From Candidatus Zixiibacteriota bacterium (GTDB taxonomy: Bacteria; Zixibacteria; MSB-5A5; GN15; FEB-12), in contig JANQPI010000035.1 in NCBI GenBank assembly GCA_028289585.1, positions 156,717-220,716 of the forward strand: DNA of 64,000 nucleotides, in the 5' to 3' direction. The notes under the pieces were generated by a model. It did no database searches. It was not told the origin of the DNA and saw only the letters and a list, made by a program, of their open reading frames with translations. Made by a program: the position numbers and the translations under genes. The stretch's first letter is position 1. Every line of letters begins with the position of its first letter. Shown here one piece after another: positions 1 through 64,000 of the stretch.

Positions 1-1
1 T

Positions 2-1585
2 CGTCTCGAGCAGGACACGATCCGCGTCTTCGATCGACAGGAAACCGAGCCGATCACCCACGATCTTCCGGTCGTTATGAACGAACGCGTCCGGGCCTCG
101 ATCATTTATTTCCAGGGCGTCGGGCGCGAGGCCTTCGAGAAGTTCCTGTCGCGTCGCCCGCGTTACGAGGCATTCTTCCGCGAAGTGCTGACCGAGTATG
201 GTCTCCCGCAGGACCTCATCTACCTCTCGATGATCGAATCCGGCTACAATCCGAATGCATATTCCTGGGCCCGAGCGATGGGCCTCTGGCAGTTTATCGC
301 GTCGACCGGACGACTCTACAATCTCAACCGCGACTGGTGGATTGACGAGCGGAAGGATCCGGTCAAAGCGACCCACGCCGCGGCCCAGTTTCTTCGGGAC
401 CTCTACAAGAAGTTTGGCGACTGGGAACTCGCTATGGCAGCCTACAACGGTGGGCCGGGCCGGGTCAGTCGGGCGATCAAGCGTGACCGAACCGACAACT
501 TCTGGGAGATGAAGTATCTGCGTCGCCAGACGAAGGATTACGTGCCGCTGATCTACGCCGCGACGATCATTGCGAAAGAACCGGAAAAGTACGGTTTCGG
601 TCACGTCGAATTCGAAAACCCGATTCAATGGGAAGAGGTGACGATTAACAAGGCGGTTGAGCTCAGCACGATTGCCGAAGCGTTGGGGGTGTCGACGAAG
701 GAGCTCAAGACGCTCAATCCTGAGTTGCTGCGCGGAGTGACACCACCGAATCGCAAGAACTACAAGCTCAAAGTTCCGGTAGGGAAGACCGATCGGTACT
801 GGGCCGTGGTTGATGATCTGCCGACGTCGGCCCAGACATCGTGGGTGCGACACAAGATTCGCCGGGGCGAAACGGTCAGTACGATCGCGTCGCGCTACGG
901 AGTTTCGCAGTACGCTATTCGCGAGGCCAACAAGCTGAATCGGCGATCAACGATTTACGCCGGTCGCACACTTATCGTCCCGGTACCTCATGACCGATCC
1001 TACGCCTCATCGAACAAGTCGAATCGGACATACGAAGCTTCGAATTCAATCTACACAGTGCGCTCTGGTGACACGATGTGGGATATCGCCCGCGCGTTTG
1101 GAACCTCGGTTTCGTCTCTGCGCGCGATGAATTCTATAGGTTCCTCGGCCCGCATCTACGTTGGTCAGCGGTTGAAGATCCCGGCCACCGCTACCAAGCT
1201 GGCCAGCCGCAATACGACGACGCCCGCAGTTGGTTCGACGTCCCGTTCCGCGCCGTCGGTCTCGTCACGTAGCAGCGCAACGCGCAGCTACACCGTCCGT
1301 CGCGGCGACACCCTCTGGGAGATTGCTCGCAAGTACGGGATGACAACCTCGCAACTCCGGGCGCTTAATGGCCTCGGTCGGTCATCGCGGATCTACCCTG
1401 GTCAGAAGCTGACGATTTCCGGGGAAGCAACCGGTTACGTTATGCACCGGGTACGACGCGGGGATACGCTGAGCGGAATCGCACGGTCGTACCGGACGTC
1501 GGTTGCCCGCATTATGGAAGCCAACAATCTTCGCAATCCCGACGAGATCCGCGTTGGCGCTCGTCTGAAGATTACAGTGCAGTAG
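2..1585 (+). CDS. mltD: MltD-like lytic murein transglycosylase with LysM repeats (5' partial)
   Basis: The frame is open to the window edge, so the true start lies upstream; 527 residues are visible. It should cleave peptidoglycan glycan strands in the periplasm, releasing anhydro-muropeptides. An SLT domain occupies roughly visible residues 45-190, with the catalytic Glu in the IESGYNP motif (codon at 236), followed by the family's GLWQFI and YNGGPGRV motifs. Four clear LysM peptidoglycan-binding modules follow near residues 284-327, 350-394, 430-474 and 482-525, each starting with a RRGDT-like motif; a weaker one may lie near 215-260. E. coli MltD has fewer LysM modules. sppA begins 7 bases after the stop, so the two are probably cotranscribed. 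Confidence 0.93.
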   Translation, partial: RLEQDTIRVFDRQETEPITHDLPVVMNERVRASIIYFQGVGREAFEKFLSRRPRYEAFFREVLTEYGLPQDLIYLSMIESGYNPNAYSWARAMGLWQFIASTGRLYNLNRDWWIDERKDPVKATHAAAQFLRDLYKKFGDWELAMAAYNGGPGRVSRAIKRDRTDNFWEMKYLRRQTKDYVPLIYAATIIAKEPEKYGFGHVEFENPIQWEEVTINKAVELSTIAEALGVSTKELKTLNPELLRGVTPPNRKNYKLKVPVGKTDRYWAVVDDLPTSAQTSWVRHKIRRGETVSTIASRYGVSQYAIREANKLNRRSTIYAGRTLIVPVPHDRSYASSNKSNRTYEASNSIYTVRSGDTMWDIARAFGTSVSSLRAMNSIGSSARIYVGQRLKIPATATKLASRNTTTPAVGSTSRSAPSVSSRSSATRSYTVRRGDTLWEIARKYGMTTSQLRALNGLGRSSRIYPGQKLTISGEATGYVMHRVRRGDTLSGIARSYRTSVARIMEANNLRNPDEIRVGARLKITVQ

Positions 1586-1592
1586 GTCCCTG

Positions 1593-2498
1593 ATGGCTCG
1601 TCGTCGCGACATCGTTATCGCCGTCCTGATCGGCGCATCATTCGTCCTCGTCTTCGGCTGGTTTGCGCTCGTCTTTTCTGACTTCGCTCAATCCGAACCG
1701 TTCGAATTCTCCGGATCAGGCAATATTGGTGTTGTTGAGGTTTTCGGGGTTATCGATGAGTCGAGCGGCCGGCGTTGGCTCCGTCAGATGGAGCGCTACG
1801 CAGAACGCAGCGATATCGAGGCCGTGATCCTGCATATCAACTCGCCTGGTGGCGGAACGGCGATTTCGCAGGAACTCTATGAGTCCGTACTCAGGCTCCG
1901 GGAGCAGAAGCCCGTCGTGGCCTCGTTTGCATCGGTTGCTGCCTCGGGTGGCTACTACATTGCGTGCGGCGCTGACCAGATCGTGGCTAACTCGGGGAGC
2001 CTGACCGGTTCGATTGGGGTGATCTTTCAATACTACACGTATGCCGAGCTCATGGACAAGGTCGGCATCGACGCCCAGACGATCGTCTCCGGCGAATTCA
2101 AAGACGTTGGCAACCCGAGTCGTGACATGACTCGCAACGAAGAGCTGATGCTCAAATCGATCGTGATGGACTCGTATGAGCAGTTTGTCGAGGCCGTAGC
2201 CGGGGGGCGCGGACTGGACAAAGAGTCAGTTTACCGGCTCGCCGACGGTTCTCTCTATACCGGTCTCCAAGCCTATAACCTCGGCCTGGTTGATACGCTG
2301 GGGGGACTCTACGACGCCGCTTGGGTCGCGATGGAGCTGGCCGGGATGGAAGGTGAGCCACAGCTGATTCGCCCCGTCGTTCGCGAGCGACGAGGATTGT
2401 TCGGGCTCGCTCAATCGCTTCTGCAGCGCGCTCATGGGCTGCTCGATACCTATTCGATCAGCCCCCAGCTCGAATACCGCTATCGGATGTCCGAGTAG
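1593..2498 (+). CDS. sppA: Signal peptide peptidase SppA, short 36K-type
   Basis: A 301-residue membrane-anchored serine protease that degrades signal peptides left in the membrane after secretion. One N-terminal membrane segment (about residues 7-29) precedes the S49 domain. The nucleophile is Ser118 in the VAASGGYYIA motif and the general base is Lys170 in GEFKDVGNP, the known Ser/Lys dyad of the family; the oxyanion-region motif NSPGGG is also present. The length fits the single-domain bacterial form rather than the tandem 67-kDa E. coli enzyme. It follows the transglycosylase gene closely, suggesting a cell-envelope operon. Confidence 0.95.
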   Translation: MARRRDIVIAVLIGASFVLVFGWFALVFSDFAQSEPFEFSGSGNIGVVEVFGVIDESSGRRWLRQMERYAERSDIEAVILHINSPGGGTAISQELYESVLRLREQKPVVASFASVAASGGYYIACGADQIVANSGSLTGSIGVIFQYYTYAELMDKVGIDAQTIVSGEFKDVGNPSRDMTRNEELMLKSIVMDSYEQFVEAVAGGRGLDKESVYRLADGSLYTGLQAYNLGLVDTLGGLYDAAWVAMELAGMEGEPQLIRPVVRERRGLFGLAQSLLQRAHGLLDTYSISPQLEYRYRMSE

Positions 2499-2703
2499 AT
2501 CATCCCTGTTCAGCCGGTTGGTCATTTTTCCCAAGCAAACTCCATTTTTCGCTTGGCAGTCTCATCTCAGTGATTATCTTTTTCCGCCCCAACAGGTTAA
2601 GGGGACACCAGAGAACTACCGGAACTCTCGAATTCCGGACCGATCACTTCCAAGGCGCTGGTTAGCAGACAAGGCCGACGACAGCAAGTCGAGGGAGGTT
2701 AGT

Positions 2704-2988
2704 GTGACGAAGGCCGATTTGGTCGAAAAAGTAGCAGAACGAACGGGGTTGACTCGGACCGACGTTGCCGTCGTTGTTGACTCGTTCCTCGAAACGGTGA
2801 AGAAGTCGGTCGAGGCCGGACACAATATTGAGATTCGAGGATTCGGGACGTTTAAGATCAAGCTCCGGAAGTCTCGCAAGGCCCGCAATCCACGTACCGG
2901 TGAAGTCGTCCCGGTTCCGGATCGCAAAGTGCCGGTGTTCAAGCCGTCGAACGAATTTAAGAACATGATCATAAAGCTGCCGATGTAG
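2704..2988 (+). CDS. HU/IHF-family DNA-binding protein
   Basis: A 94-residue nucleoid protein. I chose the GTG at 2704 because a strong Shine-Dalgarno (AGGGAGG, about 2693-2699) precedes it; the in-frame ORF runs upstream to 2434 but that part overlaps the sppA end and reads as noise. Family features are clear: N-terminal TKADLVEKVAERTGL, the beta-arm start RGFGTFKIK, and the RNPRTGE segment that inserts into the DNA minor groove. It should bend and compact DNA as a dimer. HU versus IHF subunit cannot be decided from sequence alone. The tiny basic protein follows 18 bases after its stop. Confidence 0.93.
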   Translation: MTKADLVEKVAERTGLTRTDVAVVVDSFLETVKKSVEAGHNIEIRGFGTFKIKLRKSRKARNPRTGEVVPVPDRKVPVFKPSNEFKNMIIKLPM

Positions 2989-3006
2989 TGGCAGCCCGGA
3001 GGATGA

Positions 3007-3102
3007 ATGCCCAGCGGTAAGAAGCGTAAGCGTCAGAAGATCAAAACGCATAAGCGCAAGAAACGTCGTCGCGCGAATCGTCATAAGAAGAAAGTCCGCT
3101 AG
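3007..3102 (+). CDS. Tiny basic ribosomal protein, AURKAIP1/COX24 (bS22/mS38-like) family
   Basis: A 31-codon ORF starting MPSGKKRKRQK and ending HKKKVR, over half Lys/Arg. It matches from memory the short AURKAIP1/COX24-domain proteins annotated in Bacteroidetes (which also start MPSGKKRKR), relatives of mitochondrial mS38 and actinobacterial bS22. These sit in the small ribosomal subunit near the decoding centre. A GGAGGA ribosome-binding site lies at 2998-3003, 3 bases before the ATG. It probably shares a transcript with the HU gene 18 bases upstream. Too short for most gene callers. Confidence 0.82.
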   Translation: MPSGKKRKRQKIKTHKRKKRRRANRHKKKVR

Positions 3103-3260
3103 TTCCCGCTGGGAAAGTTACTCCCGCTCAACCGGAACTTCACGCCTCACAACGGGGCGGCGTAAGTCTCGCAGGATGGTATTCAGCGACGTAACTGACT
3201 AGATAACATAGAGCTGGGGGTACCGGAACCGATCCGGCACATCTGGCATCAGGATTGATT

Positions 3261-3297
3261 AAACGACCGGCATGACTCGTTGTCTGCCGGTCGTTTT
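3261..3297 (+). promoter_or_regulatory. 12-bp hairpin with T-run covering a start codon
   Basis: A perfect 12-bp inverted repeat, arms 3261-3272 and 3285-3296, with a 12-base loop, followed by TTTT (3294-3297). It has the form of an intrinsic terminator, yet the ATG of the next gene (3272-3274) starts in its left arm. It could terminate the HU/bS22 transcript, attenuate the following gene, or hide its start codon. Confidence 0.6.
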
Positions 3298-5500
3298 CTA
3301 TCTGATTCTGGCGGTCGCACCCGTTGCCCGGGCCGACCTCCGTCTCAACGACGATGCTCGCTCCGCCGAGCAGAATCAGCCCGCGGTCGCCGTCCGTCCC
3401 GGTCTGGGTGCCGTGGCGACCTGGATCGATCAGCGTTCGGGGGAGAACGACATCTTTTTCCAGGCCGTCGACACGCTCGGCCAGCGCATCGGCGACAACC
3501 TGGGCGTTGTCGACGATACGATCGGAGCCTACCAGTCGAGCCCGGACATTGCTGTTGCTCCCGACGGTACGATCTGGATTGCCTGGGTTGACTACCGTGA
3601 AGGAGCGTTTCCGTTCGGTCCGGAGATCTACACCCAGCAGTACGCTGCCGACCTGTCCCCACTCGGGAGCAATACCCGAATCACGAATTCGGCCAATGGT
3701 AATCTCAAGGCCGATCCTTCGGTCGCGATCAGTCCCGATGGTCGACCCCTGTTTGTGTGGGCCGAGTTTTCGTCTGGGAACTGGAGCCTGCGCGGACAAC
3801 GACTGTCGCTGACCGGAACGCCGATCGGTACTCCCTTCGCGATCGAAGATGACCCGCTCAATGCTCAGCAGCACGCTCCGTCTGTGGCTATCGCCCCATC
3901 GGGGCACTGGCTCGTGGCCTGGTATGATAATCGGCTTGGGAACGATGATATTTTCTGTCAGCGATTTGATGCTGCTGACAATCCCCTGGGGGGCAACGTG
4001 CGCGTCAACGGCGACGCTTCCGGAGCTCGCCAGGCTTTCCCGTCGGTAGCCACCGACGCGATCGGGTCGTTTGCCATCACCTGGGTCGACTGGCAGAACG
4101 GCACCTACCCGACTAACCCGGATATTTATGTGCGAACGTTTGACTCCTCCGGCTTTCCCGTCACCCTGGAAACGCGTCTGACGTCGGACCAGGACGATCG
4201 CGCCCAGCGCGAGGTCGCGATTGCTACTGACAGGTGGGGAAACGCGGGAACGGTCTGGTCGGACTCGACCGACGTTGGTTGGGTTGTGACGGGGCAGATG
4301 GTCGATGCCGACGGTCTGGTGCGTGAGACAAGCTTCCGTGTGGATGGAGCCGATTCAGCTGAAATCCGACCGGACATCGCACTAGATGGTCAGCGCCGCT
4401 ACGTCGTCTGGGTTGATCGTCGTAATGGTGACTGGGACTGCTTTGCGCAGGTGACCGTTTACAACGAACTTCAGCTCGTTGCTCGCCCTGAAGTCCTGTC
4501 GTTTACCATGATTGCGGGGGAGCCGTTACCACTGCCGCAGTCGGTGACGATTGAGGATGTCGGGTACAACCGCTTGCCCTATACCGTCAGCGTGAGTGAG
4601 TCATGGCTGCGCGTGGAGCCCTCGTCCGGAATAACGCCGGGATCCCTGACGGTTTCAGTGACGCAGTCGGATCTAGCGGTCGGGACGTATGCTGCGACGG
4701 TAGATGTTAGTGCCGACGGTCTCGACTCAATCGCCGGCCGCGTGTCGGTCAGCCTGCGGGTTGACACCCCGGTGCCGACCGCTGAGGACGATTCATTCCT
4801 CGTCTTATCGCAAACGCTACCCGCCGACAACGCTGTCCCGCTCAACGTGGTCGCGGTTATCTCGGCCCCACTCGTAGCCGGCCGCATTCCTCTTCGGGCG
4901 GATTCGGGTCTGACGATCGATTCCCTCGCGCTGGCCACCGGTTGGTCTGGTGAGGTTCGACAGACGGGCGATCCGTCGCTGGTCGAACTTGCCTTTGCTC
5001 CGAACGGAATCATGAGCGACACCGGTCAGATTAGCCTTGGCCAACTCTGGGTATCGACTCAATCGGTCTCGATGGAGACCACCATCAGTCCCGCAAGGAT
5101 CGACAATCAGGGGCCTCGCTTTGTGCGTGTGAGTGGTGATTCGGTTGCGCCGATTGTTCCCGACGCGGTGTTTCCGATCAGTTCGCCCACCGATGTCGAC
5201 GAGCCGTTTGGTGTCTTACCGGTCGGCTTTGGACTTGGTCAGAACTATCCCAATCCGTTCAATCCGACAACGACGATTCCCTTCACGGTCGGTGCTACGA
5301 GCGCTGTTCGCCTGGAAATCTTCAACATTCTCGGCCGGCAGGTTGCCACGATCGTGGATCAAAGAATGTCTGCTGGTGAGTATCGGATCGTCTGGGATGG
5401 GCGTAGCCACGACGGTACCACGGCCGCGTCGGGTGTTTACTTCTATCGACTCGCTGTCGCCGACTATCGGGCGGTCCGCCGGATGGTCCTCATCCGCTAG
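3272..5500 (+). CDS. Secreted seven-repeat (propeller-like) protein with C-terminal sorting domain
   Basis: A 742-residue secreted protein with a signal peptide ending about residue 22 (LAVAPVARA). Seven repeats of about 50-60 residues follow (about 30-400), each with a core like PSVAxxxxGxxxxxWxDxRxGxxDI, typical of sialidase-like beta-propellers. A BACON-like beta domain (about 405-505) and a cohesin-like segment (about 515-620) come next. The C-terminus carries NYPNPFNPTTTIPF and ends in a GVYFYRL...RRMVLIR tail, the FlgD-like/type IX-style sorting domain common in FCB bacteria. Substrate unknown. The ATG is embedded in a hairpin and has no clear Shine-Dalgarno; no better in-frame start precedes the signal peptide. 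Confidence 0.8.
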   Translation: MTRCLPVVFYLILAVAPVARADLRLNDDARSAEQNQPAVAVRPGLGAVATWIDQRSGENDIFFQAVDTLGQRIGDNLGVVDDTIGAYQSSPDIAVAPDGTIWIAWVDYREGAFPFGPEIYTQQYAADLSPLGSNTRITNSANGNLKADPSVAISPDGRPLFVWAEFSSGNWSLRGQRLSLTGTPIGTPFAIEDDPLNAQQHAPSVAIAPSGHWLVAWYDNRLGNDDIFCQRFDAADNPLGGNVRVNGDASGARQAFPSVATDAIGSFAITWVDWQNGTYPTNPDIYVRTFDSSGFPVTLETRLTSDQDDRAQREVAIATDRWGNAGTVWSDSTDVGWVVTGQMVDADGLVRETSFRVDGADSAEIRPDIALDGQRRYVVWVDRRNGDWDCFAQVTVYNELQLVARPEVLSFTMIAGEPLPLPQSVTIEDVGYNRLPYTVSVSESWLRVEPSSGITPGSLTVSVTQSDLAVGTYAATVDVSADGLDSIAGRVSVSLRVDTPVPTAEDDSFLVLSQTLPADNAVPLNVVAVISAPLVAGRIPLRADSGLTIDSLALATGWSGEVRQTGDPSLVELAFAPNGIMSDTGQISLGQLWVSTQSVSMETTISPARIDNQGPRFVRVSGDSVAPIVPDAVFPISSPTDVDEPFGVLPVGFGLGQNYPNPFNPTTTIPFTVGATSAVRLEIFNILGRQVATIVDQRMSAGEYRIVWDGRSHDGTTAASGVYFYRLAVADYRAVRRMVLIR

Positions 5501-5588
5501 GATACGCTTTATCTGTAACTATCCGCGCTGGCTCCCGTACGACCTGACTAGACATCGATTAGTGACTCATGCCCTGGGAGATATCTGG

Positions 5589-6854
5589 ATGCGCATTTCA
5601 CACCTCGCCTCGATCGCTGTTGCCGCCCTCCTGCTGATTGGCAGTCAGGCCTCGGCGAGCGACGGTGCCTCTCGAATTTATGGTAAGATTTACACGATCG
5701 ACGGTGATGTCTTGGAAGGGTTCATTCGCTGGGACAAGAATGAGGCCCACTGGTTTGACCATCTCGACGGAACCAAAGAGCGTCACGAGTCGATGCGCGA
5801 TATGGTCAATGTTCGTGAGGATCGCGGCCGTCGCCGTTACTCCGACCGTGGCCGGGACCGGGATCGTACGTTTTTTGGCATTTCGGTTGGCTCGAGAAAC
5901 TCATGGGTCTCGACGGCATCATCGATGTCGCTCCGTTTCGGTCACATTCGCGAGATGATTGTCATTGATGATGATGCCGTCCGGCTAGTCCTCAAATCGG
6001 ATGAGGACATTGACGTCGAAAACAGCTCGACCGATATCGGAACCGCCATTCGCGAAATCGTCATTGAGGATCAGCGCGAAGGAGAACTCGAACTCGTCTG
6101 GGAGGATATCGACCGGATCGAGTTTATGGGGGCGCCCGCTGGCGAGACCAGTAACTTTGGCGATCGACTCTACGGCACGGTCGAGACCCGCCGGGGTGAG
6201 AGCTTCACCGGATTTATCACCTGGGATATCGATGAGATCTTTGGTGACGACATCCTCGATGGCGAAGAGCGGGGGCGTGATCGTCGAATCCGATTCCGTC
6301 AAATCGCCGGTATTGAGCGCTATTCGTCAAGTGGCGCGGTTGTGCTCATGAAGGACGGTGACGAGCTCACGCTGCGTGAATCCAATGATGTCGACTCCGG
6401 CAATCGCGGTATTCTGATTGCCGACCCGGCGATGGGTCAGGTTGAGGTGGAATGGAATGAGTTTGATCGCGTGACGTTTGCGGATCCACCCGCTGGCCCG
6501 CGCTATGACGATTTCGATGGTGGCGCACGTATCTATGGGACCGTGACTACCGAATTTGGTGATGAGTTCACGGGCGAGATCGTCTGGGATGATGACGAAC
6601 GCCACACCTGGGAGATTCTCGACGGTGATTGGCGTTCGGTCGATTATGATATCGAGTTTGGTTTGATTGCCTCAATTACCAAGTCCTCGGATCGTGGCTC
6701 GGTGGTAACTCTGCGCGATGGCCGTGAAATAGAACTCCGCAACTCCAATGACATCGACTCCGACAATAAGGGCATCTACATCCGGGTTGGTGACGATGAG
6801 TGGGAGCTGGTGGAATGGGAAGACTTTGATAAAGTGGAATTCAGCAGCCGCTGA
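5589..6854 (+). CDS. Secreted protein with three copies of a ~110-residue beta-rich module
   Basis: A 421-residue protein of unknown function. The ATG at 5589 gives a good signal peptide (MRISHLASIAVAALLLIG...ASA); the ORF runs upstream to 5133 only as a shadow of the preceding gene. The mature part is three tandem modules starting near residues 28, 192 and 309, each beginning (R)IYGxVxTxxGDxFTGxIxWDxDE and ending in a WE(D/E)(F/I)DxVxF strand. Modules 2 and 3 contain LRxSNDxDSxNxGI. The modules are very acidic. I do not recognise a named family. Confidence 0.7.
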   Translation: MRISHLASIAVAALLLIGSQASASDGASRIYGKIYTIDGDVLEGFIRWDKNEAHWFDHLDGTKERHESMRDMVNVREDRGRRRYSDRGRDRDRTFFGISVGSRNSWVSTASSMSLRFGHIREMIVIDDDAVRLVLKSDEDIDVENSSTDIGTAIREIVIEDQREGELELVWEDIDRIEFMGAPAGETSNFGDRLYGTVETRRGESFTGFITWDIDEIFGDDILDGEERGRDRRIRFRQIAGIERYSSSGAVVLMKDGDELTLRESNDVDSGNRGILIADPAMGQVEVEWNEFDRVTFADPPAGPRYDDFDGGARIYGTVTTEFGDEFTGEIVWDDDERHTWEILDGDWRSVDYDIEFGLIASITKSSDRGSVVTLRDGREIELRNSNDIDSDNKGIYIRVGDDEWELVEWEDFDKVEFSSR

Positions 6855-6893
6855 GCGGTAACGCTCAGGTCGCTGATTCTTCGTTACCTGTCG

Positions 6894-6924
6894 CAGTCCC
6901 GATCGATCTGATCGATCGGGACTG
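6894..6924 (+). terminator. Intrinsic terminator-like hairpin
   Basis: Fifteen-base inverted arms, 6894-6908 and 6910-6924, rich in GATC, followed by TTCTGTTTCTG. It lies 39 bases after the stop of the three-module gene, between convergent genes, and could work in both directions. Confidence 0.65.
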
Positions 6925-6944
6925 TTCTGTTTCTGCCTCGACAG

Positions 6945-6976
6945 AAAAACGCCGGCCGCGATGCGCAGCCGGCGTT
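6945..6976 (-). terminator. Rho-independent terminator of the purD-TPR unit
   Basis: Nine-bp perfect stem AACGCCGGC/GCCGGCGTT (6948-6956 with 6968-6976), 11-base loop. On the minus strand it is followed by a T-run (complement of A 6945-6949). It lies 27 bases beyond the stop of the TPR gene. Confidence 0.88.
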
Positions 6977-7003
6977 CGTTGTTCGAAAAGCGGGGAGAGA
7001 CGG

Positions 7004-7918
7004 TTATTCGCCTGCAGCTGCTTCCTGAGCCCGGATGGCAGCAACAGCTTCACGCAGAGCTTTCAGTTGGTTCTCGGCCTGAGCGAGAACACGCCTGCCA
7101 GCCGGATTATTCTTGGCCACATCGACGACCCGCTGCCAGTGGACGATAGCTCCCTCATAGTCATCGGGCGCCAGTGTCTGCTCGGTGACGGCGAGGTTAA
7201 ACGCGGCCTGGAAACGTTTCGGGTCTGCTTCCAGGGCGTTGCGATACGCACTGGCGGCGCGACGATACTGTTGCATATCAAAATACAACTTACCCATCTG
7301 GAAGTGTGCATGATAGAAGTCGGGTTTCAGTTCGATCGCCTTCTGGAATCCGGCGATCGCCTTGTCGCTGGCGCCAGCATCACGATGAACGATCGCCAGC
7401 ATGTGATGCGTTGAGTGCGATTCAACGCCTAACTCGTGAGCCCGGTTGAGCGCCTTTTCGACTTCCGGGAAGTTGCCGGCCTCGAAGTAGACGCGCCCCA
7501 GACTCGAATAGAGCTGGCCGTCATCTCCTCTTAACGCAATAGCACGATTGAACGCATCCGCTGATTCGGGAAGACGCTTGACTACCTGATAGACTCGAGC
7601 GAGCGAAGCCCAGCCGTCGACATTCGTTGAATCGAGACGGGTCGCCTCGGAGAACTGCTCCAGCGCGGCCTCTGTATTCCCATTCTGAAATTCGATCGCG
7701 CCAAGCTCGATACGGGCGGGGGCAAACGACGGATCCTGGGTTATCGCTGCCTGGAATGAGACCATGGCCAGCTCAAGGTTACCCTCTTGCTTCTGTTTGA
7801 TACCCTCGTTGTACGATTCCTTGGCCGCTACTGCCGGATCCGTCTCCTGGGCAACGACCGATGTCGACAGGAATGTCAGGAGAGTGACGCTTAAGGCGCG
7901 TAACACAAGTCGTTTCAT
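7004..7918 (-). CDS. Periplasmic TPR-repeat protein
   Basis: A 304-residue protein. The start at 7918 is preferred over the longer ATG at 7948 because it has a GGAAAGGA ribosome-binding site and opens directly into a signal peptide (MKRLVLRALSVTLLTFLSTSVVAQ). The mature protein is six or seven tetratricopeptide repeats (for example NGNTEAALEQFSEATRLDS), which form a helical scaffold for protein-protein contacts. No catalytic domain is visible. It starts 49 bases after purD on the same strand; the pairing with a purine gene says little about its job. The C-terminus is Ala/Glu-rich. Confidence 0.85.
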   Translation of the reverse strand: MKRLVLRALSVTLLTFLSTSVVAQETDPAVAAKESYNEGIKQKQEGNLELAMVSFQAAITQDPSFAPARIELGAIEFQNGNTEAALEQFSEATRLDSTNVDGWASLARVYQVVKRLPESADAFNRAIALRGDDGQLYSSLGRVYFEAGNFPEVEKALNRAHELGVESHSTHHMLAIVHRDAGASDKAIAGFQKAIELKPDFYHAHFQMGKLYFDMQQYRRAASAYRNALEADPKRFQAAFNLAVTEQTLAPDDYEGAIVHWQRVVDVAKNNPAGRRVLAQAENQLKALREAVAAIRAQEAAAGE

Positions 7919-7967
7919 ACTGTGTCCTTTCCGATTTCTATTCATCACATTAGCAGACGATTTTTTG

Positions 7968-9383
7968 TTATTCCCGAGGATGTTCCTCGGCTACCGCTGT
8001 CGTCTCGGACTCCTGCTGTTCGTCCGAAGAACCAGATGCGGTTACCTCCTCCGGGACGAGACCTAGCTCGTCAAAGAGATGAGGCTCATCGGTCAACGTA
8101 ATCGACCGATTGGCATGAAGTCCGATATCGGTACGATACTGGACTCCGTCAAAGCTGATACGCTTCACCAGCCCGTAGGCATTACCGAGCGCATCGGAGA
8201 GACTATCACCACGGCCCATCACGCCAAGCACGCGACCGCCCGTTGTGTAATACTGACGGCCATCACGTCGGGTTCCGGCATGAAACACATAGGTTCCTTT
8301 CGTGCCGGCGGCGTGATTCAGCCCCCCAATCTTGAGGTCCTTCGGGTACGAACCCGGGTAGCCGGGCGCCGCCATAACCACCACTGCGGCGCTTCCCGGA
8401 TGCCATTCGATCTTCCCGGACCGGGACAGCCGACGTTCGACCGTCGCCTTGCAGAGCGAGGCGAGGTCCGATCGGAGAAGAGGCAGGATCGCCTGCGTTT
8501 CCGGATCGCCGAATCGGCAGTTGTACTCCAGTACCTTGGGACCGGTTTCAGTCAGCATCAGACCCACATACAGTACACCGCGATAGTTCAAACCTTCCGC
8601 CTGAATTCCGGCGACTGTCGGTTGGAGAATATGTTCGTGTATTCGCGCGGCCATGTCGTCGGTGACAAAGGTGGCCGGGCAATACGCACCCATGCCACCA
8701 GTGTTAGGACCTTCGTCGTTATCCAGTGCTCGTTTGTGGTCCTGGCTCGGCAAGAGCGGAATGACGGTAGTACCGTCGGTAATCGCATGGATCGAGACCT
8801 CAACCCCGGTGAGACACGCTTCGATGATGACCCGATTGCCGGCGCGGCCAAAGACCCGTTTCTCAAGCATCTGCTGAACCGCTGCCACACCGTCGTCAAA
8901 GTTCTGCGCGATCGAGACGCCCTTCCCGGCAGCCAGACCGTCGGCTTTGATAACGACGGGGAAGGCGGCTGATTTGAGGAATCCGATCGCTTCCGCGGCA
9001 CTGTCGAACATCTGCCAGGGAGCGGTTGGAATGTGGTACTTCCGCATGAACTCCTTGGCGTACAGCTTGCTCGATTCGAGCTGCGCGGCTTGGCGGTCAG
9101 GGCCGAAGATGCGCAGTTTGCGGCGGTAGAACTCGTCGACAATCCCCGCGGCAAGCGGGCCTTCCGGGCCGACAACGGTGAGATCGATTTTGTTCTTCTG
9201 TGCGAAGTCGGCCAGGCCGCGAATGTTCTCCGGCTTGATGTTGACACATTTCGCCGCCTGGGCGAGTCCGCCATTGCCGGGCGCGCAATAGACCCGGCTG
9301 ACAGCCTTGGACTGCTTGAGCTTCCACACCAGTGCGTGTTCGCGGCCACCGCCGCCAACCACGAGAATCTTCCAAGAGGGCAT
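7968..9383 (-). CDS. purD: Phosphoribosylamine--glycine ligase
   Basis: A 471-residue ATP-grasp enzyme of purine biosynthesis: joins 5-phosphoribosylamine and glycine to GAR with ATP. Landmarks are the N-terminal ILVVGGGGREHALVWKL, TVVGPEGPLAAGIVD, the ATP-grasp segment VVIKADGLAAGKGV, and the signature FGDPETQA (as CRFGDPETQAILP). About 45 residues beyond the usual end form an acidic Glu/Ser/Thr-rich tail of unknown role. The ATG at 9383 is preceded by AAGGA about 16 bases upstream. Stand-alone PurD; the TPR gene follows in the same direction. Confidence 0.96.
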   Translation of the reverse strand: MPSWKILVVGGGGREHALVWKLKQSKAVSRVYCAPGNGGLAQAAKCVNIKPENIRGLADFAQKNKIDLTVVGPEGPLAAGIVDEFYRRKLRIFGPDRQAAQLESSKLYAKEFMRKYHIPTAPWQMFDSAAEAIGFLKSAAFPVVIKADGLAAGKGVSIAQNFDDGVAAVQQMLEKRVFGRAGNRVIIEACLTGVEVSIHAITDGTTVIPLLPSQDHKRALDNDEGPNTGGMGAYCPATFVTDDMAARIHEHILQPTVAGIQAEGLNYRGVLYVGLMLTETGPKVLEYNCRFGDPETQAILPLLRSDLASLCKATVERRLSRSGKIEWHPGSAAVVVMAAPGYPGSYPKDLKIGGLNHAAGTKGTYVFHAGTRRDGRQYYTTGGRVLGVMGRGDSLSDALGNAYGLVKRISFDGVQYRTDIGLHANRSITLTDEPHLFDELGLVPEEVTASGSSDEQQESETTAVAEEHPRE

Positions 9384-9684
9384 CGTGTTACGCTGTATCC
9401 TTATTCCGGGCTACCGAAGCTTGCAGTATATGGCCCGTCTGGCAGCAGCCAACCGGTTTTTGTCGGGTCGGGTCGGGTGCAGCTTTGAACGATGTGCCGG
9501 CTCGGGGCGTCGCTGTGATCGGACGGGAATACAGGGAAATCGCGCTATGGTCCTGAATGATAATCGGTTGACATTGATTGGGCGCCGTCCCTAATTGGGC
9601 GGGTCTCGGGACGGGAGGGGCGGTTATTCTCCCCCCGGTAGGGAATGATAGGTAGTGGTAACATCTCGTAATAAAGGTCGTGGC
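9384..9684. other. Divergent intergenic region between purD and a barrel-protein gene
   Basis: No convincing gene. A plus-strand TTGACA at 9568-9573 with a poor -10 (CTAATT, 9591-9596) may serve the barrel gene. ATTGGGCG occurs twice (about 9577 and 9594), and 9600-9650 is G-rich. Nothing further could be assigned. Confidence 0.4.
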
Positions 9685-10335
9685 ATGATTAAGCGCGTGG
9701 CAGCCGTTGCCATCGGTATCGCTTTGGCTGTTTCCGGCGCGGTCGCTCAGGAAGAAGAGGATCGCGACTTCTTTGACGTCTCCATATTCGGAGGCTTGAC
9801 TCTGCCCGGATCCGGAATGTCGGACTGGCGGGACACGCTCGCGGCTGAGAGCGGTTACAATGTTGGCGTGGAGCTTGGCTACTTCGTGACTCCCTCGTTT
9901 GTGTTGGGACCAACATTCCATTTCTCTCAGTTCGGTGTCGACGCAACTAATGAGGCGGCCGACCAAAATCACCGGATCTATGCACCCGGATTGGTGGCTC
10001 GCTACTATTTCTTCGGTGAGTCGTTCTTTGCTCCCTATCTGCGAGCCGAAGTCGGAATCAATTTCTACAACTTCGTGGAAGAGGTTCTCGATAACAACTC
10101 GGGGAGTGTCAAATACCGACAAATAGGATTTGATCCTGCCTTCTCGGCAGCAGTTGGTGCCGGCCTTCTCTGGTTTACGTCGGATTTTTCCGGGATCTTC
10201 CTTGAGGCCAACTATCACCTCGGCTTTTCCGATTCGGTCGAGGGCACGTTCCAGGATCAAACGTTTATCTACGGAGAAAACGCCGGTTACGTGACGTTCA
10301 AGCTTGGCGTTCGCGCGTTCTTCGGTAACTACTAG
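9685..10335 (+). CDS. Outer-membrane beta-barrel protein
   Basis: A 216-residue protein. I chose the ATG at 9685 (AAAGG upstream) over the GTG at 9655; it starts a clean signal peptide (MIKRVAAVAIGIALAVSGAVAQ). The remainder alternates hydrophobic and polar residues in strands rich in Tyr/Phe, with Gly at turns, and ends in the aromatic YVTFKLGVRAFFGNY typical of a last barrel strand recognised by BamA. Size suits an eight-stranded OmpW/OmpA-like barrel. Function unknown. A strong terminator follows at once, so it is probably monocistronic. Confidence 0.8.
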   Translation: MIKRVAAVAIGIALAVSGAVAQEEEDRDFFDVSIFGGLTLPGSGMSDWRDTLAAESGYNVGVELGYFVTPSFVLGPTFHFSQFGVDATNEAADQNHRIYAPGLVARYYFFGESFFAPYLRAEVGINFYNFVEEVLDNNSGSVKYRQIGFDPAFSAAVGAGLLWFTSDFSGIFLEANYHLGFSDSVEGTFQDQTFIYGENAGYVTFKLGVRAFFGNY

Positions 10336-10360
10336 TTCCTTCGAACTTCGACAGACCTGA

Positions 10361-10390
10361 CCCCGGCCGGATCTCTCGGCCGGGGTTTTT
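10361..10390 (+). terminator. Rho-independent terminator
   Basis: Nine-bp stem CCCCGGCCG/CGGCCGGGG (10361-10369 with 10377-10385), 7-base loop, then TTTTT (10386-10390). It ends the barrel-protein transcript. Confidence 0.92.
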
Positions 10391-10427
10391 CGTTGAATTG
10401 CGGCACGCTAAACGGACATACTTCGGA

Positions 10428-11768
10428 ATGGCGGGTATCTCCCTATTGCTAGTCGACGACGAGGATCAGGCACGATCACTACTGGCGGGTTACCTCTCAC
10501 AACACGGCTTCAATGTCACTGAAGCGGGTGACGGTGTTGCCGCTCTGGAAGCCTACCGGGAGTCGTTTTCACCGGTGGCCTTGATCGATCTCAAGATGCC
10601 CGGGATGGGCGGGATGGAGCTGCTACGCGAGCTTCGCGCCCTCAATCCGTTTGTTCAAGTGATTGTGTTGACGGCGTTCGGTTCGGTCGAGTCAGCGGTT
10701 GAGGCAATGCGGGCAGGCGCGGTCGATTACCTTACCAAACCGGTGGAGGAGCTCGATGAGCTGCGGTTTAAGCTCCTCCGCGCTGCCGAGACGAACGCGC
10801 TGATTCGGGATCAGGTCGCGGGTGCCGTGGAACGAGCCGACAGCATGCCGCACTTGGAGCTTCTGGGCGATTCACCGCCGATGCTGACCGTGCGAAACCT
10901 GATCACCAAAGCGGCACCGACCGATTCGACCGTGCTGGTCACCGGACCGTCGGGTAGCGGCAAGGAGTTGGTCGCCCGATCATTACACGCCGGCTCGCCC
11001 CGCGCTACCGGCCGATTGGTGGCGATCAACTGTGGTGCCTTTCCTGAGTCGCTTTTAGAGGCGGAACTGTTCGGCCACGAAAAGGGGGCATTTACCGGTG
11101 CTGACCGTCAAAAACCAGGTCGCATCGAACTGGCCCACGAGGGCACCCTGTTTCTGGACGAAATTGCCGAGATGCCGCCAACGATGCAGGTCAAGCTGTT
11201 GCGAGTTCTCGAAGAGCGACGGATTGAGCGGGTTGGTGGAACCGAATCAATACCTATTGATTTTCGTCTGATTGCCGCCACCAACCGCGATCTCGAAAAG
11301 TCGATCGCCAACGGTGCGTTCCGCGAAGACCTCTACTATCGGTTGAATGTTGTTCGGATCGAGCTGCCTCCGCTCGCTGATCGGGGAGGGGACATCCTTC
11401 TGCTCGCTCAGGTCTTTCTCGCTCGTCACGCCCAGCGTTTAGGGAAGTCAATCGACCGAATCGATCCCGGTGCGGCGGCGCTGCTTCGTGGCTATCAGTG
11501 GCCGGGGAATGTCCGAGAGCTCGATAATCTGGTCGAACGCGCCGTGGTCCTGGCCACCGGGACAACTCTGACTCGTGATGAGTTCACTGGTATCGGCGAG
11601 GGGCCTTCAGATCAGGCGACCGGCGTCGGCCGGGCTCTGGTCGACGTCGAACGCGAGCATATCGTTCGAGTCCTCGCCGCCCACGGTGGCAACATTACGG
11701 CCGCAGCCGACGTTCTCGGCATCCACCGCAACACCCTCCGGACCAAGATTCGCGACTACGGTCTGTAA
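10428..11768 (+). CDS. NtrC-family sigma54-dependent response regulator
   Basis: A 446-residue activator; the ATG at 10428 begins right at the receiver domain (the ORF extends to 10398). Receiver domain about residues 3-120 with phospho-acceptor Asp54 in ALIDLKMPG and the KP motif (YLTKPVEE). The AAA+ domain (about 140-375) has Walker A GPSGSGKE, the intact sigma54-contact loop GAFTGA and Walker B GTLFLDEIAEM. A Fis-type helix-turn-helix ends the protein (GNITAAADVLGIHRNTLRTKI). Phosphorylation should trigger ATP-driven open-complex formation at sigma54 promoters. No kinase adjoins it; the NtrB-like kinase at 21.8 kb is a possible partner. A perfect sigma54 promoter lies 126 bases downstream. 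Confidence 0.93.
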   Translation: MAGISLLLVDDEDQARSLLAGYLSQHGFNVTEAGDGVAALEAYRESFSPVALIDLKMPGMGGMELLRELRALNPFVQVIVLTAFGSVESAVEAMRAGAVDYLTKPVEELDELRFKLLRAAETNALIRDQVAGAVERADSMPHLELLGDSPPMLTVRNLITKAAPTDSTVLVTGPSGSGKELVARSLHAGSPRATGRLVAINCGAFPESLLEAELFGHEKGAFTGADRQKPGRIELAHEGTLFLDEIAEMPPTMQVKLLRVLEERRIERVGGTESIPIDFRLIAATNRDLEKSIANGAFREDLYYRLNVVRIELPPLADRGGDILLLAQVFLARHAQRLGKSIDRIDPGAAALLRGYQWPGNVRELDNLVERAVVLATGTTLTRDEFTGIGEGPSDQATGVGRALVDVEREHIVRVLAAHGGNITAAADVLGIHRNTLRTKIRDYGL

Positions 11769-11869
11769 TCGCGCTCGATTGCCCAGAATTGATGCGCCCA
11801 ATCGGGTTGACCGCACAAAAACAGTGCATGGGCGCCGGTTCGAGGATCATCGAAGTTTGTATAACAAGC

Positions 11870-11888
11870 TGTAACCGATGCAGTTACA
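11870..11888. promoter_or_regulatory. Palindrome TGTAAC-N7-GTTACA beside a sigma54 promoter
   Basis: Inverted repeat with 6-base arms 11870-11875 and 11883-11888. A second short one (TTGT-ATA-ACAA) ends just upstream. It is a candidate site for the NtrC-type regulator encoded just upstream, but its centre lies only about 40 bases from the predicted transcription start, closer than usual enhancers. Confidence 0.5.
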
Positions 11889-11893
11889 CACTC

Positions 11894-11909
11894 TGGCACA
11901 GGCTTTGCC
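11894..11909 (+). promoter_or_regulatory. Sigma54 (-24/-12) promoter
   Basis: TGGCACAGGCTTTGCC fits the consensus TGGCACR-N4-TTGC, with GG (11895-11896) and GC (11907-11908) exactly 10 bases apart. Transcription should start near 11920, giving a short leader to the lipoprotein gene at 11944. Confidence 0.85.
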
Positions 11910-11943
11910 TTAACTGTGGTCAGGGAGACCTGAGGAGATGATG

Positions 11944-12837
11944 ATGAAACGCTTACTTGCCTTACCGTTGCTTGCTGGCTTCCTCGTTTTTGCCGCTGGT
12001 TGTGATGATGACGACGGAGCGACGATTGGGCCGGTCATCGATCCCCCGGAACCGCCACAGGGCGTCTTCTCTGTGACTGGGGATCAGGAAGTTACAATCG
12101 TCTGGAATGGCCCATACGTTCGGGATATCGCCTCGTTCACGGTCTTTCGCTCGTTCTTTGCCGACTCTGGTTACGTGGCGATTGGTTCTGTCGTCGCCCA
12201 GAACAATCCGAATCTTGATCTGATTCAGTATGAGTATACCGACGCGACCGTTGCGAACGGGACCACGTACTACTATGCGGTAGCGTCAGTCGACGGTGCG
12301 GGGCGTGAGGGGCCGCTGTCCGCTGAATTCGTCGTCGATACGCCACGGCCGGAAGATGTCGTGACGTTATTCGACATCGTCGTCCAACCGTCACTTGCGG
12401 GTTTTGACTTCAGTGCTGAGGCTCGTCTCGATACTGCGGCCGGAGTCGATATCTTCATCGATCGGTTCGACGGTATCTTCTATATCAATGCCGGGCTCAA
12501 CGTAGATCTCCAGGATATGGGATTTACGGGGTCCTTCGATGAAATCGGTTTTGCGCCCGATCAGGGCTGGTCGTTACTCGGTTTCTCCGAGTTGATCCTG
12601 GGGCACACCTATGTGATCTGGACGGCCGACGATCAGTACGCCAAAGTTCGAGTTCTGGGAATCAATGACGCACAGGGTTCGGTACAGCTAGAATGGGCCT
12701 ATCAGACCTCGACCGATCCCGACTGGCGTTTTGAGCTGACCCTTCCACCGACGTACGACACTCGTCCCGAACGCCCTCCGACCGGAACGCCGAAGCGCGA
12801 ACTCCTGGGCGCCACGGGAGAAAGGATACTATTATGA
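11944..12837 (+). CDS. Lipoprotein with fibronectin type III-like domain
   Basis: A 297-residue lipoprotein; signal peptide with lipobox FAAGC and the lipidated Cys followed by a run of Asp (CDDDDG), an export-favouring context. Three ATGs (11938, 11941, 11944) follow GAGGAG at 11932-11937; spacing favours 11944. About residues 38-125 form an FnIII-like beta sandwich (VTIVWNGP...YYYAVASVDGAGREGPLS). The remaining part is acidic and beta-rich and not recognised. Its stop overlaps the next ATG (ATGA, 12834-12837), so the two products are translationally coupled and likely act together, under sigma54 control. Confidence 0.8.
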   Translation: MKRLLALPLLAGFLVFAAGCDDDDGATIGPVIDPPEPPQGVFSVTGDQEVTIVWNGPYVRDIASFTVFRSFFADSGYVAIGSVVAQNNPNLDLIQYEYTDATVANGTTYYYAVASVDGAGREGPLSAEFVVDTPRPEDVVTLFDIVVQPSLAGFDFSAEARLDTAAGVDIFIDRFDGIFYINAGLNVDLQDMGFTGSFDEIGFAPDQGWSLLGFSELILGHTYVIWTADDQYAKVRVLGINDAQGSVQLEWAYQTSTDPDWRFELTLPPTYDTRPERPPTGTPKRELLGATGERILL

Positions 12838-14369
12838 AACGCACAGCTGTCACCCGGTTCGCGACGCTGGCGTCGGTGATTGCGCTGGCAGTCACCTCCG
12901 TTGGAGCGCAGTCGCTCGAACGTATTGATCGCGATGACCGGTACTACGATGGGGGTCCGCTGCCGACCCAGATCGATCGCTATCTCGATGCCGAGGTATG
13001 GACAGATCGTGACGACGGTGAGTACTACGCCGGCGATAAGGTGCGAGTTAACTTCAGAGTTAATCGAGACGCATTCGTTGCGATCTACAGCATCGATGCG
13101 CGCGGTCGAGTTAATCTCGTCTTTCCGGTCGATCCGAACCAGGACAACTTTGTCCGGGGTGGGATAACGCACACGCTGCCCGGACCGTATGATGATTACG
13201 ACCTTGTCGTGCGGGGTCCAGAAGGTGAGGAGTTCCTGCAAATCATCGCCTCGCGCGAGCAGTTTCCCATTCCGAACTGGTACCACAACTCAGGGCTGAT
13301 CGCCGATGATGATGTCTATGGCTACATGGACTACCTCAACGAAACGCAATTCGTCAGTTATGCCGGACAGCGGTTTGCGTATGATCGGGCCGTTCTCTTT
13401 GTCAATGAATGGGAGCCGTATTACTTCCGCCCGGTTTACTATCCGGCCTATCCAAGTTGGACGATCGCTGGTAATGTTTATATCGACTACCCCTATGGAG
13501 GGTCGATCTACATCAACGGCCATTACTGGGGTTGCGCGCCCCTGTACATCCCACGGATTGCCGTCGGCTGGCACACGATTACGGTCTACGACCGCTACGG
13601 CTACTGCTGGGAGTCGCCGTTCCATGTCAGTCACTACAACACGGTGGTGATTAACAAGACGATCGTCCGCACGAGCCCTACGGTTCGGTCGAAGTACAAA
13701 GAGGTTCACGCGGTGGGCTATCGCGATCCGGTGAAGAGTGGTTACCCCAACTATAACGAGCGCGTTGCCGCTATCACCAAGAAGACGCGCAGCACAACGA
13801 CTGTCGGTAAGAATCCGTATGCTTCGACTTCGTCTAAGGCGACCGCGTCTTCGTTGCCCAAGAAGTATGCACGCGGATCGACCGCTCTGGTCAAGACCGA
13901 TCGTGGCTACGAGACCGACCTCAATGCGGCCGTTTATCCGCGCAGCAATGACAAGCGCAGTCGATTTGTCCCGGGATCACGGGAATCGCAGAACTCGTAT
14001 CGGAAGTCAACAACGCGGCGATCTGGTAGTGACATCAGTTCTCGCTCGTCAAACAGCCGCAAAGGGTCGACCTACGATAGACGGACGACGACACGTTCAA
14101 ACGCCGGAGTAAAGCGTTCGGAGCCGTCGAAGCGTTCGTCGTCGGCGGTGAAGCGATCGAATTCCGGATCGAAGAGTTCGGGTGACCGCAAGCGGATCTC
14201 GAGTTCGTCATCCAAGAAGTCCTCCGGATCGGTGAAGCGATCGTCGTCGAGCAAGAAGCCGTCATCAGGGGCGGTGAAGAAGAGTTCCGGTTCGAGCAAG
14301 TCATCCGGTAGCTCGAAAGGGAAGAGCAGTAGTTCGTCGAAGAAGGGTTCGTCGAGCAAGAAGAAGTAG
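12834..14369 (+). CDS. Secreted DUF4384/PEGA-type protein with Ser/Lys-rich tail
   Basis: A 511-residue exported protein with a signal peptide ending near ...SVGAQ (residue 26). A DUF4384-like domain lies about residues 50-140 (VNRDAFVAIYSIDARGRVNLVFP), a domain seen beside stress and surface proteins. About 210-275 looks like a PEGA-type beta domain (YIDYPYGGSIYINGHYWG). From about 305 the protein becomes disordered, and the last 130 residues are almost only Ser, Lys, Arg and Gly, strongly basic, suggesting binding to polyanionic cell-wall polymers or DNA outside the cell (inference). Coupled to the preceding lipoprotein gene by a four-base overlap. Confidence 0.75.
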   Translation: MKRTAVTRFATLASVIALAVTSVGAQSLERIDRDDRYYDGGPLPTQIDRYLDAEVWTDRDDGEYYAGDKVRVNFRVNRDAFVAIYSIDARGRVNLVFPVDPNQDNFVRGGITHTLPGPYDDYDLVVRGPEGEEFLQIIASREQFPIPNWYHNSGLIADDDVYGYMDYLNETQFVSYAGQRFAYDRAVLFVNEWEPYYFRPVYYPAYPSWTIAGNVYIDYPYGGSIYINGHYWGCAPLYIPRIAVGWHTITVYDRYGYCWESPFHVSHYNTVVINKTIVRTSPTVRSKYKEVHAVGYRDPVKSGYPNYNERVAAITKKTRSTTTVGKNPYASTSSKATASSLPKKYARGSTALVKTDRGYETDLNAAVYPRSNDKRSRFVPGSRESQNSYRKSTTRRSGSDISSRSSNSRKGSTYDRRTTTRSNAGVKRSEPSKRSSSAVKRSNSGSKSSGDRKRISSSSSKKSSGSVKRSSSSKKPSSGAVKKSSGSSKSSGSSKGKSSSSSKKGSSSKKK

Positions 14370-14404
14370 CGGCAACACATCGCTATTCCATTGCGGATAA
14401 GGCG

Positions 14405-14437
14405 CCGGTTGGGACGAAGACCCCGACCGGTTCTTTT
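14405..14437 (+). terminator. Rho-independent terminator
   Basis: Stem CCGGTTGGG/CCCGACCGG (14405-14413 with 14422-14430, one G-U pair) followed by TTCTTTTTG. It ends the sigma54-driven two-gene unit. Confidence 0.85.
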
Positions 14438-14480
14438 TGTGGTTCGCCGCAAATATGCCGGCGAGACTCAACTATTCATC

Positions 14481-14509
14481 TTGACGGCCGTTACAATAGA
14501 TCGTAACTA
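14481..14509 (+). promoter_or_regulatory. Sigma70-type promoter of the heat-shock operon
   Basis: TTGACG (14481-14486), 17-base spacer, TAACTA (14504-14509). The predicted start near 14516 falls just before the TGGCAG half-site array. An alternative heat-shock-sigma reading (CTTGAG ... CCAATAT) is weaker. Confidence 0.6.
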
Positions 14510-14518
14510 CTTGAGTGG

Positions 14519-14552
14519 TGGCAGTTTAGCTGCCAATATGGCAGTCATGCCA
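14519..14552. promoter_or_regulatory. Alternating TGGCAG half-sites: candidate HrcA operator
   Basis: Half-sites TGGCAG 14519-14524, CTGCCA 14530-14535, TGGCAG 14539-14544 and TGCCA 14548-14552 alternate in orientation; the middle pair forms a perfect 6-3-6 palindrome (14530-14544). The array sits just past the predicted start of transcription, where a repressor would act. The classical CIRCE sequence (TTAGCACTC-N9-GAGTGCTAA) is absent. Confidence 0.55.
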
Positions 14553-14589
14553 CGTAAGGCAGCCAGCCCAACGACGACTAAAGTGCAGT

Positions 14590-15642
14590 ATGGCGTTTGA
14601 AAACCTGACAGATCGGGAAAAACAGGTCCTCGCGAACCTGATCGACCACTATATCACGACCGCTGATCCGGTCGGATCCCGGTTGATCGCGAACAAGTTC
14701 CGGATGGGCATCTCGCCCGCAACTGTTCGTAACACGCTGCAGGATCTCGAAGAGCTTGGGCTGGTCGAGCAGCCGCATACCTCTGCGGGACGGGTGCCGA
14801 CCGATCAGGGCTATCGGCTCTATGTCGATCTGCTCTTCCGACCGGCTGATCTCACCGAGGCGGAGAAGGCTCAGATCCGCGGCTCGCTTCTCAAGGAGGG
14901 GCGTGGAATCGATGCCATCCTGGGCCAAACCGCCCGGGTTCTCGGCGAGATCACCAATCAACTTGGAATGACGCTGGCGCCGCGCTTTGAGTCAGGTGTT
15001 CTCCGGGGACTGCGGCTGATCCCGGTCGCCAGCGGGAAGATCATGGTGGTTGTCATTGTGGAGTCGGGGCTGGCCCGCTCACTCGTTCTCGAGGTCGAAA
15101 GCTCGGTTGGCGACGCTGTTCTGAGTGACATCGAAGCGCTGCTCAATGAGCGGTTGGCCGGTCTGTCGCTCCGTGAGATCCGGGCGACGATCTCCGAACG
15201 ACTCGCCGATGTTGGTGGCGAAGCCCGTCTGATAAACTTCGTGGTGGATGCGAAAGACAAGATCTGGGCCGATGACAATCAGGATACGTTGACCACCGCG
15301 GGCGTAAACAATCTTATCGCTACACCCGAGTTCTCGGTGCCCGAAAAGATGGTCCCGATGCTCCGTCTGCTTGAAGAGCGCAAAGCGCTGACCGAATTCC
15401 TGGCGGCTGCCGAGGACGAGGGACTCTTGATTACGATTGGCAAAGAATCGGCGATTGATGAGATCATGAATTGCTCACTGGTAACGTCGACCTACCGGGT
15501 GGGCAAGATCAGCGGCAAGATTGGGATCATCGGACCAACGCGAATGCCTTACAGCAAGTTGGTGTCGATTGTTGAATACACCGCACGCTCGATTACGGAA
15601 GTCCTGTCGGGCTATAACGAGAAGACACGAGAGGTATCCTAA
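14590..15642 (+). CDS. hrcA: Heat-inducible transcription repressor HrcA
   Basis: A 350-residue repressor of class I heat-shock genes; it needs chaperone help to stay folded and so senses free chaperone. The N-terminal winged helix shows LTDREKQVLANLIDHYITTADPVGS and the family motif ATVRNTLQDLEELGLVEQPHTSAGRVPTD. The GAF-like ligand domain and dimerisation region fill the rest. First gene of hrcA-grpE-dnaK-dnaJ, so it probably represses its own operon through the TGGCAG array upstream. grpE starts 3 bases after its stop. Confidence 0.96.
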   Translation: MAFENLTDREKQVLANLIDHYITTADPVGSRLIANKFRMGISPATVRNTLQDLEELGLVEQPHTSAGRVPTDQGYRLYVDLLFRPADLTEAEKAQIRGSLLKEGRGIDAILGQTARVLGEITNQLGMTLAPRFESGVLRGLRLIPVASGKIMVVVIVESGLARSLVLEVESSVGDAVLSDIEALLNERLAGLSLREIRATISERLADVGGEARLINFVVDAKDKIWADDNQDTLTTAGVNNLIATPEFSVPEKMVPMLRLLEERKALTEFLAAAEDEGLLITIGKESAIDEIMNCSLVTSTYRVGKISGKIGIIGPTRMPYSKLVSIVEYTARSITEVLSGYNEKTREVS

Positions 15643-15645
15643 CGG

Positions 15646-16230
15646 ATGTCAGACAAAGAACGAGACCCAGCGACGACAACTGAAACGTTGGAGACCGAAG
15701 CGTCGTTCTCCGGCGAAAGCGAGGGAATCGAGGCGCCGACCAGTGAGGGAGAACCCGGCGATCCGGCTCGGGAGTGGGAGGAAAAATACCTTCGCGCTCT
15801 CGCCGATCTCGACAACTACAAGAAGCGGGCCGTACGGATCGCCGAAGATGAACGGCGTTACGCAAATGACCGTCTGCTCCGCGAGCTTCTTGACGTGATC
15901 GATGACTTCGAGCGCGCTGTTGCGAGCACATCACCCGATGATTCGTTGGACGACTCGCCGTTCCGCGCATTTCACTCCGGTGTATCGATGATTCATGGAA
16001 AACTGCTCGGCATGTTGGAACGGTTCGACGTCACACCTATGGACGTCATTGGTCAGACGTTTTCCGCCGACGAGCACGAAGCGATGCTTCGTGTACCGTC
16101 AGAAAAAGACAGCGAGGGGACGGTCGTTCAAGAGCTCCGACGCGGTTACCTGATTGGTGACCGTGTCCTCCGCCACGCCCAGGTTGCGGTGGCCACCACG
16201 CCCGAGCCACAGAACGATGATGAGGAATAA
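15646..16230 (+). CDS. grpE: Nucleotide exchange factor GrpE
   Basis: A 194-residue co-chaperone that releases ADP from DnaK. An acidic, disordered first 40 residues precede the long coiled coil (WEEKYLRALADLDNYKKRAVR...), typical dimer-forming stalk, and the C-terminal beta wing (EAMLRVPSEKDSEGTVVQELRRGYLIGDRVLRHAQV). Placed directly between hrcA and dnaK with 3- and 12-base gaps. Confidence 0.95.
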   Translation: MSDKERDPATTTETLETEASFSGESEGIEAPTSEGEPGDPAREWEEKYLRALADLDNYKKRAVRIAEDERRYANDRLLRELLDVIDDFERAVASTSPDDSLDDSPFRAFHSGVSMIHGKLLGMLERFDVTPMDVIGQTFSADEHEAMLRVPSEKDSEGTVVQELRRGYLIGDRVLRHAQVAVATTPEPQNDDEE

Positions 16231-16242
16231 GGAGAATCTCTA

Positions 16243-18180
16243 ATGGGTAAAGTTATTGGCATTGACCTCGGGACGACGAACTCGGTTGTCGCCGTTCTGG
16301 AAGGAAAAGATCCGGTCGTCATCCCGAACACTGAAGGAGCACGGACGACACCGTCCGTCGTCGCCTTCACCAAGGACGGGGAGCGACTTGTCGGGGCCGC
16401 AGCCAAGCGGCAAGCGGTCACCAATCCGGAAAACACCGTCTTCTCGGTGAAACGTTTCATGGGGCGACGGCACGACGAAGTCTCGGAAGAAGAGAAGATT
16501 GTCCCGTACATTGTCGGCGAAGACGCGTCCGGAAACGCCATGGTTGAGGTCCAGGGCAAGCAGTACGCTCCCCCGGAGATTTCGGCGATGGTCCTCGGGT
16601 ATCTAAAGAAGTCGGCGGAGAAATATCTCGGTGAGGAAGTCACTCAAGCGGTCATTACCGTCCCAGCCTACTTCAACGATAGCCAGCGTCAAGCGACAAA
16701 GGATGCCGGGAAGGTTGCCGGTCTGGAGGTGCTGCGAATCATCAACGAGCCGACGGCAGCGTCACTCGCCTACGGTCTGGCGAAACAGCAGAATCAAAAG
16801 ATCGCTGTCTATGATCTCGGTGGCGGTACGTTCGATATCTCGATTCTTGAGCTTGGTGATGGTGTTTTCGAGGTCCGTTCCACCAACGGCGACACGCATC
16901 TGGGTGGTGACGATTTTGATCAGCGCATTATCGACTGGCTTGCGGATGAGTTCCGGAAAGATCAGGGGATTGACCTGCGCAAAGATCGCATGGCTCTTCA
17001 GCGGCTAAAAGAAGCTGCGGAGAAGGCCAAGATCGAGCTGTCGTCAACGATGCAGACAAACATCAATCTGCCGTTCATTACTGCGGATCAGTCAGGGCCG
17101 AAACATCTTGATCTGACCCTGACTCGGGCCAAGTACGAGTCGCTCGTGGAGGAACTCGTGCAGCGGACGATCCAGCCGTGTAAGGCGGCGATTGCCGATG
17201 CGGGCCTGTCAATCTCGGAGATCGATGAGATTGTTATGGTCGGCGGTATGACGCGCATGCCGAAGATCATCGAAACAGTCGAATCGGTCTTTGGTAAGAA
17301 GCCGAATCAGTCGGTCAATCCAGACGAAGTTGTCGCCGTTGGTGCGGCCATTCAGGGCGGCGTGCTGGCCGGTGATATGCAGGATATCGTGTTGCTCGAT
17401 GTCACACCGTTGTCGCTGGGTATCGAGACGCTTGGCGGGGTCATGACGAAACTGATTGACCGGAATACGACAATTCCGACGAAGAAATCGCAGGTCTTCT
17501 CGACCGCTTCTGACAATCAGCCGGCCGTGTCGATTCACGTGCTCCAGGGTGAACGCCAGATGGCGATCGATAACCGGACTCTCGGCCGATTCGATCTGGC
17601 CGACATTCCGGCTGCTCCTCGAGGTGTCCCTCAGATCGAGGTGTCGTTCAACATCGATGCGAACGGCATCGTACATGTGTCGGCCAAAGACATGGCGACC
17701 GGCAAGGAACAGTCGATTAAGATCGAAGTGAGTTCGGGGCTGTCCGACAATGAGATCGATCGCATGGTCAAGGATGCGGAGAAGTTCGCGGACGAGGACA
17801 AGAAGAAGGGTGATCTCATCGCCGCCCGTAACGAGGCCGACGCGCTTGTCTATCAGACGGAGAAGACTCTCAGCGAGCATGGCGACAAGATTGATGCCGA
17901 TGAAAAGGCCAAGATCGAAGCGGCCGTTGCCGGCCTGAAAACTGCCGTCGCGGGCGAGTCGCTCGACGCGATTACAAAAGCGAAAGAGGAAGTCGTGCAG
18001 GCATCGCACAAACTGGCCGAGCAGATGTACCAGTCGGCACAGGGCGATCCCGGGGCTCAGGCTGGCGCGACTGGTGCCGAGGGTGGTACGGCCGACGCCG
18101 GGCCAAGTGATGACACGTCCTCCGGCTCCGATGACGCCGTCGATGCTGACTTCGAGGTCGTCGACGACGACAAGAAGTAG
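16243..18180 (+). CDS. dnaK: Molecular chaperone DnaK (Hsp70)
   Basis: A 645-residue Hsp70. It opens with [17 protein letters not shown] (phosphate-1 loop) and has [27 protein letters not shown] and the interdomain linker [19 protein letters not shown]. The substrate domain and helical lid follow, with a Gly/Ala/Asp-rich linker and a terminal [11 protein letters not shown] that is the usual acidic end. An AAGGAG ribosome-binding site precedes the ATG. Works with DnaJ and GrpE encoded on either side. Confidence 0.98.
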
Positions 18181-18188
18181 CGCGATAG

Positions 18189-19349
18189 ATGTCTAAACGC
18201 GACTACTACGAAGTTCTCGGTGTTGACCGGGGAGCTGATGAGGGGACAATCAAGTCAGCCTACCGCAAGCTGGCGATGAAGTTTCACCCTGATCGCAATC
18301 CCGGCGATGCCGAAGCCGAGGATCGCTTCAAAGAGGCTACGGAAGCGTACGAGATCCTCAAGGATCCTCAGAAGCGTCACGCGTATGACCAGTTCGGACA
18401 TGCCGGCGTTGGCCAGGGGGGACCGTCGGGATTCGGTGGCTACGGTGCCGGCGGGTTTGCCGGATTCGATCTCTCCGACGCCCTCCGCGCATTCATGCGC
18501 GACTTCGGTGGCGGGGGGTCGGTCTTCGATGATCTCTTCGGTGGCGGTCGTCCCCGCGAGAACCGTGGTGAGGATCTCAGAATACGCGTCGAGTTAACCT
18601 TGGAAGAGATCGCGAGTGGCGCGGAAAAGAAAGTGAAAGTCAACCGACTTATCGGTTGTGAGACCTGTGACGGCTCCGGCGTTGCCGCCGGAGCCTCTCA
18701 GCAAACCTGCCCGCAGTGTAAGGGGCAGGGACGGATGCGAACGGTCACCCGAACATTTCTGGGCACGGTACAGCAGGTGGTCGCCTGTAACATGTGCCAG
18801 GGACAAGGTGAGGTGATTGCCGATCCGTGTAAGACGTGCCGTGGCGAGGGCCGCATCAAGGGTAGCAGTACCGTTACGCTCAACATTCCGGCAGGGGTCG
18901 CGACCGGCAACTACATGACGGTTGAGGGGAAGGGAAACTCGGCGCGCCGTCGCGGTCTTACTGGCGATCTTGTCGTGGTCTTCGAGGAGGCCGATCACGA
19001 ACACTTCACCCGTCACGGCGACAATATCATTTTTGAAACGGCCATTCCGTTTACCACCGCGGCGCTGGGCGGGGAGGTAACAGTCCCGATTCTCGGTGGT
19101 GAGACGACGCTCAAAGTACCAACCGGTACGCAGTCGGGAAAGGTCCTCAAGTTGAAGGGGAAAGGCATTCCGCATCTCCGCGGCTCGGGTCGCGGCGATC
19201 AGTTGGTTTCCCTGGTCGTCTGGGTCCCGACCAAGCTCTCGTCGCAGGACAAAAAGTTGCTCAATGAATTGGCCGAATCCGAGACCTTCCAGGCACCCAA
19301 CAGTGACAAGTCATTCTTCTCGCGCTTGCGCGAGACGCTAGGCGTCTGA
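18189..19349 (+). CDS. dnaJ: Chaperone DnaJ (Hsp40)
   Basis: A 386-residue type I Hsp40. J domain with HPD motif (KFHPDRNPG, about residues 31-39), a Gly/Phe-rich linker (about 72-115), four CxxCxGxG zinc motifs (CETCDGSG, CPQCKGQG, CNMCQGQG, CKTCRGEG) and C-terminal substrate domains. It delivers clients to DnaK and stimulates its ATPase. Starts 8 bases after dnaK; prmA begins one base after its stop. Confidence 0.98.
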   Translation: MSKRDYYEVLGVDRGADEGTIKSAYRKLAMKFHPDRNPGDAEAEDRFKEATEAYEILKDPQKRHAYDQFGHAGVGQGGPSGFGGYGAGGFAGFDLSDALRAFMRDFGGGGSVFDDLFGGGRPRENRGEDLRIRVELTLEEIASGAEKKVKVNRLIGCETCDGSGVAAGASQQTCPQCKGQGRMRTVTRTFLGTVQQVVACNMCQGQGEVIADPCKTCRGEGRIKGSSTVTLNIPAGVATGNYMTVEGKGNSARRRGLTGDLVVVFEEADHEHFTRHGDNIIFETAIPFTTAALGGEVTVPILGGETTLKVPTGTQSGKVLKLKGKGIPHLRGSGRGDQLVSLVVWVPTKLSSQDKKLLNELAESETFQAPNSDKSFFSRLRETLGV

Positions 19350-19350
19350 T

Positions 19351-20226
19351 TTGACTGACGATAGTCGACAGCAGTTTCTTGAGGTTAAGTTTCGCGTCGA
19401 TCGCGAACATCTCGACGCAGTCTCGAATTTCGTCATCGAAAACATCGCCAATGGTATCCTCCTCGACGACGAGGAGGATGTGGCCGACGTTGGACTCACC
19501 TTCTATGTCCCACCGCCTCGGCAGGCTCAGTATCGCGAGGCCTTGGAACGTTATCTCTCAGCCGTCCTGACTACCGTTCCACGGCTATCCATTCGTTCCG
19601 TGACCGATATGGAATGGATCGATCGCTACAAGCAGTCGGTCCAGCCGCTCGTACTCGCTAATGACGTAGTCATCAGACCATCCTGGCACGAAGCTCCGCT
19701 CGAAACTCCTTACGATATCATCATCGAGCCTAAGATGGCATTTGGAACCGGGACACATGAAACGACGCGGAGTTGCCTCACATTGATCCGCGAGCATTTC
19801 AAAACCGGAATGTCCTTTCTCGACCTTGGGTGTGGCTCTGGGATTCTTTCGATCCTGGCGGCCAAGATGGGCGCTCTCCGACTCATGGCGATCGACTATG
19901 ACGTTATGGCAATCGATAACTGTCGGGAGAACTTCGACCTCAATACCATCACCGCTCCCTACGATATCCGCTTCGGATCGATTGACAAGACTGAGCGCAA
20001 CAGCACGTATGATTTTGTGGTCGCCAACATCATCCGTCGGACAATCGAAGACTGGTTGCCGCGCTTACAGGAACTTACCCGCCCCAATGGCATCTTGCTC
20101 CTGTCAGGGCTGCTTCGCGACGACGAGGCCGTAATCACGGACCGGCTCACAAAGTTGGGTGAAACGGTCTCCGAGGTAATCCACGACGGTGATTGGGTGA
20201 CCCTTCTTGTGCGACGGGACGGTTAG
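19351..20226 (+). CDS. prmA: Ribosomal protein L11 methyltransferase PrmA
   Basis: A 291-residue SAM-dependent enzyme that methylates ribosomal protein uL11. The start is TTG, one base after the dnaJ stop. Motifs: the family's PKMAFGTGTHETTR, the SAM loop FLDLGCGSGILSILAAKMGA and the catalytic-region VVANI. The N-terminal uL11-recognition domain (about 1-75) is present. The dnaK/dnaJ-prmA-rsmE order is widespread in bacteria. Confidence 0.94.
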   Translation: MTDDSRQQFLEVKFRVDREHLDAVSNFVIENIANGILLDDEEDVADVGLTFYVPPPRQAQYREALERYLSAVLTTVPRLSIRSVTDMEWIDRYKQSVQPLVLANDVVIRPSWHEAPLETPYDIIIEPKMAFGTGTHETTRSCLTLIREHFKTGMSFLDLGCGSGILSILAAKMGALRLMAIDYDVMAIDNCRENFDLNTITAPYDIRFGSIDKTERNSTYDFVVANIIRRTIEDWLPRLQELTRPNGILLLSGLLRDDEAVITDRLTKLGETVSEVIHDGDWVTLLVRRDG

Positions 20227-20231
20227 CCACG

Positions 20232-20975
20232 GTGTCGGTGCCGCCGGTCTTTCGCGCACCGGGTCCGTTCTCCGGTGATGCGATCGATCTACCCGAGTCC
20301 GAAGTGAAACATGCGCGAAAAGTGCTGCGCCTGCGCGAGGGTGACCGCGCCATTGCTGTCGACGGTTGCGGTGTGGCTCGCGAGGGATCAATCGAGTATC
20401 GAGGTAACGGCGCAGCGATCGTGGGTGGTTCCGACATCCACGGCTGGGGAGAGCCGGAGGTTGCGGTAACACTGGCGGCGGCATTGTCGACCAATGACAA
20501 GTTTGATAGTGTCATCCAGAAGGGAACGGAACTCGGCGTGTGCTCTTTCCAGCCGCTTATTGGTGAGAAGGGAAAGGTTCGAGTTGATGATCCCGCGCGA
20601 CTTCGTGCTCGTCTCAGTCGCTACGCGCGGGTTGCAGAGGCTGCAATGAAACAGTCACGCCGCTCCGTACTCCCGACCCTGGCCCACCCGATGACGCTGG
20701 AGTGTTTCTTCGCGGAATCGCGACCGACCGGCCCGTGCCTGCTGTTTCATCCGGGGCAAGGCAGTGTGGCGCTCAGTGACCTGACCCTCCCCGGTAGACC
20801 AGATCACGTATCCCTGATTGTCGGGCCGGAGTCAGGCTTTTCGGATAATGAGCTAGCGCTCGCTCACGACCATGGCTGTCAGTTCGTTTCGCTCGGGGCC
20901 AGGATTCTGCGGACCGAAACGGCGAGCCCGGTCGCGGTGGCTCTGGTGATGCATCACCTCGGTCAGCTGAGGTAA
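20232..20975 (+). CDS. rsmE: 16S rRNA m3U1498 methyltransferase RsmE
   Basis: A 247-residue SPOUT-class methyltransferase acting on U1498 in the decoding site. N-terminal PUA-like domain (HARKVLRLREGDRAIAVDG) and C-terminal knotted SAM domain with LIVGPESGFSDNE and SLGARILRTETASPVAV, the family signatures. I took GTG 20232 (GTG 20238 is equally possible); the longer ORF start at 20193 would overlap prmA by 34 bases and adds residues not found in the family. Confidence 0.93.
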   Translation: MSVPPVFRAPGPFSGDAIDLPESEVKHARKVLRLREGDRAIAVDGCGVAREGSIEYRGNGAAIVGGSDIHGWGEPEVAVTLAAALSTNDKFDSVIQKGTELGVCSFQPLIGEKGKVRVDDPARLRARLSRYARVAEAAMKQSRRSVLPTLAHPMTLECFFAESRPTGPCLLFHPGQGSVALSDLTLPGRPDHVSLIVGPESGFSDNELALAHDHGCQFVSLGARILRTETASPVAVALVMHHLGQLR

Positions 20976-21007
20976 TCCCAATCCCCTCCCGTGCCGATAC
21001 CATCGGT

Positions 21008-21793
21008 ATGGAACCATGGCTTATCTATTTGATTGTCGGGCTCTACGGTCTGCTCACCGGCTCGTTTCTTAATGTCGTCATCTATCGATTGCCGCGGCGT
21101 ATTCCGTTTGGGATGCAACGCTCGAAGTGCCCGTCATGCTCAGCGCTGATTACCTGGTACCAGAACATCCCCTTGGTGAGCTACCTCTTTCTTCGTGGAC
21201 GGTGCGCTAACTGCCGTACGCGCATCTCGCTTCGGTACCCACTGGTCGAGGTGGTTACGGCACTACTTTTCATGGGGCTGTTTTGGCACTTTGGTCTGAC
21301 CCTTGACTTTCTGATTGCGGTTGTCCTCGCTTCCGCGTTGATCGCGGTTTTCCTGATCGATTATGACCACCAGATCATTCCTGACCGCATAACGATCCCC
21401 GGTATGGTGCTCGGACTGGGGGTCGCGTTCGCTCCGGGTGGTCTGACCATCTGGCAGGCGGCAATCGGCCTCCTCGTTGGTGGCGGTTCACTTTACCTGA
21501 TTGCGCTGCTCGGCGATTGGCTGTTCAAAAAGGAGTCGATGGGCGGCGGGGACATCAAGCTTGCCGCCATGCTGGGCGCCTTTCTCGGCTGGCAGAAAGT
21601 CCTATTCATCTTTGTGGCATCGGCTGCCATTGGACTCGTCGTCTCGATCGGAATCATGGTGGTTTCCTCCAAGTTCCGCCGTGAGCGGGTGATTCCCTTC
21701 GGACCATTCCTCGCCCTCGCCGCGCTCGTGGCCTTGATGTTCGGCGACCGACTGATCGACTACTACGTAACCACGTTTGTTTTGGTTCGATAG
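21008..21793 (+). CDS. pilD: Type IV prepilin peptidase PilD/GspO
   Basis: A 261-residue polytopic aspartic protease that cleaves prepilin leader peptides at Gly-Phe and N-methylates the new N-terminus. Zinc-binding Cys41, 44, 66 and 69 (CPSC, CANC) lie in the cytoplasmic loop; catalytic Asp residues are in LIDYDHQIIPD and the conserved GGGDIK. About seven to eight membrane segments. It is the only prepilin peptidase in the window and should process the two pilins encoded at 44-45 kb, although the loci are 19 kb apart. Confidence 0.95.
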   Translation: MEPWLIYLIVGLYGLLTGSFLNVVIYRLPRRIPFGMQRSKCPSCSALITWYQNIPLVSYLFLRGRCANCRTRISLRYPLVEVVTALLFMGLFWHFGLTLDFLIAVVLASALIAVFLIDYDHQIIPDRITIPGMVLGLGVAFAPGGLTIWQAAIGLLVGGGSLYLIALLGDWLFKKESMGGGDIKLAAMLGAFLGWQKVLFIFVASAAIGLVVSIGIMVVSSKFRRERVIPFGPFLALAALVALMFGDRLIDYYVTTFVLVR

Positions 21794-21807
21794 GGCATAC
21801 CGGGACG

Positions 21808-23619
21808 ATGACCGGCCCTAAACAACGAATTGAATGGGAGTTCCACGGCGGACTATTGACGCTGGTTTTGCTCCTTGTCTGTCTGACGGTTTTCGTGTCA
21901 TTTCTGCTCCATCGAGCGCGCTTGGACGAACATCAACGAGTTGTCAATGATGTTGGTAGTCGATCGTTCGCTCTCGTGCGGGTTATTGAGTCTGCCGACG
22001 TTTCGTTTAAGTCTCCGGCTATCCAGCCACTCGCGGTCTCCCACGGTTTCTCGGACGTTTGGCTGGTGCCGTCGCGGCCGGACCTCGAAGATGCTGAGCA
22101 ACGGCGCGCGTGGGTCGGCGAGCTGGGTCGGTACCTGCCCGTGACCGACCTGCCGCTGTTGGTCGAACGGTTACTCGACGATCGCCCGAACGACCTCGTG
22201 CGGGGCGAGGATGGCCGCTACTATTCCCTCGTACCGGTCCAAATGCACCAGCGGGCGATGCTTCTGGTCGTTGCCAGTGAGGCTGAACATCTGGCACATC
22301 TCGACGAGGCTGCTGACGCTACCTGGCAAGCGACGCTGATCGTCTTGATCCTCGTCAGCCTCGTCTATCTGGTTGTCTCTCGACTCGTGTTGCGGCCGTT
22401 CCAGCGTATCCGTCAAGTCGCCGCTCAGGCGGGACGATGGTCGGAAGCACGGGATCGCGTGTCGGACTCTGTTGCGGATGAGTACGAACGAATGATCGCG
22501 GAGCTGCGTGAGCGCGAACTCCAGTTGGTTGACCTCAATGATCAACTGACCGAGCGTGCGATTTCTATCGAACAGTTTAATGATCATTTGGTCCAATCGG
22601 TTACCGCAGGTGTCATCACCTTTGACTGCGACGGTCGCTTTCGATCGGCAAACCCGCCGGCAACGGAGATTCTGGCGCTGCCGGAATCGGTCGTTCCTGG
22701 GCTTGACCACACGGCCTTACTCGACGGTCATAGTGAGCTGCACAATCTTATCGAGCAGACCCTTCTGACGGGGGATTCATCCGGCTACCGCGAATGTACA
22801 ATCACGACAGATCGGGGGCGTTCAACCCTCGGTGTTACCGTGACGTGGATTCGTCGTCCGACCGGCGAACGTCTCGGGATCGTTGTCCTGATCAATGACA
22901 CGACTCGTTTGACAGAGTTACGTGCGCAGCTGGAAACATCTCGACGCCTCGCTGCGCTGGGGGAGATGGCGGGTGGCTTGGCGCATCAGGTTCGCAATGC
23001 GCTGGCCGCAATCAGCGGCTACGCCAAGTTAGCCCGGCGTACGATTGAGGCTGACAGTGGTGCGACCCGGCACATCGCTGCAGTCACGCGTGAAACGAAT
23101 GATGCCGAGGCGATGATCCGGCGGTTCCTCGATTTTGCCCGTCCTCTTGCCGTTGACTGCCAAACCCTGGACCTGTCATCGTTGCTCGACGATACGATCG
23201 CCAGTTTTGCGGTTCGCCCCGAGTGGCAGGACGTAACGATATCAGCCGATGTTACACGTCTTCCGAGCATCGAGGGAGACGGGATTCTTCTCAAACAAGC
23301 GTTTGCCAATCTGATTGAAAATGCCTGTGAAGCCTGTCGGGAGAGCTGCGGGCAAATCACCGTCGTTGGCCGGGCGACCGAATCAGGCGCAGCGTTAGAC
23401 ATTCGCGATACGGGCCGAGGTATCGCTGCGGATGACCTCGATCGCATCTTCACGCCGTTCTTTTCGACCCGTCCCGAGGGGACTGGTCTCGGTCTGCCGT
23501 TGGTGCGCAAAATCATCGAGGGACACGGAGGAGCGATTCGAATCGACTCTCGACCGAACGAGGGGACGACTGTCCGTATCGAATTGCCGTTCGCATCAGC
23601 GCCACAACCCGTGGCATAG
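21808..23619 (+). CDS. Membrane sensor histidine kinase, NtrB-like
   Basis: A 603-residue kinase. Two membrane segments (about 14-33 and 172-192) bracket a periplasmic sensor; HAMP-like linker, PAS-type domain (about 255-365), HisKA with phospho-acceptor His393 in GGLAHQVRNALAAISGYAK, and an HATPase domain with N box NLIENACEAC, G boxes DTGRGIA and GTGLGLPLVRKI. The short HisKA/NtrB-type arrangement is usual for kinases of sigma54 activators. No response regulator adjoins; the NtrC-type protein at 10.4 kb is a plausible partner (inference). Sits 14 bases after pilD. Confidence 0.9.
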   Translation: MTGPKQRIEWEFHGGLLTLVLLLVCLTVFVSFLLHRARLDEHQRVVNDVGSRSFALVRVIESADVSFKSPAIQPLAVSHGFSDVWLVPSRPDLEDAEQRRAWVGELGRYLPVTDLPLLVERLLDDRPNDLVRGEDGRYYSLVPVQMHQRAMLLVVASEAEHLAHLDEAADATWQATLIVLILVSLVYLVVSRLVLRPFQRIRQVAAQAGRWSEARDRVSDSVADEYERMIAELRERELQLVDLNDQLTERAISIEQFNDHLVQSVTAGVITFDCDGRFRSANPPATEILALPESVVPGLDHTALLDGHSELHNLIEQTLLTGDSSGYRECTITTDRGRSTLGVTVTWIRRPTGERLGIVVLINDTTRLTELRAQLETSRRLAALGEMAGGLAHQVRNALAAISGYAKLARRTIEADSGATRHIAAVTRETNDAEAMIRRFLDFARPLAVDCQTLDLSSLLDDTIASFAVRPEWQDVTISADVTRLPSIEGDGILLKQAFANLIENACEACRESCGQITVVGRATESGAALDIRDTGRGIAADDLDRIFTPFFSTRPEGTGLGLPLVRKIIEGHGGAIRIDSRPNEGTTVRIELPFASAPQPVA

Positions 23620-23632
23620 CCGTCATTTTCAC

Positions 23633-23660
23633 TTGGCAAATCCGATCCGGACCGTACTTT
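23633..23660 (+). promoter_or_regulatory. Candidate promoter of efp
   Basis: TTGGCA (23633-23638), 16-base spacer, TACTTT (23655-23660). It is followed by a near-perfect ribosome-binding site AAGGAGGAG (23670-23678) before the efp ATG at 23681. Confidence 0.5.
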
Positions 23661-23680
23661 CGACCCGGTAAGGAGGAGTC

Positions 23681-24238
23681 ATGTATTCAGTTTCCGATTT
23701 TAAGAAGGGACTGCCGATCATGGTCGACGGGCAACCGTGGCGGATCGTCGAGTTCAGTCACTTCAAAATGGGCCGCGGCAACGCCAAGGTTCGCACCAAG
23801 CTCAAGCATATCAAGACCGGCCAGGTTTTAGAGCAGGTCTTTTTGACATCCGATACGTTCGCCCCACCCGACCTTGAGAAGCGGAAGATGCAATTTCTCT
23901 ACGAAAACACGGGTGAGTTAACCTTTATGGATAGCGAGACATTCGACCAGCTCGAGGTTCCTCGCGACAAATTTGGCGATCTCGTCTACTTCCTTCGTGA
24001 GAACGAAGAATACGGCATTCAATTCCTTGATGGAGAGCCGATTGGCCTTGAGATGGCGGCTTCGGTGATTATGACTGTCACTTCAACCGAGCCTGTTATC
24101 AAGGGAGACCGCGTCTCCAATGTCACGAAACCAGCCGTTCTCGATACCGGTTTGGAGATTCGTGTGCCACCCTTCATTGAGGCGGGAGATCGCATTAAGG
24201 TCGACACGCGTAGTTCCGAGTATATCGAGCGCGCGTGA
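23681..24238 (+). CDS. efp: Translation elongation factor P
   Basis: A 185-residue factor that rescues ribosomes stalled at polyproline. Three OB-like domains of normal length; the C-terminal DRIKVDTRSSEYIERA is the family signature. At the tip loop (FKMGRGNAKVRTKLKH) the modifiable residue is Arg32, where E. coli and Bacillus have Lys. Arg32 EF-P is rhamnosylated by EarP in Pseudomonas and Neisseria; whether that holds here is unknown. The stop overlaps the next gene's GTG (GTGA, 24235-24238). Confidence 0.96.
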   Translation: MYSVSDFKKGLPIMVDGQPWRIVEFSHFKMGRGNAKVRTKLKHIKTGQVLEQVFLTSDTFAPPDLEKRKMQFLYENTGELTFMDSETFDQLEVPRDKFGDLVYFLRENEEYGIQFLDGEPIGLEMAASVIMTVTSTEPVIKGDRVSNVTKPAVLDTGLEIRVPPFIEAGDRIKVDTRSSEYIERA

Positions 24239-24873
24239 GTGATTCGCTCGTTATCGGAATTGATGAATCCGGTAAGGGAGATTTCTTTGGCCCCCTGGTG
24301 GTCGCCGGTTGCGTTGTCACAGACGGTGACCTGGCCACGCTCGATCGCTTCGGTGTCCGCGATTCCAAAGCGATTGCCCCGACCAAGCTCCAGGCAATTG
24401 CCGAGCAACTAGCGGGGCTGTTTCCGCATACTGTTGTGACGATTGCCCCCGCCGAGTACAATCGCCGCTATGAAGCGATTGGCAATCTCAACAAGCTCCT
24501 TGCCTGGGGGCATGCCGAAGTCATTGCGCGATTATACACCCAAACGGGGGCGCGCATGGCGATTTCCGATAAGTTTGGTAAGCCGGAGTTGATTGAGAAC
24601 GAACTTGTGGATCGACAGATCGACCTTAATCTCCGGCAACTCGTCCGCGGGGAGCGCCTGCCGGCGGTTGCCGCTGCGTCGATTATAGCCCGGGCAGCAT
24701 TCGTTGACGCGATGGCAGCCCTTTCTCACGAGTATGGTATGACCCTACCCAAAGGTGCGGCTCCTCAGGTCGATAGCGCTGGTCGTGAATTTGTTCGCCT
24801 CTTTGGCACGGACAGACTTCGTGACGTCGCCAAGCTCCACTTCAAAAATCGTGAGCGCGTCGTTCCCCGCTGA
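24235..24873 (+). CDS. rnhC: Short RNase HIII-type ribonuclease
   Basis: A 212-residue nuclease that cuts the RNA strand of RNA-DNA hybrids. The catalytic start GIDESGKGDFFGPLVVAG (with the DEGK/S signature in RNase HIII form), RDSKAI, SDKFGK and AAASIIARAAFV match the RNase HII/HIII fold, and the ESGKGD form and KFGK favour HIII. It lacks the N-terminal TBP-like substrate domain (about 80-90 residues) present in Bacillus RnhC. GTG start overlaps the efp stop, so translation is coupled. Confidence 0.85.
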   Translation: MSDSLVIGIDESGKGDFFGPLVVAGCVVTDGDLATLDRFGVRDSKAIAPTKLQAIAEQLAGLFPHTVVTIAPAEYNRRYEAIGNLNKLLAWGHAEVIARLYTQTGARMAISDKFGKPELIENELVDRQIDLNLRQLVRGERLPAVAAASIIARAAFVDAMAALSHEYGMTLPKGAAPQVDSAGREFVRLFGTDRLRDVAKLHFKNRERVVPR

Positions 24874-24887
24874 TAGGGGACCACGAA

Positions 24888-24915
24888 AAACGCGCGCTCA
24901 CGTGAGCGCGCGTTT
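24888..24915. terminator. Perfect 28-bp palindromic bidirectional terminator
   Basis: A perfect palindrome centred on CACGTG, with GCGCGC arms, A-run on the left (24886-24890) and TTT on the right. It lies between the convergent rnhC and lipoprotein genes and can end transcripts from both sides. Confidence 0.85.
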
Positions 24916-24942
24916 CCGATCGAACAACCCGTACCCGTTGGG

Positions 24943-25596
24943 TTATTGCAATTCGCCGACCTGCTGCCCGGTCTCACCATCATCCTGACTTCCGAACACC
25001 CAGCGAACCAGACCAACGTGCGGAGCGAACCAGCAATAGTTGTAGCCGTACGCTCCGGCATTACTGATGCGTACGCAATTCTGGAATTCTGTTCCATCGT
25101 TCAGGCTACGGTGCTCAATCGCGTCAACTGTCATCTGCGATGTGCCCGCAAGCAGGGATGAAGCTCCGACTGCCCCTGACAAGAAGACGCTATCGGCAAA
25201 CCGGTCCCAAGTCGTACCTACAGTCAATGGCAGAGTTAGGAGGCGCTCCGGAGCGGCGTGTTCGTTCTCGATATGGCGAATCTCATTCCAGGTGCGAACG
25301 AGCCAACTAGTATCAGGAGTCATAGTGTCGGTTTGCGAGATCCAGAAGAACGCCTGCTGATTATTAAGCATCGTAGCGTCGCCGATCGAACGGACGACGG
25401 TCGAAACAGTTGAGTCGGCGCTGGTGACCTCGTACGTCTGACTCGAGTTAGCGGTAATCGGGAAATACAGTTCAAGATTGCTTGAGGTCCCCAACGGATT
25501 GTGGAGCTGCGTATCATCGCCCGAGCAGGCGACAAAGCTGGTTACCATTGCGACAAGGGCCAGAGCGCAGATGGGCAGAAGCAAGCGGCGGGTCAT
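24943..25596 (-). CDS. Lipoprotein of unknown function
   Basis: A 217-residue lipoprotein. The start at 25596 has AAAGGGGA upstream and opens a signal peptide with lipobox SFVAC (mature N-terminus CSGDD); the ORF extends to 25887 but those residues are low-quality. The mature part is beta-rich with sequence such as YFPITANSSQTYEV and VGTTWDRFA...VGLVRWVFG, reminiscent of DUF-type lipoproteins from FCB genomes that measure no known substrate. Convergent with rnhC and divergent from the membrane-sensor gene. Confidence 0.75.
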   Translation of the reverse strand: MTRRLLLPICALALVAMVTSFVACSGDDTQLHNPLGTSSNLELYFPITANSSQTYEVTSADSTVSTVVRSIGDATMLNNQQAFFWISQTDTMTPDTSWLVRTWNEIRHIENEHAAPERLLTLPLTVGTTWDRFADSVFLSGAVGASSLLAGTSQMTVDAIEHRSLNDGTEFQNCVRISNAGAYGYNYCWFAPHVGLVRWVFGSQDDGETGQQVGELQ

Positions 25597-25813
25597 AGCG
25601 GTTCCCCTTTGGTCGGCTAGCTGGTTTCGAACTCGTTTCACTGACCTCGCGGCAAGGCTGGTGCCACGCCCGGGACGTCCCCGTAAGTCTTTGTTGTTCA
25701 ATGGTATAGGCGTTTGGTGAGGGGCTGTTGTGCCGATCCGATGAAACGGTCCCGTGGGGGAAAGCGACCCCAGTGAGGGAGGTCGGCCATTAAGGTCACC
25801 GGAGAATCGGCCG

Positions 25814-25842
25814 ATTGAATAAGTAACGTTCAATAATTGAAC
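25814..25842. promoter_or_regulatory. Candidate operator: TTGAA/TTCAA half-site palindromes
   Basis: GTTCAAT-A-ATTGAAC (25828-25842) is a perfect 7-1-7 palindrome; an overlapping pair ATTGAA (25814-25819) and TTCAAT (25829-25834) gives a second inverted repeat. It ends 19 bases before the GTG of the next gene, in an AT-rich stretch. Confidence 0.45.
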
Positions 25843-25861
25843 AAAGGACCAACCTGCGCCC

Positions 25862-27628
25862 GTGCCGCTCATCGATTGGCTGATCATCGTTTTCTATCTC
25901 GGGGGGCTGCTCCTCCTGCTGAGACTTCGCCATATCATGGAAGCTGACGATCGGATCGGGTTCCGGAAGATGGTCTCGGGACTTGTTCTGATGACGGGTG
26001 GGGTGCTCTGGCATGTTTATGGCCAGCTGGGTTGGTTTGTCTCTGTCCCTGGACTATCCGAACCAATAGTACAGGGACTGGTTCGGTGGTCGTTGACATT
26101 CGTCGGGATGTCGCTGCTGGTGTCGGGTGTGGCGAACTGGCTTCCTGTGGCGCGGTCGTGGCGGCGTTGGCGTGCGGAGCGAACGCGTCTGCTTGAAGTC
26201 TACCCCTCGGTACTTAGCACCCGCCGAGACACCATCTCAGTTTCAGAGTTAAGCCGACAGATATGTCGGGCATTACGGCATGCTCTCGACGCTCACGCCG
26301 TGGCTGTCATCGCGCTTAGCCGAAGTGGAAACAGCGCCCGATTTCTCGCCAGCGCTGGCGAAATCGATACCACCGACATCGCCTGGTCGGCACTGCATCG
26401 CCTCGGGCGTTCGGATACGGTAAGTCTAGTCGGTTGGCCATCAGCACCCGGGCCGCCGTCTCTCCAACGAACTATTCGAATCGGAAGCTCACCGCGCCTC
26501 GTTGTTGCTGTCTGGTCAGGGCAGGAAGAGGAGCCTGCCGTAGCGGCGGTTGTTGATCAACTCGGGGGACTGATCGCGGAAGCGGCGGTCGCCGATATCC
26601 GTCGACACCAGGCCGCGGACGACGAGTCGATCGGCCGAATGGTCGCAGTATCGAGAGAGTTGGCTCGATCAGGCCACCCGGAGATCGATCGACTTGCGAA
26701 GTGGGCAGCCGCCATCCGTGGTGAACTTGAGTTGTCGACAGTCACAATAGCGCGGATCAATGGACGACGTCAGATTATGTCGCGACTTACGATCGGTATC
26801 ACAGCGGCCCCACTTATCGAACCGAATCCACGCGAAAGGCTTGGTGTCGAGGCAACGGGTGCGCTGGCGACCGGACACTACCAGCGAGTAACACGGCTGA
26901 CAGAGCACGGCGCACAGATCATGCTCTTAGTACCGGTGATACTGCCACGGGAATCAGTGATCGTGACACTGACACGCGGCGGACGATCGTTTACGTCCAG
27001 CGAGGCTAAGCGGGCCGAAGCACTCGCCGCTACCGTTGCCATGCTCTTTGATGTTTTGGCTGACGAGGGGAGGCTGAGCCATTCGCAGCAGACGTCGCCA
27101 CTAGCGGCAGTGGTCGACAAGCTGCCACTGCTGACCACTGCCGATCCGTCTTGGCACCTCGAGCAACTGGGGGCTGCGCTCGCCGGAAACGGGGTTCTGA
27201 CACTTCGTCTTATCGAGCAGTCTGAGGACGGGTATCTTCGATCGATTGAATTCTGGTCCGCTGACAGTCGTCCCGACATGATCGTCGACCGGGGTGTCAT
27301 CGCTCGTGACCTCATTCCGCTTGCGAGCGACAGCCAACAGCCGTCGGTTACCATCATTGAGCGGCACGCTGACGTGACCAGTACCACGACCATCGACTAT
27401 CTCGTCGGAGATGAAGCGGCTCGACTCATTCTTTCTCCTGGCTTCCGGCAGTCCGGATTGCTCTTGGCGATCGGAGTCGACGCGACTTCTGACGCCAACG
27501 AAGTGGCTGCACTCCTCAAGCTTGTAGGTTCGATACCAATGCCAGCCAGCACGGTCGCAAGGAATCCCCAATCGACAGGAGTTCCCCGAAACAGATTGCC
27601 TCACAACGCGGTTTCTTCTATTATCTGA
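25862..27628 (+). CDS. Orphan membrane protein with GAF-like sensor domains
   Basis: A 588-residue protein with three N-terminal membrane segments (about 4-23, 36-58 and 76-98), then about 480 cytoplasmic residues with two or three GAF-like alpha/beta units (for example AHAVAVIALSRSGNSARFLASAG, and an ASTVTIARING-like repeat). No histidine kinase, GGDEF, phosphatase or HTH output is visible. It resembles the sensory half of a signalling protein without its transmitter. GTG start; AAAGGA lies 13 bases upstream. The FMN riboswitch begins just after its stop. Function not recognised. Confidence 0.6.
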   Translation: MPLIDWLIIVFYLGGLLLLLRLRHIMEADDRIGFRKMVSGLVLMTGGVLWHVYGQLGWFVSVPGLSEPIVQGLVRWSLTFVGMSLLVSGVANWLPVARSWRRWRAERTRLLEVYPSVLSTRRDTISVSELSRQICRALRHALDAHAVAVIALSRSGNSARFLASAGEIDTTDIAWSALHRLGRSDTVSLVGWPSAPGPPSLQRTIRIGSSPRLVVAVWSGQEEEPAVAAVVDQLGGLIAEAAVADIRRHQAADDESIGRMVAVSRELARSGHPEIDRLAKWAAAIRGELELSTVTIARINGRRQIMSRLTIGITAAPLIEPNPRERLGVEATGALATGHYQRVTRLTEHGAQIMLLVPVILPRESVIVTLTRGGRSFTSSEAKRAEALAATVAMLFDVLADEGRLSHSQQTSPLAAVVDKLPLLTTADPSWHLEQLGAALAGNGVLTLRLIEQSEDGYLRSIEFWSADSRPDMIVDRGVIARDLIPLASDSQQPSVTIIERHADVTSTTTIDYLVGDEAARLILSPGFRQSGLLLAIGVDATSDANEVAALLKLVGSIPMPASTVARNPQSTGVPRNRLPHNAVSSII

Positions 27629-27631
27629 CAA

Positions 27632-27756
27632 CAACTTCGGGGCGAGGTGAAATTCCTCGACCGGCGGTTACAGCCCGCGACTCATGTCGGTATCCGGCAT
27701 GACTGAGCCTGTGAAATTCAGGTGCCGACGGTGACAGTCCGGATGGTAGAAGACGT
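27632..27756 (+). promoter_or_regulatory. FMN riboswitch (RFN element)
   Basis: The conserved core is complete: GGGGCGAGGTGAAATTCC, ACCGGCGGTTACAGCCCGCGAC, a variable arm, then GTGAAATTCAGGTGCCGACGG, and CAGTCCGGATGGTAGAAGA. The closing stem pairs CTTC (about 27635) with GAAG (about 27749). Binding of FMN should lower expression of the following rib operon. Confidence 0.97.
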
Positions 27757-27810
27757 TCGGTAACTGCGTGCATGCATGCGGTCGCCGGTTGGCGATGTGC
27801 CACCTTTCTG

Positions 27811-27839
27811 CCCCGAAGCAGTCGCTGATGGGGTTTTTT
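27811..27839 (+). terminator. Riboswitch-controlled terminator carrying the ribD RBS
   Basis: CCCC (27811-27814) pairs with GGGG (27830-27833), with inner AGC/GCT pairing, followed by TTTTTT (27834-27839). The start GTG of ribD is at 27841, so the GGGG arm is also its only Shine-Dalgarno candidate. A small TCGCC-ggtt-GGCGA hairpin (27782-27795) may belong to the antiterminator. Confidence 0.85.
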
Positions 27840-27840
27840 C

Positions 27841-28929
27841 GTGTCCGAACACGACATTCAGTTTATGAAACTCGCGCTGACGGAAGCCACCAAGGGCGTT
27901 GGGAAAACGTCCCCGAACCCTGCGGTGGGGGCCGTCGTCGTGGCCGATGGTCGTGTCGTCGCCCGCGGCTGGCACCGGCGCGCTGGAACTGCCCACGCTG
28001 AGATTGCGGCTCTGCGAGCAGCGGGAGCGGCCGCCCGAGGAGCAACGTTGTACGTTTCGCTGGAGCCCTGTAATCACACCGGGCGCACAGGACCCTGTAC
28101 AACGGCAATCATCGAAGCTGGGATTCGTCGTGTCGTCATGGCGACGACCGATCCGAATCCCCGAGTGCGTGGTCGGGGTCGAAGGCGTCTGCAGGACGCC
28201 GGGTTAGAGGTTCGGTCCGATATCCTGGCCGCCGAAGCGCGGCAGTTAAACGAGGCGTACTTTCATGTCCACCGGACCGGTCGACCGTTTGTCACGGTCA
28301 AAGTTGCGGTGTCGCTCGACGGCCAAATCGCCACAGCAGCCGGTGATTCACGGTGGATAACTGGGCTGGCCGCACGGCGAGAAAGCCATCGTTTGCGTGC
28401 TTCAGTAGATGCCGTCGTGATTGGCGGTGAGACCGCACGTCTCGACGATCCCTCGTTGACTGTCCGTCACACACGAGGGCGCAACCCACACCGAGTCATC
28501 GTCACGGCATCGGGTAAGCTGCCGGGAGGGCTGGGGCTGCTCAATACGACTGACGAGCGCACGGTCGTTGCTACCACAACGGGTGGGGCCAAGAGAGTTT
28601 CGTCCGCTCGCGCCGACGTCTGGTCGTTTCGGACGACCCGGGGGGGGCGCATTGCTATCGACAGCCTGCTGGAACGCATGACAGGTGCTGGCTGGCAATC
28701 GGTTCTGTTAGAGGGCGGAGGTAAACTGATTGCGGAATTCCTGCGGGCCGGCCGAGTTGACAAGTGGATCCAGTTCACGGCACCAATCATTATTGGGCCC
28801 GGGCGAGCATCGGTGTCCGACCTTGGGATTGAGCACGTTGCGGCCGCGGTAACCTTCGAGCGTGTCAGCTGGAGTGAGGTGGGCAAGGATCAGATGTTTG
28901 TTGGGTATCCCAAACGGAGGGCGGCCTGA
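27841..28929 (+). CDS. ribD: Bifunctional riboflavin deaminase/reductase RibD
   Basis: A 362-residue bifunctional enzyme making 5-amino-6-ribitylamino-uracil phosphate. N-terminal deaminase (about 1-145) with zinc motif HAEIAALR and PCNHTGRTGPC; C-terminal reductase (about 146-362) with KVAVSLDGQIATAAGDSRWIT. The start is GTG, immediately after the T-run of the riboswitch terminator. Overlaps the ribE ATG by one base, as part of a tightly packed operon. Confidence 0.97.
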   Translation: MSEHDIQFMKLALTEATKGVGKTSPNPAVGAVVVADGRVVARGWHRRAGTAHAEIAALRAAGAAARGATLYVSLEPCNHTGRTGPCTTAIIEAGIRRVVMATTDPNPRVRGRGRRRLQDAGLEVRSDILAAEARQLNEAYFHVHRTGRPFVTVKVAVSLDGQIATAAGDSRWITGLAARRESHRLRASVDAVVIGGETARLDDPSLTVRHTRGRNPHRVIVTASGKLPGGLGLLNTTDERTVVATTTGGAKRVSSARADVWSFRTTRGGRIAIDSLLERMTGAGWQSVLLEGGGKLIAEFLRAGRVDKWIQFTAPIIIGPGRASVSDLGIEHVAAAVTFERVSWSEVGKDQMFVGYPKRRAA

Positions 28930-29564
28930 TGTTTACCGGCCTCATCGAACGAACCGCTCCGATTGTCGAGGTAACCGAACGCGGTAATTATCGGATCGTT
29001 ACCATTGAGTGCAACTTTGGCGATGACCCGCTAGCGATTGGGGAATCGATAGCGATCGACGGTGCCTGTATGACGGTCGTCTCGATGAATGCCGATCAGT
29101 TCACCGTCGAGATATCCCAGGAATCGCTCGCGAGAACAAAAGCTGGTGCCTATCGCGTGGGTGACCACGTCAACCTGGAACGGGCGCTTCGCGCTGGCGA
29201 TCGTCTCGGTGGGCATTTCGTCACCGGCCATGTCGACACGATTGGCCGGATCGGTCGCGTTGACGAGATTGGTGAATCGTGGGTTATTCATATCGCCTAC
29301 GATGACGACTGGGATCGGCTGGTCGTTGCCAAAGGCTCGATTGCCGTCGACGGCATTTCGCTGACGGTTAACACTGTCGAACGCGGGGGAGTAAGCGTGA
29401 ACATCATCCCACACACTCAGGTAGCGACCAATCTATCAGCGCAGGCCGGTGCTTCGGTCAATCTCGAGTTCGATCTGCTGGCCAAACATATTCTGCGAGC
29501 TCACGATGTCGACGGCGCATCTTCGCTGACCGCCGACAGCTTGAAAGCGAAAGGGTGGACCTGA
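28929..29564 (+). CDS. ribE: Riboflavin synthase, alpha subunit
   Basis: A 211-residue enzyme that dismutates two 6,7-dimethyl-8-ribityllumazine molecules into riboflavin. The two lumazine-binding beta-barrels start with MFTGLIE and (about residue 97) HFVTGHVD, the family signature pair, with a conserved CMTVV and SLTVNTV. The ATG overlaps the ribD stop (TGATG). The ribBA gene starts in the same one-base manner. Confidence 0.96.
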
Positions 29565-30781
29565 TGTCCAACACCGAATTTAGCAGTATTCCGGAAGCAC
29601 TCGACGACATTCGGGACGGCCGTTTGGTCGTCGTTGTCGACGATGAGGACCGCGAGAACGAGGGGGATCTGATCATGGCCGCGGAGTGCGTAACTCCCGA
29701 GCATGTCAATTTCTGCGCAACTTACGGTCGAGGACTGATCTGTGTATCACTGACATCCGATCGCATCGACGAATTGCACCTTGGCCCAATGGTCCGTGAC
29801 AATACCGCCAAACTCGGCACGCGCTTCACTGTGTCGGTCGACTCTGTGCACGGTACCACGACGGGTATCTCGGCACCGGATCGAGCCAAGACGATAGCCG
29901 ATCTCGTCGATTCGTCGACACAACCCGAAGATCTGGCGCGCCCGGGACATGTCTTTCCGATTGAGGCTGTCCCCGGCGGGGTGTTGGTTCGAGCCGGACA
30001 TACCGAAGCATCCTCCGATCTTGCTCGTCTCGCCGGCTTTGCTCCATCGGGTTTACTCTGTGAGATCATGGCGGACGACGGCACGATGGCACGGCTGCCG
30101 GAATTGTTGACCTTCGCGAAGCGTCACAATCTGAAGCTCATCACGATTCGTGATCTGATTGCCTATCGCCATCGCAATGAGCGCCTGGTTAAGCGGACGT
30201 CGACTGTCAATCTCCCGACTCGGTACGGTGACTTCACGTTGCATATGTACCACTCCGAACTCGACGGTCGCGATCATCTCGCACTGGTCAGAGGGGACGT
30301 CGCGGGACGAGAGAATACCCTCGTCCGGGTTCATTCCAGCTGTCTGACCGGTGATGTCTTGGGATCACTTCGGTGTGATTGTGGTAGTCAGCTGGAAGCG
30401 GCCTTACGGCAGGTCGCTGAAGAGGATGCTGGCGTCGTTGTCTACATGTGGCAAGAAGGCCGGGGCATTGGATTGGCCAACAAGATCAAGGCATATGCAC
30501 GGCAGGATGATGGCGAAGATACGGTCGAGGCCAACGAGTCGCTCGGCTTCCCCGCTGATCTCCGTGACTACGGCCTCGGAGCACAGATTCTGGCCGATTT
30601 GGGGGTCAGCTCGATTCGCTTGCTGACGAACAATCCGCGCAAAATTGTGGGTCTTCGTGGGTATGGTCTGCAGGTGACGGAGCGAGTTCCCTTGGTTGTT
30701 CCGTCTAACCCGCACAACACCCGCTATCTGGAAACCAAACAGACAAAACTCGGCCATCTGCTTGAGCCGACAGGGAGTTGA
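29564..30781 (+). CDS. ribBA: Bifunctional RibBA: DHBP synthase / GTP cyclohydrolase II
   Basis: A 405-residue fusion that feeds both branches of riboflavin synthesis. DHBP synthase (about 1-205): [16 protein letters not shown] and [14 protein letters not shown] cyclohydrolase II (about 206-400): zinc Cys residues in [26 protein letters not shown] and a terminal LTNNPRK. I took ATG 29564, which overlaps the ribE stop by one base; the upstream ATG at 29555 lies inside ribE. A GGGAG ribosome-binding site for ribH lies inside its last codons. Confidence 0.96.
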
Positions 30782-30783
30782 AC

Positions 30784-31263
30784 GTGAGCATTCGACGAGT
30801 GACCGGAGATTACAGCGGGACAGGTCGACGCGTTGCCATTGTCGTGGGACGTTTCAACGAATTCATCACCGACAAGCTGCGCGATGGCGCAGTAGACGCG
30901 CTAACACGTCACGGTACAGCGGAAAGCGATATAACCATCATCGATGTCCCGGGGGCCTTCGAAATTCCCGGGGTTGCACGAATGACAGCCGACAGTGGCC
31001 GCTACGATGCGGTCATCTGTCTGGGGGCGGTCATTCGTGGTGCGACACCTCACTTTGATTTCGTCGCGGGTCAGGCCGCCGCTGGTCTTGGTCGACTTGC
31101 CGAGCGCGCGTCGATTCCTGTAACGTTTGGGATTCTCACCACGAATACGATTGAACAGGCAATCGAGCGGGCGGGTACCAAGGCCGGCAACAAGGGAGCC
31201 GAAGCAGCGATGACGGCCCTTGAGATGATGTCACTGTATCGGCAACTCCAGGATGCACAATGA
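30784..31263 (+). CDS. ribH: 6,7-Dimethyl-8-ribityllumazine synthase
   Basis: A 159-residue enzyme condensing DHBP with the amino-uracil to lumazine, in a penta- or icosahedral assembly. Motifs: [21 protein letters not shown] and [14 protein letters not shown] (catalytic His). GTG at 30784 is preferred: GGGAG (30773-30777) sits 6 bases before it; the alternative TTG at 30778 is too close. The next gene overlaps its stop (ATGA). Confidence 0.96.
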
Positions 31264-31688
31264 GTCAATCATCTCCACGCCGCCGCGCCCGCGAGCTGGT
31301 GCTTCAGGCTCTCTACACGTCCGAGATGGGGGATCAGGACGATGCTTCCGTGATTGACTCCGTCCTGGTCGATTCCTCCCTGTCTCGCGAAACGATCGCT
31401 TTTGCTCGTGACTTGTATCAGCAGGTTCGGGAGCATCAGAGTTGGGCTGATAGCGTGATAGCCGACTATGCCCGTAACTGGTCGCTCGAGCGAATGGCCT
31501 CGATCGACCGGAATATCCTCCGACTTGGCTTGGTGGAACTCAGTTTTCGCCCAGATTCGCCGCCACGGGTCGCCATCAATGAGGCGATTGAGCTGGCAAA
31601 AGCGTTCTCTACGGCCGATTCCGCGTCATTTATCAACGGTATTCTCGACCGTTTTATCCAGGCACCGGATACCCCCTCACAGGCCTGA
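31260..31688 (+). CDS. nusB: Transcription antitermination factor NusB
   Basis: A 142-residue all-helical protein that binds boxA RNA with NusE/S10 in rRNA antitermination. Family motifs: [37 protein letters not shown] and [15 protein letters not shown]. ribH-nusB adjacency is very common in bacteria. The ATG overlaps the ribH stop by four bases. Confidence 0.96.
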
Positions 31689-31771
31689 AGCTGGACAGCC
31701 GACAGGCAGCGCCGTATCCTGCCCTGCCGAAGTGGTAGAGGAATCGTGACCGGATTGGGAATCAAAAACAT

Positions 31772-34744
31772 TTGTTAACCGTGCTCGGAGTCTCGCTCGA
31801 TCGCGTCAACGTGTTGGTGGCGTCGGCGGTCTTTGTCTTTGTTCTGGTGATCTACACGTTGACAAAGGCGGTCACGTTATCATTCTGGGATTGCGGTGAG
31901 TTCATTGCCGTCAGCCATATCCTTGGCGTGCCACATCCCCCCGGTACTCCACTCTACGTGCTCATTGGTCGAATCTTCTCCCTGCTGCCACTGTTTGAAA
32001 ACATCTATCAGCGGGTGAACTGGCTCTCCTCAATCTGCAACGCCGGCACCGCAACTTTTGGCTACCTGATCGCTGTGCGATTGCTCCGCAGCGCCATCGG
32101 CACCGGTGATCGCTACAGCCGCTTCCTCGTCTATGCCGGTTCGGTGGCCGGAGCTCTCTTCCTGGCCTTTGGCATTACTCAGTGGACAAACTCGGTTGAA
32201 GCTGAGGTTTACGGCACGACACTGCTCTTTCTGATGGGAACGCTGTGGTTACTGCTGGTAGCAGCTGATCATATCGGGACCCCGCTTGGCGAACGCATTA
32301 GCGTTGCCATCGTTTTTCTCGCCGTTCTCGGTACCGGCGTTCACATGACGTCGATGCTGATCTTTCCCGTGCTCTTCTTGGTGCTTGGTATCAGGCGTTC
32401 CGCACCTGACTGGGTCCGTTATGTTGCTATGGCCGCGCTGGCCGTTTTACTGCTGCTGATTGTGCAGCTTTCGGCCCGGCCCGGTGAGGTCCCCTGGCAG
32501 TTGCCGTTCCTCATCGCGCTGATTGTGCTCCTGTTGTACCAGCTTGCTCTCAATACTCAGTCTCGCGGGATAGCGATCGTCACGGCCGGGTTAACGATCA
32601 CTGCACTGCCAGCGTTGCAGGCTTTTTTCCCGTTCTCCTTCGGTGTGCTCGATATCGTCAGTCCCTTCACGGCCCTGGCGACACTTGGCGTGGCGGTTTA
32701 CACCGTCGTCCAGGAGCGCAAAACGGCTGGTCGTGTCTCGACCGTAACGCTTGTCCCGCTGACCATCATCGGCACAGCCGCCGTGCTCAGTATCATCGGA
32801 CTGTTGCCCCTGCGTGGCTACGACCTCTTTCTCCTCATCGCCGGTGTCGTGATGCTTTCGTTGTTGATCCTCTTGTGGAAGTATCTTCGAATCGCACACG
32901 TTGTCGCGCTGCTGGGGTTGTCGACGTTGATCCTGGGAGTGTCGGAATTCAAGTTCGGTTTAGCCGCTGCTGCGATTATCCTCATCGTCGGCTGGGTCAC
33001 CCGACGCATATCTGCTGCCCCGGTTGGCCTTGCCCTTCTGGCGATCGCTATGCTTGGCTTTTCGGTACAGTTCTATATTCCAGTACGCGCCGTTCACGAT
33101 CCGATCATTAATCAGAATGAGCCTGATAACTGGACTGACTTCGTCGATTTCGTAGAACGTAAGCAGTACGGTCAGATGTCAATGACCGAGCGCATGTTCG
33201 AACGGCGATCGGAGTGGACGAATCAATTCGGTCCCCATCGTCGGATGGGCTTCTGGGGGTTTTTCCAAGAGCAATATGGGCTCACCGGCCAGGCATTCCT
33301 GCCGCTTTTGGTGCTCGGTATTCTCGGCCTCTGGCAGGTCGTTCGGCGTAAACCGAGGTCAGGGTTACCGCTTCTGGCGCTCCTGCTGCTCGGGACGGTG
33401 GGACTCGTGCTGTATATGAACTTCGCCGACGGCACACGGATCAATCCAACAACGGGTCAGGACTATCTGGAGGTGCGTGACCGAGATTACTTCTTCACGC
33501 CTGGCTTTGTTGTCTTCGGGCTTGCGATTGGCCTCGGCATCGCGAGCATGATTGGTCTCATTCGATCGGGAATATCTTCGTTTGGTCGTGGTCCCCGTAC
33601 GGTCATCCTCGGATCACTGGTCGTTCTCTTCGCGTTGCCCATCTATGCGATAGCCGAAAACTGGCACCGCTGCGATCGCTCGCGCACGTTCTTTGCCGAA
33701 GACTATGCCCACAACATTCTGGCATCGTGCGATCCGAACGCGATTCTCTTTGTCGCCGGAGACAACGATACCTTCCCGCTCTGGTGCTTGCAGGAAGTTG
33801 GTGAGATTCGTCGCGATGTTTCGGTTGTCAACCTGTCACTTGCGAACACTCGCTGGTATGTCAAGCAAGTTCAGACCTACCTGGGTCTCGATCTCGGACT
33901 GCGTGACTCCCAGATCGACAGCCTCGTTCCCTTCCGTACTCCCGACGGGCGCGTCTTTCGACTCAGCAATCAGGTGAGCGACCGCATTATCCAGAATCAT
34001 GCCGGTCGCCGCCCGATTCACTTCTCTACCTCAGTGCCAAGCAATCAGCGAACGTATCAGGCAAACTCTATTGACAGTCTTTTGCAGCTCCAGGGGATGG
34101 TCTGGTCGCTTCGTCCGGATCAACGTGGTCGCCGAGTTAACGTCGAACGGACCTGGTCTTTGGTCATGGACGATGCTGCCGGTTATCGGTATCGCGGGAT
34201 GAACGATCCGTCGATCTTCAAGCGGGAAGCGACGATGCGCGCCTACTCGAACATCAGCACCACGCTTTTCAATCTTGCCGATACGTTGCGAGCGGCCGGT
34301 TCTCGCGACTCGGCCGAAGCTGTTGTTCGACGTGTCATTGATCGTGTGCCTGTTCTTCCTGAGGGGTGGCGGTACCTGGCGGCAATGTCTGCCCAGGCCG
34401 GTAAGCTTGCTCAGTTTGATTCAATCGTCGCGATTCGTCCCGAGGCGTTCGACTGGCGCGAGATTGGTGTCTTTCGCGCGGGTGCCTTTCGGGCGTTGCA
34501 GCAAACGGACTCGGCTGAGGCGAGTCTGACCGCAGTTTTGTCGCAGGATCCAACATACCGACCGGCGATGGAGGATTTGGTCCGGTTCTATATGCAGATG
34601 AACCGCAATAATGACGTCGTCCGATTGCTGCGGCAGTGGGTGCAGGCAAATCCGACCGATGGTCAAACCGCGGAGGCGTTGCGCAATCTCGAAACTCAGC
34701 TCAGACGGGCTCGTGAGGCCGCACCGGGGAACACCGACCAATGA
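31772..34744 (+). CDS. DUF2723 membrane glycosyltransferase-like protein with TPR-like tail
   Basis: A 990-residue protein. The first half is polytopic and carries the DUF2723 signature TLSFWDCGEFIAVSHILGVPHPPGTPLYVLIGR, with the Asp/Glu pair typical of GT-C enzymes such as protein O-mannosyltransferases; human TMEM260 (plexin O-mannosylation) belongs to this family. After a soluble domain (about 620-830), the C-terminus has weak TPR-like helices. Substrate here is unknown, probably a lipid-linked sugar. The start is doubtful: TTG 31772, or GTG 31781, no clear ribosome-binding site. Next gene overlaps by four bases. Confidence 0.85.
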   Translation: MLTVLGVSLDRVNVLVASAVFVFVLVIYTLTKAVTLSFWDCGEFIAVSHILGVPHPPGTPLYVLIGRIFSLLPLFENIYQRVNWLSSICNAGTATFGYLIAVRLLRSAIGTGDRYSRFLVYAGSVAGALFLAFGITQWTNSVEAEVYGTTLLFLMGTLWLLLVAADHIGTPLGERISVAIVFLAVLGTGVHMTSMLIFPVLFLVLGIRRSAPDWVRYVAMAALAVLLLLIVQLSARPGEVPWQLPFLIALIVLLLYQLALNTQSRGIAIVTAGLTITALPALQAFFPFSFGVLDIVSPFTALATLGVAVYTVVQERKTAGRVSTVTLVPLTIIGTAAVLSIIGLLPLRGYDLFLLIAGVVMLSLLILLWKYLRIAHVVALLGLSTLILGVSEFKFGLAAAAIILIVGWVTRRISAAPVGLALLAIAMLGFSVQFYIPVRAVHDPIINQNEPDNWTDFVDFVERKQYGQMSMTERMFERRSEWTNQFGPHRRMGFWGFFQEQYGLTGQAFLPLLVLGILGLWQVVRRKPRSGLPLLALLLLGTVGLVLYMNFADGTRINPTTGQDYLEVRDRDYFFTPGFVVFGLAIGLGIASMIGLIRSGISSFGRGPRTVILGSLVVLFALPIYAIAENWHRCDRSRTFFAEDYAHNILASCDPNAILFVAGDNDTFPLWCLQEVGEIRRDVSVVNLSLANTRWYVKQVQTYLGLDLGLRDSQIDSLVPFRTPDGRVFRLSNQVSDRIIQNHAGRRPIHFSTSVPSNQRTYQANSIDSLLQLQGMVWSLRPDQRGRRVNVERTWSLVMDDAAGYRYRGMNDPSIFKREATMRAYSNISTTLFNLADTLRAAGSRDSAEAVVRRVIDRVPVLPEGWRYLAAMSAQAGKLAQFDSIVAIRPEAFDWREIGVFRAGAFRALQQTDSAEASLTAVLSQDPTYRPAMEDLVRFYMQMNRNNDVVRLLRQWVQANPTDGQTAEALRNLETQLRRAREAAPGNTDQ

Positions 34745-35859
34745 ACCTGCTGGCTCTCAATTGGAATGACCTCAAGAATCCGTTCGCCGGTGGGGCCGAG
34801 GTGCATTTTGAGGAGTTATTGCGGCGGTTAGTGAGTCAACACGGTCACACGGTGACGTTGGTCTGTTCGGGTTGGGATGGATGTGCTGATGAGGAGATAC
34901 ACGAAGGTATCCGCATTCTGCGCACTGGCCGCCGCCAGAACTTCAACTTCGCGGTGCGACCACTGCTGAAACGTCTCGTGGCTGAAGAATCGTTCAATCT
35001 TCTTATTGAGGATATCAACAAGGTTCCGTTCTATACCCCGCTCTATCTGTCGCTACCAACACTTGTCGTTATTCCGCATCTTTTTGCAACGACCGTCTTT
35101 CACGAAGCATCGTTACCGCTCGCCCTCTATGTGTACTTGTTTGAGGTGCCCGTAACGCGTGTCTACCGACGCTTTCATCACAACGTCATTTCGGAGTCAA
35201 CCGCGGCCGAACTCGTTGAGCGTGGCATACCTAAGGATCAGGTATCGGTTATCCATTGTGGCATCGATCGCTCGACCTACGCACACGACCCTGCTGTGAC
35301 GAAGTATGATGTTCCCACCGTGCTGTATCTGGGGAGAATCAAGAAGTACAAATCAGTTCAGCATCTGATAACGGCCTTTGCCGATGTTCGGATGCAGATT
35401 CCCGAAGCCCGATTGATGGTCGTCGGAGCCGGTGATTATCTTGGGCCCTTGCGGAAGCAAGCAACAACACTTGGAATAGGTGATGCTGTCGAGTTTCCTG
35501 GCTTTGTTCCCTCAGGCAACAAAGTCGAGCGACTTCGTCGCGCGCATGTCGCTGTTCTACCGTCGCGCAAGGAAGGATGGGGGCTGACCAATATCGAAGC
35601 GAACGCGGTTGGTACGGCGGTTATTGCTGCTGACACTCCGGGTCTCCGAGATTCGGTGCGTCACAATGAGACCGGCTACCTCTATCCCTATGGTGATACC
35701 GACGCTCTCCGCGACAATCTCTTGCGGTTGCTCACCGACGATTCCGAACGGCAGCGGCTGGAGCGTGGTGGGTTACAGTGGGCCGAGCGATTTAACTGGG
35801 ACGATGCCGCAGCGGCATTTAACGAACTCGTGGAGCGCGAAGCGGGGAGAGATCAGTGA
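34741..35859 (+). CDS. GT4-family glycosyltransferase
   Basis: A 372-residue GT-B-fold, retaining glycosyltransferase. N-domain starts with a Gly-rich loop (NPFAGGAEVHFEELLRRL); C-domain has VLYLGRIKKYKSVQHLI (donor binding), PSRKEGWGLTNIEANAVGTAVIAADTPG (EX7E-type region, E...E). It should extend a glycan on the cytoplasmic face. ATGA overlap with the DUF2723 gene and GTGA overlap with the flippase-like gene, so the three likely form one surface-glycan unit. Exact sugar unknown. Confidence 0.92.
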   Translation: MNLLALNWNDLKNPFAGGAEVHFEELLRRLVSQHGHTVTLVCSGWDGCADEEIHEGIRILRTGRRQNFNFAVRPLLKRLVAEESFNLLIEDINKVPFYTPLYLSLPTLVVIPHLFATTVFHEASLPLALYVYLFEVPVTRVYRRFHHNVISESTAAELVERGIPKDQVSVIHCGIDRSTYAHDPAVTKYDVPTVLYLGRIKKYKSVQHLITAFADVRMQIPEARLMVVGAGDYLGPLRKQATTLGIGDAVEFPGFVPSGNKVERLRRAHVAVLPSRKEGWGLTNIEANAVGTAVIAADTPGLRDSVRHNETGYLYPYGDTDALRDNLLRLLTDDSERQRLERGGLQWAERFNWDDAAAAFNELVEREAGRDQ

Positions 35860-36896
35860 CATCTCAGATGCGTAAGCGTGTGACGATTATCGTCGGCTTC
35901 GTCATCTCGGCCGTTCTCCTCGCCTGGTTGTTACTCCAGATCGATTATGCCAAGCTCGGCGACGCGTTGACCCAGGTTAACTACTGGTGGTTACTCCCGA
36001 ATATAGCGCTGACTGCCTCGATGATGTGGCTGCGGGCCTGGCGATGGGGGCATATGCTGGCGCCGATCAAAAGAGTGGACGGTGAGAAGCTCGTAGCGGC
36101 GACGTGCATTGGCTTCATGGCAAACAATGTCCTGCCACTGCGGCTGGGTGAGTTCGTGCGAGCCTACTCGCTGGCATATCAGGATAGTGACGTTCCCAAG
36201 TCGACCTCACTAATTACCATTTTTGTGGAGCGGATGGTCTTCGATCTGATCGCCTTGCTTGTGATTTTGCTGGTCGTGGTTGCGGTGACCGATCCGATCT
36301 TCTCAGTCAATTTCCAGCTGGTGATGCTGATTGGCGTATCGGTTGCGATTCTCGCGATCCTCGTCATGCTGATCCTGGCCCTGCGACCACAGCAGGTTGG
36401 GCAGCGCCTGGAGCGCCTCGTCCGTGTTTTAAAACCGGCGTGGCAGACGAAACTGCTGGATATCTACGGCAAGCTCGCCCGTGGTGTGGAGTTCATCAAG
36501 ACTCCCACACGGCTGTTTTGGGTGGTGCTGTACACGGCGATTATTTGGATCATCATGGGTGTCTCGAATTACTTCGTCTTTCTCGCCTTTGGATTCGATC
36601 TTCCGCTCACGGCGTCGTTCCTACTCCTTGTCGCCGTGTCTCTCTCGATCCTGATTCCGTCCGCACCCGGCTTCATCGGCATCTTCCACGGTGCCGCAGT
36701 TTTCGTGATGCAGCGGTACAATCTCGACGATACGGCGTCAGTCTCGTTTGCCATCGTGCTTCACGCGGCGCAGTACATGACGCTGACACTGCTCGGATTT
36801 TACTATCTGCGCAAAGCGCATCTCTCTTTGGCGGTCTTACAGGAAGCAGCCGAGTCTGATCAGCGTGCCGACTCTGGTCCGACGGTTACCCGCTAG
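35856..36896 (+). CDS. Flippase-like (LPG synthase TM-region/UPF0104) integral membrane protein
   Basis: A 346-residue protein with about eight membrane segments, of the YbhN/AglD-like lysylphosphatidylglycerol synthase transmembrane family. Characteristic GFMANNVLPLRLGEFVRAY (PxRxGE) and PSAPGFIGIFHGAAV motifs are present. Members are proposed lipid or lipid-linked-sugar flippases; the neighbour glycosyltransferases support that here. GTG 35856 overlaps the previous stop (GTGA); ATG 35868 is an alternative start. Confidence 0.88.
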   Translation: MTSQMRKRVTIIVGFVISAVLLAWLLLQIDYAKLGDALTQVNYWWLLPNIALTASMMWLRAWRWGHMLAPIKRVDGEKLVAATCIGFMANNVLPLRLGEFVRAYSLAYQDSDVPKSTSLITIFVERMVFDLIALLVILLVVVAVTDPIFSVNFQLVMLIGVSVAILAILVMLILALRPQQVGQRLERLVRVLKPAWQTKLLDIYGKLARGVEFIKTPTRLFWVVLYTAIIWIIMGVSNYFVFLAFGFDLPLTASFLLLVAVSLSILIPSAPGFIGIFHGAAVFVMQRYNLDDTASVSFAIVLHAAQYMTLTLLGFYYLRKAHLSLAVLQEAAESDQRADSGPTVTR

Positions 36897-36911
36897 AAAC
36901 CTGTTCAACGC

Positions 36912-36940
36912 TTGACCCAGCGGCGGAGCCGCTCTACGCT
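36912..36940 (+). promoter_or_regulatory. Candidate promoter of a leaderless transcript
   Basis: TTGACC (36912-36917), 17-base spacer, TACGCT (36935-36940). The expected start is about the ATG at 36947, so the mRNA would be leaderless. Confidence 0.5.
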
Positions 36941-36946
36941 TTCTGC

Positions 36947-37510
36947 ATGGTGTGGCGCAGTTTCGGACGGTTCATGGGTGGCATCGCGGTTCTGGTCGTG
37001 CTCATCGCGGTCGCGGCGACGCTGGTCTGGCGCCAAAGTGACCGGGAGGCGAGCGCCTTTCAGGAAGGGCAGCGATCGGTCGACTCGCTTGCTGCGGAAC
37101 TTGCGGCTCGCTTCACCGCCGATTCGACGGCGCTCGTTGATTCGCTGATGGCCTGGCAGGATTCGTTGGCCATGGTTCGTCTCCAGCTCGAGTCGTCGGC
37201 TATCGATCAGCGGCGTGTGGACTCACTGACTACTGTCATTAGTGATAGAGAAGAGGCAATCGATCGTTTAGAGACCTCTCTTGCGACTGTGAGGTCCGAG
37301 TATCAGGCAGCACGGGCTGAGAATGAGCGTGATCGGCGCGATCAGGAAGCGCTCGACTACTATCGCAGTCGTATCGAACGGCTGCCTTCTGATCTTTCCG
37401 CGTATGAACGGCGGGTGGCACTCACCGAGATCTCCCAGGAAGTACAAACGAGATTCCGACTCTCCACCGCCGACCTGACTGCACTTCAGAACAAGCTCAA
37501 CCTACAGTAA
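36947..37510 (+). CDS. Membrane-anchored coiled-coil protein
   Basis: A 187-residue protein with one N-terminal membrane helix (about 11-29) followed by a long, charged helical region with heptad-like Leu spacing (VDSLTTVISDREEAIDRLETSLATVRSEYQAARAENER). Function is unknown; a periplasmic spacer or adaptor is likely. No ribosome-binding site precedes the ATG, consistent with the leaderless promoter. The HTH gene starts 6 bases after its stop. Confidence 0.7.
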   Translation: MVWRSFGRFMGGIAVLVVLIAVAATLVWRQSDREASAFQEGQRSVDSLAAELAARFTADSTALVDSLMAWQDSLAMVRLQLESSAIDQRRVDSLTTVISDREEAIDRLETSLATVRSEYQAARAENERDRRDQEALDYYRSRIERLPSDLSAYERRVALTEISQEVQTRFRLSTADLTALQNKLNLQ

Positions 37511-37516
37511 CGGACT

Positions 37517-37852
37517 ATGATCCCTCCCGAGCATCAGTTCGCCGAGGTGATCGTCGACCGGTTGTTGTTGGAGTCGTTCGCGAATGATCGCTCGCCTTAC
37601 CACAGCGAGGCCTCGGAAGCACCGCGAGGGACCGAACGTGACCTCCGGGAAACTTTGGCGCGTCGACTCAAGTGGCATGTCTCGCGTTCCCTTTCGGACC
37701 GTCAGCGCCAGGTTGTGAAGGGGATCCTCGCGGGTCAGACCGAGCGCGCGATCGCTTCTGAGCTGGGTGTAACTCAACAAGTTGTCCACATTTATAAGAA
37801 GCGGGCTATCAATAAGTTACGTGATCTCTTGCGTCGCGATCTCAAGCCATAG
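37517..37852 (+). CDS. Small HTH protein, sigma-70 region 4/LuxR type
   Basis: A 111-residue putative DNA-binding protein. Residues about 57-103 form a helix-turn-helix of the sigma-70 region 4/GerE kind (LSDRQRQVVKGILAGQTERAIASELGVTQQVVHIYKKRAINKLR). The first half has no recognised domain and no regions 2-3, so it is not a complete sigma factor. It may act with, or regulate, the coiled-coil gene 6 bases upstream. ATG 37517. Confidence 0.8.
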   Translation: MIPPEHQFAEVIVDRLLLESFANDRSPYHSEASEAPRGTERDLRETLARRLKWHVSRSLSDRQRQVVKGILAGQTERAIASELGVTQQVVHIYKKRAINKLRDLLRRDLKP

Positions 37853-38013
37853 GTGTATGTCAATATGCTTCTTAGTGCGAGACTCGCCCCGGGTGGGTCT
37901 GTCCGACAGCCTCGCACCAAACCTGTCGGTCGACATCACTCGAATCAGCGAATCACGCCGCCGCCGCGGGCAGTAGGAATGACCGCTCCCGACTGCGCAG
38001 CAAGGAGAGAGCG

Positions 38014-38190
38014 ATGCCGAAGCGCAAAGCTGAAGAACAATTTGCCACCATCGGCAACAAAGATGGGTGGCAGCTGTACGGGTTGCAGCACTTGGCGCCG
38101 GGTAAGTTTGCGACGGTGGTCGGGAAAATCCTGGCCGGCAAGCATTACCTCATTAATGCGCCGCACCGCACCCGACGCGTCAACACCTAG
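38014..38190 (+). CDS. 58-residue protein of unknown function
   Basis: A 58-codon ORF below usual calling limits, with an excellent ribosome-binding site (AAGGAGAG, 38002-38009) 4 bases before the ATG. It starts MPKRKAEEQFATIGNK and ends HRTRRVNT, slightly basic, no membrane segment. It overlaps none of the other credible genes (37853-38351 is otherwise empty). No family recognised. Confidence 0.6.
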   Translation: MPKRKAEEQFATIGNKDGWQLYGLQHLAPGKFATVVGKILAGKHYLINAPHRTRRVNT

Positions 38191-38315
38191 CCTTTGGTCC
38201 AGGTGATCTCGGCGGGCATCTCCGAACGACTGTCGGAGGTGGCAGGGCGGTTATTGTCTTAAACTGAACATCAATCTTACGCTGACTCATCGTTCCGAAC
38301 GTGTCTGGAATATGC

Positions 38316-38344
38316 TTGACCTGACGCGTCGCTACGGATACCTA
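38316..38344 (+). promoter_or_regulatory. Candidate promoter of a leaderless transcript
   Basis: TTGACC (38316-38321), 17-base spacer, TACCTA (38339-38344). The expected start coincides with the ATG of the ZIP gene at 38352, as at 36912-36947. Confidence 0.5.
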
Positions 38345-38351
38345 CGGCCGC

Positions 38352-39179
38352 ATGTCGTCACTCCCGATTGCGGCCGCTGTGATCTTCGCGGTCACCCTGG
38401 CCGGAGGACTGCTGGTCCTCGTTCGGTCGTGGAGTGATCGTACTCTCCACACCTTTCTCGCGTTCGGTGCCGGTGTTATTCTCGGTGCTGTCTTTCTGCA
38501 TCTCTTGCCCGAACTCTTTCTCCATTACGAGGCCGGTGCCAGCGCTCTTGCCCTCCTGATTGGGTTTGTAGCGATGTTCGCTCTCGAGCGGTTACTGGGC
38601 GGTGATGCTACAATCGATCCCGACCGGGGACACCGGGTCGTTTCGGTAGCTGCCTTGGTCGGACTCTCCTATCACGCCCTGTTCGATGGTGTTATTCTTG
38701 CGGTCATCGGGCTGCGTCCGGAGATGTGGAGTATCATTCTGCTCTCGCTCGGCATTCACAAGATCGCGGTTGCTTTCTCGCTTGGTTCACTTCTGAAGCT
38801 GGCTCGCTTTAGTCGGTTTCGGGTTATCACGTTCCTGGCGATCTTTTCGCTGATGACACCCCTGGGTGCCTTGGGCCTGAGTCCGCTCCTACACAATATG
38901 GGTCCAACGGCGGGTGCCGTTACGACGGGCATAGCGACAGGCAGCTTTCTCTACATCGCAACCGGTGAGCTGCTTCCAGAGGTTTTTCACGACTACAAAC
39001 GACGCTGGTCCAATTTCGCCCTGATGATTGTTGGAATCGTCCTGATTGGCGTGGTCACGGTCGGCCTGCATGCTGATGGTGCCCATGGCCATCATCACAA
39101 TCAGTCGTCCGGCACCCCCGGACACCATCACGAGCATGAGCATGATGGGCACAGCCATGACCATGACCACGAACATTAG
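38352..39179 (+). CDS. ZIP-family metal transporter with His-rich tail
   Basis: A 275-residue divalent metal (Zn/Fe) importer, with about eight membrane segments. The TM5-like metal site is in the GIHKIAVAFSLGSLL stretch, and HLLPELF is in TM2. The C-terminus has a very His-rich tail (GHHHEHEHDGHSHDHDHEH), likely to bind or buffer metal. It faces no obvious operon partner; the rhodanese gene starts 87 bases later. Confidence 0.9.
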   Translation: MSSLPIAAAVIFAVTLAGGLLVLVRSWSDRTLHTFLAFGAGVILGAVFLHLLPELFLHYEAGASALALLIGFVAMFALERLLGGDATIDPDRGHRVVSVAALVGLSYHALFDGVILAVIGLRPEMWSIILLSLGIHKIAVAFSLGSLLKLARFSRFRVITFLAIFSLMTPLGALGLSPLLHNMGPTAGAVTTGIATGSFLYIATGELLPEVFHDYKRRWSNFALMIVGIVLIGVVTVGLHADGAHGHHHNQSSGTPGHHHEHEHDGHSHDHDHEH

Positions 39180-39219
39180 TCGACCCGGCGAACCAATCAA
39201 CCGCCGATCGGTTGGTGGG

Positions 39220-39225
39220 TATAAT
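39220..39225 (+). promoter_or_regulatory. Consensus -10 box
   Basis: TATAAT, with only a poor -35 (TCAACC, 39197-39202) at 17-base spacing; it lies about 40 bases before the rhodanese ATG. Confidence 0.45.
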
Positions 39226-39266
39226 CGGATGTTGGGACTGGAGCTACGAGCAAGGAACACCGAGCA

Positions 39267-39791
39267 ATGATTCGCGAAGCTGTGATTTTGGTCGCCCTGT
39301 CGACTGTCTTAGCGTTGGGCATCAATCTTGTGTCGCCCAATGCTATTCCGTACGTGGGTGAGTATCGAGAGATTCATACCGGCGACGGACCGATCGTGCC
39401 ACCGGAAGCATCGCCTGGCGACCCACCATTCATCGATATCAACACCGCCAATATGCTCTACACAACGGACCAGGCGATCTGGCTCGATGCGCGAATTCCT
39501 GAGGAGTACGTTTGCGGAACGATCCCCGGGGCGCTTAACATCTCGTTCGATTATCTCCCCGCGAGTGACGAGGAGATGTACGCGCAGTTCGATTCGGTAC
39601 TCGCGGGGGTGGCCAAAGATGATCCGATCATTGTCTTCTGTGGTGGTGAGGAGTGCGAGGCCTCGTTACATATGGCGCGCTTGATGCAGGATGATCTCGG
39701 CTACAGCAATCTGCAGGTCTTTTACGGCGGGGCACGGGAGTGGAAACGTTTCGAGTTTCCGGTAGAACGGAGCGACGAATGCGTCGAATAA
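39267..39791 (+). CDS. Membrane-anchored rhodanese-domain protein
   Basis: A 174-residue protein with an N-terminal membrane or signal segment (about 3-22) and a rhodanese domain (about 55-170). The predicted catalytic Cys is in the loop VFCGGEECEAS, with a Gly-rich context instead of the usual CxxGxR. LDARIPEEYVCGTIPGALNI is the rhodanese signature. It should transfer sulfur from or to periplasmic substrates. It shares an overlap of 13 bases with the next gene, so they likely work together. Confidence 0.88.
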   Translation: MIREAVILVALSTVLALGINLVSPNAIPYVGEYREIHTGDGPIVPPEASPGDPPFIDINTANMLYTTDQAIWLDARIPEEYVCGTIPGALNISFDYLPASDEEMYAQFDSVLAGVAKDDPIIVFCGGEECEASLHMARLMQDDLGYSNLQVFYGGAREWKRFEFPVERSDECVE

Positions 39792-40273
39792 TCGACAACG
39801 ATTACTTCATCATGCTTGGCCGACTAATTCTCGGCGGTGTCTTCATCTACGCCTCATGGTACAAGATCATTGAGCCGGGTGCGTTTGCCAAATCGATCTG
39901 GTACTACCACATGGTTCCGGGGTCGTTTATCAATCTGATGGCGTTGATCCTGCCGTGGATCGAGCTGCTGGTTGGCCTCGCATTGATAGTCGGTATTTGG
40001 TTCCGAGGCGCGGTGCTGCTGGTAAACGGGATGCTGGTGATGTTCATCATCGCCCTGACATCGGCAATTGCACGGAATCTCGACATCGATTGCGGCTGTT
40101 TCAAGGCGGCAGAGTCGGCGACCAGTTCTGCCTGGGAAACGCTAATCCGTGACCTGATCTACATGGTCTTCAGCGTGCCGATGCTGTTTACGCGTTCCCG
40201 TCGCTGGATGCTGGTCGGTGGCAAGGCACCGACCAAACCGGCTACTCCGCAATCCGCGGCGTTATCAGGATGA
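39779..40273 (+). CDS. DoxX/MauE-like redox membrane protein
   Basis: A 164-residue protein with four membrane segments. ATG 39779 begins MRRIIDNDYFIMLGRLILGGVFIYASWYK, a start typical of the MauE/DoxX family; the longer ORF start (39740) is inside the rhodanese gene. A DCGCF motif (Cys pair) sits after the third segment, fitting a role in disulfide or sulfur redox chemistry. It converges on, and overlaps by 32 bases, the secretin gene on the other strand. Confidence 0.85.
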   Translation: MRRIIDNDYFIMLGRLILGGVFIYASWYKIIEPGAFAKSIWYYHMVPGSFINLMALILPWIELLVGLALIVGIWFRGAVLLVNGMLVMFIIALTSAIARNLDIDCGCFKAAESATSSAWETLIRDLIYMVFSVPMLFTRSRRWMLVGGKAPTKPATPQSAALSG

Positions 40274-41513
40274 TCAGATCACTGGTCGACCGCGTCGTCG
40301 AGCGATTGGTGAACAACAGCGATCCGAGAATCGGAATATGACCGAGGACCGGGACACGCGTCACCGTCTCCAGTTCATCCTCTTTCAAGAGGCCACCGAG
40401 GACGACGGTTTCACCGTCTTCGACAGTTACCTGCGTCCGCACCGAGCGCTCGGTCGTAATCGGCTTCTGATTGTCGACTGGACCTGAGAAGCCAATGATC
40501 TCCTCTACGCGCGGGAAGACATCAAGCGTAATCGTCGAACCTTCGTTAATCCGGGGGAGAACCTCAAGCGAGATCCCCACTTCCTCATCCTGGAATGTGA
40601 CGATATCCGACGTTGCTGCGCCTTCTGTGAAGCGGTTGATCGTCTGGATCGGCACCACCGTGTTCACCTCGAAGATCGCCGGGTGATTCTCGGTCGTTGT
40701 TAGCCGTGGTTCGGAGATCAGCTTGTTGTTGTCGTCCTGATCAAGAAAATCGAGCACCAGTGACAGCTGATCGACGGAGATCTTTCCCCAGGTCCACGAT
40801 CCGTTGTTCGGATCATACTCGCCGGCCGATCGGGTCTCGTCATTTTCACCGCTTGTACCGCTCGTTACGGTAGCTGCCGTTTTGATATTGGCCGTCGCCC
40901 GACTTGGCCAAAGGAAACCAAGCTTTTCCTGGGCATCGAGCGATGTTTCGATGATCCGGGCTTCGATGACGATCTGCTTCTCACGAACATCCATGACCTC
41001 GATAAGAGGAAGACATTCAGCGACGATCGACTCGTAGTCGGTAATCATGACGCGGTTGGCGACGTATCCATCGCCGACTGTACCCGGCGACGATTGCACA
41101 TTGAGAATCTCGACCTTGCCGCGTTGAGACAAGCGAGGGAGCAGAGCACGCTGGACCGTCTCCGCAGCGATGTAGCGAAGCCGTACGATTTCCGATACGA
41201 GCTCGCTGGGTGAGTCACCGGCGTCGGGACGAATCACAACGATGTCACCCTGAACGATGTAGCGATAGCCATTCGATCCCAGAATCGCTTGTAACGCGGT
41301 TGCAACCGGAACATCATCGAGGCGCATCGTTACCTCGCCGTCGATCTCTCCTGAGATGACCAGGTTCAGGCCGGTTTCCTCGGCGATTGAACTGATCACC
41401 ATTGCCAGTGGAACCTCATCCAAATTGAGGGTCAACCGCTGTTCCCAACCTGACCAGAGGATGGACGGCAGGACGGCAATGGCGATGACTGTACGAAGTA
41501 TTCCCTGCACCAT
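40242..41513 (-). CDS. pilQ: Secretin (PilQ/GspD-like)
   Basis: A 423-residue outer-membrane pore subunit. The N-terminus carries a signal segment (about 1-20), then an N0/STN-like domain (LTLNLDEVPLAMVISSIAEETGLNL) and an N1-like domain; the C-terminal secretin domain has VEARIIETS, the VPLLGxIPxLGxLF-type motif (VPVLGHIPILGSLLF) and a final DLIILITPRI. Short for PilQ, with no AMIN domain. Last gene of the pil operon; it begins 2 bases after pilP and overlaps the MauE-like gene tail to tail. Confidence 0.93.
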   Translation of the reverse strand: MVQGILRTVIAIAVLPSILWSGWEQRLTLNLDEVPLAMVISSIAEETGLNLVISGEIDGEVTMRLDDVPVATALQAILGSNGYRYIVQGDIVVIRPDAGDSPSELVSEIVRLRYIAAETVQRALLPRLSQRGKVEILNVQSSPGTVGDGYVANRVMITDYESIVAECLPLIEVMDVREKQIVIEARIIETSLDAQEKLGFLWPSRATANIKTAATVTSGTSGENDETRSAGEYDPNNGSWTWGKISVDQLSLVLDFLDQDDNNKLISEPRLTTTENHPAIFEVNTVVPIQTINRFTEGAATSDIVTFQDEEVGISLEVLPRINEGSTITLDVFPRVEEIIGFSGPVDNQKPITTERSVRTQVTVEDGETVVLGGLLKEDELETVTRVPVLGHIPILGSLLFTNRSTTRSTSDLIILITPRIAE

Positions 41514-41515
41514 GA

Positions 41516-41968
41516 TTAGCCTCGTTGAATACGGAGTGACAGATTCTGCCCCTGATAGCGGATTACCGCTGAGTTATCAGATATGGAAACGACGGTGGCT
41601 CCTTCGATCTCATCACCAACTTTGACGCGTTGATTGTTAATGAACGCGATCGGTCCGGACGCCAGTTTCATGACACCGCCGAGCGAAAAGCCGGAGACCT
41701 CATCGGGAACATCGATCGCTGTCGGTGCCTGACCCGCGAGTTGAAAGGGATCGCGGCGCCAGTCCTCGGCGTTGGAAATGAGCGATCCACTGCCTACCAT
41801 CGTCGCGTCGGGAAGCGCAAGCGGTGCTCCGGTGAGTGCGGGCCGAGCGGGAGCGAGAGTTCCCTCATCGGCAACCTTGGATCGGGATGGCTCGTAGTTC
41901 ATAGCCGCCCAGATGAGGCCGATACCACAGAGCACGTAGACGCCGATTTGGCGTGTCCGTGCCTTCAC
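41516..41968 (-). CDS. pilP: PilP-like inner-membrane lipoprotein or GspC-like assembly protein
   Basis: A 150-residue protein with one N-terminal membrane segment (about 8-22), a Pro/Ala-rich linker and a C-terminal beta domain (GGVMKLASGPIAFINNQRVKVGDEIEGATVVSISDNSAVIRY) like PilP and the HR domain of GspC. It should link the inner-membrane PilMNO complex to the secretin. Lacks the PilP lipobox. ATG overlaps the pilO stop by four bases. Confidence 0.82.
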   Translation of the reverse strand: MKARTRQIGVYVLCGIGLIWAAMNYEPSRSKVADEGTLAPARPALTGAPLALPDATMVGSGSLISNAEDWRRDPFQLAGQAPTAIDVPDEVSGFSLGGVMKLASGPIAFINNQRVKVGDEIEGATVVSISDNSAVIRYQGQNLSLRIQRG

Positions 41969-42528
41969 GATGTCACCTCCGTCGGACTGATAAGCAGCTC
42001 GATAGCGATCTGCGAGACGATACGCCCAGCACGGTCGCGGTCGACCGACATCGTCGCATTCCGAACACCACCGAAGTAGGCTTTCTCTTCGAGTCGCTCA
42101 ATGAAGGTGCCCGTTGCGTAGAACCCGCCGGCGACCGTAACCACGAGCCCGAGGGATTGAGGGTGGGTTGGTGATGTTGCTTCGCGATCGGTCGCGACGA
42201 GTTCGTCGAGTGGCAACGAGACCGTGATCCATTCTAGGTCGTTGTCGGTTGCCATCGATCGCATTGACATGATCAATTCGTCCAGCTGCTCGCGGGCAAA
42301 CAAACGTTCACTGAGTTCTGTGCGAACGGTACGCAGCGAATCACGGGTGGCGAGCCACTTGGGCAGGGTGGCGACGCGCTGTTCCATTGCAGAAAGCTCG
42401 CTGGTAACAGTACGGGTATCGCGAATCGCTTCACGTTGTCGCGACCAGAGTGGCGACGCTATGGCGAAGTACCAGATGGCACCAATGATCACCAAGCCTA
42501 TGGCGTAGAGAACAACACGACGGTTCAT
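41965..42528 (-). CDS. pilO: PilO-like pilus alignment protein
   Basis: A 187-residue protein of the pilus inner-membrane platform. One N-terminal membrane helix (MNRRVVLYAIGLVIIGAIWYFAI), a coiled coil, then a ferredoxin-like domain. ATG 42528 overlaps the stop of the pilM-pilN gene (ATGA) and is better than the upstream 42549 start. Assignment rests on position and architecture, since PilO sequences are poorly conserved. Confidence 0.82.
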   Translation of the reverse strand: MNRRVVLYAIGLVIIGAIWYFAIASPLWSRQREAIRDTRTVTSELSAMEQRVATLPKWLATRDSLRTVRTELSERLFAREQLDELIMSMRSMATDNDLEWITVSLPLDELVATDREATSPTHPQSLGLVVTVAGGFYATGTFIERLEEKAYFGGVRNATMSVDRDRAGRIVSQIAIELLISPTEVTS

Positions 42529-44135
42529 GACACCAACTCCACTGTGCATGTAAATCGGTAGCGGTACGTATCGTCGATCCGCTTGCCGGAGAATTGCTGG
42601 AGGCTCGCCTTGCCAAAGACTGCTGAGGCATCGAGTTTTTGAATAAGTTCTGCCACGGCCAATTCCGGCGGTAACAGTGACGTTCGTGCCTCACCTGACA
42701 GATAGAGTCGAGGGGCACCATCTTCGTGACGCACATCGACAGTAACCAGACGAACCCGCTCGGGGATGACACGGCTCAATTCCTTGAGTGCTTCATGGAT
42801 TTCATCATCCTGATGAGTCAGGGCTGAAATGAACGAGGACAGACCTTGCAGTTCATCCTGAACGACAGAAAAAGTCGCGTGTGCGGGTGATGCTTCGACC
42901 TGTGCCTTGCGGTCCTGAACGTGAGCCAGCTTCTGCTCGGTGCCCGCAACCTCAGTACGGAGCAGCAGGCCGGCCGTGGCGAGGCAGAGCGTGGCAAAAG
43001 CGAGGCTAAGGGTACCGTACCAGTTGATCCGGCGACTTTCATTGGCACTCTGCCGTTCCGGGGGTAACAGATTGATTCCCGAAACGGTCGAGAGGGCTGC
43101 CGCAGAACTCGCCAGGCAGACCGGCAATTCCTCGCCGGCTGCTTCCGGAAGCGCCTGAGCAAACGACAGTTGATCAGTTGGAAATCGTCGAAACTCCATT
43201 CCGAAGCGGTCGGTCAAGAGGTCGATCAGATCATCGGAGTAGGCCAGGTCGCCGTAGACATGAACAACATCGGCGGGTCCGCCGGCGACCTGTCCGGCGT
43301 AATAGTCGAGAGAGTTTTGAATCTCCCCCGCGAGGGTTTCGGCAAAAAACTCGAACACGGTCGTGTCCATGCGATTGGCCAGGAACGTTGAACCGAGCGA
43401 GAGGCCATGTGAGAAACGTAGCTCTCCACCCTGGTAGTACGATACCTCGGATCGCCGCCGTTCGATTTGGAGCAGGCAGTAGCTCGATGAAGCATCGAAG
43501 AACGGGAGTTCTCCGAGGACTCCACCAAGGAGCTCCAGGCTATGCCGAACACGATTAACGCGGAGGCCGAGACGATCGAAGTACGAAAGGATATGGAGGA
43601 GCCGTTGTCGCAGGCCGGCGACAAGCGAAACGCGAACCCGCGGTTGCTCGCTATCCGGATAGCGAGCAACTACCCGGTAGTCCCAGAAACAGTCGCCCAG
43701 GGGAAACGGAACCTGTTTGCGAGCCTCGAAGATTATTGCTTCGCGGAGGTCCGCGGGTTTGAGTGCCGGCATTGAAAACGATCGAAAGACCGTTTCGCCT
43801 CCTCCGATGACGATGTCAATCGACGCCGATCGGCCACCGAATTCCTCGGTGAATTGCTTGATTGCGTCGACGATTATAGCGTCGTGAGCCTCTTCCGATG
43901 CTGAGCCACCCGGCAGATAGACCTTCTGACAGGCGATTAGATGAGAGCGGCGACCGACATGGGTTGCGGCCGCCATCTCCAGGGCCTCGTCGTCGAACGT
44001 GAATGCGAGACGCCGCCCGAACGACATACTCCGTCGTGGCGGTACCGGACGCTCCTCTCCGCGGTCGTGGGGGAGAGCTGCCGACTCGATTGGGTCAGCG
44101 AGCGTTGGTTCGAGAGCGGAAGAGTCCATGCGCAT
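42525..44135 (-). CDS. pilMN: PilM-PilN fusion protein
   Basis: A 536-residue single chain joining two proteins usually encoded apart. Residues about 35-350 match PilM, an actin-like ATP-binding protein (IDIVIGGGETVFRSFSMPALKPADLREAIIFEARKQVPFPL). A membrane helix at about 370-390 (WYGTLSLAFATLCLATAGLLL) and a coiled coil plus ferredoxin-like fold follow as in PilN, with the PilN-like INLLPPERQ motif, which in separate PilNs marks the N-terminal tail bound by PilM. The fusion fixes their stoichiometry at 1:1. Confidence 0.87.
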   Translation of the reverse strand: MRMDSSALEPTLADPIESAALPHDRGEERPVPPRRSMSFGRRLAFTFDDEALEMAAATHVGRRSHLIACQKVYLPGGSASEEAHDAIIVDAIKQFTEEFGGRSASIDIVIGGGETVFRSFSMPALKPADLREAIIFEARKQVPFPLGDCFWDYRVVARYPDSEQPRVRVSLVAGLRQRLLHILSYFDRLGLRVNRVRHSLELLGGVLGELPFFDASSSYCLLQIERRRSEVSYYQGGELRFSHGLSLGSTFLANRMDTTVFEFFAETLAGEIQNSLDYYAGQVAGGPADVVHVYGDLAYSDDLIDLLTDRFGMEFRRFPTDQLSFAQALPEAAGEELPVCLASSAAALSTVSGINLLPPERQSANESRRINWYGTLSLAFATLCLATAGLLLRTEVAGTEQKLAHVQDRKAQVEASPAHATFSVVQDELQGLSSFISALTHQDDEIHEALKELSRVIPERVRLVTVDVRHEDGAPRLYLSGEARTSLLPPELAVAELIQKLDASAVFGKASLQQFSGKRIDDTYRYRFTCTVELVS

Positions 44136-44141
44136 CGCCTT

Positions 44142-44600
44142 TTAGAAGGTCACCAGGAGGGTGTCGGAACCACCAAGAGACAAAATGCGGCGCCCCGACC
44201 GATCATAGACGTAGGGCACACCCCAGGCATCGGTCAGGTAATCGCCCGTTCCAGCGGCAATGTAGGGGCCATTCCATCCGAGTCGCGCGAGCCGATCCCA
44301 GCTCGCAACGGAGTCGGGTCGAGTGGCCAGGTCTGACAGTTGGTTGGGCAGGTGACCAACATCACCTGCAAACCCGCGATCGACGTAGGAGCCACCGGCA
44401 ACCGCGCGGGGGTTGCCGGTGAGTGCTACTTTGAGCGCGTTCAGTTCGTCCTGAGTCGCCGCGACCTTGGCGGAATCACCCATGTCCATGAAACGCGGAA
44501 TAGCAACCGCGGCCAGGATGCCGAGCACGACAATGATGATTGCCAGCTCGACGAGGGTGAAACCGCGGGGCCGATGCATCAGCAGTCGTCCCACGGTCAC
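44142..44600 (-). CDS. Type IV pseudopilin, GspG-like
   Basis: A 152-residue pseudopilin. Leader ends RPRG, followed by FTLVELAIIIVVLGILAAVAIPRF; cleavage at Gly/Phe leaves Glu5. The C-terminal LGWNGPYIAAGTGDYLTDAWGVPYVY matches major pseudopilins of type II secretion (GspG). GTG 44600 is favoured by GGGAG 7 bases upstream; ATG 44579 would give a very short leader. Lies 9 bases after the pilin gene. Confidence 0.9.
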   Translation of the reverse strand: MTVGRLLMHRPRGFTLVELAIIIVVLGILAAVAIPRFMDMGDSAKVAATQDELNALKVALTGNPRAVAGGSYVDRGFAGDVGHLPNQLSDLATRPDSVASWDRLARLGWNGPYIAAGTGDYLTDAWGVPYVYDRSGRRILSLGGSDTLLVTF

Positions 44601-44609
44601 GTCATCTCC

Positions 44610-45041
44610 CTACCAGTTGTTTTCGCCGGCGGTACTGGTGTTCAACCAGATTTCACCGGTGCTGGGATTGTAGGCCCAACCGCCACGGCTACCGACAGTT
44701 GTTCCCTGCGTAACGCCGGTGACGACGGAATCGGGCGCGTTAGCCGCGTCCTGATATGGATTGGCCGGAAGCGCGTTGGCCATGACCGTACCCGTTGTCT
44801 CAAGCTGGGCGACGCTTGGCCAGTTGGCTGTGCCGGTGGTGATCGCCTCATTGGCGTAGAAGATAGCGATGCCCGAGCGGAGTGATCCGAGGGCGGCGCG
44901 GGCCGAAGCCTCTTTCGCCTCTGACGACAGATCCTGGTACTTCGGAATCGCCACGGCGGCAAGAATGCCAAGGACGACAATGATGATGACGAGTTCGATC
45001 AGTGTGAAACCGCGCTCATTCTGTTTACGAAAACCGAACAT
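44610..45041 (-). CDS. pilA: Type IV pilin
   Basis: A 143-residue pilin. Start ATG 45041 is preceded by GGAGGAG 3 bases upstream; leader MFGFRKQNERG is cleaved before FTLIELVIIIVVLGILAAVAIP (Glu5 conserved). The globular domain is short, with SGIAIFYANEAITTGTANWPS, typical of bacterial major pilin-like subunits, and no Cys pair. Along with the GspG-like neighbour, it makes the system ambiguous between a pilus and a type II secretion pseudopilus. Confidence 0.93.
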   Translation of the reverse strand: MFGFRKQNERGFTLIELVIIIVVLGILAAVAIPKYQDLSSEAKEASARAALGSLRSGIAIFYANEAITTGTANWPSVAQLETTGTVMANALPANPYQDAANAPDSVVTGVTQGTTVGSRGGWAYNPSTGEIWLNTSTAGENNW

Positions 45042-45118
45042 GCTCTCCTCCATCGGAAGTGATTGGTTCTGTTCAGGTTTTCGGCAGCGAATGCGAATCC
45101 TTCACGTTTCGGGCGCGA

Positions 45119-46330
45119 CTATTGGCCAAATACCTTGACCAAATTCCACATGGGAAGGAAGATCGCAAGAGCCAGGATGAGGACAAAGACACCGAGACAC
45201 AGTGTCAGGATTGGCTCGATGATCGCATTGAGGTGGCGTGAGGTGTAGGCGACCTGTTTGGCGTAATGACGTCCAATTTCGTAGAGCATCGTATCGAGAT
45301 TTCCGGATTCAAGCCCGACCGCCATCATGTGCAACGATTGCACAGGGAAGAGACGAAACCGCCCGAGCTCCTTATCGAGCGACTGTCCCCGCTGAAACAT
45401 CTCCTCCATCATCGTCACCTCGTTGGCGACGGCGGAGTTACGAATCGTTCCGCGCAACACGGCCAGCGTTTTGACCAGGGGCAGACCGGCTCGGAAAAGA
45501 ATCCGAAAGAGGATCGAAAAGCGAGCAATGTTGCCCTTGATAATCAGGTCGCCAATGACGGGAATTTTCAGCAGAAATCCGTCCCACATCCGCCGCCCGG
45601 TTGCCGTGGCACGCCACTGCTGGAAACCGAAACCGAGGATTCCAGCGCCAGCCAGAATCAGGTACCAGTACTGCTGGAGAAGCGTTGACGTCCCGATCAT
45701 GATCTGCGTTGGCAGGGGGAGTTCGGCGTCGAAATTCGCATAGAACGCGACAAAGCGGGGGACGACGAATGTCATGACAACAAGAAATGCTGCTGCGAGA
45801 ACGCCGATGACGATCATCGGATAGCGAATCGCCGATTTGACCATCCGCTGAATTTCCAGCTCCTCCTCAAGCATCGAGGCTAACTCTTCAAGCGTCTGAT
45901 CAAGGCGGCCCGATTCTTCACCCGCGGCAATCGACGCTGTAAAGACCGGAGGGAAGACACCGGACTGGTCGATCATAGCCTCAGACAATGTCTTGCCCGA
46001 ATGGACCGCGGCATGGACTTGGTCAATCGCTGTATTGAACGGTCCGTCGGCGGGACCAACACGAATGATTTCCAGAGAGCGAAGAAGCGGTACGCCGGCG
46101 CGTGTCATTGTTGCCAGCGAGTTGGTGAAGAGGATGAGTTTGTCGTAGTCGTAACGACGTTGCCACGGCAGCCGGAACGCCAGTTGACGGCGCTGCGTCC
46201 GAATTCGGATCGGTTGCATCCGGCGGTCGGCGAGGTACGCCTCAACCTGATCGGTAGAGGTCGCGACCAGTGTACCGGTAGTCTTCTCCCCGGACTCGGT
46301 CAGTGCGTCAAAACTATACGTTACGGCCAT
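45119..46330 (-). CDS. pilC: Pilus/T2SS inner-membrane platform protein PilC
   Basis: A 403-residue platform protein that interacts with the ATPase. Start 46330 gives MAVTYSFDALTESGEKTTG, the family's usual N-terminus; the longer ORF (to 46513) is the pilB shadow. Two GspF domains with AGVPLLRSLEII and AGLPLVKTLAVL, and membrane helices (AILAAAFLVVMTFVVPRF type). Overlaps the pilB end by 17 bases, so the two are coupled. Confidence 0.95.
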   Translation of the reverse strand: MAVTYSFDALTESGEKTTGTLVATSTDQVEAYLADRRMQPIRIRTQRRQLAFRLPWQRRYDYDKLILFTNSLATMTRAGVPLLRSLEIIRVGPADGPFNTAIDQVHAAVHSGKTLSEAMIDQSGVFPPVFTASIAAGEESGRLDQTLEELASMLEEELEIQRMVKSAIRYPMIVIGVLAAAFLVVMTFVVPRFVAFYANFDAELPLPTQIMIGTSTLLQQYWYLILAGAGILGFGFQQWRATATGRRMWDGFLLKIPVIGDLIIKGNIARFSILFRILFRAGLPLVKTLAVLRGTIRNSAVANEVTMMEEMFQRGQSLDKELGRFRLFPVQSLHMMAVGLESGNLDTMLYEIGRHYAKQVAYTSRHLNAIIEPILTLCLGVFVLILALAIFLPMWNLVKVFGQ

Positions 46331-48053
46331 GCTCAAGTACCGACGGTTCCGGCGCGATAGCCATGAGGTCATCAGTTTCACCCGCGAACGCCGTCTCTTT
46401 GAGCAGCTCTTCGAGGCAGACATCGCCTGCCGCAACACGCTCCAAACCGACTTCAAACAGCGTTTGATAGCCCTGCTTGCGGCCCATGATGCGCAGTGAC
46501 GCCGCCGACGCATCTTCGAGGATGGCGTTGCTGATCTCGGGGGTGATCTCGAAGTATTCGTAAATGCCAGTTAGGCCTTTGAACCCACTGTTTCCGCAGG
46601 TCGAACAGCCGGTGCCGCGCTGGAACGTGAGTCCTGCCGAACGGCCGAGCAGCCCTGACTGCTCGAGAACCGATGTCGCCGGTTCGTATGGTTGTGTGCA
46701 GTCGGGGCAATTGACCCGTAAGAGTCGTTGAGCCAGCACGCCCGTGAGCGAAGTCGCAACGAGATACGGGGCGAGCCCCATATCAACGAGTCGCGCGACA
46801 GCGCTAGGAGCGTCGTTCGTGTGCACAGTAGAAAGTACCAGATGACCGGTTAAAGCCGAACGAACAGCCATCCGTGCCGTTTCCGGGTCGCGGATTTCAC
46901 CAATCATGATCGTGTCCGGATTCTGACGAAGCATCGCCCGTAGGGCCATCGGGAACGTCAGTCCGGCTTTCTCATTGATCTGCACCTGATTAATCAAGGG
47001 TAACGAATACTCAACCGGATCCTCGACTGTCACGATATTCCGCTCGACCGAATTGATCGCCTGCAGCGTTGCGTAGAGCGTGGTCGTCTTGCCCGAGGAG
47101 GTCGGACCGGAGATGAGAATCAACCCCTCCGGTTTCCCAATCAGGCGACGCCAGTCGGCATCGAGAAGCGGCGCAAAACCGAGGTCGCCAAATGACATCA
47201 GCAGGTTACGACGGTCGAGCAGTCGGATGACGACTTTTTCACCGTGAATCGTCGGTAGCGTCGAGATACGAAGATCAACGGGATTTCCATCGACGACCAT
47301 GGCCATACGACCATCTTGGGGAATACGTTTCTCCGAGACGTCGAGATCGGCCGCAATCTTGATTCGTGAGATGAGTTCGCTCTGCATCGATTTCGGCGGT
47401 GCCGCTTCTTCGCGCATTATCGAGTGTACTCGATAGCGAATGCGCATCTGGTTTTCGTCCGGCTCAAGATGGATATCGGAAGCTCGTTGTGAAACTGCTC
47501 GTGAGATGATCAGGTTGACCATCTCCACAATCGGAGAACTATTGTCGGACGAAATTGACGTTTCGACGGCGGTTGTCACCGTGTCAGTCGCCTGGGCTTT
47601 GCCCACCATCCCCTGAATCGAATCTGCAACCGAATAGTATTTATCGATTGCCGCCTTGATCTCGCTCGCCTTGCCGATTGTGCGTTTGATCTCTGCACCG
47701 GTGTGATACCGGAGTTCATCGATGGCGAGGATATTAAGCGGATCGGCCATCGCAACCGTTATGGTGTTACCGAGTGCGATAATCGGGATCAGCGTGAAGC
47801 GACGGGCAATCTCGACATTGACTCGTTGAATCACTGCCGGGTCGATAACCAGCGATTCGACCGAGAGCTTGGGGACACCGAGACGCTCGGAGACAGCGTC
47901 GATCAGATCGTCTTCTTCGATATAACCGAGGTCGACCAGGACCTCTCCGAGGCGCCGCCCGGTTGTTGATTGGAGCCGAAGCCCTTCCTCAAGCTGCGCC
48001 GGGGAAATAGAGCCACGTTCGACGAGAAGATCGCCGATTTTCTTGCGTGCCAT
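46314..48053 (-). CDS. pilB: Pilus assembly/type II secretion ATPase PilB/GspE
   Basis: A 579-residue hexameric ATPase that drives pilus extension. N-terminal MshEN-type domains (about 1-145), then the T2SSE domain with Walker A GPTSSGKTT, Asp box TVEDPVEY, Walker B MIGEIRDPETA and His box; tetra-Cys zinc motif CPDC...CSTCGNSG. The last 70 residues are an unusual extension. First gene of the operon. No PilT retraction ATPase lies in the window. Confidence 0.96.
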   Translation of the reverse strand: MARKKIGDLLVERGSISPAQLEEGLRLQSTTGRRLGEVLVDLGYIEEDDLIDAVSERLGVPKLSVESLVIDPAVIQRVNVEIARRFTLIPIIALGNTITVAMADPLNILAIDELRYHTGAEIKRTIGKASEIKAAIDKYYSVADSIQGMVGKAQATDTVTTAVETSISSDNSSPIVEMVNLIISRAVSQRASDIHLEPDENQMRIRYRVHSIMREEAAPPKSMQSELISRIKIAADLDVSEKRIPQDGRMAMVVDGNPVDLRISTLPTIHGEKVVIRLLDRRNLLMSFGDLGFAPLLDADWRRLIGKPEGLILISGPTSSGKTTTLYATLQAINSVERNIVTVEDPVEYSLPLINQVQINEKAGLTFPMALRAMLRQNPDTIMIGEIRDPETARMAVRSALTGHLVLSTVHTNDAPSAVARLVDMGLAPYLVATSLTGVLAQRLLRVNCPDCTQPYEPATSVLEQSGLLGRSAGLTFQRGTGCSTCGNSGFKGLTGIYEYFEITPEISNAILEDASAASLRIMGRKQGYQTLFEVGLERVAAGDVCLEELLKETAFAGETDDLMAIAPEPSVLEHGRNV

Positions 48054-48120
48054 AACTCTCCCTCAGGCGGGGGTGGAGATCCGCCGTTCCTCGTAGCTAT
48101 CGGCCAACAAGCGAAAAGGC

Positions 48121-48150
48121 TTGACTGAAGGTCGCGTCGGTGGGTAGAAC
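48121..48150 (+). promoter_or_regulatory. Candidate promoter of the BamA-like gene
   Basis: TTGACT (48121-48126), 18-base spacer, TAGAAC (48145-48150). Start would fall near 48157, a few bases before the start codon, so any leader is minimal. Confidence 0.4.
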
Positions 48151-48159
48151 CGATAACGG

Positions 48160-49785
48160 GTGATGATGATTCGATCTAACCAGCGAAATCTGTGGCGTAT
48201 CCTGGCCATTGTCCTACTTGTCGCAACGACTCCGGTCTTAGCTACCGGAGAAACCGACGAAGGACCGCCCGGCGTGGAGCTTGCCGGCCGGATTGTCGAT
48301 TCGATTTCGTTTGAACGACGGCCGATCGATTGGGGCGGCCTCCGCCGGTTTCCGCTGCTCATATCGATTGCCGAGGCCCTGCATGCTCAGACGCGCGTAT
48401 CGATTCTCCGACGCGAGCTGCTGTTCGCGACGGGGGATCCGTATGACCCGCTGTTGGCCGAGGAGGTAGCTCGCAATCTTCGCAGCGACTACTCTCTCAC
48501 CGATGCGTTTGTCGAGGTCGACACCCTCCCATCGGGAGGAGTCCATGTTCGGGTGGTGACACTTGACGAATGGTCATTGCGGGGAGGGGTGCGCTTCTCA
48601 CGAGATGGTGATGAGAACCGACTCAACATCGGCATCGAGGAGAGAAATCTCTTCGGGCGCAATCTGTTCACCTCGTTTGATTTCTTCAATGATGATCGCG
48701 ACGGTAGCTTTGTTGCGGCATCGTTTCGTGATCGCCGTCTTAACGGCTGGCCTATTCGTCTGAGTGCCGGCTATTCCGGAGACCCGCGTGCTCTTCTGCG
48801 GCAGGTTGCAATCCAGCGTCCCTATTACAATCTTCAGCAGCGCTGGACATGGTCGGTGATCTTTTCTCGGTCGGGGGGGCTCAACGAGAACAATCGTGAT
48901 CAGTCGCTGCTTGCCTCCTGGGAGGAGACCCGGGACTTGCAGCAGGGGATCCTGGGTTTTCGAATCGGCCCGTATGATCGCAAGTTGGAGTTTGAGCTGA
49001 GTGTCGATCGGGTCGAGAACCGAATCAGTGACCAACGGCTCTTCTCGCTCGAGTTCGATCCCGCCGCATTCCCCATCGATTCTGGATTCGTGAAGGCGTT
49101 AGGGCGTGTCAGCCTGGTGTCGTATGATTTCGTGACGACCCGACAAATCAACGGTTGGCGCTATCGCGAGGACTATCAGGCCGGCCTCGGGCTCTTTGCC
49201 GGTTTCGGACGGGCCACAGATCTCGACTTGGATGCCTATGTCTTCGATCAGGTCGAGTTTGGCGGCACGGTCGGTTTTCGCTTCGGAGGTCACCTCCTGC
49301 TCGGGTCGGTCGAGAAACGAATCTTCTATCGACGCGATATCGAGCTCCGAAGAACGGCAACCTATTCGATGCGCGTGTTCCAGAATAGTCTGCCGTTCGT
49401 CACCCTGGCGTTACGAGGGCGGTACCAGCGGGATTGGCGGGAAGACGGTACTGATAACCTGGCCCTCGGTGGACCAACCGGTGTTCGGGGCTACGCGCGT
49501 TTCTACCAGACCGGCAACCGTCTGGGAACCGTGAATGTGGAAGCCCGCTTTTGGCCCGGGTTCGAGATTCTTTCGGTTGTCCCGGGGGCGGTCGTTTTTG
49601 TCGACGCCGGTCAGGCCTGGCGCGACTCCGAGGCACTCACTACCAACGGATTCGTCGCGTCACGTGGGATTGGATTGCGGTTTTCCTTGGAGCGTATCTC
49701 TCGCGGCGAACTGGTTCGTATCGACCTGGCCAGAATCAATGGAGGGGAATTGACAGTAACTGTCGGAACTCAGCAGTATTTCTGA
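48160..49785 (+). CDS. BamA/TamA-family outer-membrane barrel protein
   Basis: A 541-residue Omp85-type protein. GTG 48160 is followed by ATG 48163 and 48166; no ribosome-binding site, so the start is uncertain. A signal peptide (about 12-30) precedes one POTRA-like domain (about 40-135), then a barrel with the conserved GGPTGVRGYARFYQTGN (VRGY loop, near residue 440) and a terminal TVTVGTQQYF strand. With only one POTRA it resembles TamA-like or lipid-export Omp85 proteins more than BamA. Cargo unknown. Confidence 0.85.
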   Translation: MMMIRSNQRNLWRILAIVLLVATTPVLATGETDEGPPGVELAGRIVDSISFERRPIDWGGLRRFPLLISIAEALHAQTRVSILRRELLFATGDPYDPLLAEEVARNLRSDYSLTDAFVEVDTLPSGGVHVRVVTLDEWSLRGGVRFSRDGDENRLNIGIEERNLFGRNLFTSFDFFNDDRDGSFVAASFRDRRLNGWPIRLSAGYSGDPRALLRQVAIQRPYYNLQQRWTWSVIFSRSGGLNENNRDQSLLASWEETRDLQQGILGFRIGPYDRKLEFELSVDRVENRISDQRLFSLEFDPAAFPIDSGFVKALGRVSLVSYDFVTTRQINGWRYREDYQAGLGLFAGFGRATDLDLDAYVFDQVEFGGTVGFRFGGHLLLGSVEKRIFYRRDIELRRTATYSMRVFQNSLPFVTLALRGRYQRDWREDGTDNLALGGPTGVRGYARFYQTGNRLGTVNVEARFWPGFEILSVVPGAVVFVDAGQAWRDSEALTTNGFVASRGIGLRFSLERISRGELVRIDLARINGGELTVTVGTQQYF

Positions 49786-49810
49786 TCGATCTTCAGCTCA
49801 GCGAAACTAA

Positions 49811-49838
49811 TTGACCCCTTTCGTCGGTCGGCTATATT
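49811..49838 (+). promoter_or_regulatory. Promoter of the dockerin metallopeptidase gene
   Basis: TTGACC (49811-49816), 16-base spacer, TATATT (49833-49838); predicted start near 49845. It leaves a leader of about 90-100 bases with a perfect 6-1-6 palindrome CGACCA-A-TGGTCG (49895-49907), a candidate operator or RNA element. Confidence 0.6.
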
Positions 49839-49935
49839 ACCGTGTAGAGCAAGTCTATCCCGCCTGCACCTCATCGACTTGACCTTAGTATCTGCGACCA
49901 ATGGTCGATACAGCTAACTAGGCCGCCTTAGGGTA

Positions 49936-51960
49936 GTGAAAGCGAATACCATGATTCGAGTTCTGCTTCTTGCGTGTGGAGTTGTCGTCGCCGCGTCGGC
50001 GCTGGCAACCGATAGTCCGACAACCGATGGTTCGTTCCCGGTAACCTATCTGCTCGCGGTTGACCTTGCCGATGCCACGCTTTCGTTCGACGACTATGCG
50101 CTGAATCTTGCCCGCGCCATTCGCCAGCCGGAGGCATTGCCCGAACGGTATCGTCAGGCGATGGCGGCGGCGGTTCGCCCGGAGCGGTCGGCGACGCATC
50201 AACTGCTCACCGTCTATCAGGGCTGGGATGATCTCTCGCCGGCGACACAGACAGAATTTCTGCGGCTAATGGCGCGTCCGAGTCGTCAGGAAACATACGT
50301 GTCGCCATATGGTTTCTTCCGTTTGCACTACGACACGTTTGGCGGCAACGCCGTTCCGCTCGATGATCTCAACTCCAATAGCGTGCCTGATTACATTGAA
50401 GCCTGCGCGGCATATCTTGACACTTCCCGTGTCAAGCATATCGAACTGGGCTTCCGGCTACCGCCGTCCGATGGCACCGACGGCGGTGATTCACTTTTTG
50501 ATGTCTACTTCGAGCAGATGGGCTTCTACGGTTACGCCGTTCCCGAGGATCCCGGTCCGAACGGTTGGAACGACGTGACCAGCTACCTTGCGATGCATCG
50601 CAACTTCATCGGCTTCCCGCCGAACGCAGATCCCGAAGGGAATCAGGCGGGCGCGGCTAAAGCAACCGCCGCCCATGAGTTTCATCACTGTGTCCAGTTT
50701 GCCTATGATCCCGGTGAGCCAATCTGGTATATGGAGCTCGACGCGACATGGATGGAAGACATCGTCTTCGATATCGTCGACGACAATTACAATTATCTGC
50801 CATCGTTCATGAATGATCCTGAGAAGTCACTGATGGCGACCGACATCCACATGTACGCGTCGTTCATTTTCAATACGTACCTCAGTGAACGCTTCGATAC
50901 CGCGCTCATCGCTCAGGCGTGGGAGGGGGCTCGATTCTCGGCATCGGTTTGGACATCACTCGCCGATTCTCTCCAGAGCTACCACGGCTTCTCGCTCGAT
51001 TCTGCAATGGCGGAATTCGCGGCGTGGAACTATGCCACCGGCTCGCGTTGGGATGCTGACTTCTACGAAGAGGGAGCCGCCTACCAGCCAATTGACATTA
51101 CGCGTGAGCATGCGACCTATCCTGTTGGCCCCATGAGTGCCAACCCGGCCGGGTACGCGGCGTCGTACATTCGTTTCTTTCCCGGTGCCTTGACCGGTGA
51201 CTTCCAGATAACGTTCGATGGTGCTGATGGTACCGACTGGCAGCCCGTCGTCGTGTTATCGACAACACCGACGGATCATTCTATCCTTTGGATGAATGTC
51301 GATCCGTTTTCGAAGGTCGACACGATCGTTATACCCGATTTCGATACGTATTATGCCGCGACGCTCGTTGGTGTTAATGCAACTGAGTTTGGCGGAGCGT
51401 CGAGTTTCTCCTATACGGCCAGTCGCGAGGTTTCCGGTATACTCAACGGTACCGTGAGCGCCGACACGGGCGTCTACTCCGGTTCGTCACGCAATGTACC
51501 GGCGATCGTTTACAATGAGGCCGAAGCCAGTGATATCGTGAGGGTCTCCTGGGCCGATTCGCTTGGTTGGGTTGTGCTCGACTCTGTCGATCGCTTCATA
51601 GCGCCTGGTGATTCAACGGTGGTTAACATCCCAGTGGCAATTCCCGTCCTGACACCACTCGGTACGGCTAGTCGCTTGTTCGTTTCCTACCAATCGCAGA
51701 ATGAACCGTCTGTCTCGGGAACGACGTCGCGACTTGTGTCGTCGACGCTCTATCGTGGCGACACCGACTGGTCGGGTGAGATCAGTCTGCCCGATCTTTC
51801 CTGGCTTATCAACTACCTCTTCCTCTCGGGTCTGCAACCGCTTCCCGAGGAGTTGGCTGGTGATGTTACGTGTGATGGTTCGGTTGGACTCCCCGATATC
51901 TCCGCTCTCGTCGACTACCTATTCATCACGTTTACGCCCCCGCCGTGTAATCCGTACTAG
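49936..51960 (+). CDS. Secreted zinc metallopeptidase with C-terminal dockerin
   Basis: A 674-residue secreted protein. Start GTG 49936 or ATG 49951; both leave a signal peptide (MIRVLLLACGVVVAASALA). The catalytic domain (about 80-420) has the zinc motif HEFHH in KATAAHEFHHCVQFAYD and resembles the MXAN_6640-like metallopeptidases. A beta-sandwich part follows, then a type I dockerin (about 610-674) of two Ca-binding loops (GDTDWSGEISLPDLSWLINYLF and GDVTCDGSVGLPDISALVDYLF). A dockerin binds cohesin domains, so it would attach to a scaffold. No recognised cohesin gene lies beside it. Confidence 0.83.
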   Translation: MKANTMIRVLLLACGVVVAASALATDSPTTDGSFPVTYLLAVDLADATLSFDDYALNLARAIRQPEALPERYRQAMAAAVRPERSATHQLLTVYQGWDDLSPATQTEFLRLMARPSRQETYVSPYGFFRLHYDTFGGNAVPLDDLNSNSVPDYIEACAAYLDTSRVKHIELGFRLPPSDGTDGGDSLFDVYFEQMGFYGYAVPEDPGPNGWNDVTSYLAMHRNFIGFPPNADPEGNQAGAAKATAAHEFHHCVQFAYDPGEPIWYMELDATWMEDIVFDIVDDNYNYLPSFMNDPEKSLMATDIHMYASFIFNTYLSERFDTALIAQAWEGARFSASVWTSLADSLQSYHGFSLDSAMAEFAAWNYATGSRWDADFYEEGAAYQPIDITREHATYPVGPMSANPAGYAASYIRFFPGALTGDFQITFDGADGTDWQPVVVLSTTPTDHSILWMNVDPFSKVDTIVIPDFDTYYAATLVGVNATEFGGASSFSYTASREVSGILNGTVSADTGVYSGSSRNVPAIVYNEAEASDIVRVSWADSLGWVVLDSVDRFIAPGDSTVVNIPVAIPVLTPLGTASRLFVSYQSQNEPSVSGTTSRLVSSTLYRGDTDWSGEISLPDLSWLINYLFLSGLQPLPEELAGDVTCDGSVGLPDISALVDYLFITFTPPPCNPY

Positions 51961-51976
51961 ACTGAATGACTTTTAG

Positions 51977-52004
51977 TTGACCTGATTTCCCCCCTTGCTA
52001 CCCT
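51977..52004 (+). promoter_or_regulatory. Candidate promoter of the zinc-ribbon gene
   Basis: TTGACC (51977-51982), 16-base spacer, TACCCT (51999-52004), 80 bases before the ATG at 52086. Confidence 0.45.
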
Positions 52005-52085
52005 GGTCGCACCGACTACAGGTGACGATCGTATGCCGTGCGGTCTCACGGATGAGACGCCAACCCAGTCCATGAGGGGGACAGG

Positions 52086-52427
52086 ATGGAAAACGGCACT
52101 GAGGGTACACGGTTTTTGGTCTGTGCCGATTGCGGTGAAGAGTTCGTCTTTACACCACAGGCTCAGAGCTATTTCCGTGAACGAGGCTATCAAGATGATC
52201 CACGCCGCTGCAAAGTCTGCCATGCTGACCATAAGCGTCGGCAACGCGCCGATGATCGGGGGAAGAAGCGGCTGACTGTCAAGCGTGGGGATGGAGAATC
52301 GGCGAAACCGTCGATGACCGGCAACGGTCCCGAACCCCAGCCGAATGAACTTCCGGCCCGAGCCAATCACTCGCGCATCGAACGTTCGTCGTTAATCGCG
52401 TCCGACTCCGACCGTTCCGAAAACTAA
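52086..52427 (+). CDS. Small zinc-ribbon protein (zf-trcl type)
   Basis: A 113-residue protein. Residues about 10-50 contain CADCGEEFVFTPQAQSYFRERG and RCKVCHADHKRR: the two CxxC pairs and FxF core match the probable zinc-ribbon (zf-trcl) family. The rest is polar and disordered. GGGGGACAGG precedes the ATG. Function unknown, probably nucleic-acid or protein binding. Confidence 0.85.
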   Translation: MENGTEGTRFLVCADCGEEFVFTPQAQSYFRERGYQDDPRRCKVCHADHKRRQRADDRGKKRLTVKRGDGESAKPSMTGNGPEPQPNELPARANHSRIERSSLIASDSDRSEN

Positions 52428-52431
52428 CGGC

Positions 52432-52463
52432 AACGGGTCCGATGCCATGGCACCGGACCCGTT
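52432..52463. terminator. Bidirectional hairpin between convergent genes
   Basis: Perfect 10-bp arms AACGGGTCCG (52432-52441) and CGGACCCGTT (52454-52463), 12-base loop that is itself palindromic; no strong T-run. Lies between the zinc-ribbon and M6 protease genes. Confidence 0.6.
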
Positions 52464-52490
52464 ATCCACACACAGACGGGAAGGGGGGAG

Positions 52491-54203
52491 CTATTTCAGT
52501 AGAACCATCTTCCGAGCGATCGTGCCACTTTCCGTCGTGAGGCGGTAGAAGTATGTTCCCGAAGCAACCGAGGACCCACCCTGGGTTCGACCATCCCAGG
52601 TAACATCACTGCGGCCGGCCGGCGCGAGGCCTGACCAGAGCGTTGCGACCCGCTGGCCAATGATATTGTAAACCGTCAATTCAACATCGGCCGACTCATC
52701 GAGCGTGAAGCTGATTACGGTCGATGGGTTAAACGGATTGGGATAGTTCTGATCAAGGGTGAATCCGGTCGGTAACCCGGGATCATCATCGTTAACATCG
52801 GCCGCTACCCCGACGATGAGATCTGCCGTCATCGTGTCGCCACTCGACGAGATGTTATCAACGGCGACGAACGTCTGGCCGCCGGCGTAGGTATTGCTCG
52901 ACGGCGTTGTGAAGTCGTCCCACTGTGTAACGTTGTTTGTTCCCGGGAAGGGGTCCGCAGAGTTGCCGGAACTCGTTCTATGCTCGAGCGCAAAGGCACC
53001 GTCGGCCTGTTCTAAGGCGACGAGGTAATGATTGGCCGCGGGTTGACCAGGCCACCATTCCTGCTGATTCCCTGACTTGGCGTCGTCAATGTGCCAGATG
53101 AGAAGTCCCTCACCCGGAAGGTAGGTGTCGTAACCTGTCCTCTGACGGTTTTCGACCAGGAAGTGTTCGCTCGACGTGCCTCCTGAAGTCCAGAGGCGGA
53201 AGATCGGTCCGCCTAATTGAGCCGACGGAATTGATTCTGCCGGACGATTGGCGACAACATTGATCGACGTGTCGAAGCCGGCATTAATGCGGCTCCAGGC
53301 GCATGGCCACGCCGGAGAACCACCGCGACCGGAGGGACCGTTCCAGCTACCCGCTGCCATGATACCCCACTTGCCAATACCGCGGGAACTGCCGTCGGTA
53401 TCGTACAGATCCGGCAGGCCAAACCCATGCAGCAACTCGTGTGAGTAGACGCCGATCGTCATGTCGCCGGGGGAAGTCCAGAATTCCGGTTGGACGGTAA
53501 ACGATGAAATGTAGACGCCATCTTTCCAGCGAGGCGAGATGCCCCATTTATGCGACCAGATGTCGTTTGAGTTTCCGGTGAATTCAGCACCGGAACCAGA
53601 GTGGACAACGAGCAGCACATCGACAGAGCCATTGTTGTCATTGTCGTAGTTCGAGAAGTCGACCAGCGAATCGACCTGATCGACAAGATCCTCAACCAGC
53701 TTCTGGGAATTCTGCGGGTACGAACCGGTGCCGTGGTTACCGTTCACATAGTAGGCGTAGGATTGGGGAGCCCGATTCCAGCCGATACTCGATGGGAGAT
53801 TGACCGTCACAAGATCAATCGTCACCAGTGAGACTTCGGAGAAGTAATCGCGCACCGTTTGGCCCTCATCGGAGAAGACCAAGGAATCGAAGAACGTCGG
53901 CGCAACTTGGGACGTGTGGTCGGAGAAATCGACAAGCAGGCAAAGCACGCGAAACGGTGCCGCTGGTGCCGCCTGCAAGTCGGAGTTGAAGCGGCTTCGT
54001 TCCTGCAGCCACCGTCCCAGGGCCGTATCGGGTTGGCAGATGCCGCGAGCGCGCCAGTCAGCGAAATCTGGGACGATGCGTTCACCGGCCGCGACGCGTT
54101 GTGCTTCGCGGACGTTGTCGTGCGGAGGTACAGCGCCACTTTCCGTCGCGCATCCTACGGTCAGCAGCAAGCCGACCACCAGAGAGGTAAGTGTTCGTTT
54201 CAT
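52491..54203 (-). CDS. M6-family metalloprotease with C-terminal sorting domain
   Basis: A 570-residue secreted or lipidated protease. Start 54203 suits AGAGGA. The signal peptide ends in LLLTVGC, a lipobox, which is odd for a protein also having a C-terminal sorting domain. M6/immune-inhibitor-A domain (about 85-410) has zinc motif HELLHGFGLPDLYD. The C-terminal part shows NYPNPFNPSTVISF and a final ASGTYFYRL...ARKMVLLK tail as in the propeller protein. Last gene of a three-gene surface operon. Confidence 0.85.
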   Translation of the reverse strand: MKRTLTSLVVGLLLTVGCATESGAVPPHDNVREAQRVAAGERIVPDFADWRARGICQPDTALGRWLQERSRFNSDLQAAPAAPFRVLCLLVDFSDHTSQVAPTFFDSLVFSDEGQTVRDYFSEVSLVTIDLVTVNLPSSIGWNRAPQSYAYYVNGNHGTGSYPQNSQKLVEDLVDQVDSLVDFSNYDNDNNGSVDVLLVVHSGSGAEFTGNSNDIWSHKWGISPRWKDGVYISSFTVQPEFWTSPGDMTIGVYSHELLHGFGLPDLYDTDGSSRGIGKWGIMAAGSWNGPSGRGGSPAWPCAWSRINAGFDTSINVVANRPAESIPSAQLGGPIFRLWTSGGTSSEHFLVENRQRTGYDTYLPGEGLLIWHIDDAKSGNQQEWWPGQPAANHYLVALEQADGAFALEHRTSSGNSADPFPGTNNVTQWDDFTTPSSNTYAGGQTFVAVDNISSSGDTMTADLIVGVAADVNDDDPGLPTGFTLDQNYPNPFNPSTVISFTLDESADVELTVYNIIGQRVATLWSGLAPAGRSDVTWDGRTQGGSSVASGTYFYRLTTESGTIARKMVLLK

Positions 54204-54215
54204 AACCATCCTCTT

Positions 54216-55451
54216 CTAGAATTGGAGACCGGACGCGATCGCGACGGTCGTTCCCTTACTTTCGTAACCATCGAAGGAGGCGCCGCTGGCAGCGGCGACG
54301 TCGAGATAGAAGCCGAGGAGATGTAGGCCGAGCCCGTAGGTGAACCGGCTGCCCTGGCGTCCGCCGAGTGAGTAACCGACGCGCAGGGGAAGGATCCCGA
54401 GTCCACGCCATTCGACTCCGGCGCCGACCTGCGGTTGGGTAACGGCACTGAAGCGGCCGTTGAGTCCTTGACGCCAGTCGACCGCCCAGCGAAACACGCC
54501 GTCAACATCGGCAAGCCCGAGGACCATCGTCCGTGGTAGCGCGGTTGAGAATGATGCGATCGACGAGTCGTAATCGTTCGATACGATCTGATCATCTTCG
54601 GCGTTATCAGCCGTCAGCGTGTCGAAGGCGAATTCATAGCCGTACTCAGTCGGATCACCCGACCAGGAGATACCACCGAGGAAATTTTCAACGGTCAGTG
54701 AGAGAGCGTGCGACTGGTTCAGTTTGTAGGCGCCGCCAACCGATACTGCCCATCCAGAACCGCCCGTTGCCGTGCGTAGCGCAACGCTACCAGCTCCAGC
54801 AAATCCGAATGTGTCAGTTGTTGCCATTCCGTTGAGAGAGATGATTTCCTCGACGGCGATTCCACGCAGGTAACTCGCCGTGATACCAACCGTCAGTTCC
54901 CGATTGCCGTGGTAGTACAGGGGGAAGGCGGTAGAGAACCCGGCTGCGGCGTAGCTGATCCCTTCGACATGTGTTCCGGAAAGGGAGATCGTATCGCCGA
55001 ACGCATTGCCATAGAGAAACAGCTCGAACAGATCACGGCTGAGCGTGACATCCGCTCCGGCGTGACCGGAAAACGTTAGTGCTGCGGATCCGAAGCCAAA
55101 CGAGAGAGCTGATGCACGAACTTCAGCGGTCACGTCGAGACCTTCCTGGGGAATACGTCCCAGCAGGTACTCTTTGTCCGCATCATTGAGTGTTGCGCCG
55201 GTGTATGTGTTGTAGTCATTGAGCGAGAACGCATTGTTGGCAAGGCGAGCGTCAAAGCCGATCAATTCGACTCCGCTCGTCCGACGGTCGCGAAGCGCTA
55301 AGAGCGCCGGATTGCTAAGAGCAGCCGTTGGTCCGCTGGCCGCCGCACTTCCCGCGCCACCCATCGCCATTCGTCGTGCCGACGAAGCTTCGACCGATCC
55401 CGTGCCGAGGAGTGACACGGCGAGTAGGAATAGGAAAATCCGTTTCAGCAT
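54216..55451 (-). CDS. Outer-membrane protein, DUF5723/PorV-like
   Basis: A 411-residue protein with a signal peptide (MLKRIFLFLLAVSLLGTGSVEAS). The start of the mature part, ARRMAMGGAGSAAASGPTAALSNPALLAL, is the MGGAG...A..NPA signature of PorV, TraF and DUF5723-like FadL-fold barrels of FCB bacteria. The rest has barrel-like strands. In type IX systems PorV brings cargo to the attachment machine; here its adjacency to a protease with a sorting domain suggests a similar role (inference). Confidence 0.78.
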   Translation of the reverse strand: MLKRIFLFLLAVSLLGTGSVEASSARRMAMGGAGSAAASGPTAALSNPALLALRDRRTSGVELIGFDARLANNAFSLNDYNTYTGATLNDADKEYLLGRIPQEGLDVTAEVRASALSFGFGSAALTFSGHAGADVTLSRDLFELFLYGNAFGDTISLSGTHVEGISYAAAGFSTAFPLYYHGNRELTVGITASYLRGIAVEEIISLNGMATTDTFGFAGAGSVALRTATGGSGWAVSVGGAYKLNQSHALSLTVENFLGGISWSGDPTEYGYEFAFDTLTADNAEDDQIVSNDYDSSIASFSTALPRTMVLGLADVDGVFRWAVDWRQGLNGRFSAVTQPQVGAGVEWRGLGILPLRVGYSLGGRQGSRFTYGLGLHLLGFYLDVAAASGASFDGYESKGTTVAIASGLQF

Positions 55452-55466
55452 GAGGTCAGCCCTTCC

Positions 55467-57515
55467 CTAGAACTCACCGTCGAAGCGATACTCGACTTCG
55501 ACACGAGCCCTCACGGTGACGTAGTTGGACGCCGTCAGTCGAACGACCTGTCCATTCGTATCATGGAGCCAGAGTTCGGTGGCGATATAGAGTGGATCGT
55601 TTTCGAGAATTCTGATGTCGGTCGAATCGAGTGCGATTGAGCCGGTATTCGATGTTGTTACGCCGGTGGTGAGGCCAATGGCATCGGTTGGCGCGGCGTC
55701 GACCTCGATCGGGCCGACGACGAGTTGCGGTGCTGATTCGACGGTAGCGGAATCACCGCCCAGTCGAATTGAAACGCGTGCGCCGATCGGTAAGTGACTG
55801 ATAACGTCGTAGATAAGAGCAGCGCTGACGACATGATCGGTGACGATGTCGATGTCATCCTGATCGATCTCTTCAGATTCGATGTCGAGATCGACCTGCG
55901 ATTCGTTGATCGTGACCGCGAGTGGTGCGGCAATGTCGATTGAGGCTAACACAAAGTCGCCGTCGTGAATCGTACCTACGCTGACACCGTCGCCGAAGCG
56001 AGCCCAGCCCGAATAGGTGACGGTCTGAGGGAGCGGTGACAGAAAGTCGGCAACCGTAGAGTCGGTAATCAGCGTTAGGGTCGACTGACCACCGCTGGCT
56101 GGATCGATGAATTCATTGATCGTGAACGATTTCCCGTTGCTGCCGAGAAGCGTCAAGAAGACCTGCCCACCGAGCTGGACGCCGTTCTCAATCGAAATCG
56201 ACAGTACTGCTTCATTCAACGTGATCGCGTCGAAGCCGGTGGGAATGTCGAGATCCTCGGTATCCGGATCGATCGTTGCCTCGGTCGAGCCAAAGATCCC
56301 CGTAACACTGGCGAACTGGAGACCGGAGATGTCAGCCGTTACCGAAACTTGGTCCGAACTGGTAATCATTACCTGCTGCGGAGCAGTCCCCGAGGTCATC
56401 ACGCGGGCGTCAACGGCGACGGCTTGCGGAATAACCGAATCGCTGGGGCGCAACCGGTGATTTGCCAGCGGCAGAACGATCGTTTCGAAACTCATCGGCG
56501 CCACGGCCTGCTGAACTGTTAGAGGCTGGTTGCTCGGAGTGCGAATGTCGTCGACCGTAAAGGTCAACGTCGAGGCGAGATTCGTTCCGTTGGAGATTGT
56601 CAACTGGAGTTCGCCGCCGGAAATCTCGGCGCTGTAGATCGGCTCGGTTTCATCAACGCTGAATGATGTCCCAAACGTCCGATCCTGCGCCGGCACCTCG
56701 GCTACCGCCGACGATACCGTAAGCGTTGGGCCAAACTGCACACGCGTTGAGATGTCCTTGTCAGAGGCCGTAAGGATTATGCCGCCCGGCGTATAGCAGT
56801 CGATCTCGGCCATCAGGCGATTCGTTATCGTTGATCCATCGAGCGTGATCAGTACCGAATCGGTCGCACCGTTTGGGAGCCCCGATGCGAACGGTGCCGT
56901 ACCAATCTGTCCACCGCCAACCGACGAGAGGGTGAGCACCGCTGTGTCACAATCGATTCCGAGGTTGTTGGTTACCGCGACCCAGAGTTGACCGGAAGCG
57001 ATCGTTGCTTGTGAGAATTCGGTAATCGACGGAAGGTTGTTGATGACAACAAACGACATCGGTGGTACCGGTCCCGGCGTAACTACCGAAAGCGGGCCGA
57101 TCTGGTTGAGTGCAAGGGTTACCGGAGCAACAACCGGGGGATCGATCGCAACCGTTCCCAGCATCTCGGAAAACGAGGTCTGCAGATTCGGTGTCGACAG
57201 GTTCTCGGCGTCGAGCGCTACCGAATCGAGTTCCGCGGAATACTCGTAGGTTACCAGATCGTTCGAATCGAGGAACAGACCCTCGGCGTCGATCTTGTCG
57301 ATCAGTTCCGCCATGTCGTAGGTGCGATTGACGACCGGTACGACCAGATCCGTTGTCCAGGTCGGTGATTCCGGCTTGCGGATTTCGCAGCCGATAAATG
57401 TCAGCAACAGAATGACGAGCAGGAGCGCGAGCAACACCCGCGAGGTCAATACAAAGAGGCGGGGGCCGAAGAGCGGCTCCGATGTTCCTCGTCGATCGCG
57501 TTTCGATTTTGGCAT
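55467..57515 (-). CDS. Large beta-rich lipoprotein
   Basis: A 682-residue protein. The start at 57515 has GGGAAGTGGGAA upstream; the N-terminus has a basic region and membrane segment LLALLLVILLLTFIGC with lipobox FIGC. Mature part starts EIRKPESPTWTTDLVVPVVNRTYDMAELI, which resembles the N-terminal motif of FCB lipoproteins with repeated beta domains. The rest is low-complexity beta-sandwich repeats. Function unknown. First gene of the three-gene unit, 15 bases before the barrel gene. Confidence 0.75.
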   Translation of the reverse strand: MPKSKRDRRGTSEPLFGPRLFVLTSRVLLALLLVILLLTFIGCEIRKPESPTWTTDLVVPVVNRTYDMAELIDKIDAEGLFLDSNDLVTYEYSAELDSVALDAENLSTPNLQTSFSEMLGTVAIDPPVVAPVTLALNQIGPLSVVTPGPVPPMSFVVINNLPSITEFSQATIASGQLWVAVTNNLGIDCDTAVLTLSSVGGGQIGTAPFASGLPNGATDSVLITLDGSTITNRLMAEIDCYTPGGIILTASDKDISTRVQFGPTLTVSSAVAEVPAQDRTFGTSFSVDETEPIYSAEISGGELQLTISNGTNLASTLTFTVDDIRTPSNQPLTVQQAVAPMSFETIVLPLANHRLRPSDSVIPQAVAVDARVMTSGTAPQQVMITSSDQVSVTADISGLQFASVTGIFGSTEATIDPDTEDLDIPTGFDAITLNEAVLSISIENGVQLGGQVFLTLLGSNGKSFTINEFIDPASGGQSTLTLITDSTVADFLSPLPQTVTYSGWARFGDGVSVGTIHDGDFVLASIDIAAPLAVTINESQVDLDIESEEIDQDDIDIVTDHVVSAALIYDVISHLPIGARVSIRLGGDSATVESAPQLVVGPIEVDAAPTDAIGLTTGVTTSNTGSIALDSTDIRILENDPLYIATELWLHDTNGQVVRLTASNYVTVRARVEVEYRFDGEF

Positions 57516-57740
57516 TGTTTCCCACTTCCCGCACCCCGGCCCCATGCCGGTTTGCCTGTTTCATGGGGCATAGGGCAAGCCGGGTGCCGCGTCGCCAGGC
57601 CGTCAAAAGCCATTCTGCCACAACGCCTTAGCAGGTCGTGGGCGGTGTCCGGGGCTCGATCTGACGGGGAAAGGCGGGAGATTGGGGGAGAAATCCCATA
57701 TATTGCGGCGCTTTGGCACCGTACTCGGGAGGAGGTACTT

Positions 57741-58688
57741 ATGGCTCGCGGTCCGTCGAAGTTCGACCGTCTCGTCCACCTACTGAACCTACTGCGATCA
57801 CGACGCCAGTTAACAGCCCCGCGCTTGGTCGAGGAACTCGGAGTCCACGTTCGTTCGATTTATCGCTACGTTCAATCGCTCTCGGAGATGGGTGTCCCGG
57901 TTTACTATGATCGCGGTTACAAGGTCGCGACCGATGCATTTCTGCCGCCTCTGAACTTCACCGCCGATGAGTACAACGTGTTGCGGTTGCTGCTGAGCGC
58001 CTCGGTTGTCGCGCGGCATCCGACCTACCGGGATCTGGCCGGGCAGATCACCGCCAAGATCGACGCTGCTGCCTCGGAGCAGGCAACCGGCAGTGCTCCG
58101 ACGACCTATCTCGATTCGCCAACGAGCTACCGACCGGAAACGGTCAGCCGCTGGTACCGCGACCTTGAGCACGCGACTGCTGAGCAGCTGGTGGTAACGC
58201 TCGATTACGAGTCAATCTCGACCGGACAAACCACGCGGGAAGTCGAACCACATTTCATCGTCTTCCGCGGCCGGTCGTTCTATCTCGTCGCCTATTGTCG
58301 TTGGCGGGAGGACTTCCGGACGTTCCGTATTGATCGCGTTCGCGGCTTATCGATTACCGAGCGGATGTTTCAGCGCCGTTCGGGCGTATCTCCCGAGACG
58401 TATTTCGAGGGCGCCTGGGGCGTCGCAACTGGGCAATCGGTCGAGGTTGTGGTGCGTTTTACCGGAATCGCTGCCCGGATTGTCCGTCTCGGCCACTACC
58501 ACGAGCGCCAGCAGATTGAGGACGAGGGCGACGGTGCGATTCGCTACTCGGTGACCGTCAACGGAACAACCGAGATCACCCGGTGGATCATGGGCTTTGG
58601 CCCCGAGGCCGAGGTGATTGCTCCTGAGGACCTGCGGCAGGCGGTACGATCATCGGTCGTGGCGATGGCCGCCCGCTATGTCGATTGA
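57741..58688 (+). CDS. WYL-domain transcriptional regulator
   Basis: A 315-residue regulator. ATG 57741 has GGGAGGAGGT 4 bases upstream; the ORF extends to 57552 only as spurious sequence. N-terminal winged HTH (HTH_11, about 5-60: LVHLLNLLRSRRQLTAPRLVEELGVHVRSIYRYV), then a WYL domain (about 140-250) that often binds nucleotides or ligands. It lies directly upstream of the microcompartment genes and may control them. Confidence 0.92.
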   Translation: MARGPSKFDRLVHLLNLLRSRRQLTAPRLVEELGVHVRSIYRYVQSLSEMGVPVYYDRGYKVATDAFLPPLNFTADEYNVLRLLLSASVVARHPTYRDLAGQITAKIDAAASEQATGSAPTTYLDSPTSYRPETVSRWYRDLEHATAEQLVVTLDYESISTGQTTREVEPHFIVFRGRSFYLVAYCRWREDFRTFRIDRVRGLSITERMFQRRSGVSPETYFEGAWGVATGQSVEVVVRFTGIAARIVRLGHYHERQQIEDEGDGAIRYSVTVNGTTEITRWIMGFGPEAEVIAPEDLRQAVRSSVVAMAARYVD

Positions 58689-58696
58689 GTCGCCGT

Positions 58697-58721
58697 AAGC
58701 CGTTCTGCGACGGCTTGTTTT
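58697..58721 (+). terminator. Rho-independent terminator after the WYL gene
   Basis: AAGCCGT (58697-58703) and ACGGCTT (58710-58716), 6-base loop, then GTTTTAG. It separates the WYL regulator from the microcompartment promoter. Confidence 0.7.
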
Positions 58722-58724
58722 AGT

Positions 58725-58754
58725 TTGACAGAAATTGAACCAGCGGGCTACTCT
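58725..58754 (+). promoter_or_regulatory. Promoter of the microcompartment genes
   Basis: TTGACA (58725-58730), 18-base spacer, TACTCT (58749-58754); start near 58761, about 34 bases before the shell-protein ATG. It begins 4 bases after the WYL terminator. Confidence 0.6.
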
Positions 58755-58794
58755 GGTGCGAAATTGAGATCGATCTCTATCTACGAGGATTCGA

Positions 58795-59076
58795 ATGGAA
58801 GCACTCGGACTTATTGAAACCAAGGGGCTCGTTGCCCTCATCGAGGCATCGGATGCCATGGTCAAGGCAGCCAAAGTACAGTTGGTCGGCTACGAGAAGA
58901 TCGGTGGTGGTTTTGTCACCGCGATTGTCCGTGGCGACGTTGCCGCCTGTAAGGCAGCAACCGATGCCGGAGCGTCGGCTGCGCAGAAGATTGGCGAGCT
59001 TGTCTCCGTCCATGTCATCCCGCGCCCGCACGCCAACGTCGACGATATCTTCCCAACTCGCCTGCCGCAGGGCTAG
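58795..59076 (+). CDS. BMC-H shell protein (EutM/PduA-like)
   Basis: A 93-residue bacterial microcompartment hexamer subunit with a single BMC domain. Signature: [56 protein letters not shown], with pore-loop KIGGG and the usual C-terminal [14 protein letters not shown]. It should tile into a protein shell enclosing an aldehyde-producing pathway. Its gene precedes an aldehyde dehydrogenase; no other shell proteins (BMC-T, BMC-P vertex) are visible in the window. Confidence 0.95.
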
Positions 59077-59083
59077 GCCGATC

Positions 59084-59099
59084 GACTCCGCTCGGAGTC
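59084..59099 (+). repeat. Intercistronic hairpin
   Basis: GACTCC-GCTC-GGAGTC (59084-59089 with 59094-59099), between shell and dehydrogenase genes. It may stabilise the shell-protein mRNA or attenuate read-through. Confidence 0.5.
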
Positions 59100-59123
59100 T
59101 AGCGAAACGAGTAGCCTGGGGTT

Positions 59124-60650
59124 ATGGCGGAACTTGATGCACAGTCAGTGACGGATATTGTCCGTCGCGTTGTCGCCGAAATTCAGAATGGTGGCAGCAG
59201 CACGAGTGGTACGGCCACGAATGTCGCAGCTACGGTAGTTGTGGAAGAGCCGTCTCTCGCCTCAGGACCCGCGTCGCCACTGCCGCAGGCCGGACCACGT
59301 CCGGTCGCCGCTCAGGCAGAATCGAATCTCTTTACGTCACTCGATCAGGCGGTTGAGGCTGCCCGCAACGCCCAGCGATTGTGGATTGCGCTGCCATTGG
59401 AAAAGCGCAAAGAAGCGATCGCCAATATCCGTCAGCACGCTCTCCAGAACGCGCAGCGGCTCGGGCAGATGGCGGTCCATGAAACTGGCCTGGGCAAGAT
59501 GCCGGACAAGATGAACAAGATTATCCTCATTGCCGAGAAAACGCCCGGCATCGAGGATGTCGTTCCGTGTGCTTACTCCGGTGACCATGGCCTGACGCTT
59601 ATCGAACCGGCGCCGTGGGGAGTGATGGGGATCATTACACCCTCGACCAATCCGGCCGAGACGGTGCTCAACAATGCCCTTTCCGGAATCGCTGCCGGTA
59701 ATGGCTGTGTCTTCAATCCGCATCCGAGCGCCAAGCAGGTCTCGGCGGAGATGGCGAAGATCATCAACCACGCGATCACCCAGGTCGGTGGTCCGGACCA
59801 GCTTGTCACCTGCATGCAGAATCCGACGATAGAATCGGCACAGGCGCTGATGACTCACAAGCATATCGACCTCGTGCTGGTGACCGGGGGCGGGGGCGTC
59901 GTTAAGCAGGCGATGGCGTCCGGCAAACGGGCGATCTGTGCCGGACCAGGTAACCCGCCGGTGCTCGTCGATGAAACCGCGATTCTCTCTCAGGCCGGGC
60001 GGGATATCGTCCAGGGAGCATCGTTCGATAACAACGTGCTCTGCACCGACGAGAAAGAGATCTTCGTTGTCGACAAAGTCGCCCACAAGCTCAAGCATGA
60101 GATGAAGGCGCACGGTGCGTACGAACTCGAAGGTGTCGCGATCGATCGCTTGACCAAGTTGCTCGTCGAGTCGGATCCGAATCCGACTGGGTATCGCCAC
60201 GTGCGGATCAACCGTAACTTCGTCGGCAAGTCACCCGAGCATATTCTCAAGCAGATCGATATCGCCCCGCCGCCGGGCACCAAACTCGTCTTCTTCGAGG
60301 CGGCGTGGGATCATCCCCTCGTCATGGCCGAGCAGTTGATGCCGGTTATCCCGTTTATCCGGGTGAAGAATGTCGAGGAGGGGATGGAGAAGGCGGTCTT
60401 AGTCGAGCACGGGTTCAAGCATACGTTCGTGATGCACTCGACGTCGATTGTCAATCTCTCGCAGATGGCGCAGCTCTGCCGCTCGAACATCTTCGTTAAG
60501 AACGGCTTCAACATGGCCGGGTTGGGCTATGATGGTGAGGGGTTTGCGTCGATGTCGATTGCCGGCACGACCGGGGAGGGCGTGACGAAAGCAAGTACGT
60601 TTACCCGCCCCCGCCGCTGCACGCTGGTTGACTATTTCCGGATAATCTGA
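59124..60650 (+). CDS. CoA-acylating aldehyde dehydrogenase (EutE/PduP-like)
   Basis: A 508-residue enzyme converting aldehydes to acyl-CoA with NAD. Residues 1-20 (MAELDAQSVTDIVRRVVAEI) form an amphipathic helix like encapsulation peptides that dock enzymes inside microcompartments, followed by a linker. The catalytic Cys307 is in NNVLCTDEKEI; the Rossmann NAD site is SAKQVSAEMAKIIN with GAGNPPVLV-like loop. Substrate (acetaldehyde, propionaldehyde or other) is not decidable. The companion diol dehydratase, lyase or kinase is not seen within the window. Confidence 0.93.
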   Translation: MAELDAQSVTDIVRRVVAEIQNGGSSTSGTATNVAATVVVEEPSLASGPASPLPQAGPRPVAAQAESNLFTSLDQAVEAARNAQRLWIALPLEKRKEAIANIRQHALQNAQRLGQMAVHETGLGKMPDKMNKIILIAEKTPGIEDVVPCAYSGDHGLTLIEPAPWGVMGIITPSTNPAETVLNNALSGIAAGNGCVFNPHPSAKQVSAEMAKIINHAITQVGGPDQLVTCMQNPTIESAQALMTHKHIDLVLVTGGGGVVKQAMASGKRAICAGPGNPPVLVDETAILSQAGRDIVQGASFDNNVLCTDEKEIFVVDKVAHKLKHEMKAHGAYELEGVAIDRLTKLLVESDPNPTGYRHVRINRNFVGKSPEHILKQIDIAPPPGTKLVFFEAAWDHPLVMAEQLMPVIPFIRVKNVEEGMEKAVLVEHGFKHTFVMHSTSIVNLSQMAQLCRSNIFVKNGFNMAGLGYDGEGFASMSIAGTTGEGVTKASTFTRPRRCTLVDYFRII

Positions 60651-60685
60651 GCTTCGCCCATCAGCGGTGATTTTCTCTTCGTTCT

Positions 60686-60712
60686 GTGGGCGGCGGGTGT
60701 TCCCACCTGTCC
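60686..60712 (+). repeat. REP-like palindrome R1
   Basis: Starts GTGGGCGG with a folded arm GCGGGTG/CACCTGT; the 5' GTGG fits the GTRG head of REP elements used by RAYT transposases. Diverged copy next to the RAYT fragment. Confidence 0.7.
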
Positions 60713-60735
60713 CTTCTTCGTTAGAGTAACAAGGC

Positions 60736-60801
60736 ATGCTGGTCCGCAAGCGTCTCAACATCCGGGGTCCAGCCGCCGCATTCATCACCACTACTCTAAG
60801 C
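60736..60801 (+). pseudogene. Fragment of a REP-associated tyrosine transposase
   Basis: Encodes MLVRKRLNIRGPAAAFITTT, near identical to the first residues of the intact RAYT at 61735 (MVIRKRLDLQGPAAAFITAT); similarity then stops. The frame stays open to 60927 but does not resemble the family. No catalytic residues are left. It lies behind REP copy R1, so it looks like the left remnant of a second REP/RAYT unit. Confidence 0.75.
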
Positions 60802-60941
60802 CAACCTGGCCCATCGATAAACCGACTCATTCGGCCCACGTGGCGGGGGTTCGCAATCGCTAACAACCCTTGTCCGCTCTTGGTGAAGAGACCGGCTGGT
60901 CTTGCAAAACTGCACGCGTTGACCTAAACTGGCATTAGGCG

Positions 60942-61679
60942 ATGTCTATTCCGACTAGTGAGGACTGTCTCATGCCAGAGAAGTGTGTTCCAAATCATGC
61001 CGTCAAGGTTCGCAATAGTAGATCTGAAACTACAGGTAAACTCGTTCGACCATCTAAGAGCATAAATCCATCTGCCAGTTTCGTTTGCCTAGTAGTGGTG
61101 GCAATTGCGTTTGTTTCATGTGCAGGAACCTCATTGACTTCGATCAAAAGAGCGGACTTCGGGTCACCCAAAGAGGGAAACCTCATTATCTTCGCCGAGT
61201 TTCACCATCTCGATGAGCGTCTCCATATGGAGCACTCGATTGTCGAAGGGTTGAGTGCAAGAACAATGGGATGCAAATTCTATCCAGCGTCAAGTCTGCT
61301 TATGCCAGGTGACGACTTCTCTGACGAAGAGATCGACAACTTACTGATGTCGCGAAAGATTGACTACGTCTTATGGGTTCGGCCAACGATCAGAGGGCAG
61401 GAAACGACAACAGAGATCAGCAGAGTTAGTGAGCAAAGGGTGAGGGATATCTTTGGATCATATAGCTCGGTAACAGTAACCGATAGTTATCAATTGAGTA
61501 AACCGTGGGCTCACTGGGAAGTGCTAATGATTGCCGCTGGTACAAGCAAAGTCGTTTGGTACGCTACTGCGCGCAGCGGAGGAAGTATACTCACGTCTCA
61601 AATGGCTTTGGCTAAGTCCGCAAGCGATGAAATCATTAAGTCATTGATGAATGACAGGATTTTTCGCGTTGCACGATGA
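60942..61679 (+). CDS. Putative lipoprotein between two RAYT elements
   Basis: A 245-residue protein with noticeably AT-richer sequence than its neighbours. A hydrophobic segment with lipobox (LVVVAIAFVSC, Cys about residue 60) is preceded by an unusually long N-terminal region; the start may be wrong. The mature part (EGNLIIFAEFHHLDERLHM, KIDYVLWVRPTIRGQETTTEI) matches no family I know. Possibly acquired with the REP/RAYT unit (inference). Confidence 0.6.
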   Translation: MSIPTSEDCLMPEKCVPNHAVKVRNSRSETTGKLVRPSKSINPSASFVCLVVVAIAFVSCAGTSLTSIKRADFGSPKEGNLIIFAEFHHLDERLHMEHSIVEGLSARTMGCKFYPASSLLMPGDDFSDEEIDNLLMSRKIDYVLWVRPTIRGQETTTEISRVSEQRVRDIFGSYSSVTVTDSYQLSKPWAHWEVLMIAAGTSKVVWYATARSGGSILTSQMALAKSASDEIIKSLMNDRIFRVAR

Positions 61680-61684
61680 GCCCC

Positions 61685-61711
61685 GTGGGCGACAGGTGTC
61701 CTCACCTGCCC
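61685..61711 (+). repeat. REP-like palindrome R2
   Basis: GTGGGCGACAGGTGTCCTCACCTGCCC pattern: head GTGGGCG, then stem CAGGTG/CACCTG. Ends 23 bases before the RAYT ATG, in plus orientation. Confidence 0.85.
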
Positions 61712-61734
61712 CATAACTGTCACGGTGACACGAG

Positions 61735-62268
61735 ATGGTAATACGTAAGCGTCTCGATCTCCAGGGACCAGCCGCTGCATTCATCACCGCCACTCTTCAT
61801 AACTTCGTCCGCCTCTTCGAGGATGAATCACGAGCAAACCAGATGACTGAGCAGATAGGAGAGACATCGAGTCACTATCGCGCAAGCATCCTGGCTTGGA
61901 TAGTGATGCCGTCGCACATTCATCTGCTTCTCGGCTTCCCGGCAATCGAACGAATGTCTGACTTTGTACGTGATCTCAAACAGCTGTCGGCACGCAGAAT
62001 TTCGCCTGTATTAGATGCATCGACACGGAACGACTTCGGACTCCCTCCATCAGGATCGATCTGGCAACCCCGTTTCGACGACCTGATCGTTACGTCCGAC
62101 AGACAGCTTCGCGTCAAGATGAACTATATCCACGAGAATCCGGTACGGGTGGGATTGGTATCGTTACCGACTGATTACCGTTTTTCAAGTGCTGTGGACT
62201 GGATGAGCGGTCATGCGGGTCTGTTACCAGTTGACAAGAATTGGGAATGGCTGGATAGGGAGGAGTAA
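61735..62268 (+). CDS. REP-associated tyrosine transposase (RAYT)
   Basis: A 177-residue Y1-type (IS200-like) single-stranded-DNA transposase. Family landmarks: HUH pair in MPSHIHLLLGF, and the nucleophile Tyr in VKMNYIHENPVRVGLV, the strongly conserved RAYT signature. N-terminus starts VIRKRLDLQGPAAAFITATLHNF. It lies between inverted REP copies R2 and R3, the standard REP-RAYT arrangement. Apparently intact. Confidence 0.93.
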   Translation: MVIRKRLDLQGPAAAFITATLHNFVRLFEDESRANQMTEQIGETSSHYRASILAWIVMPSHIHLLLGFPAIERMSDFVRDLKQLSARRISPVLDASTRNDFGLPPSGSIWQPRFDDLIVTSDRQLRVKMNYIHENPVRVGLVSLPTDYRFSSAVDWMSGHAGLLPVDKNWEWLDREE

Positions 62269-62271
62269 GAC

Positions 62272-62297
62272 GGCAGGTGAGGACACCTGCCGCCCAC
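62272..62297 (-). repeat. REP-like palindrome R3 (inverted)
   Basis: Reverse-complement copy of R2 ending in CGCCCAC (GTGG head on minus strand), stem CAGGTG/CACCTG. Starts 3 bases after the RAYT stop and forms an inverted pair with R2. Confidence 0.85.
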
Positions 62298-62332
62298 AGG
62301 ATGGCTAATCCAGTTCTTGTGCGGTGCAGACA

Positions 62333-62354
62333 GGCAGGTGAGGACGCCTGCCGG
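62333..62354 (-). repeat. REP-like palindrome R4 (headless)
   Basis: GGCAGGTGAGGACGCCTGCC core as in R3, same orientation, but without the GCCCAC head. Confidence 0.75.
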
Positions 62355-62369
62355 TTACGTTACTCGAAC

Positions 62370-62390
62370 GGCTAACTTCTGACGTTAGCC
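62370..62390 (-). terminator. Weak terminator-like hairpin
   Basis: GGCTAAC (62370-62376) and GTTAGCC (62384-62390), 7-base loop, just past the stop of the last paralog gene; no T-run, so a weak candidate. Confidence 0.4.
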
Positions 62391-62393
62391 TGC

Positions 62394-62837
62394 CTACCGA
62401 AAGACAACCGGTTCGGGGGCAGGGGGACGTGGCGCGTGGGGTTTCTTGGGAGCATCCATAAACGCCACAATCGGCTGCGCAAACCATGCCGTTAACGGGA
62501 AGCCACACAGCACGCCCCAGACTTCGTCGTAACCTGCCTCTCTGATCGTATCGAGCCAGAGCAGGAAATTGATCACGAGATTCACGAACGGGATAAAGAG
62601 CAGGACGATCCACCAGAGCGGGCGCTTCGCCGTCATCGTCAACAGGATCATGTTGAGAATCGGTACCCATGCCCACCAGGCGTTTTCTTCCTCGCCCGCT
62701 TTGATCGCAATGCGGTAGTGGACGTAGCTGTAGAACGCCCACATGACGAGTGAGAAGATGATGATTCCCCAGATGAGCAGTGCGAGAAACGCCTCGACCT
62801 CAGGATCAAGCGGCTGGTAGTAGGGATCGTCGTACAT
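62394..62837 (-). CDS. DUF5684-like membrane protein, paralog 3
   Basis: A 147-residue protein with four membrane segments. Core motifs WWAWVPILNMILL and RPLWWIVLLFIPFVNLVINF are shared with the two upstream paralogs and resemble DUF5684. After the membrane part comes a Pro-rich tail ending PEPVVFR. It lies 11 bases after paralog 2. Function unknown. Confidence 0.8.
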   Translation of the reverse strand: MYDDPYYQPLDPEVEAFLALLIWGIIIFSLVMWAFYSYVHYRIAIKAGEEENAWWAWVPILNMILLTMTAKRPLWWIVLLFIPFVNLVINFLLWLDTIREAGYDEVWGVLCGFPLTAWFAQPIVAFMDAPKKPHAPRPPAPEPVVFR

Positions 62838-62848
62838 CGTAGACCTCG

Positions 62849-63325
62849 CTACTGGAAGATAACCGGTTCCGGCGGCTGCCGTCGCGGTCGTGGCGGTGGC
62901 GGCGTACCGGTGGTGTCATCCGGGTAGGTGTAACGTGTCGCGCCGAACGCAATCATGATCAGCGCCAGAATGCTGAACGGCGGAATGAGTACCCAGAATC
63001 CCCAGAACATATTCGAACCGGCGTTTCTGGCCGCGATCATCCAGAGCGCAAAGAACACGATCGCGTTCACGAACGGAACGAGCAGCAGTGCAAACCACCA
63101 GAGCGGTTTGCCCGCCATCTGAATCAAGAGCAGCGTATTCAGGATCGGGACAAACGCCCACCAAGCGATATCTGAGTTGCCGGTCTTGTGGGCGATTCGG
63201 TACTGCATAATGGCGAAGAAGACGAGGTACCCGAGGATCATCCCGATCCCCCAGGCGCCGATCAAGGCATCACCCGTTGAACCAACCGTCTCGGGCTGCC
63301 CGTACATGCTGTAATCGTCGTACAT
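62849..63325 (-). CDS. DUF5684-like membrane protein, paralog 2
   Basis: A 158-residue protein. The start at 63325 has GGAGGGAGA upstream; the longer start at 63349 overlaps the terminator. Four membrane segments with WWAFVPILNTLLLIQM and KPLWWFALLLVPFVNAIVFF. Pro-rich C-terminus ending PEPVIFQ. Lies 23 bases beyond a terminator, so it is probably transcribed by read-through from paralog 1. Confidence 0.8.
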   Translation of the reverse strand: MYDDYSMYGQPETVGSTGDALIGAWGIGMILGYLVFFAIMQYRIAHKTGNSDIAWWAFVPILNTLLLIQMAGKPLWWFALLLVPFVNAIVFFALWMIAARNAGSNMFWGFWVLIPPFSILALIMIAFGATRYTYPDDTTGTPPPPRPRRQPPEPVIFQ

Positions 63326-63347
63326 ATTCGTCTCCCTCCGTGAAGAC

Positions 63348-63380
63348 AAAAAAAGTCACCCCGACCTCGGCCGGGGTGAC
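63348..63380 (-). terminator. Terminator/attenuator between paralogs 1 and 2
   Basis: Nine-bp stem GTCACCCCG (63355-63363) with CGGGGTGAC (63372-63380), then seven T on the minus strand (63348-63354). It leaves only 22 bases before the next start, too few for a promoter, so it should modulate read-through. Confidence 0.87.
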
Positions 63381-63392
63381 GGTCAGAACGTC

Positions 63393-63845
63393 TTACTGGA
63401 AGACGACTGGTTCCTGCTGCGGCTTCTTGATCTTTGGCTGCTGGGTCGGCGACGGCGTCGACGGTCCGGAGCCGCCGGTGAACGCCATGATCGGGACGGT
63501 GACAAAGCCAAAGAGCGGAGTCAGATACCCGAGTACCGGAGAGTTGCCGGCATTCTCACTGATCGCGCCCCAGAGCGGGAAGAGCATGAAGAAGTTGATA
63601 ACCGGCACGAGGAAGAGGACAGCGAGCCACCACATCGGCTTCCTCGCCATCTGTACCATCTGCACCACGTTCAGGATCGGCACGAACGCGAACCACGCGG
63701 TCTCGCTGTTGCCCGTCTTCTGAGCGATCTTGAAAACGCAGAACGAATAGAAGAGGTAGACAGCGGCGATAAAGGCGATTACCCCAAAGCCCAGTCCGGG
63801 ATCGGCCGCCTGGCTGCCGTATTCGTACGCTCCAAAGTTGTCCAC
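63393..63845 (-). CDS. DUF5684-like membrane protein, paralog 1
   Basis: A 150-residue protein starting GTG 63845 behind AGGAGGGAATT. Four membrane segments with WFAFVPILNVVQMVQM and KPMWWLAVLFLVPVINFF. Tail rich in Pro, Thr and Gln, ending QEPVVFQ, as in the paralogs. First gene of the trio; a promoter upstream (63850-64000) was not identified. Function unknown. Confidence 0.8.
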   Translation of the reverse strand: MDNFGAYEYGSQAADPGLGFGVIAFIAAVYLFYSFCVFKIAQKTGNSETAWFAFVPILNVVQMVQMARKPMWWLAVLFLVPVINFFMLFPLWGAISENAGNSPVLGYLTPLFGFVTVPIMAFTGGSGPSTPSPTQQPKIKKPQQEPVVFQ

Positions 63846-64000
63846 AATTCCCTCCTAAGAGATAGGGTACCTACAGTTCAGGTTATCCCGTCTGTCGGAG
63901 GTGGCGTTGAGGGAATTGACTGTCGACTCCCGAAACGTGCAGCCATCAGGCTATATCCGATGAAATAGTCCTAATTCTGCACAGGGGAGCAAGGTCTGGG

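Follow-up and report, generated by a model that had tools for sequence, protein, structure and literature searches.

A TGGCAG box shared by hrcA and the RNase R gene as the putative operator of a second chaperone regulator in a family of uncultured bacteria

What controls an hrcA-grpE-dnaK-dnaJ operon that lacks the operator of its own HrcA? CIRCE, the HrcA operator (TTAGCACTC-N9-GAGTGCTAA), is regarded as among the most conserved bacterial operators. The window, by which we mean the whole 64-kb stretch of DNA analysed here, comes from a 3.15 Mb assembly of 55 contigs (G000) and holds no CIRCE at up to three mismatches, at hrcA or anywhere else. The hrcA product is a full-length HrcA, scoring 295 bits with TIGR00331 against a cutoff of 197 and carrying the winged-helix domain PF03444 and the C-terminal domain PF01628; its nearest named relatives are found in a GN15 assembly (64% identity) and a Zixiibacteriota assembly (60%). 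The prmA-like methyltransferase gene that follows dnaJ possibly belongs to the same transcript (Table 1). On the other side, the third gene ahead of hrcA codes for an NtrC-type response regulator (receiver, Sigma54_activat and HTH_8 domains; 10398-11768, + strand); the two genes in between are of envelope type (DUF4384/PEGA, 12834-14369), and the two genes next to hrcA seem by eye to recur in one relative (L134).

Ahead of hrcA, four TGGCAG half-sites of alternating orientation fill 14519-14552. A sequence-only reading of this DNA had described them together with a perfect 6-3-6 palindrome, and both are borne out at their coordinates, the palindrome being CTGCCA-ATA-TGGCAG and the fourth half-site matching at five of six positions. 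Searched with up to three mismatches allowed, the pattern TGGCAG-N5-CTGCCA-N3-TGGCAG matches the window once, at this site and without a mismatch (0.02 expected). The same reading had described the half-sites as covering the predicted start of transcription; that start is a prediction only, and no sigma-70 promoter turned up in a consensus scan. Within the predicted -35, alignment column -49 is T in 40 of 47 hrcA upstream regions, and the family's counterpart of the weak -10 is TAAATT, one base earlier in the alignment than TAACTA in the window. Many hrcA and groES promoters of the family also carry a GTTAWAA-like stretch inside the -35/-10 spacer (14490-14497 in the window), and the family's groES promoters share GGAAACYTCTTGACA.

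Table 1. Features of the operator region and operon in the window, with the basis of each assignment.
Feature	Position	Strand	Basis
Terminator-like hairpin (intrinsic type) with T tail, between hrcA and the preceding gene	14404-14431	+	consensus scan; 0.3 expected in shuffles
Predicted -35, TTGACG	14481-14486	+	aligned with the TTGAC conserved in the family; not picked up by the consensus scan
Weak predicted -10, TAACTA, 17 bp after the -35	14504-14509	+	position only
Place of relatives' CIRCE left half TTAGCACTC; window has CTTGAGTGG, 2/9	14510-14518	+	family alignment
Half-site 1, TGGCAG	14519-14524	+	sequence; TGNCA in 44/47 relatives
Place of CIRCE right half; window has AGCTGCCAA, 5/9 to GAGTGCTAA, overlapping the box	14528-14536	-	family alignment
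Conserved core of the TGGCAG box, CTGCCA-N3-TGGCAG	14530-14544		37 exact, 44 at up to 2 mismatches, of 47 hrcA upstream regions
Half-site 2, CTGCCA	14530-14535	-	sequence, conservation, family alignment
Half-site 3, TGGCAG	14539-14544	+	sequence, conservation, family alignment
Half-site 4, ATGCCA, 5/6 match	14547-14552	-	sequence; not conserved among relatives
hrcA	14590-15642	+	TIGR00331, PF01628, PF03444
grpE	15646-16230	+	same search as dnaK and dnaJ
dnaK	16243-18180	+	TIGR02350
dnaJ	18189-19349	+	TIGR02349
prmA-like methyltransferase gene	19351-20226	+	PRK00517 and TIGR00406 models just below cutoffs

The core of this site is widely conserved. We located hrcA in 49 of 54 genomes of the window's family and counted 47 usable upstream regions, the window genome being one of them; L005 and L006 were dropped as identical upstream to L019 and L107, L034 and L117 as having no usable start, and L120 (G025:C202) as a second HrcA-like frame, 38% identical and with an internal stop, which is possibly contamination. 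The core CTGCCA-N3-TGGCAG stands ahead of hrcA in 37 of the 47 exactly, in 40 at up to one mismatch and in 44 at up to two, compared with maxima of 0, 0 and 2 among 60 permuted palindromes used as controls, so the box recurs across genera above chance. The spacing is fixed as well: at up to one mismatch, the outward arrangement has a spacer of three in 40 of 47 regions and any other spacer from 0 to 11 in at most one, and the inward form TGGCAG-N5-CTGCCA, which had been put forward at the outset as a search pattern, occurs in 16. Eleven bases before the core, TGNCA recurs in 44 of 47, at the place of half-site 1, and the box ends 15-51 bases from the hrcA start codon. As judged from this alignment, the putative control site of the chaperone operon is a real and widely conserved DNA signal, in keeping with the original proposal of a non-CIRCE operator.

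In relatives the box lies over the right half of a CIRCE. A CIRCE left half (TTAGCACTC, at least 7/9) stands 20 bases before the core in 20 of the 47 upstream regions, six of which match it at all nine places, against at most one region at any of the 65 remaining offsets between -60 and +5. This is exactly where the left half would lie if the CTGCCA half were also the CIRCE right half; CIRCE and box thus share a single exact register. Elsewhere in the genomes CIRCE persists: at up to two mismatches it is found in 46 of the 54, and in 45 of these it reads ahead of groES. The window genome is included, with a one-mismatch CIRCE 121 bases ahead of groES, which narrows the earlier statement that CIRCE is absent to the window itself. 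In one genome (G051) the sole match stands at hrcA, overlapping the box. In its recognition helix, SPATVRNTLQDLEELG, HrcA closely resembles the HrcA proteins of families that have a canonical CIRCE.

Outside the family we read 40 hrcA upstream regions from families f2-f19. CIRCE is present with 0-1 mismatch in f5, f18 and f19 and with 1-2 in f9 and f10; f2 has TTGTCACTC or TTATCACTC-N9-GAGTGCCAA/G; and in the sister family, f4, CIRCE is uniformly asymmetric, the right half opening with GATTGC in 11 of 11 regions (L279-L284, L299-L303). All three f3 regions carry TTAGCGCTC with an overlapping CTGGCAG-N5-CTGCCAG, the inward form, and in some of the families f2-f19 neither element was seen ahead of hrcA. 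The outward box at up to one mismatch occurs in none of the 40. Across this series of CIRCE and box arrangements, the alignments mark the window as the most derived state.

The box also stands ahead of other genes. The 54 family genomes hold 60 exact boxes, which position relative to located genes and a reading of the loci assign to hrcA (38), groES (5), the RNase R gene rnr (4), a LonB-like protease gene (4), an hsp20-dnaK pair (1) and places elsewhere (8). A reversed-pattern control gives 45 genome-wide matches, and it is therefore the position of the boxes and not their raw count that carries evidence. Ahead of groES (45 upstream regions anchored on a CIRCE match at up to two mismatches, the window genome among them, with L086 and L148 each counted without a spurious orientation and L150 dropped for having no groES behind the site) the box is exact in 5, within one mismatch in 11 and within two in 16, with control maxima of 0, 0 and 1. 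Ahead of the LonB-like gene, whose protein matches PF13654 and PF05362 and lies far under the TIGR00764 cutoff, the corresponding counts are 3, 9 and 17 of 48 (control maxima 0, 1 and 4). At both genes only subsets of the family genomes have the box. With a relaxed pattern, another hsp20-dnaK site (L261) comes to light, as do three LonB-like sites at a greater distance upstream (L276, L277 and L278); in these three genomes a small gene runs divergently beside the LonB-like gene, and the box lies 4-5 bases past its stop codon. The window genome has an exact box 148 bases ahead of its LonB-like gene and, 193 bp ahead of the groES CIRCE, the sequence CGCCA-TAT-TGGCAG-CCCGC-CTGCCA, so that the suggested search ahead of groEL did return a related copy upstream of groESL, there and in a subset of relatives.

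The RNase R gene gives the pattern its direction. In the family, the box lies ahead of rnr in 4 of 44 upstream regions exactly, in 26 at up to one mismatch and in 40 at up to two (control maxima 0, 1 and 3); the 44 rnr and 48 LonB-like regions each include the window genome, and loci without a start or with fewer than 40 bases ahead were excluded. The sister family has the core CTGCCA-N3-TGGC ahead of rnr in 13 of 14 regions, 11 of them with the full box, and the box with one mismatch in the fourteenth; a search of 15 whole f4 genomes with CTGCCAWNNTGGCAG returned 11 places, all 11 at rnr, and the f4 hrcA regions, with their asymmetric CIRCE, are without the box. Among 28 rnr loci further out (L360 without a start), eight have the box at up to one mismatch (f2 4/4, f5 2/2, f10 1/2 and one in f16), one f10 and one f3 locus have it with two mismatches, an f7 match with two mismatches is at a different place, and the remaining loci have none. 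As the box is present at rnr in f4 and in further families whose hrcA is without it, this distribution indicates that rnr is its older and commoner site and that hrcA acquired it in the window's family. At the window genome's own rnr (L229, G000:C23:403100-404100) the box is missing, and TTGGCGGTCCGCC stands inside the promoter spacer.

From these comparisons we consider it probable that a regulator other than HrcA uses the TGGCAG box as its operator, and that this operator is ancestral at rnr and was captured by the chaperone operon. Its form would be CTGCCA-N3-TGGCAG, in most cases joined by a third half-site 9-11 bp further on. At hrcA the box is just downstream of the predicted promoter and overlaps the place of the CIRCE right half in the family; because it lies at or just after the predicted transcription start, binding there should block transcription, and a protein dimer or oligomer on it would prevent the start or early elongation of the hrcA-grpE-dnaK-dnaJ transcript. 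The bound regulator would let go under stress, release by protein-damaging stress being assumed from the nature of the targets alone. Such a regulator would act in parallel to HrcA where relatives keep half or all of CIRCE, and would replace it in the window. At rnr, groES and the LonB-like gene the box precedes the promoter, a position from which activation and repression are equally likely, the latter possibly from a distance. This ambiguity, the restriction of the groES and LonB-like boxes to subsets of genomes and the loss of the box at the window genome's own rnr all count against the reading.

Which protein would read the box? In the inspected loci the gene directly behind rnr encodes a protein of some 475 residues that combines Sigma54_activat with HTH_8; the three such proteins scanned had no receiver match. 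By tblastn, a protein of this type is encoded no more than 1.5 kb from rnr in 29 of 30 loci of the family, in 13 of 14 of the sister family and in 24 of 28 others, the single misses in the family and its sister being incomplete loci. We tentatively name this receiver-less sigma54-type (Fis-HTH) protein as the reader, on account of its linkage to rnr. It would then control its own operon, and a regulator of its own operon that later gained targets would explain the pattern of boxes. A further-reaching version makes it a master regulator that acts on sigma-70 promoters and joins RNA decay with protein folding; its operator would have moved into the CIRCE ahead of the chaperone genes in this lineage, and in the window it would have fully displaced HrcA. 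We regard this version as doubtful.

The assignment is weakened by the protein's recognition helix, which is nearly invariant, also in families with no box seen at rnr; a comparison of helices failed to distinguish families that have the box from those that lack it, and co-occurrence is not discriminating, the regulator being near rnr almost everywhere. The conserved helix speaks for a transcription factor encoded elsewhere, with the rnr-linked protein unrelated to the box, an explanation we rate as less likely. Against it, rnr is the only exact target in the sister family, which argues for a linked regulator, and no non-target box fetched, most of them within coding frames, lies clearly ahead of a regulator gene. 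Inspection by eye of the genes conserved next to hrcA, groES and the LonB-like gene showed no regulator either.

That HrcA itself reads the box appears improbable. The half-site would have drifted from GAGTGCTAA to GACTGCCAA, and HrcA oligomers would sit on the alternating half-sites; the box half-site does resemble a drifted CIRCE half, so that HrcA could still touch it at hrcA. The CTGCCAA half does fall exactly at the place of the CIRCE right half in the window's and other families, real groES CIRCEs in the family tolerate TTGGCACTC and TTAGCAGTC, and the genes with a box are mostly heat-shock genes. However, the groES CIRCE stays canonical, the recognition helix is unchanged, the half-sites at rnr are spaced by 9 and about 10 bp, where CIRCE has 18 bp, and include no CIRCE half, and rnr has the box in families whose hrcA lacks it. 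For these reasons the suggestion in the sequence-only reading that this HrcA recognizes a different motif does not survive as the main explanation: the box occurs at rnr in families whose hrcA has CIRCE or CIRCE-like sites and no box, and CIRCE is retained at groES.

A sigma-54 promoter, which has GG at -24 and GC at -12, was also weighed and is very improbable: TGGCAG-N5-CTGC would drive hrcA from about 14545, its spacing and bases fit in the window and sigma54-type activators lie near hrcA and behind rnr, but the needed GG is kept in only 8 of 47 relatives and the spacing is mostly one base shorter in the rnr boxes. Equally remote is an RNA hairpin in the 5' leader, acting on mRNA stability or as a thermometer, for which half-sites 1-4 and 2-3 could pair in nested fashion, given that the fold is weak (z-score -1.15; 27 of 200 shuffles as good), no Rfam family matches the site and the boxes at rnr, groES and the LonB-like gene are not transcribed from the promoters that they precede. 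The rnr box immediately precedes CTTGAC, upstream of the -35; it is therefore outside the transcript of that promoter and acts as DNA. A terminator was likewise set aside: T runs follow a few groES boxes, but a promoter follows the rnr boxes. Rfam matches the window only once, with an FMN riboswitch at 27629-27758 (+ strand; 92.4 bits, gathering score 66.2), and thus offers no known RNA family at the operator.

The preferred reading, a second regulator with an operator ancestral at rnr, would make this uncultured class (nearest named: candidate division GN15 / Zixiibacteriota) a case in which CIRCE gave way step by step, at the chaperone operon, to an operator with a longer history at rnr. The series offers a concrete example of how the site of one regulator may pass to another, with a named candidate regulator. 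In the paper listings that we searched, there was no report of this motif or of heat-shock control in Zixibacteria, and nothing relevant on TGGCAG with HrcA, on an RNase R operator or on an RNase R winged helix or autoregulation.

Compared with known systems, the box resembles HrcA/CIRCE in its setting: it belongs to the same operon, occupies the same place over the predicted start and, in relatives, overlaps a half or near-whole CIRCE. It differs in that the window's hrcA has no CIRCE, and the core has other half-sites, a 6-3-6 spacing and rnr as its ancestral target. The two-component system HsfA/HsfB of Myxococcus xanthus reportedly activates lonD, a heat-shock protease gene (Ueki and Inouye 2002, cited in PMC9548883); its genes and their linkage are other than those of the TGGCAG box. 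HsfA is NtrC-like. In Campylobacter and Helicobacter, HspR shares the hrcA and groES promoters with HrcA, with several HspR sites in Campylobacter (PMC7464140), and is thus likewise a second regulator alongside HrcA at these two promoters. The HspR sites there lie upstream and are separate from CIRCE, whereas the TGGCAG box overlaps CIRCE at hrcA; nor is the box a HAIR element, the HspR operator (CTTGAGT-N7-ACTCAAG), as the window has CTTGAGT at 14510-14516 and, seven bases on, GTTTAGC in place of ACTCAAG (by eye). A further regulator beside HrcA is the orphan response regulator MXAN_4468, which in Myxococcus modulates groEL together with HrcA; it works through binding to HrcA and to its own gene, and showed no binding to CIRCE (PMC9040617).
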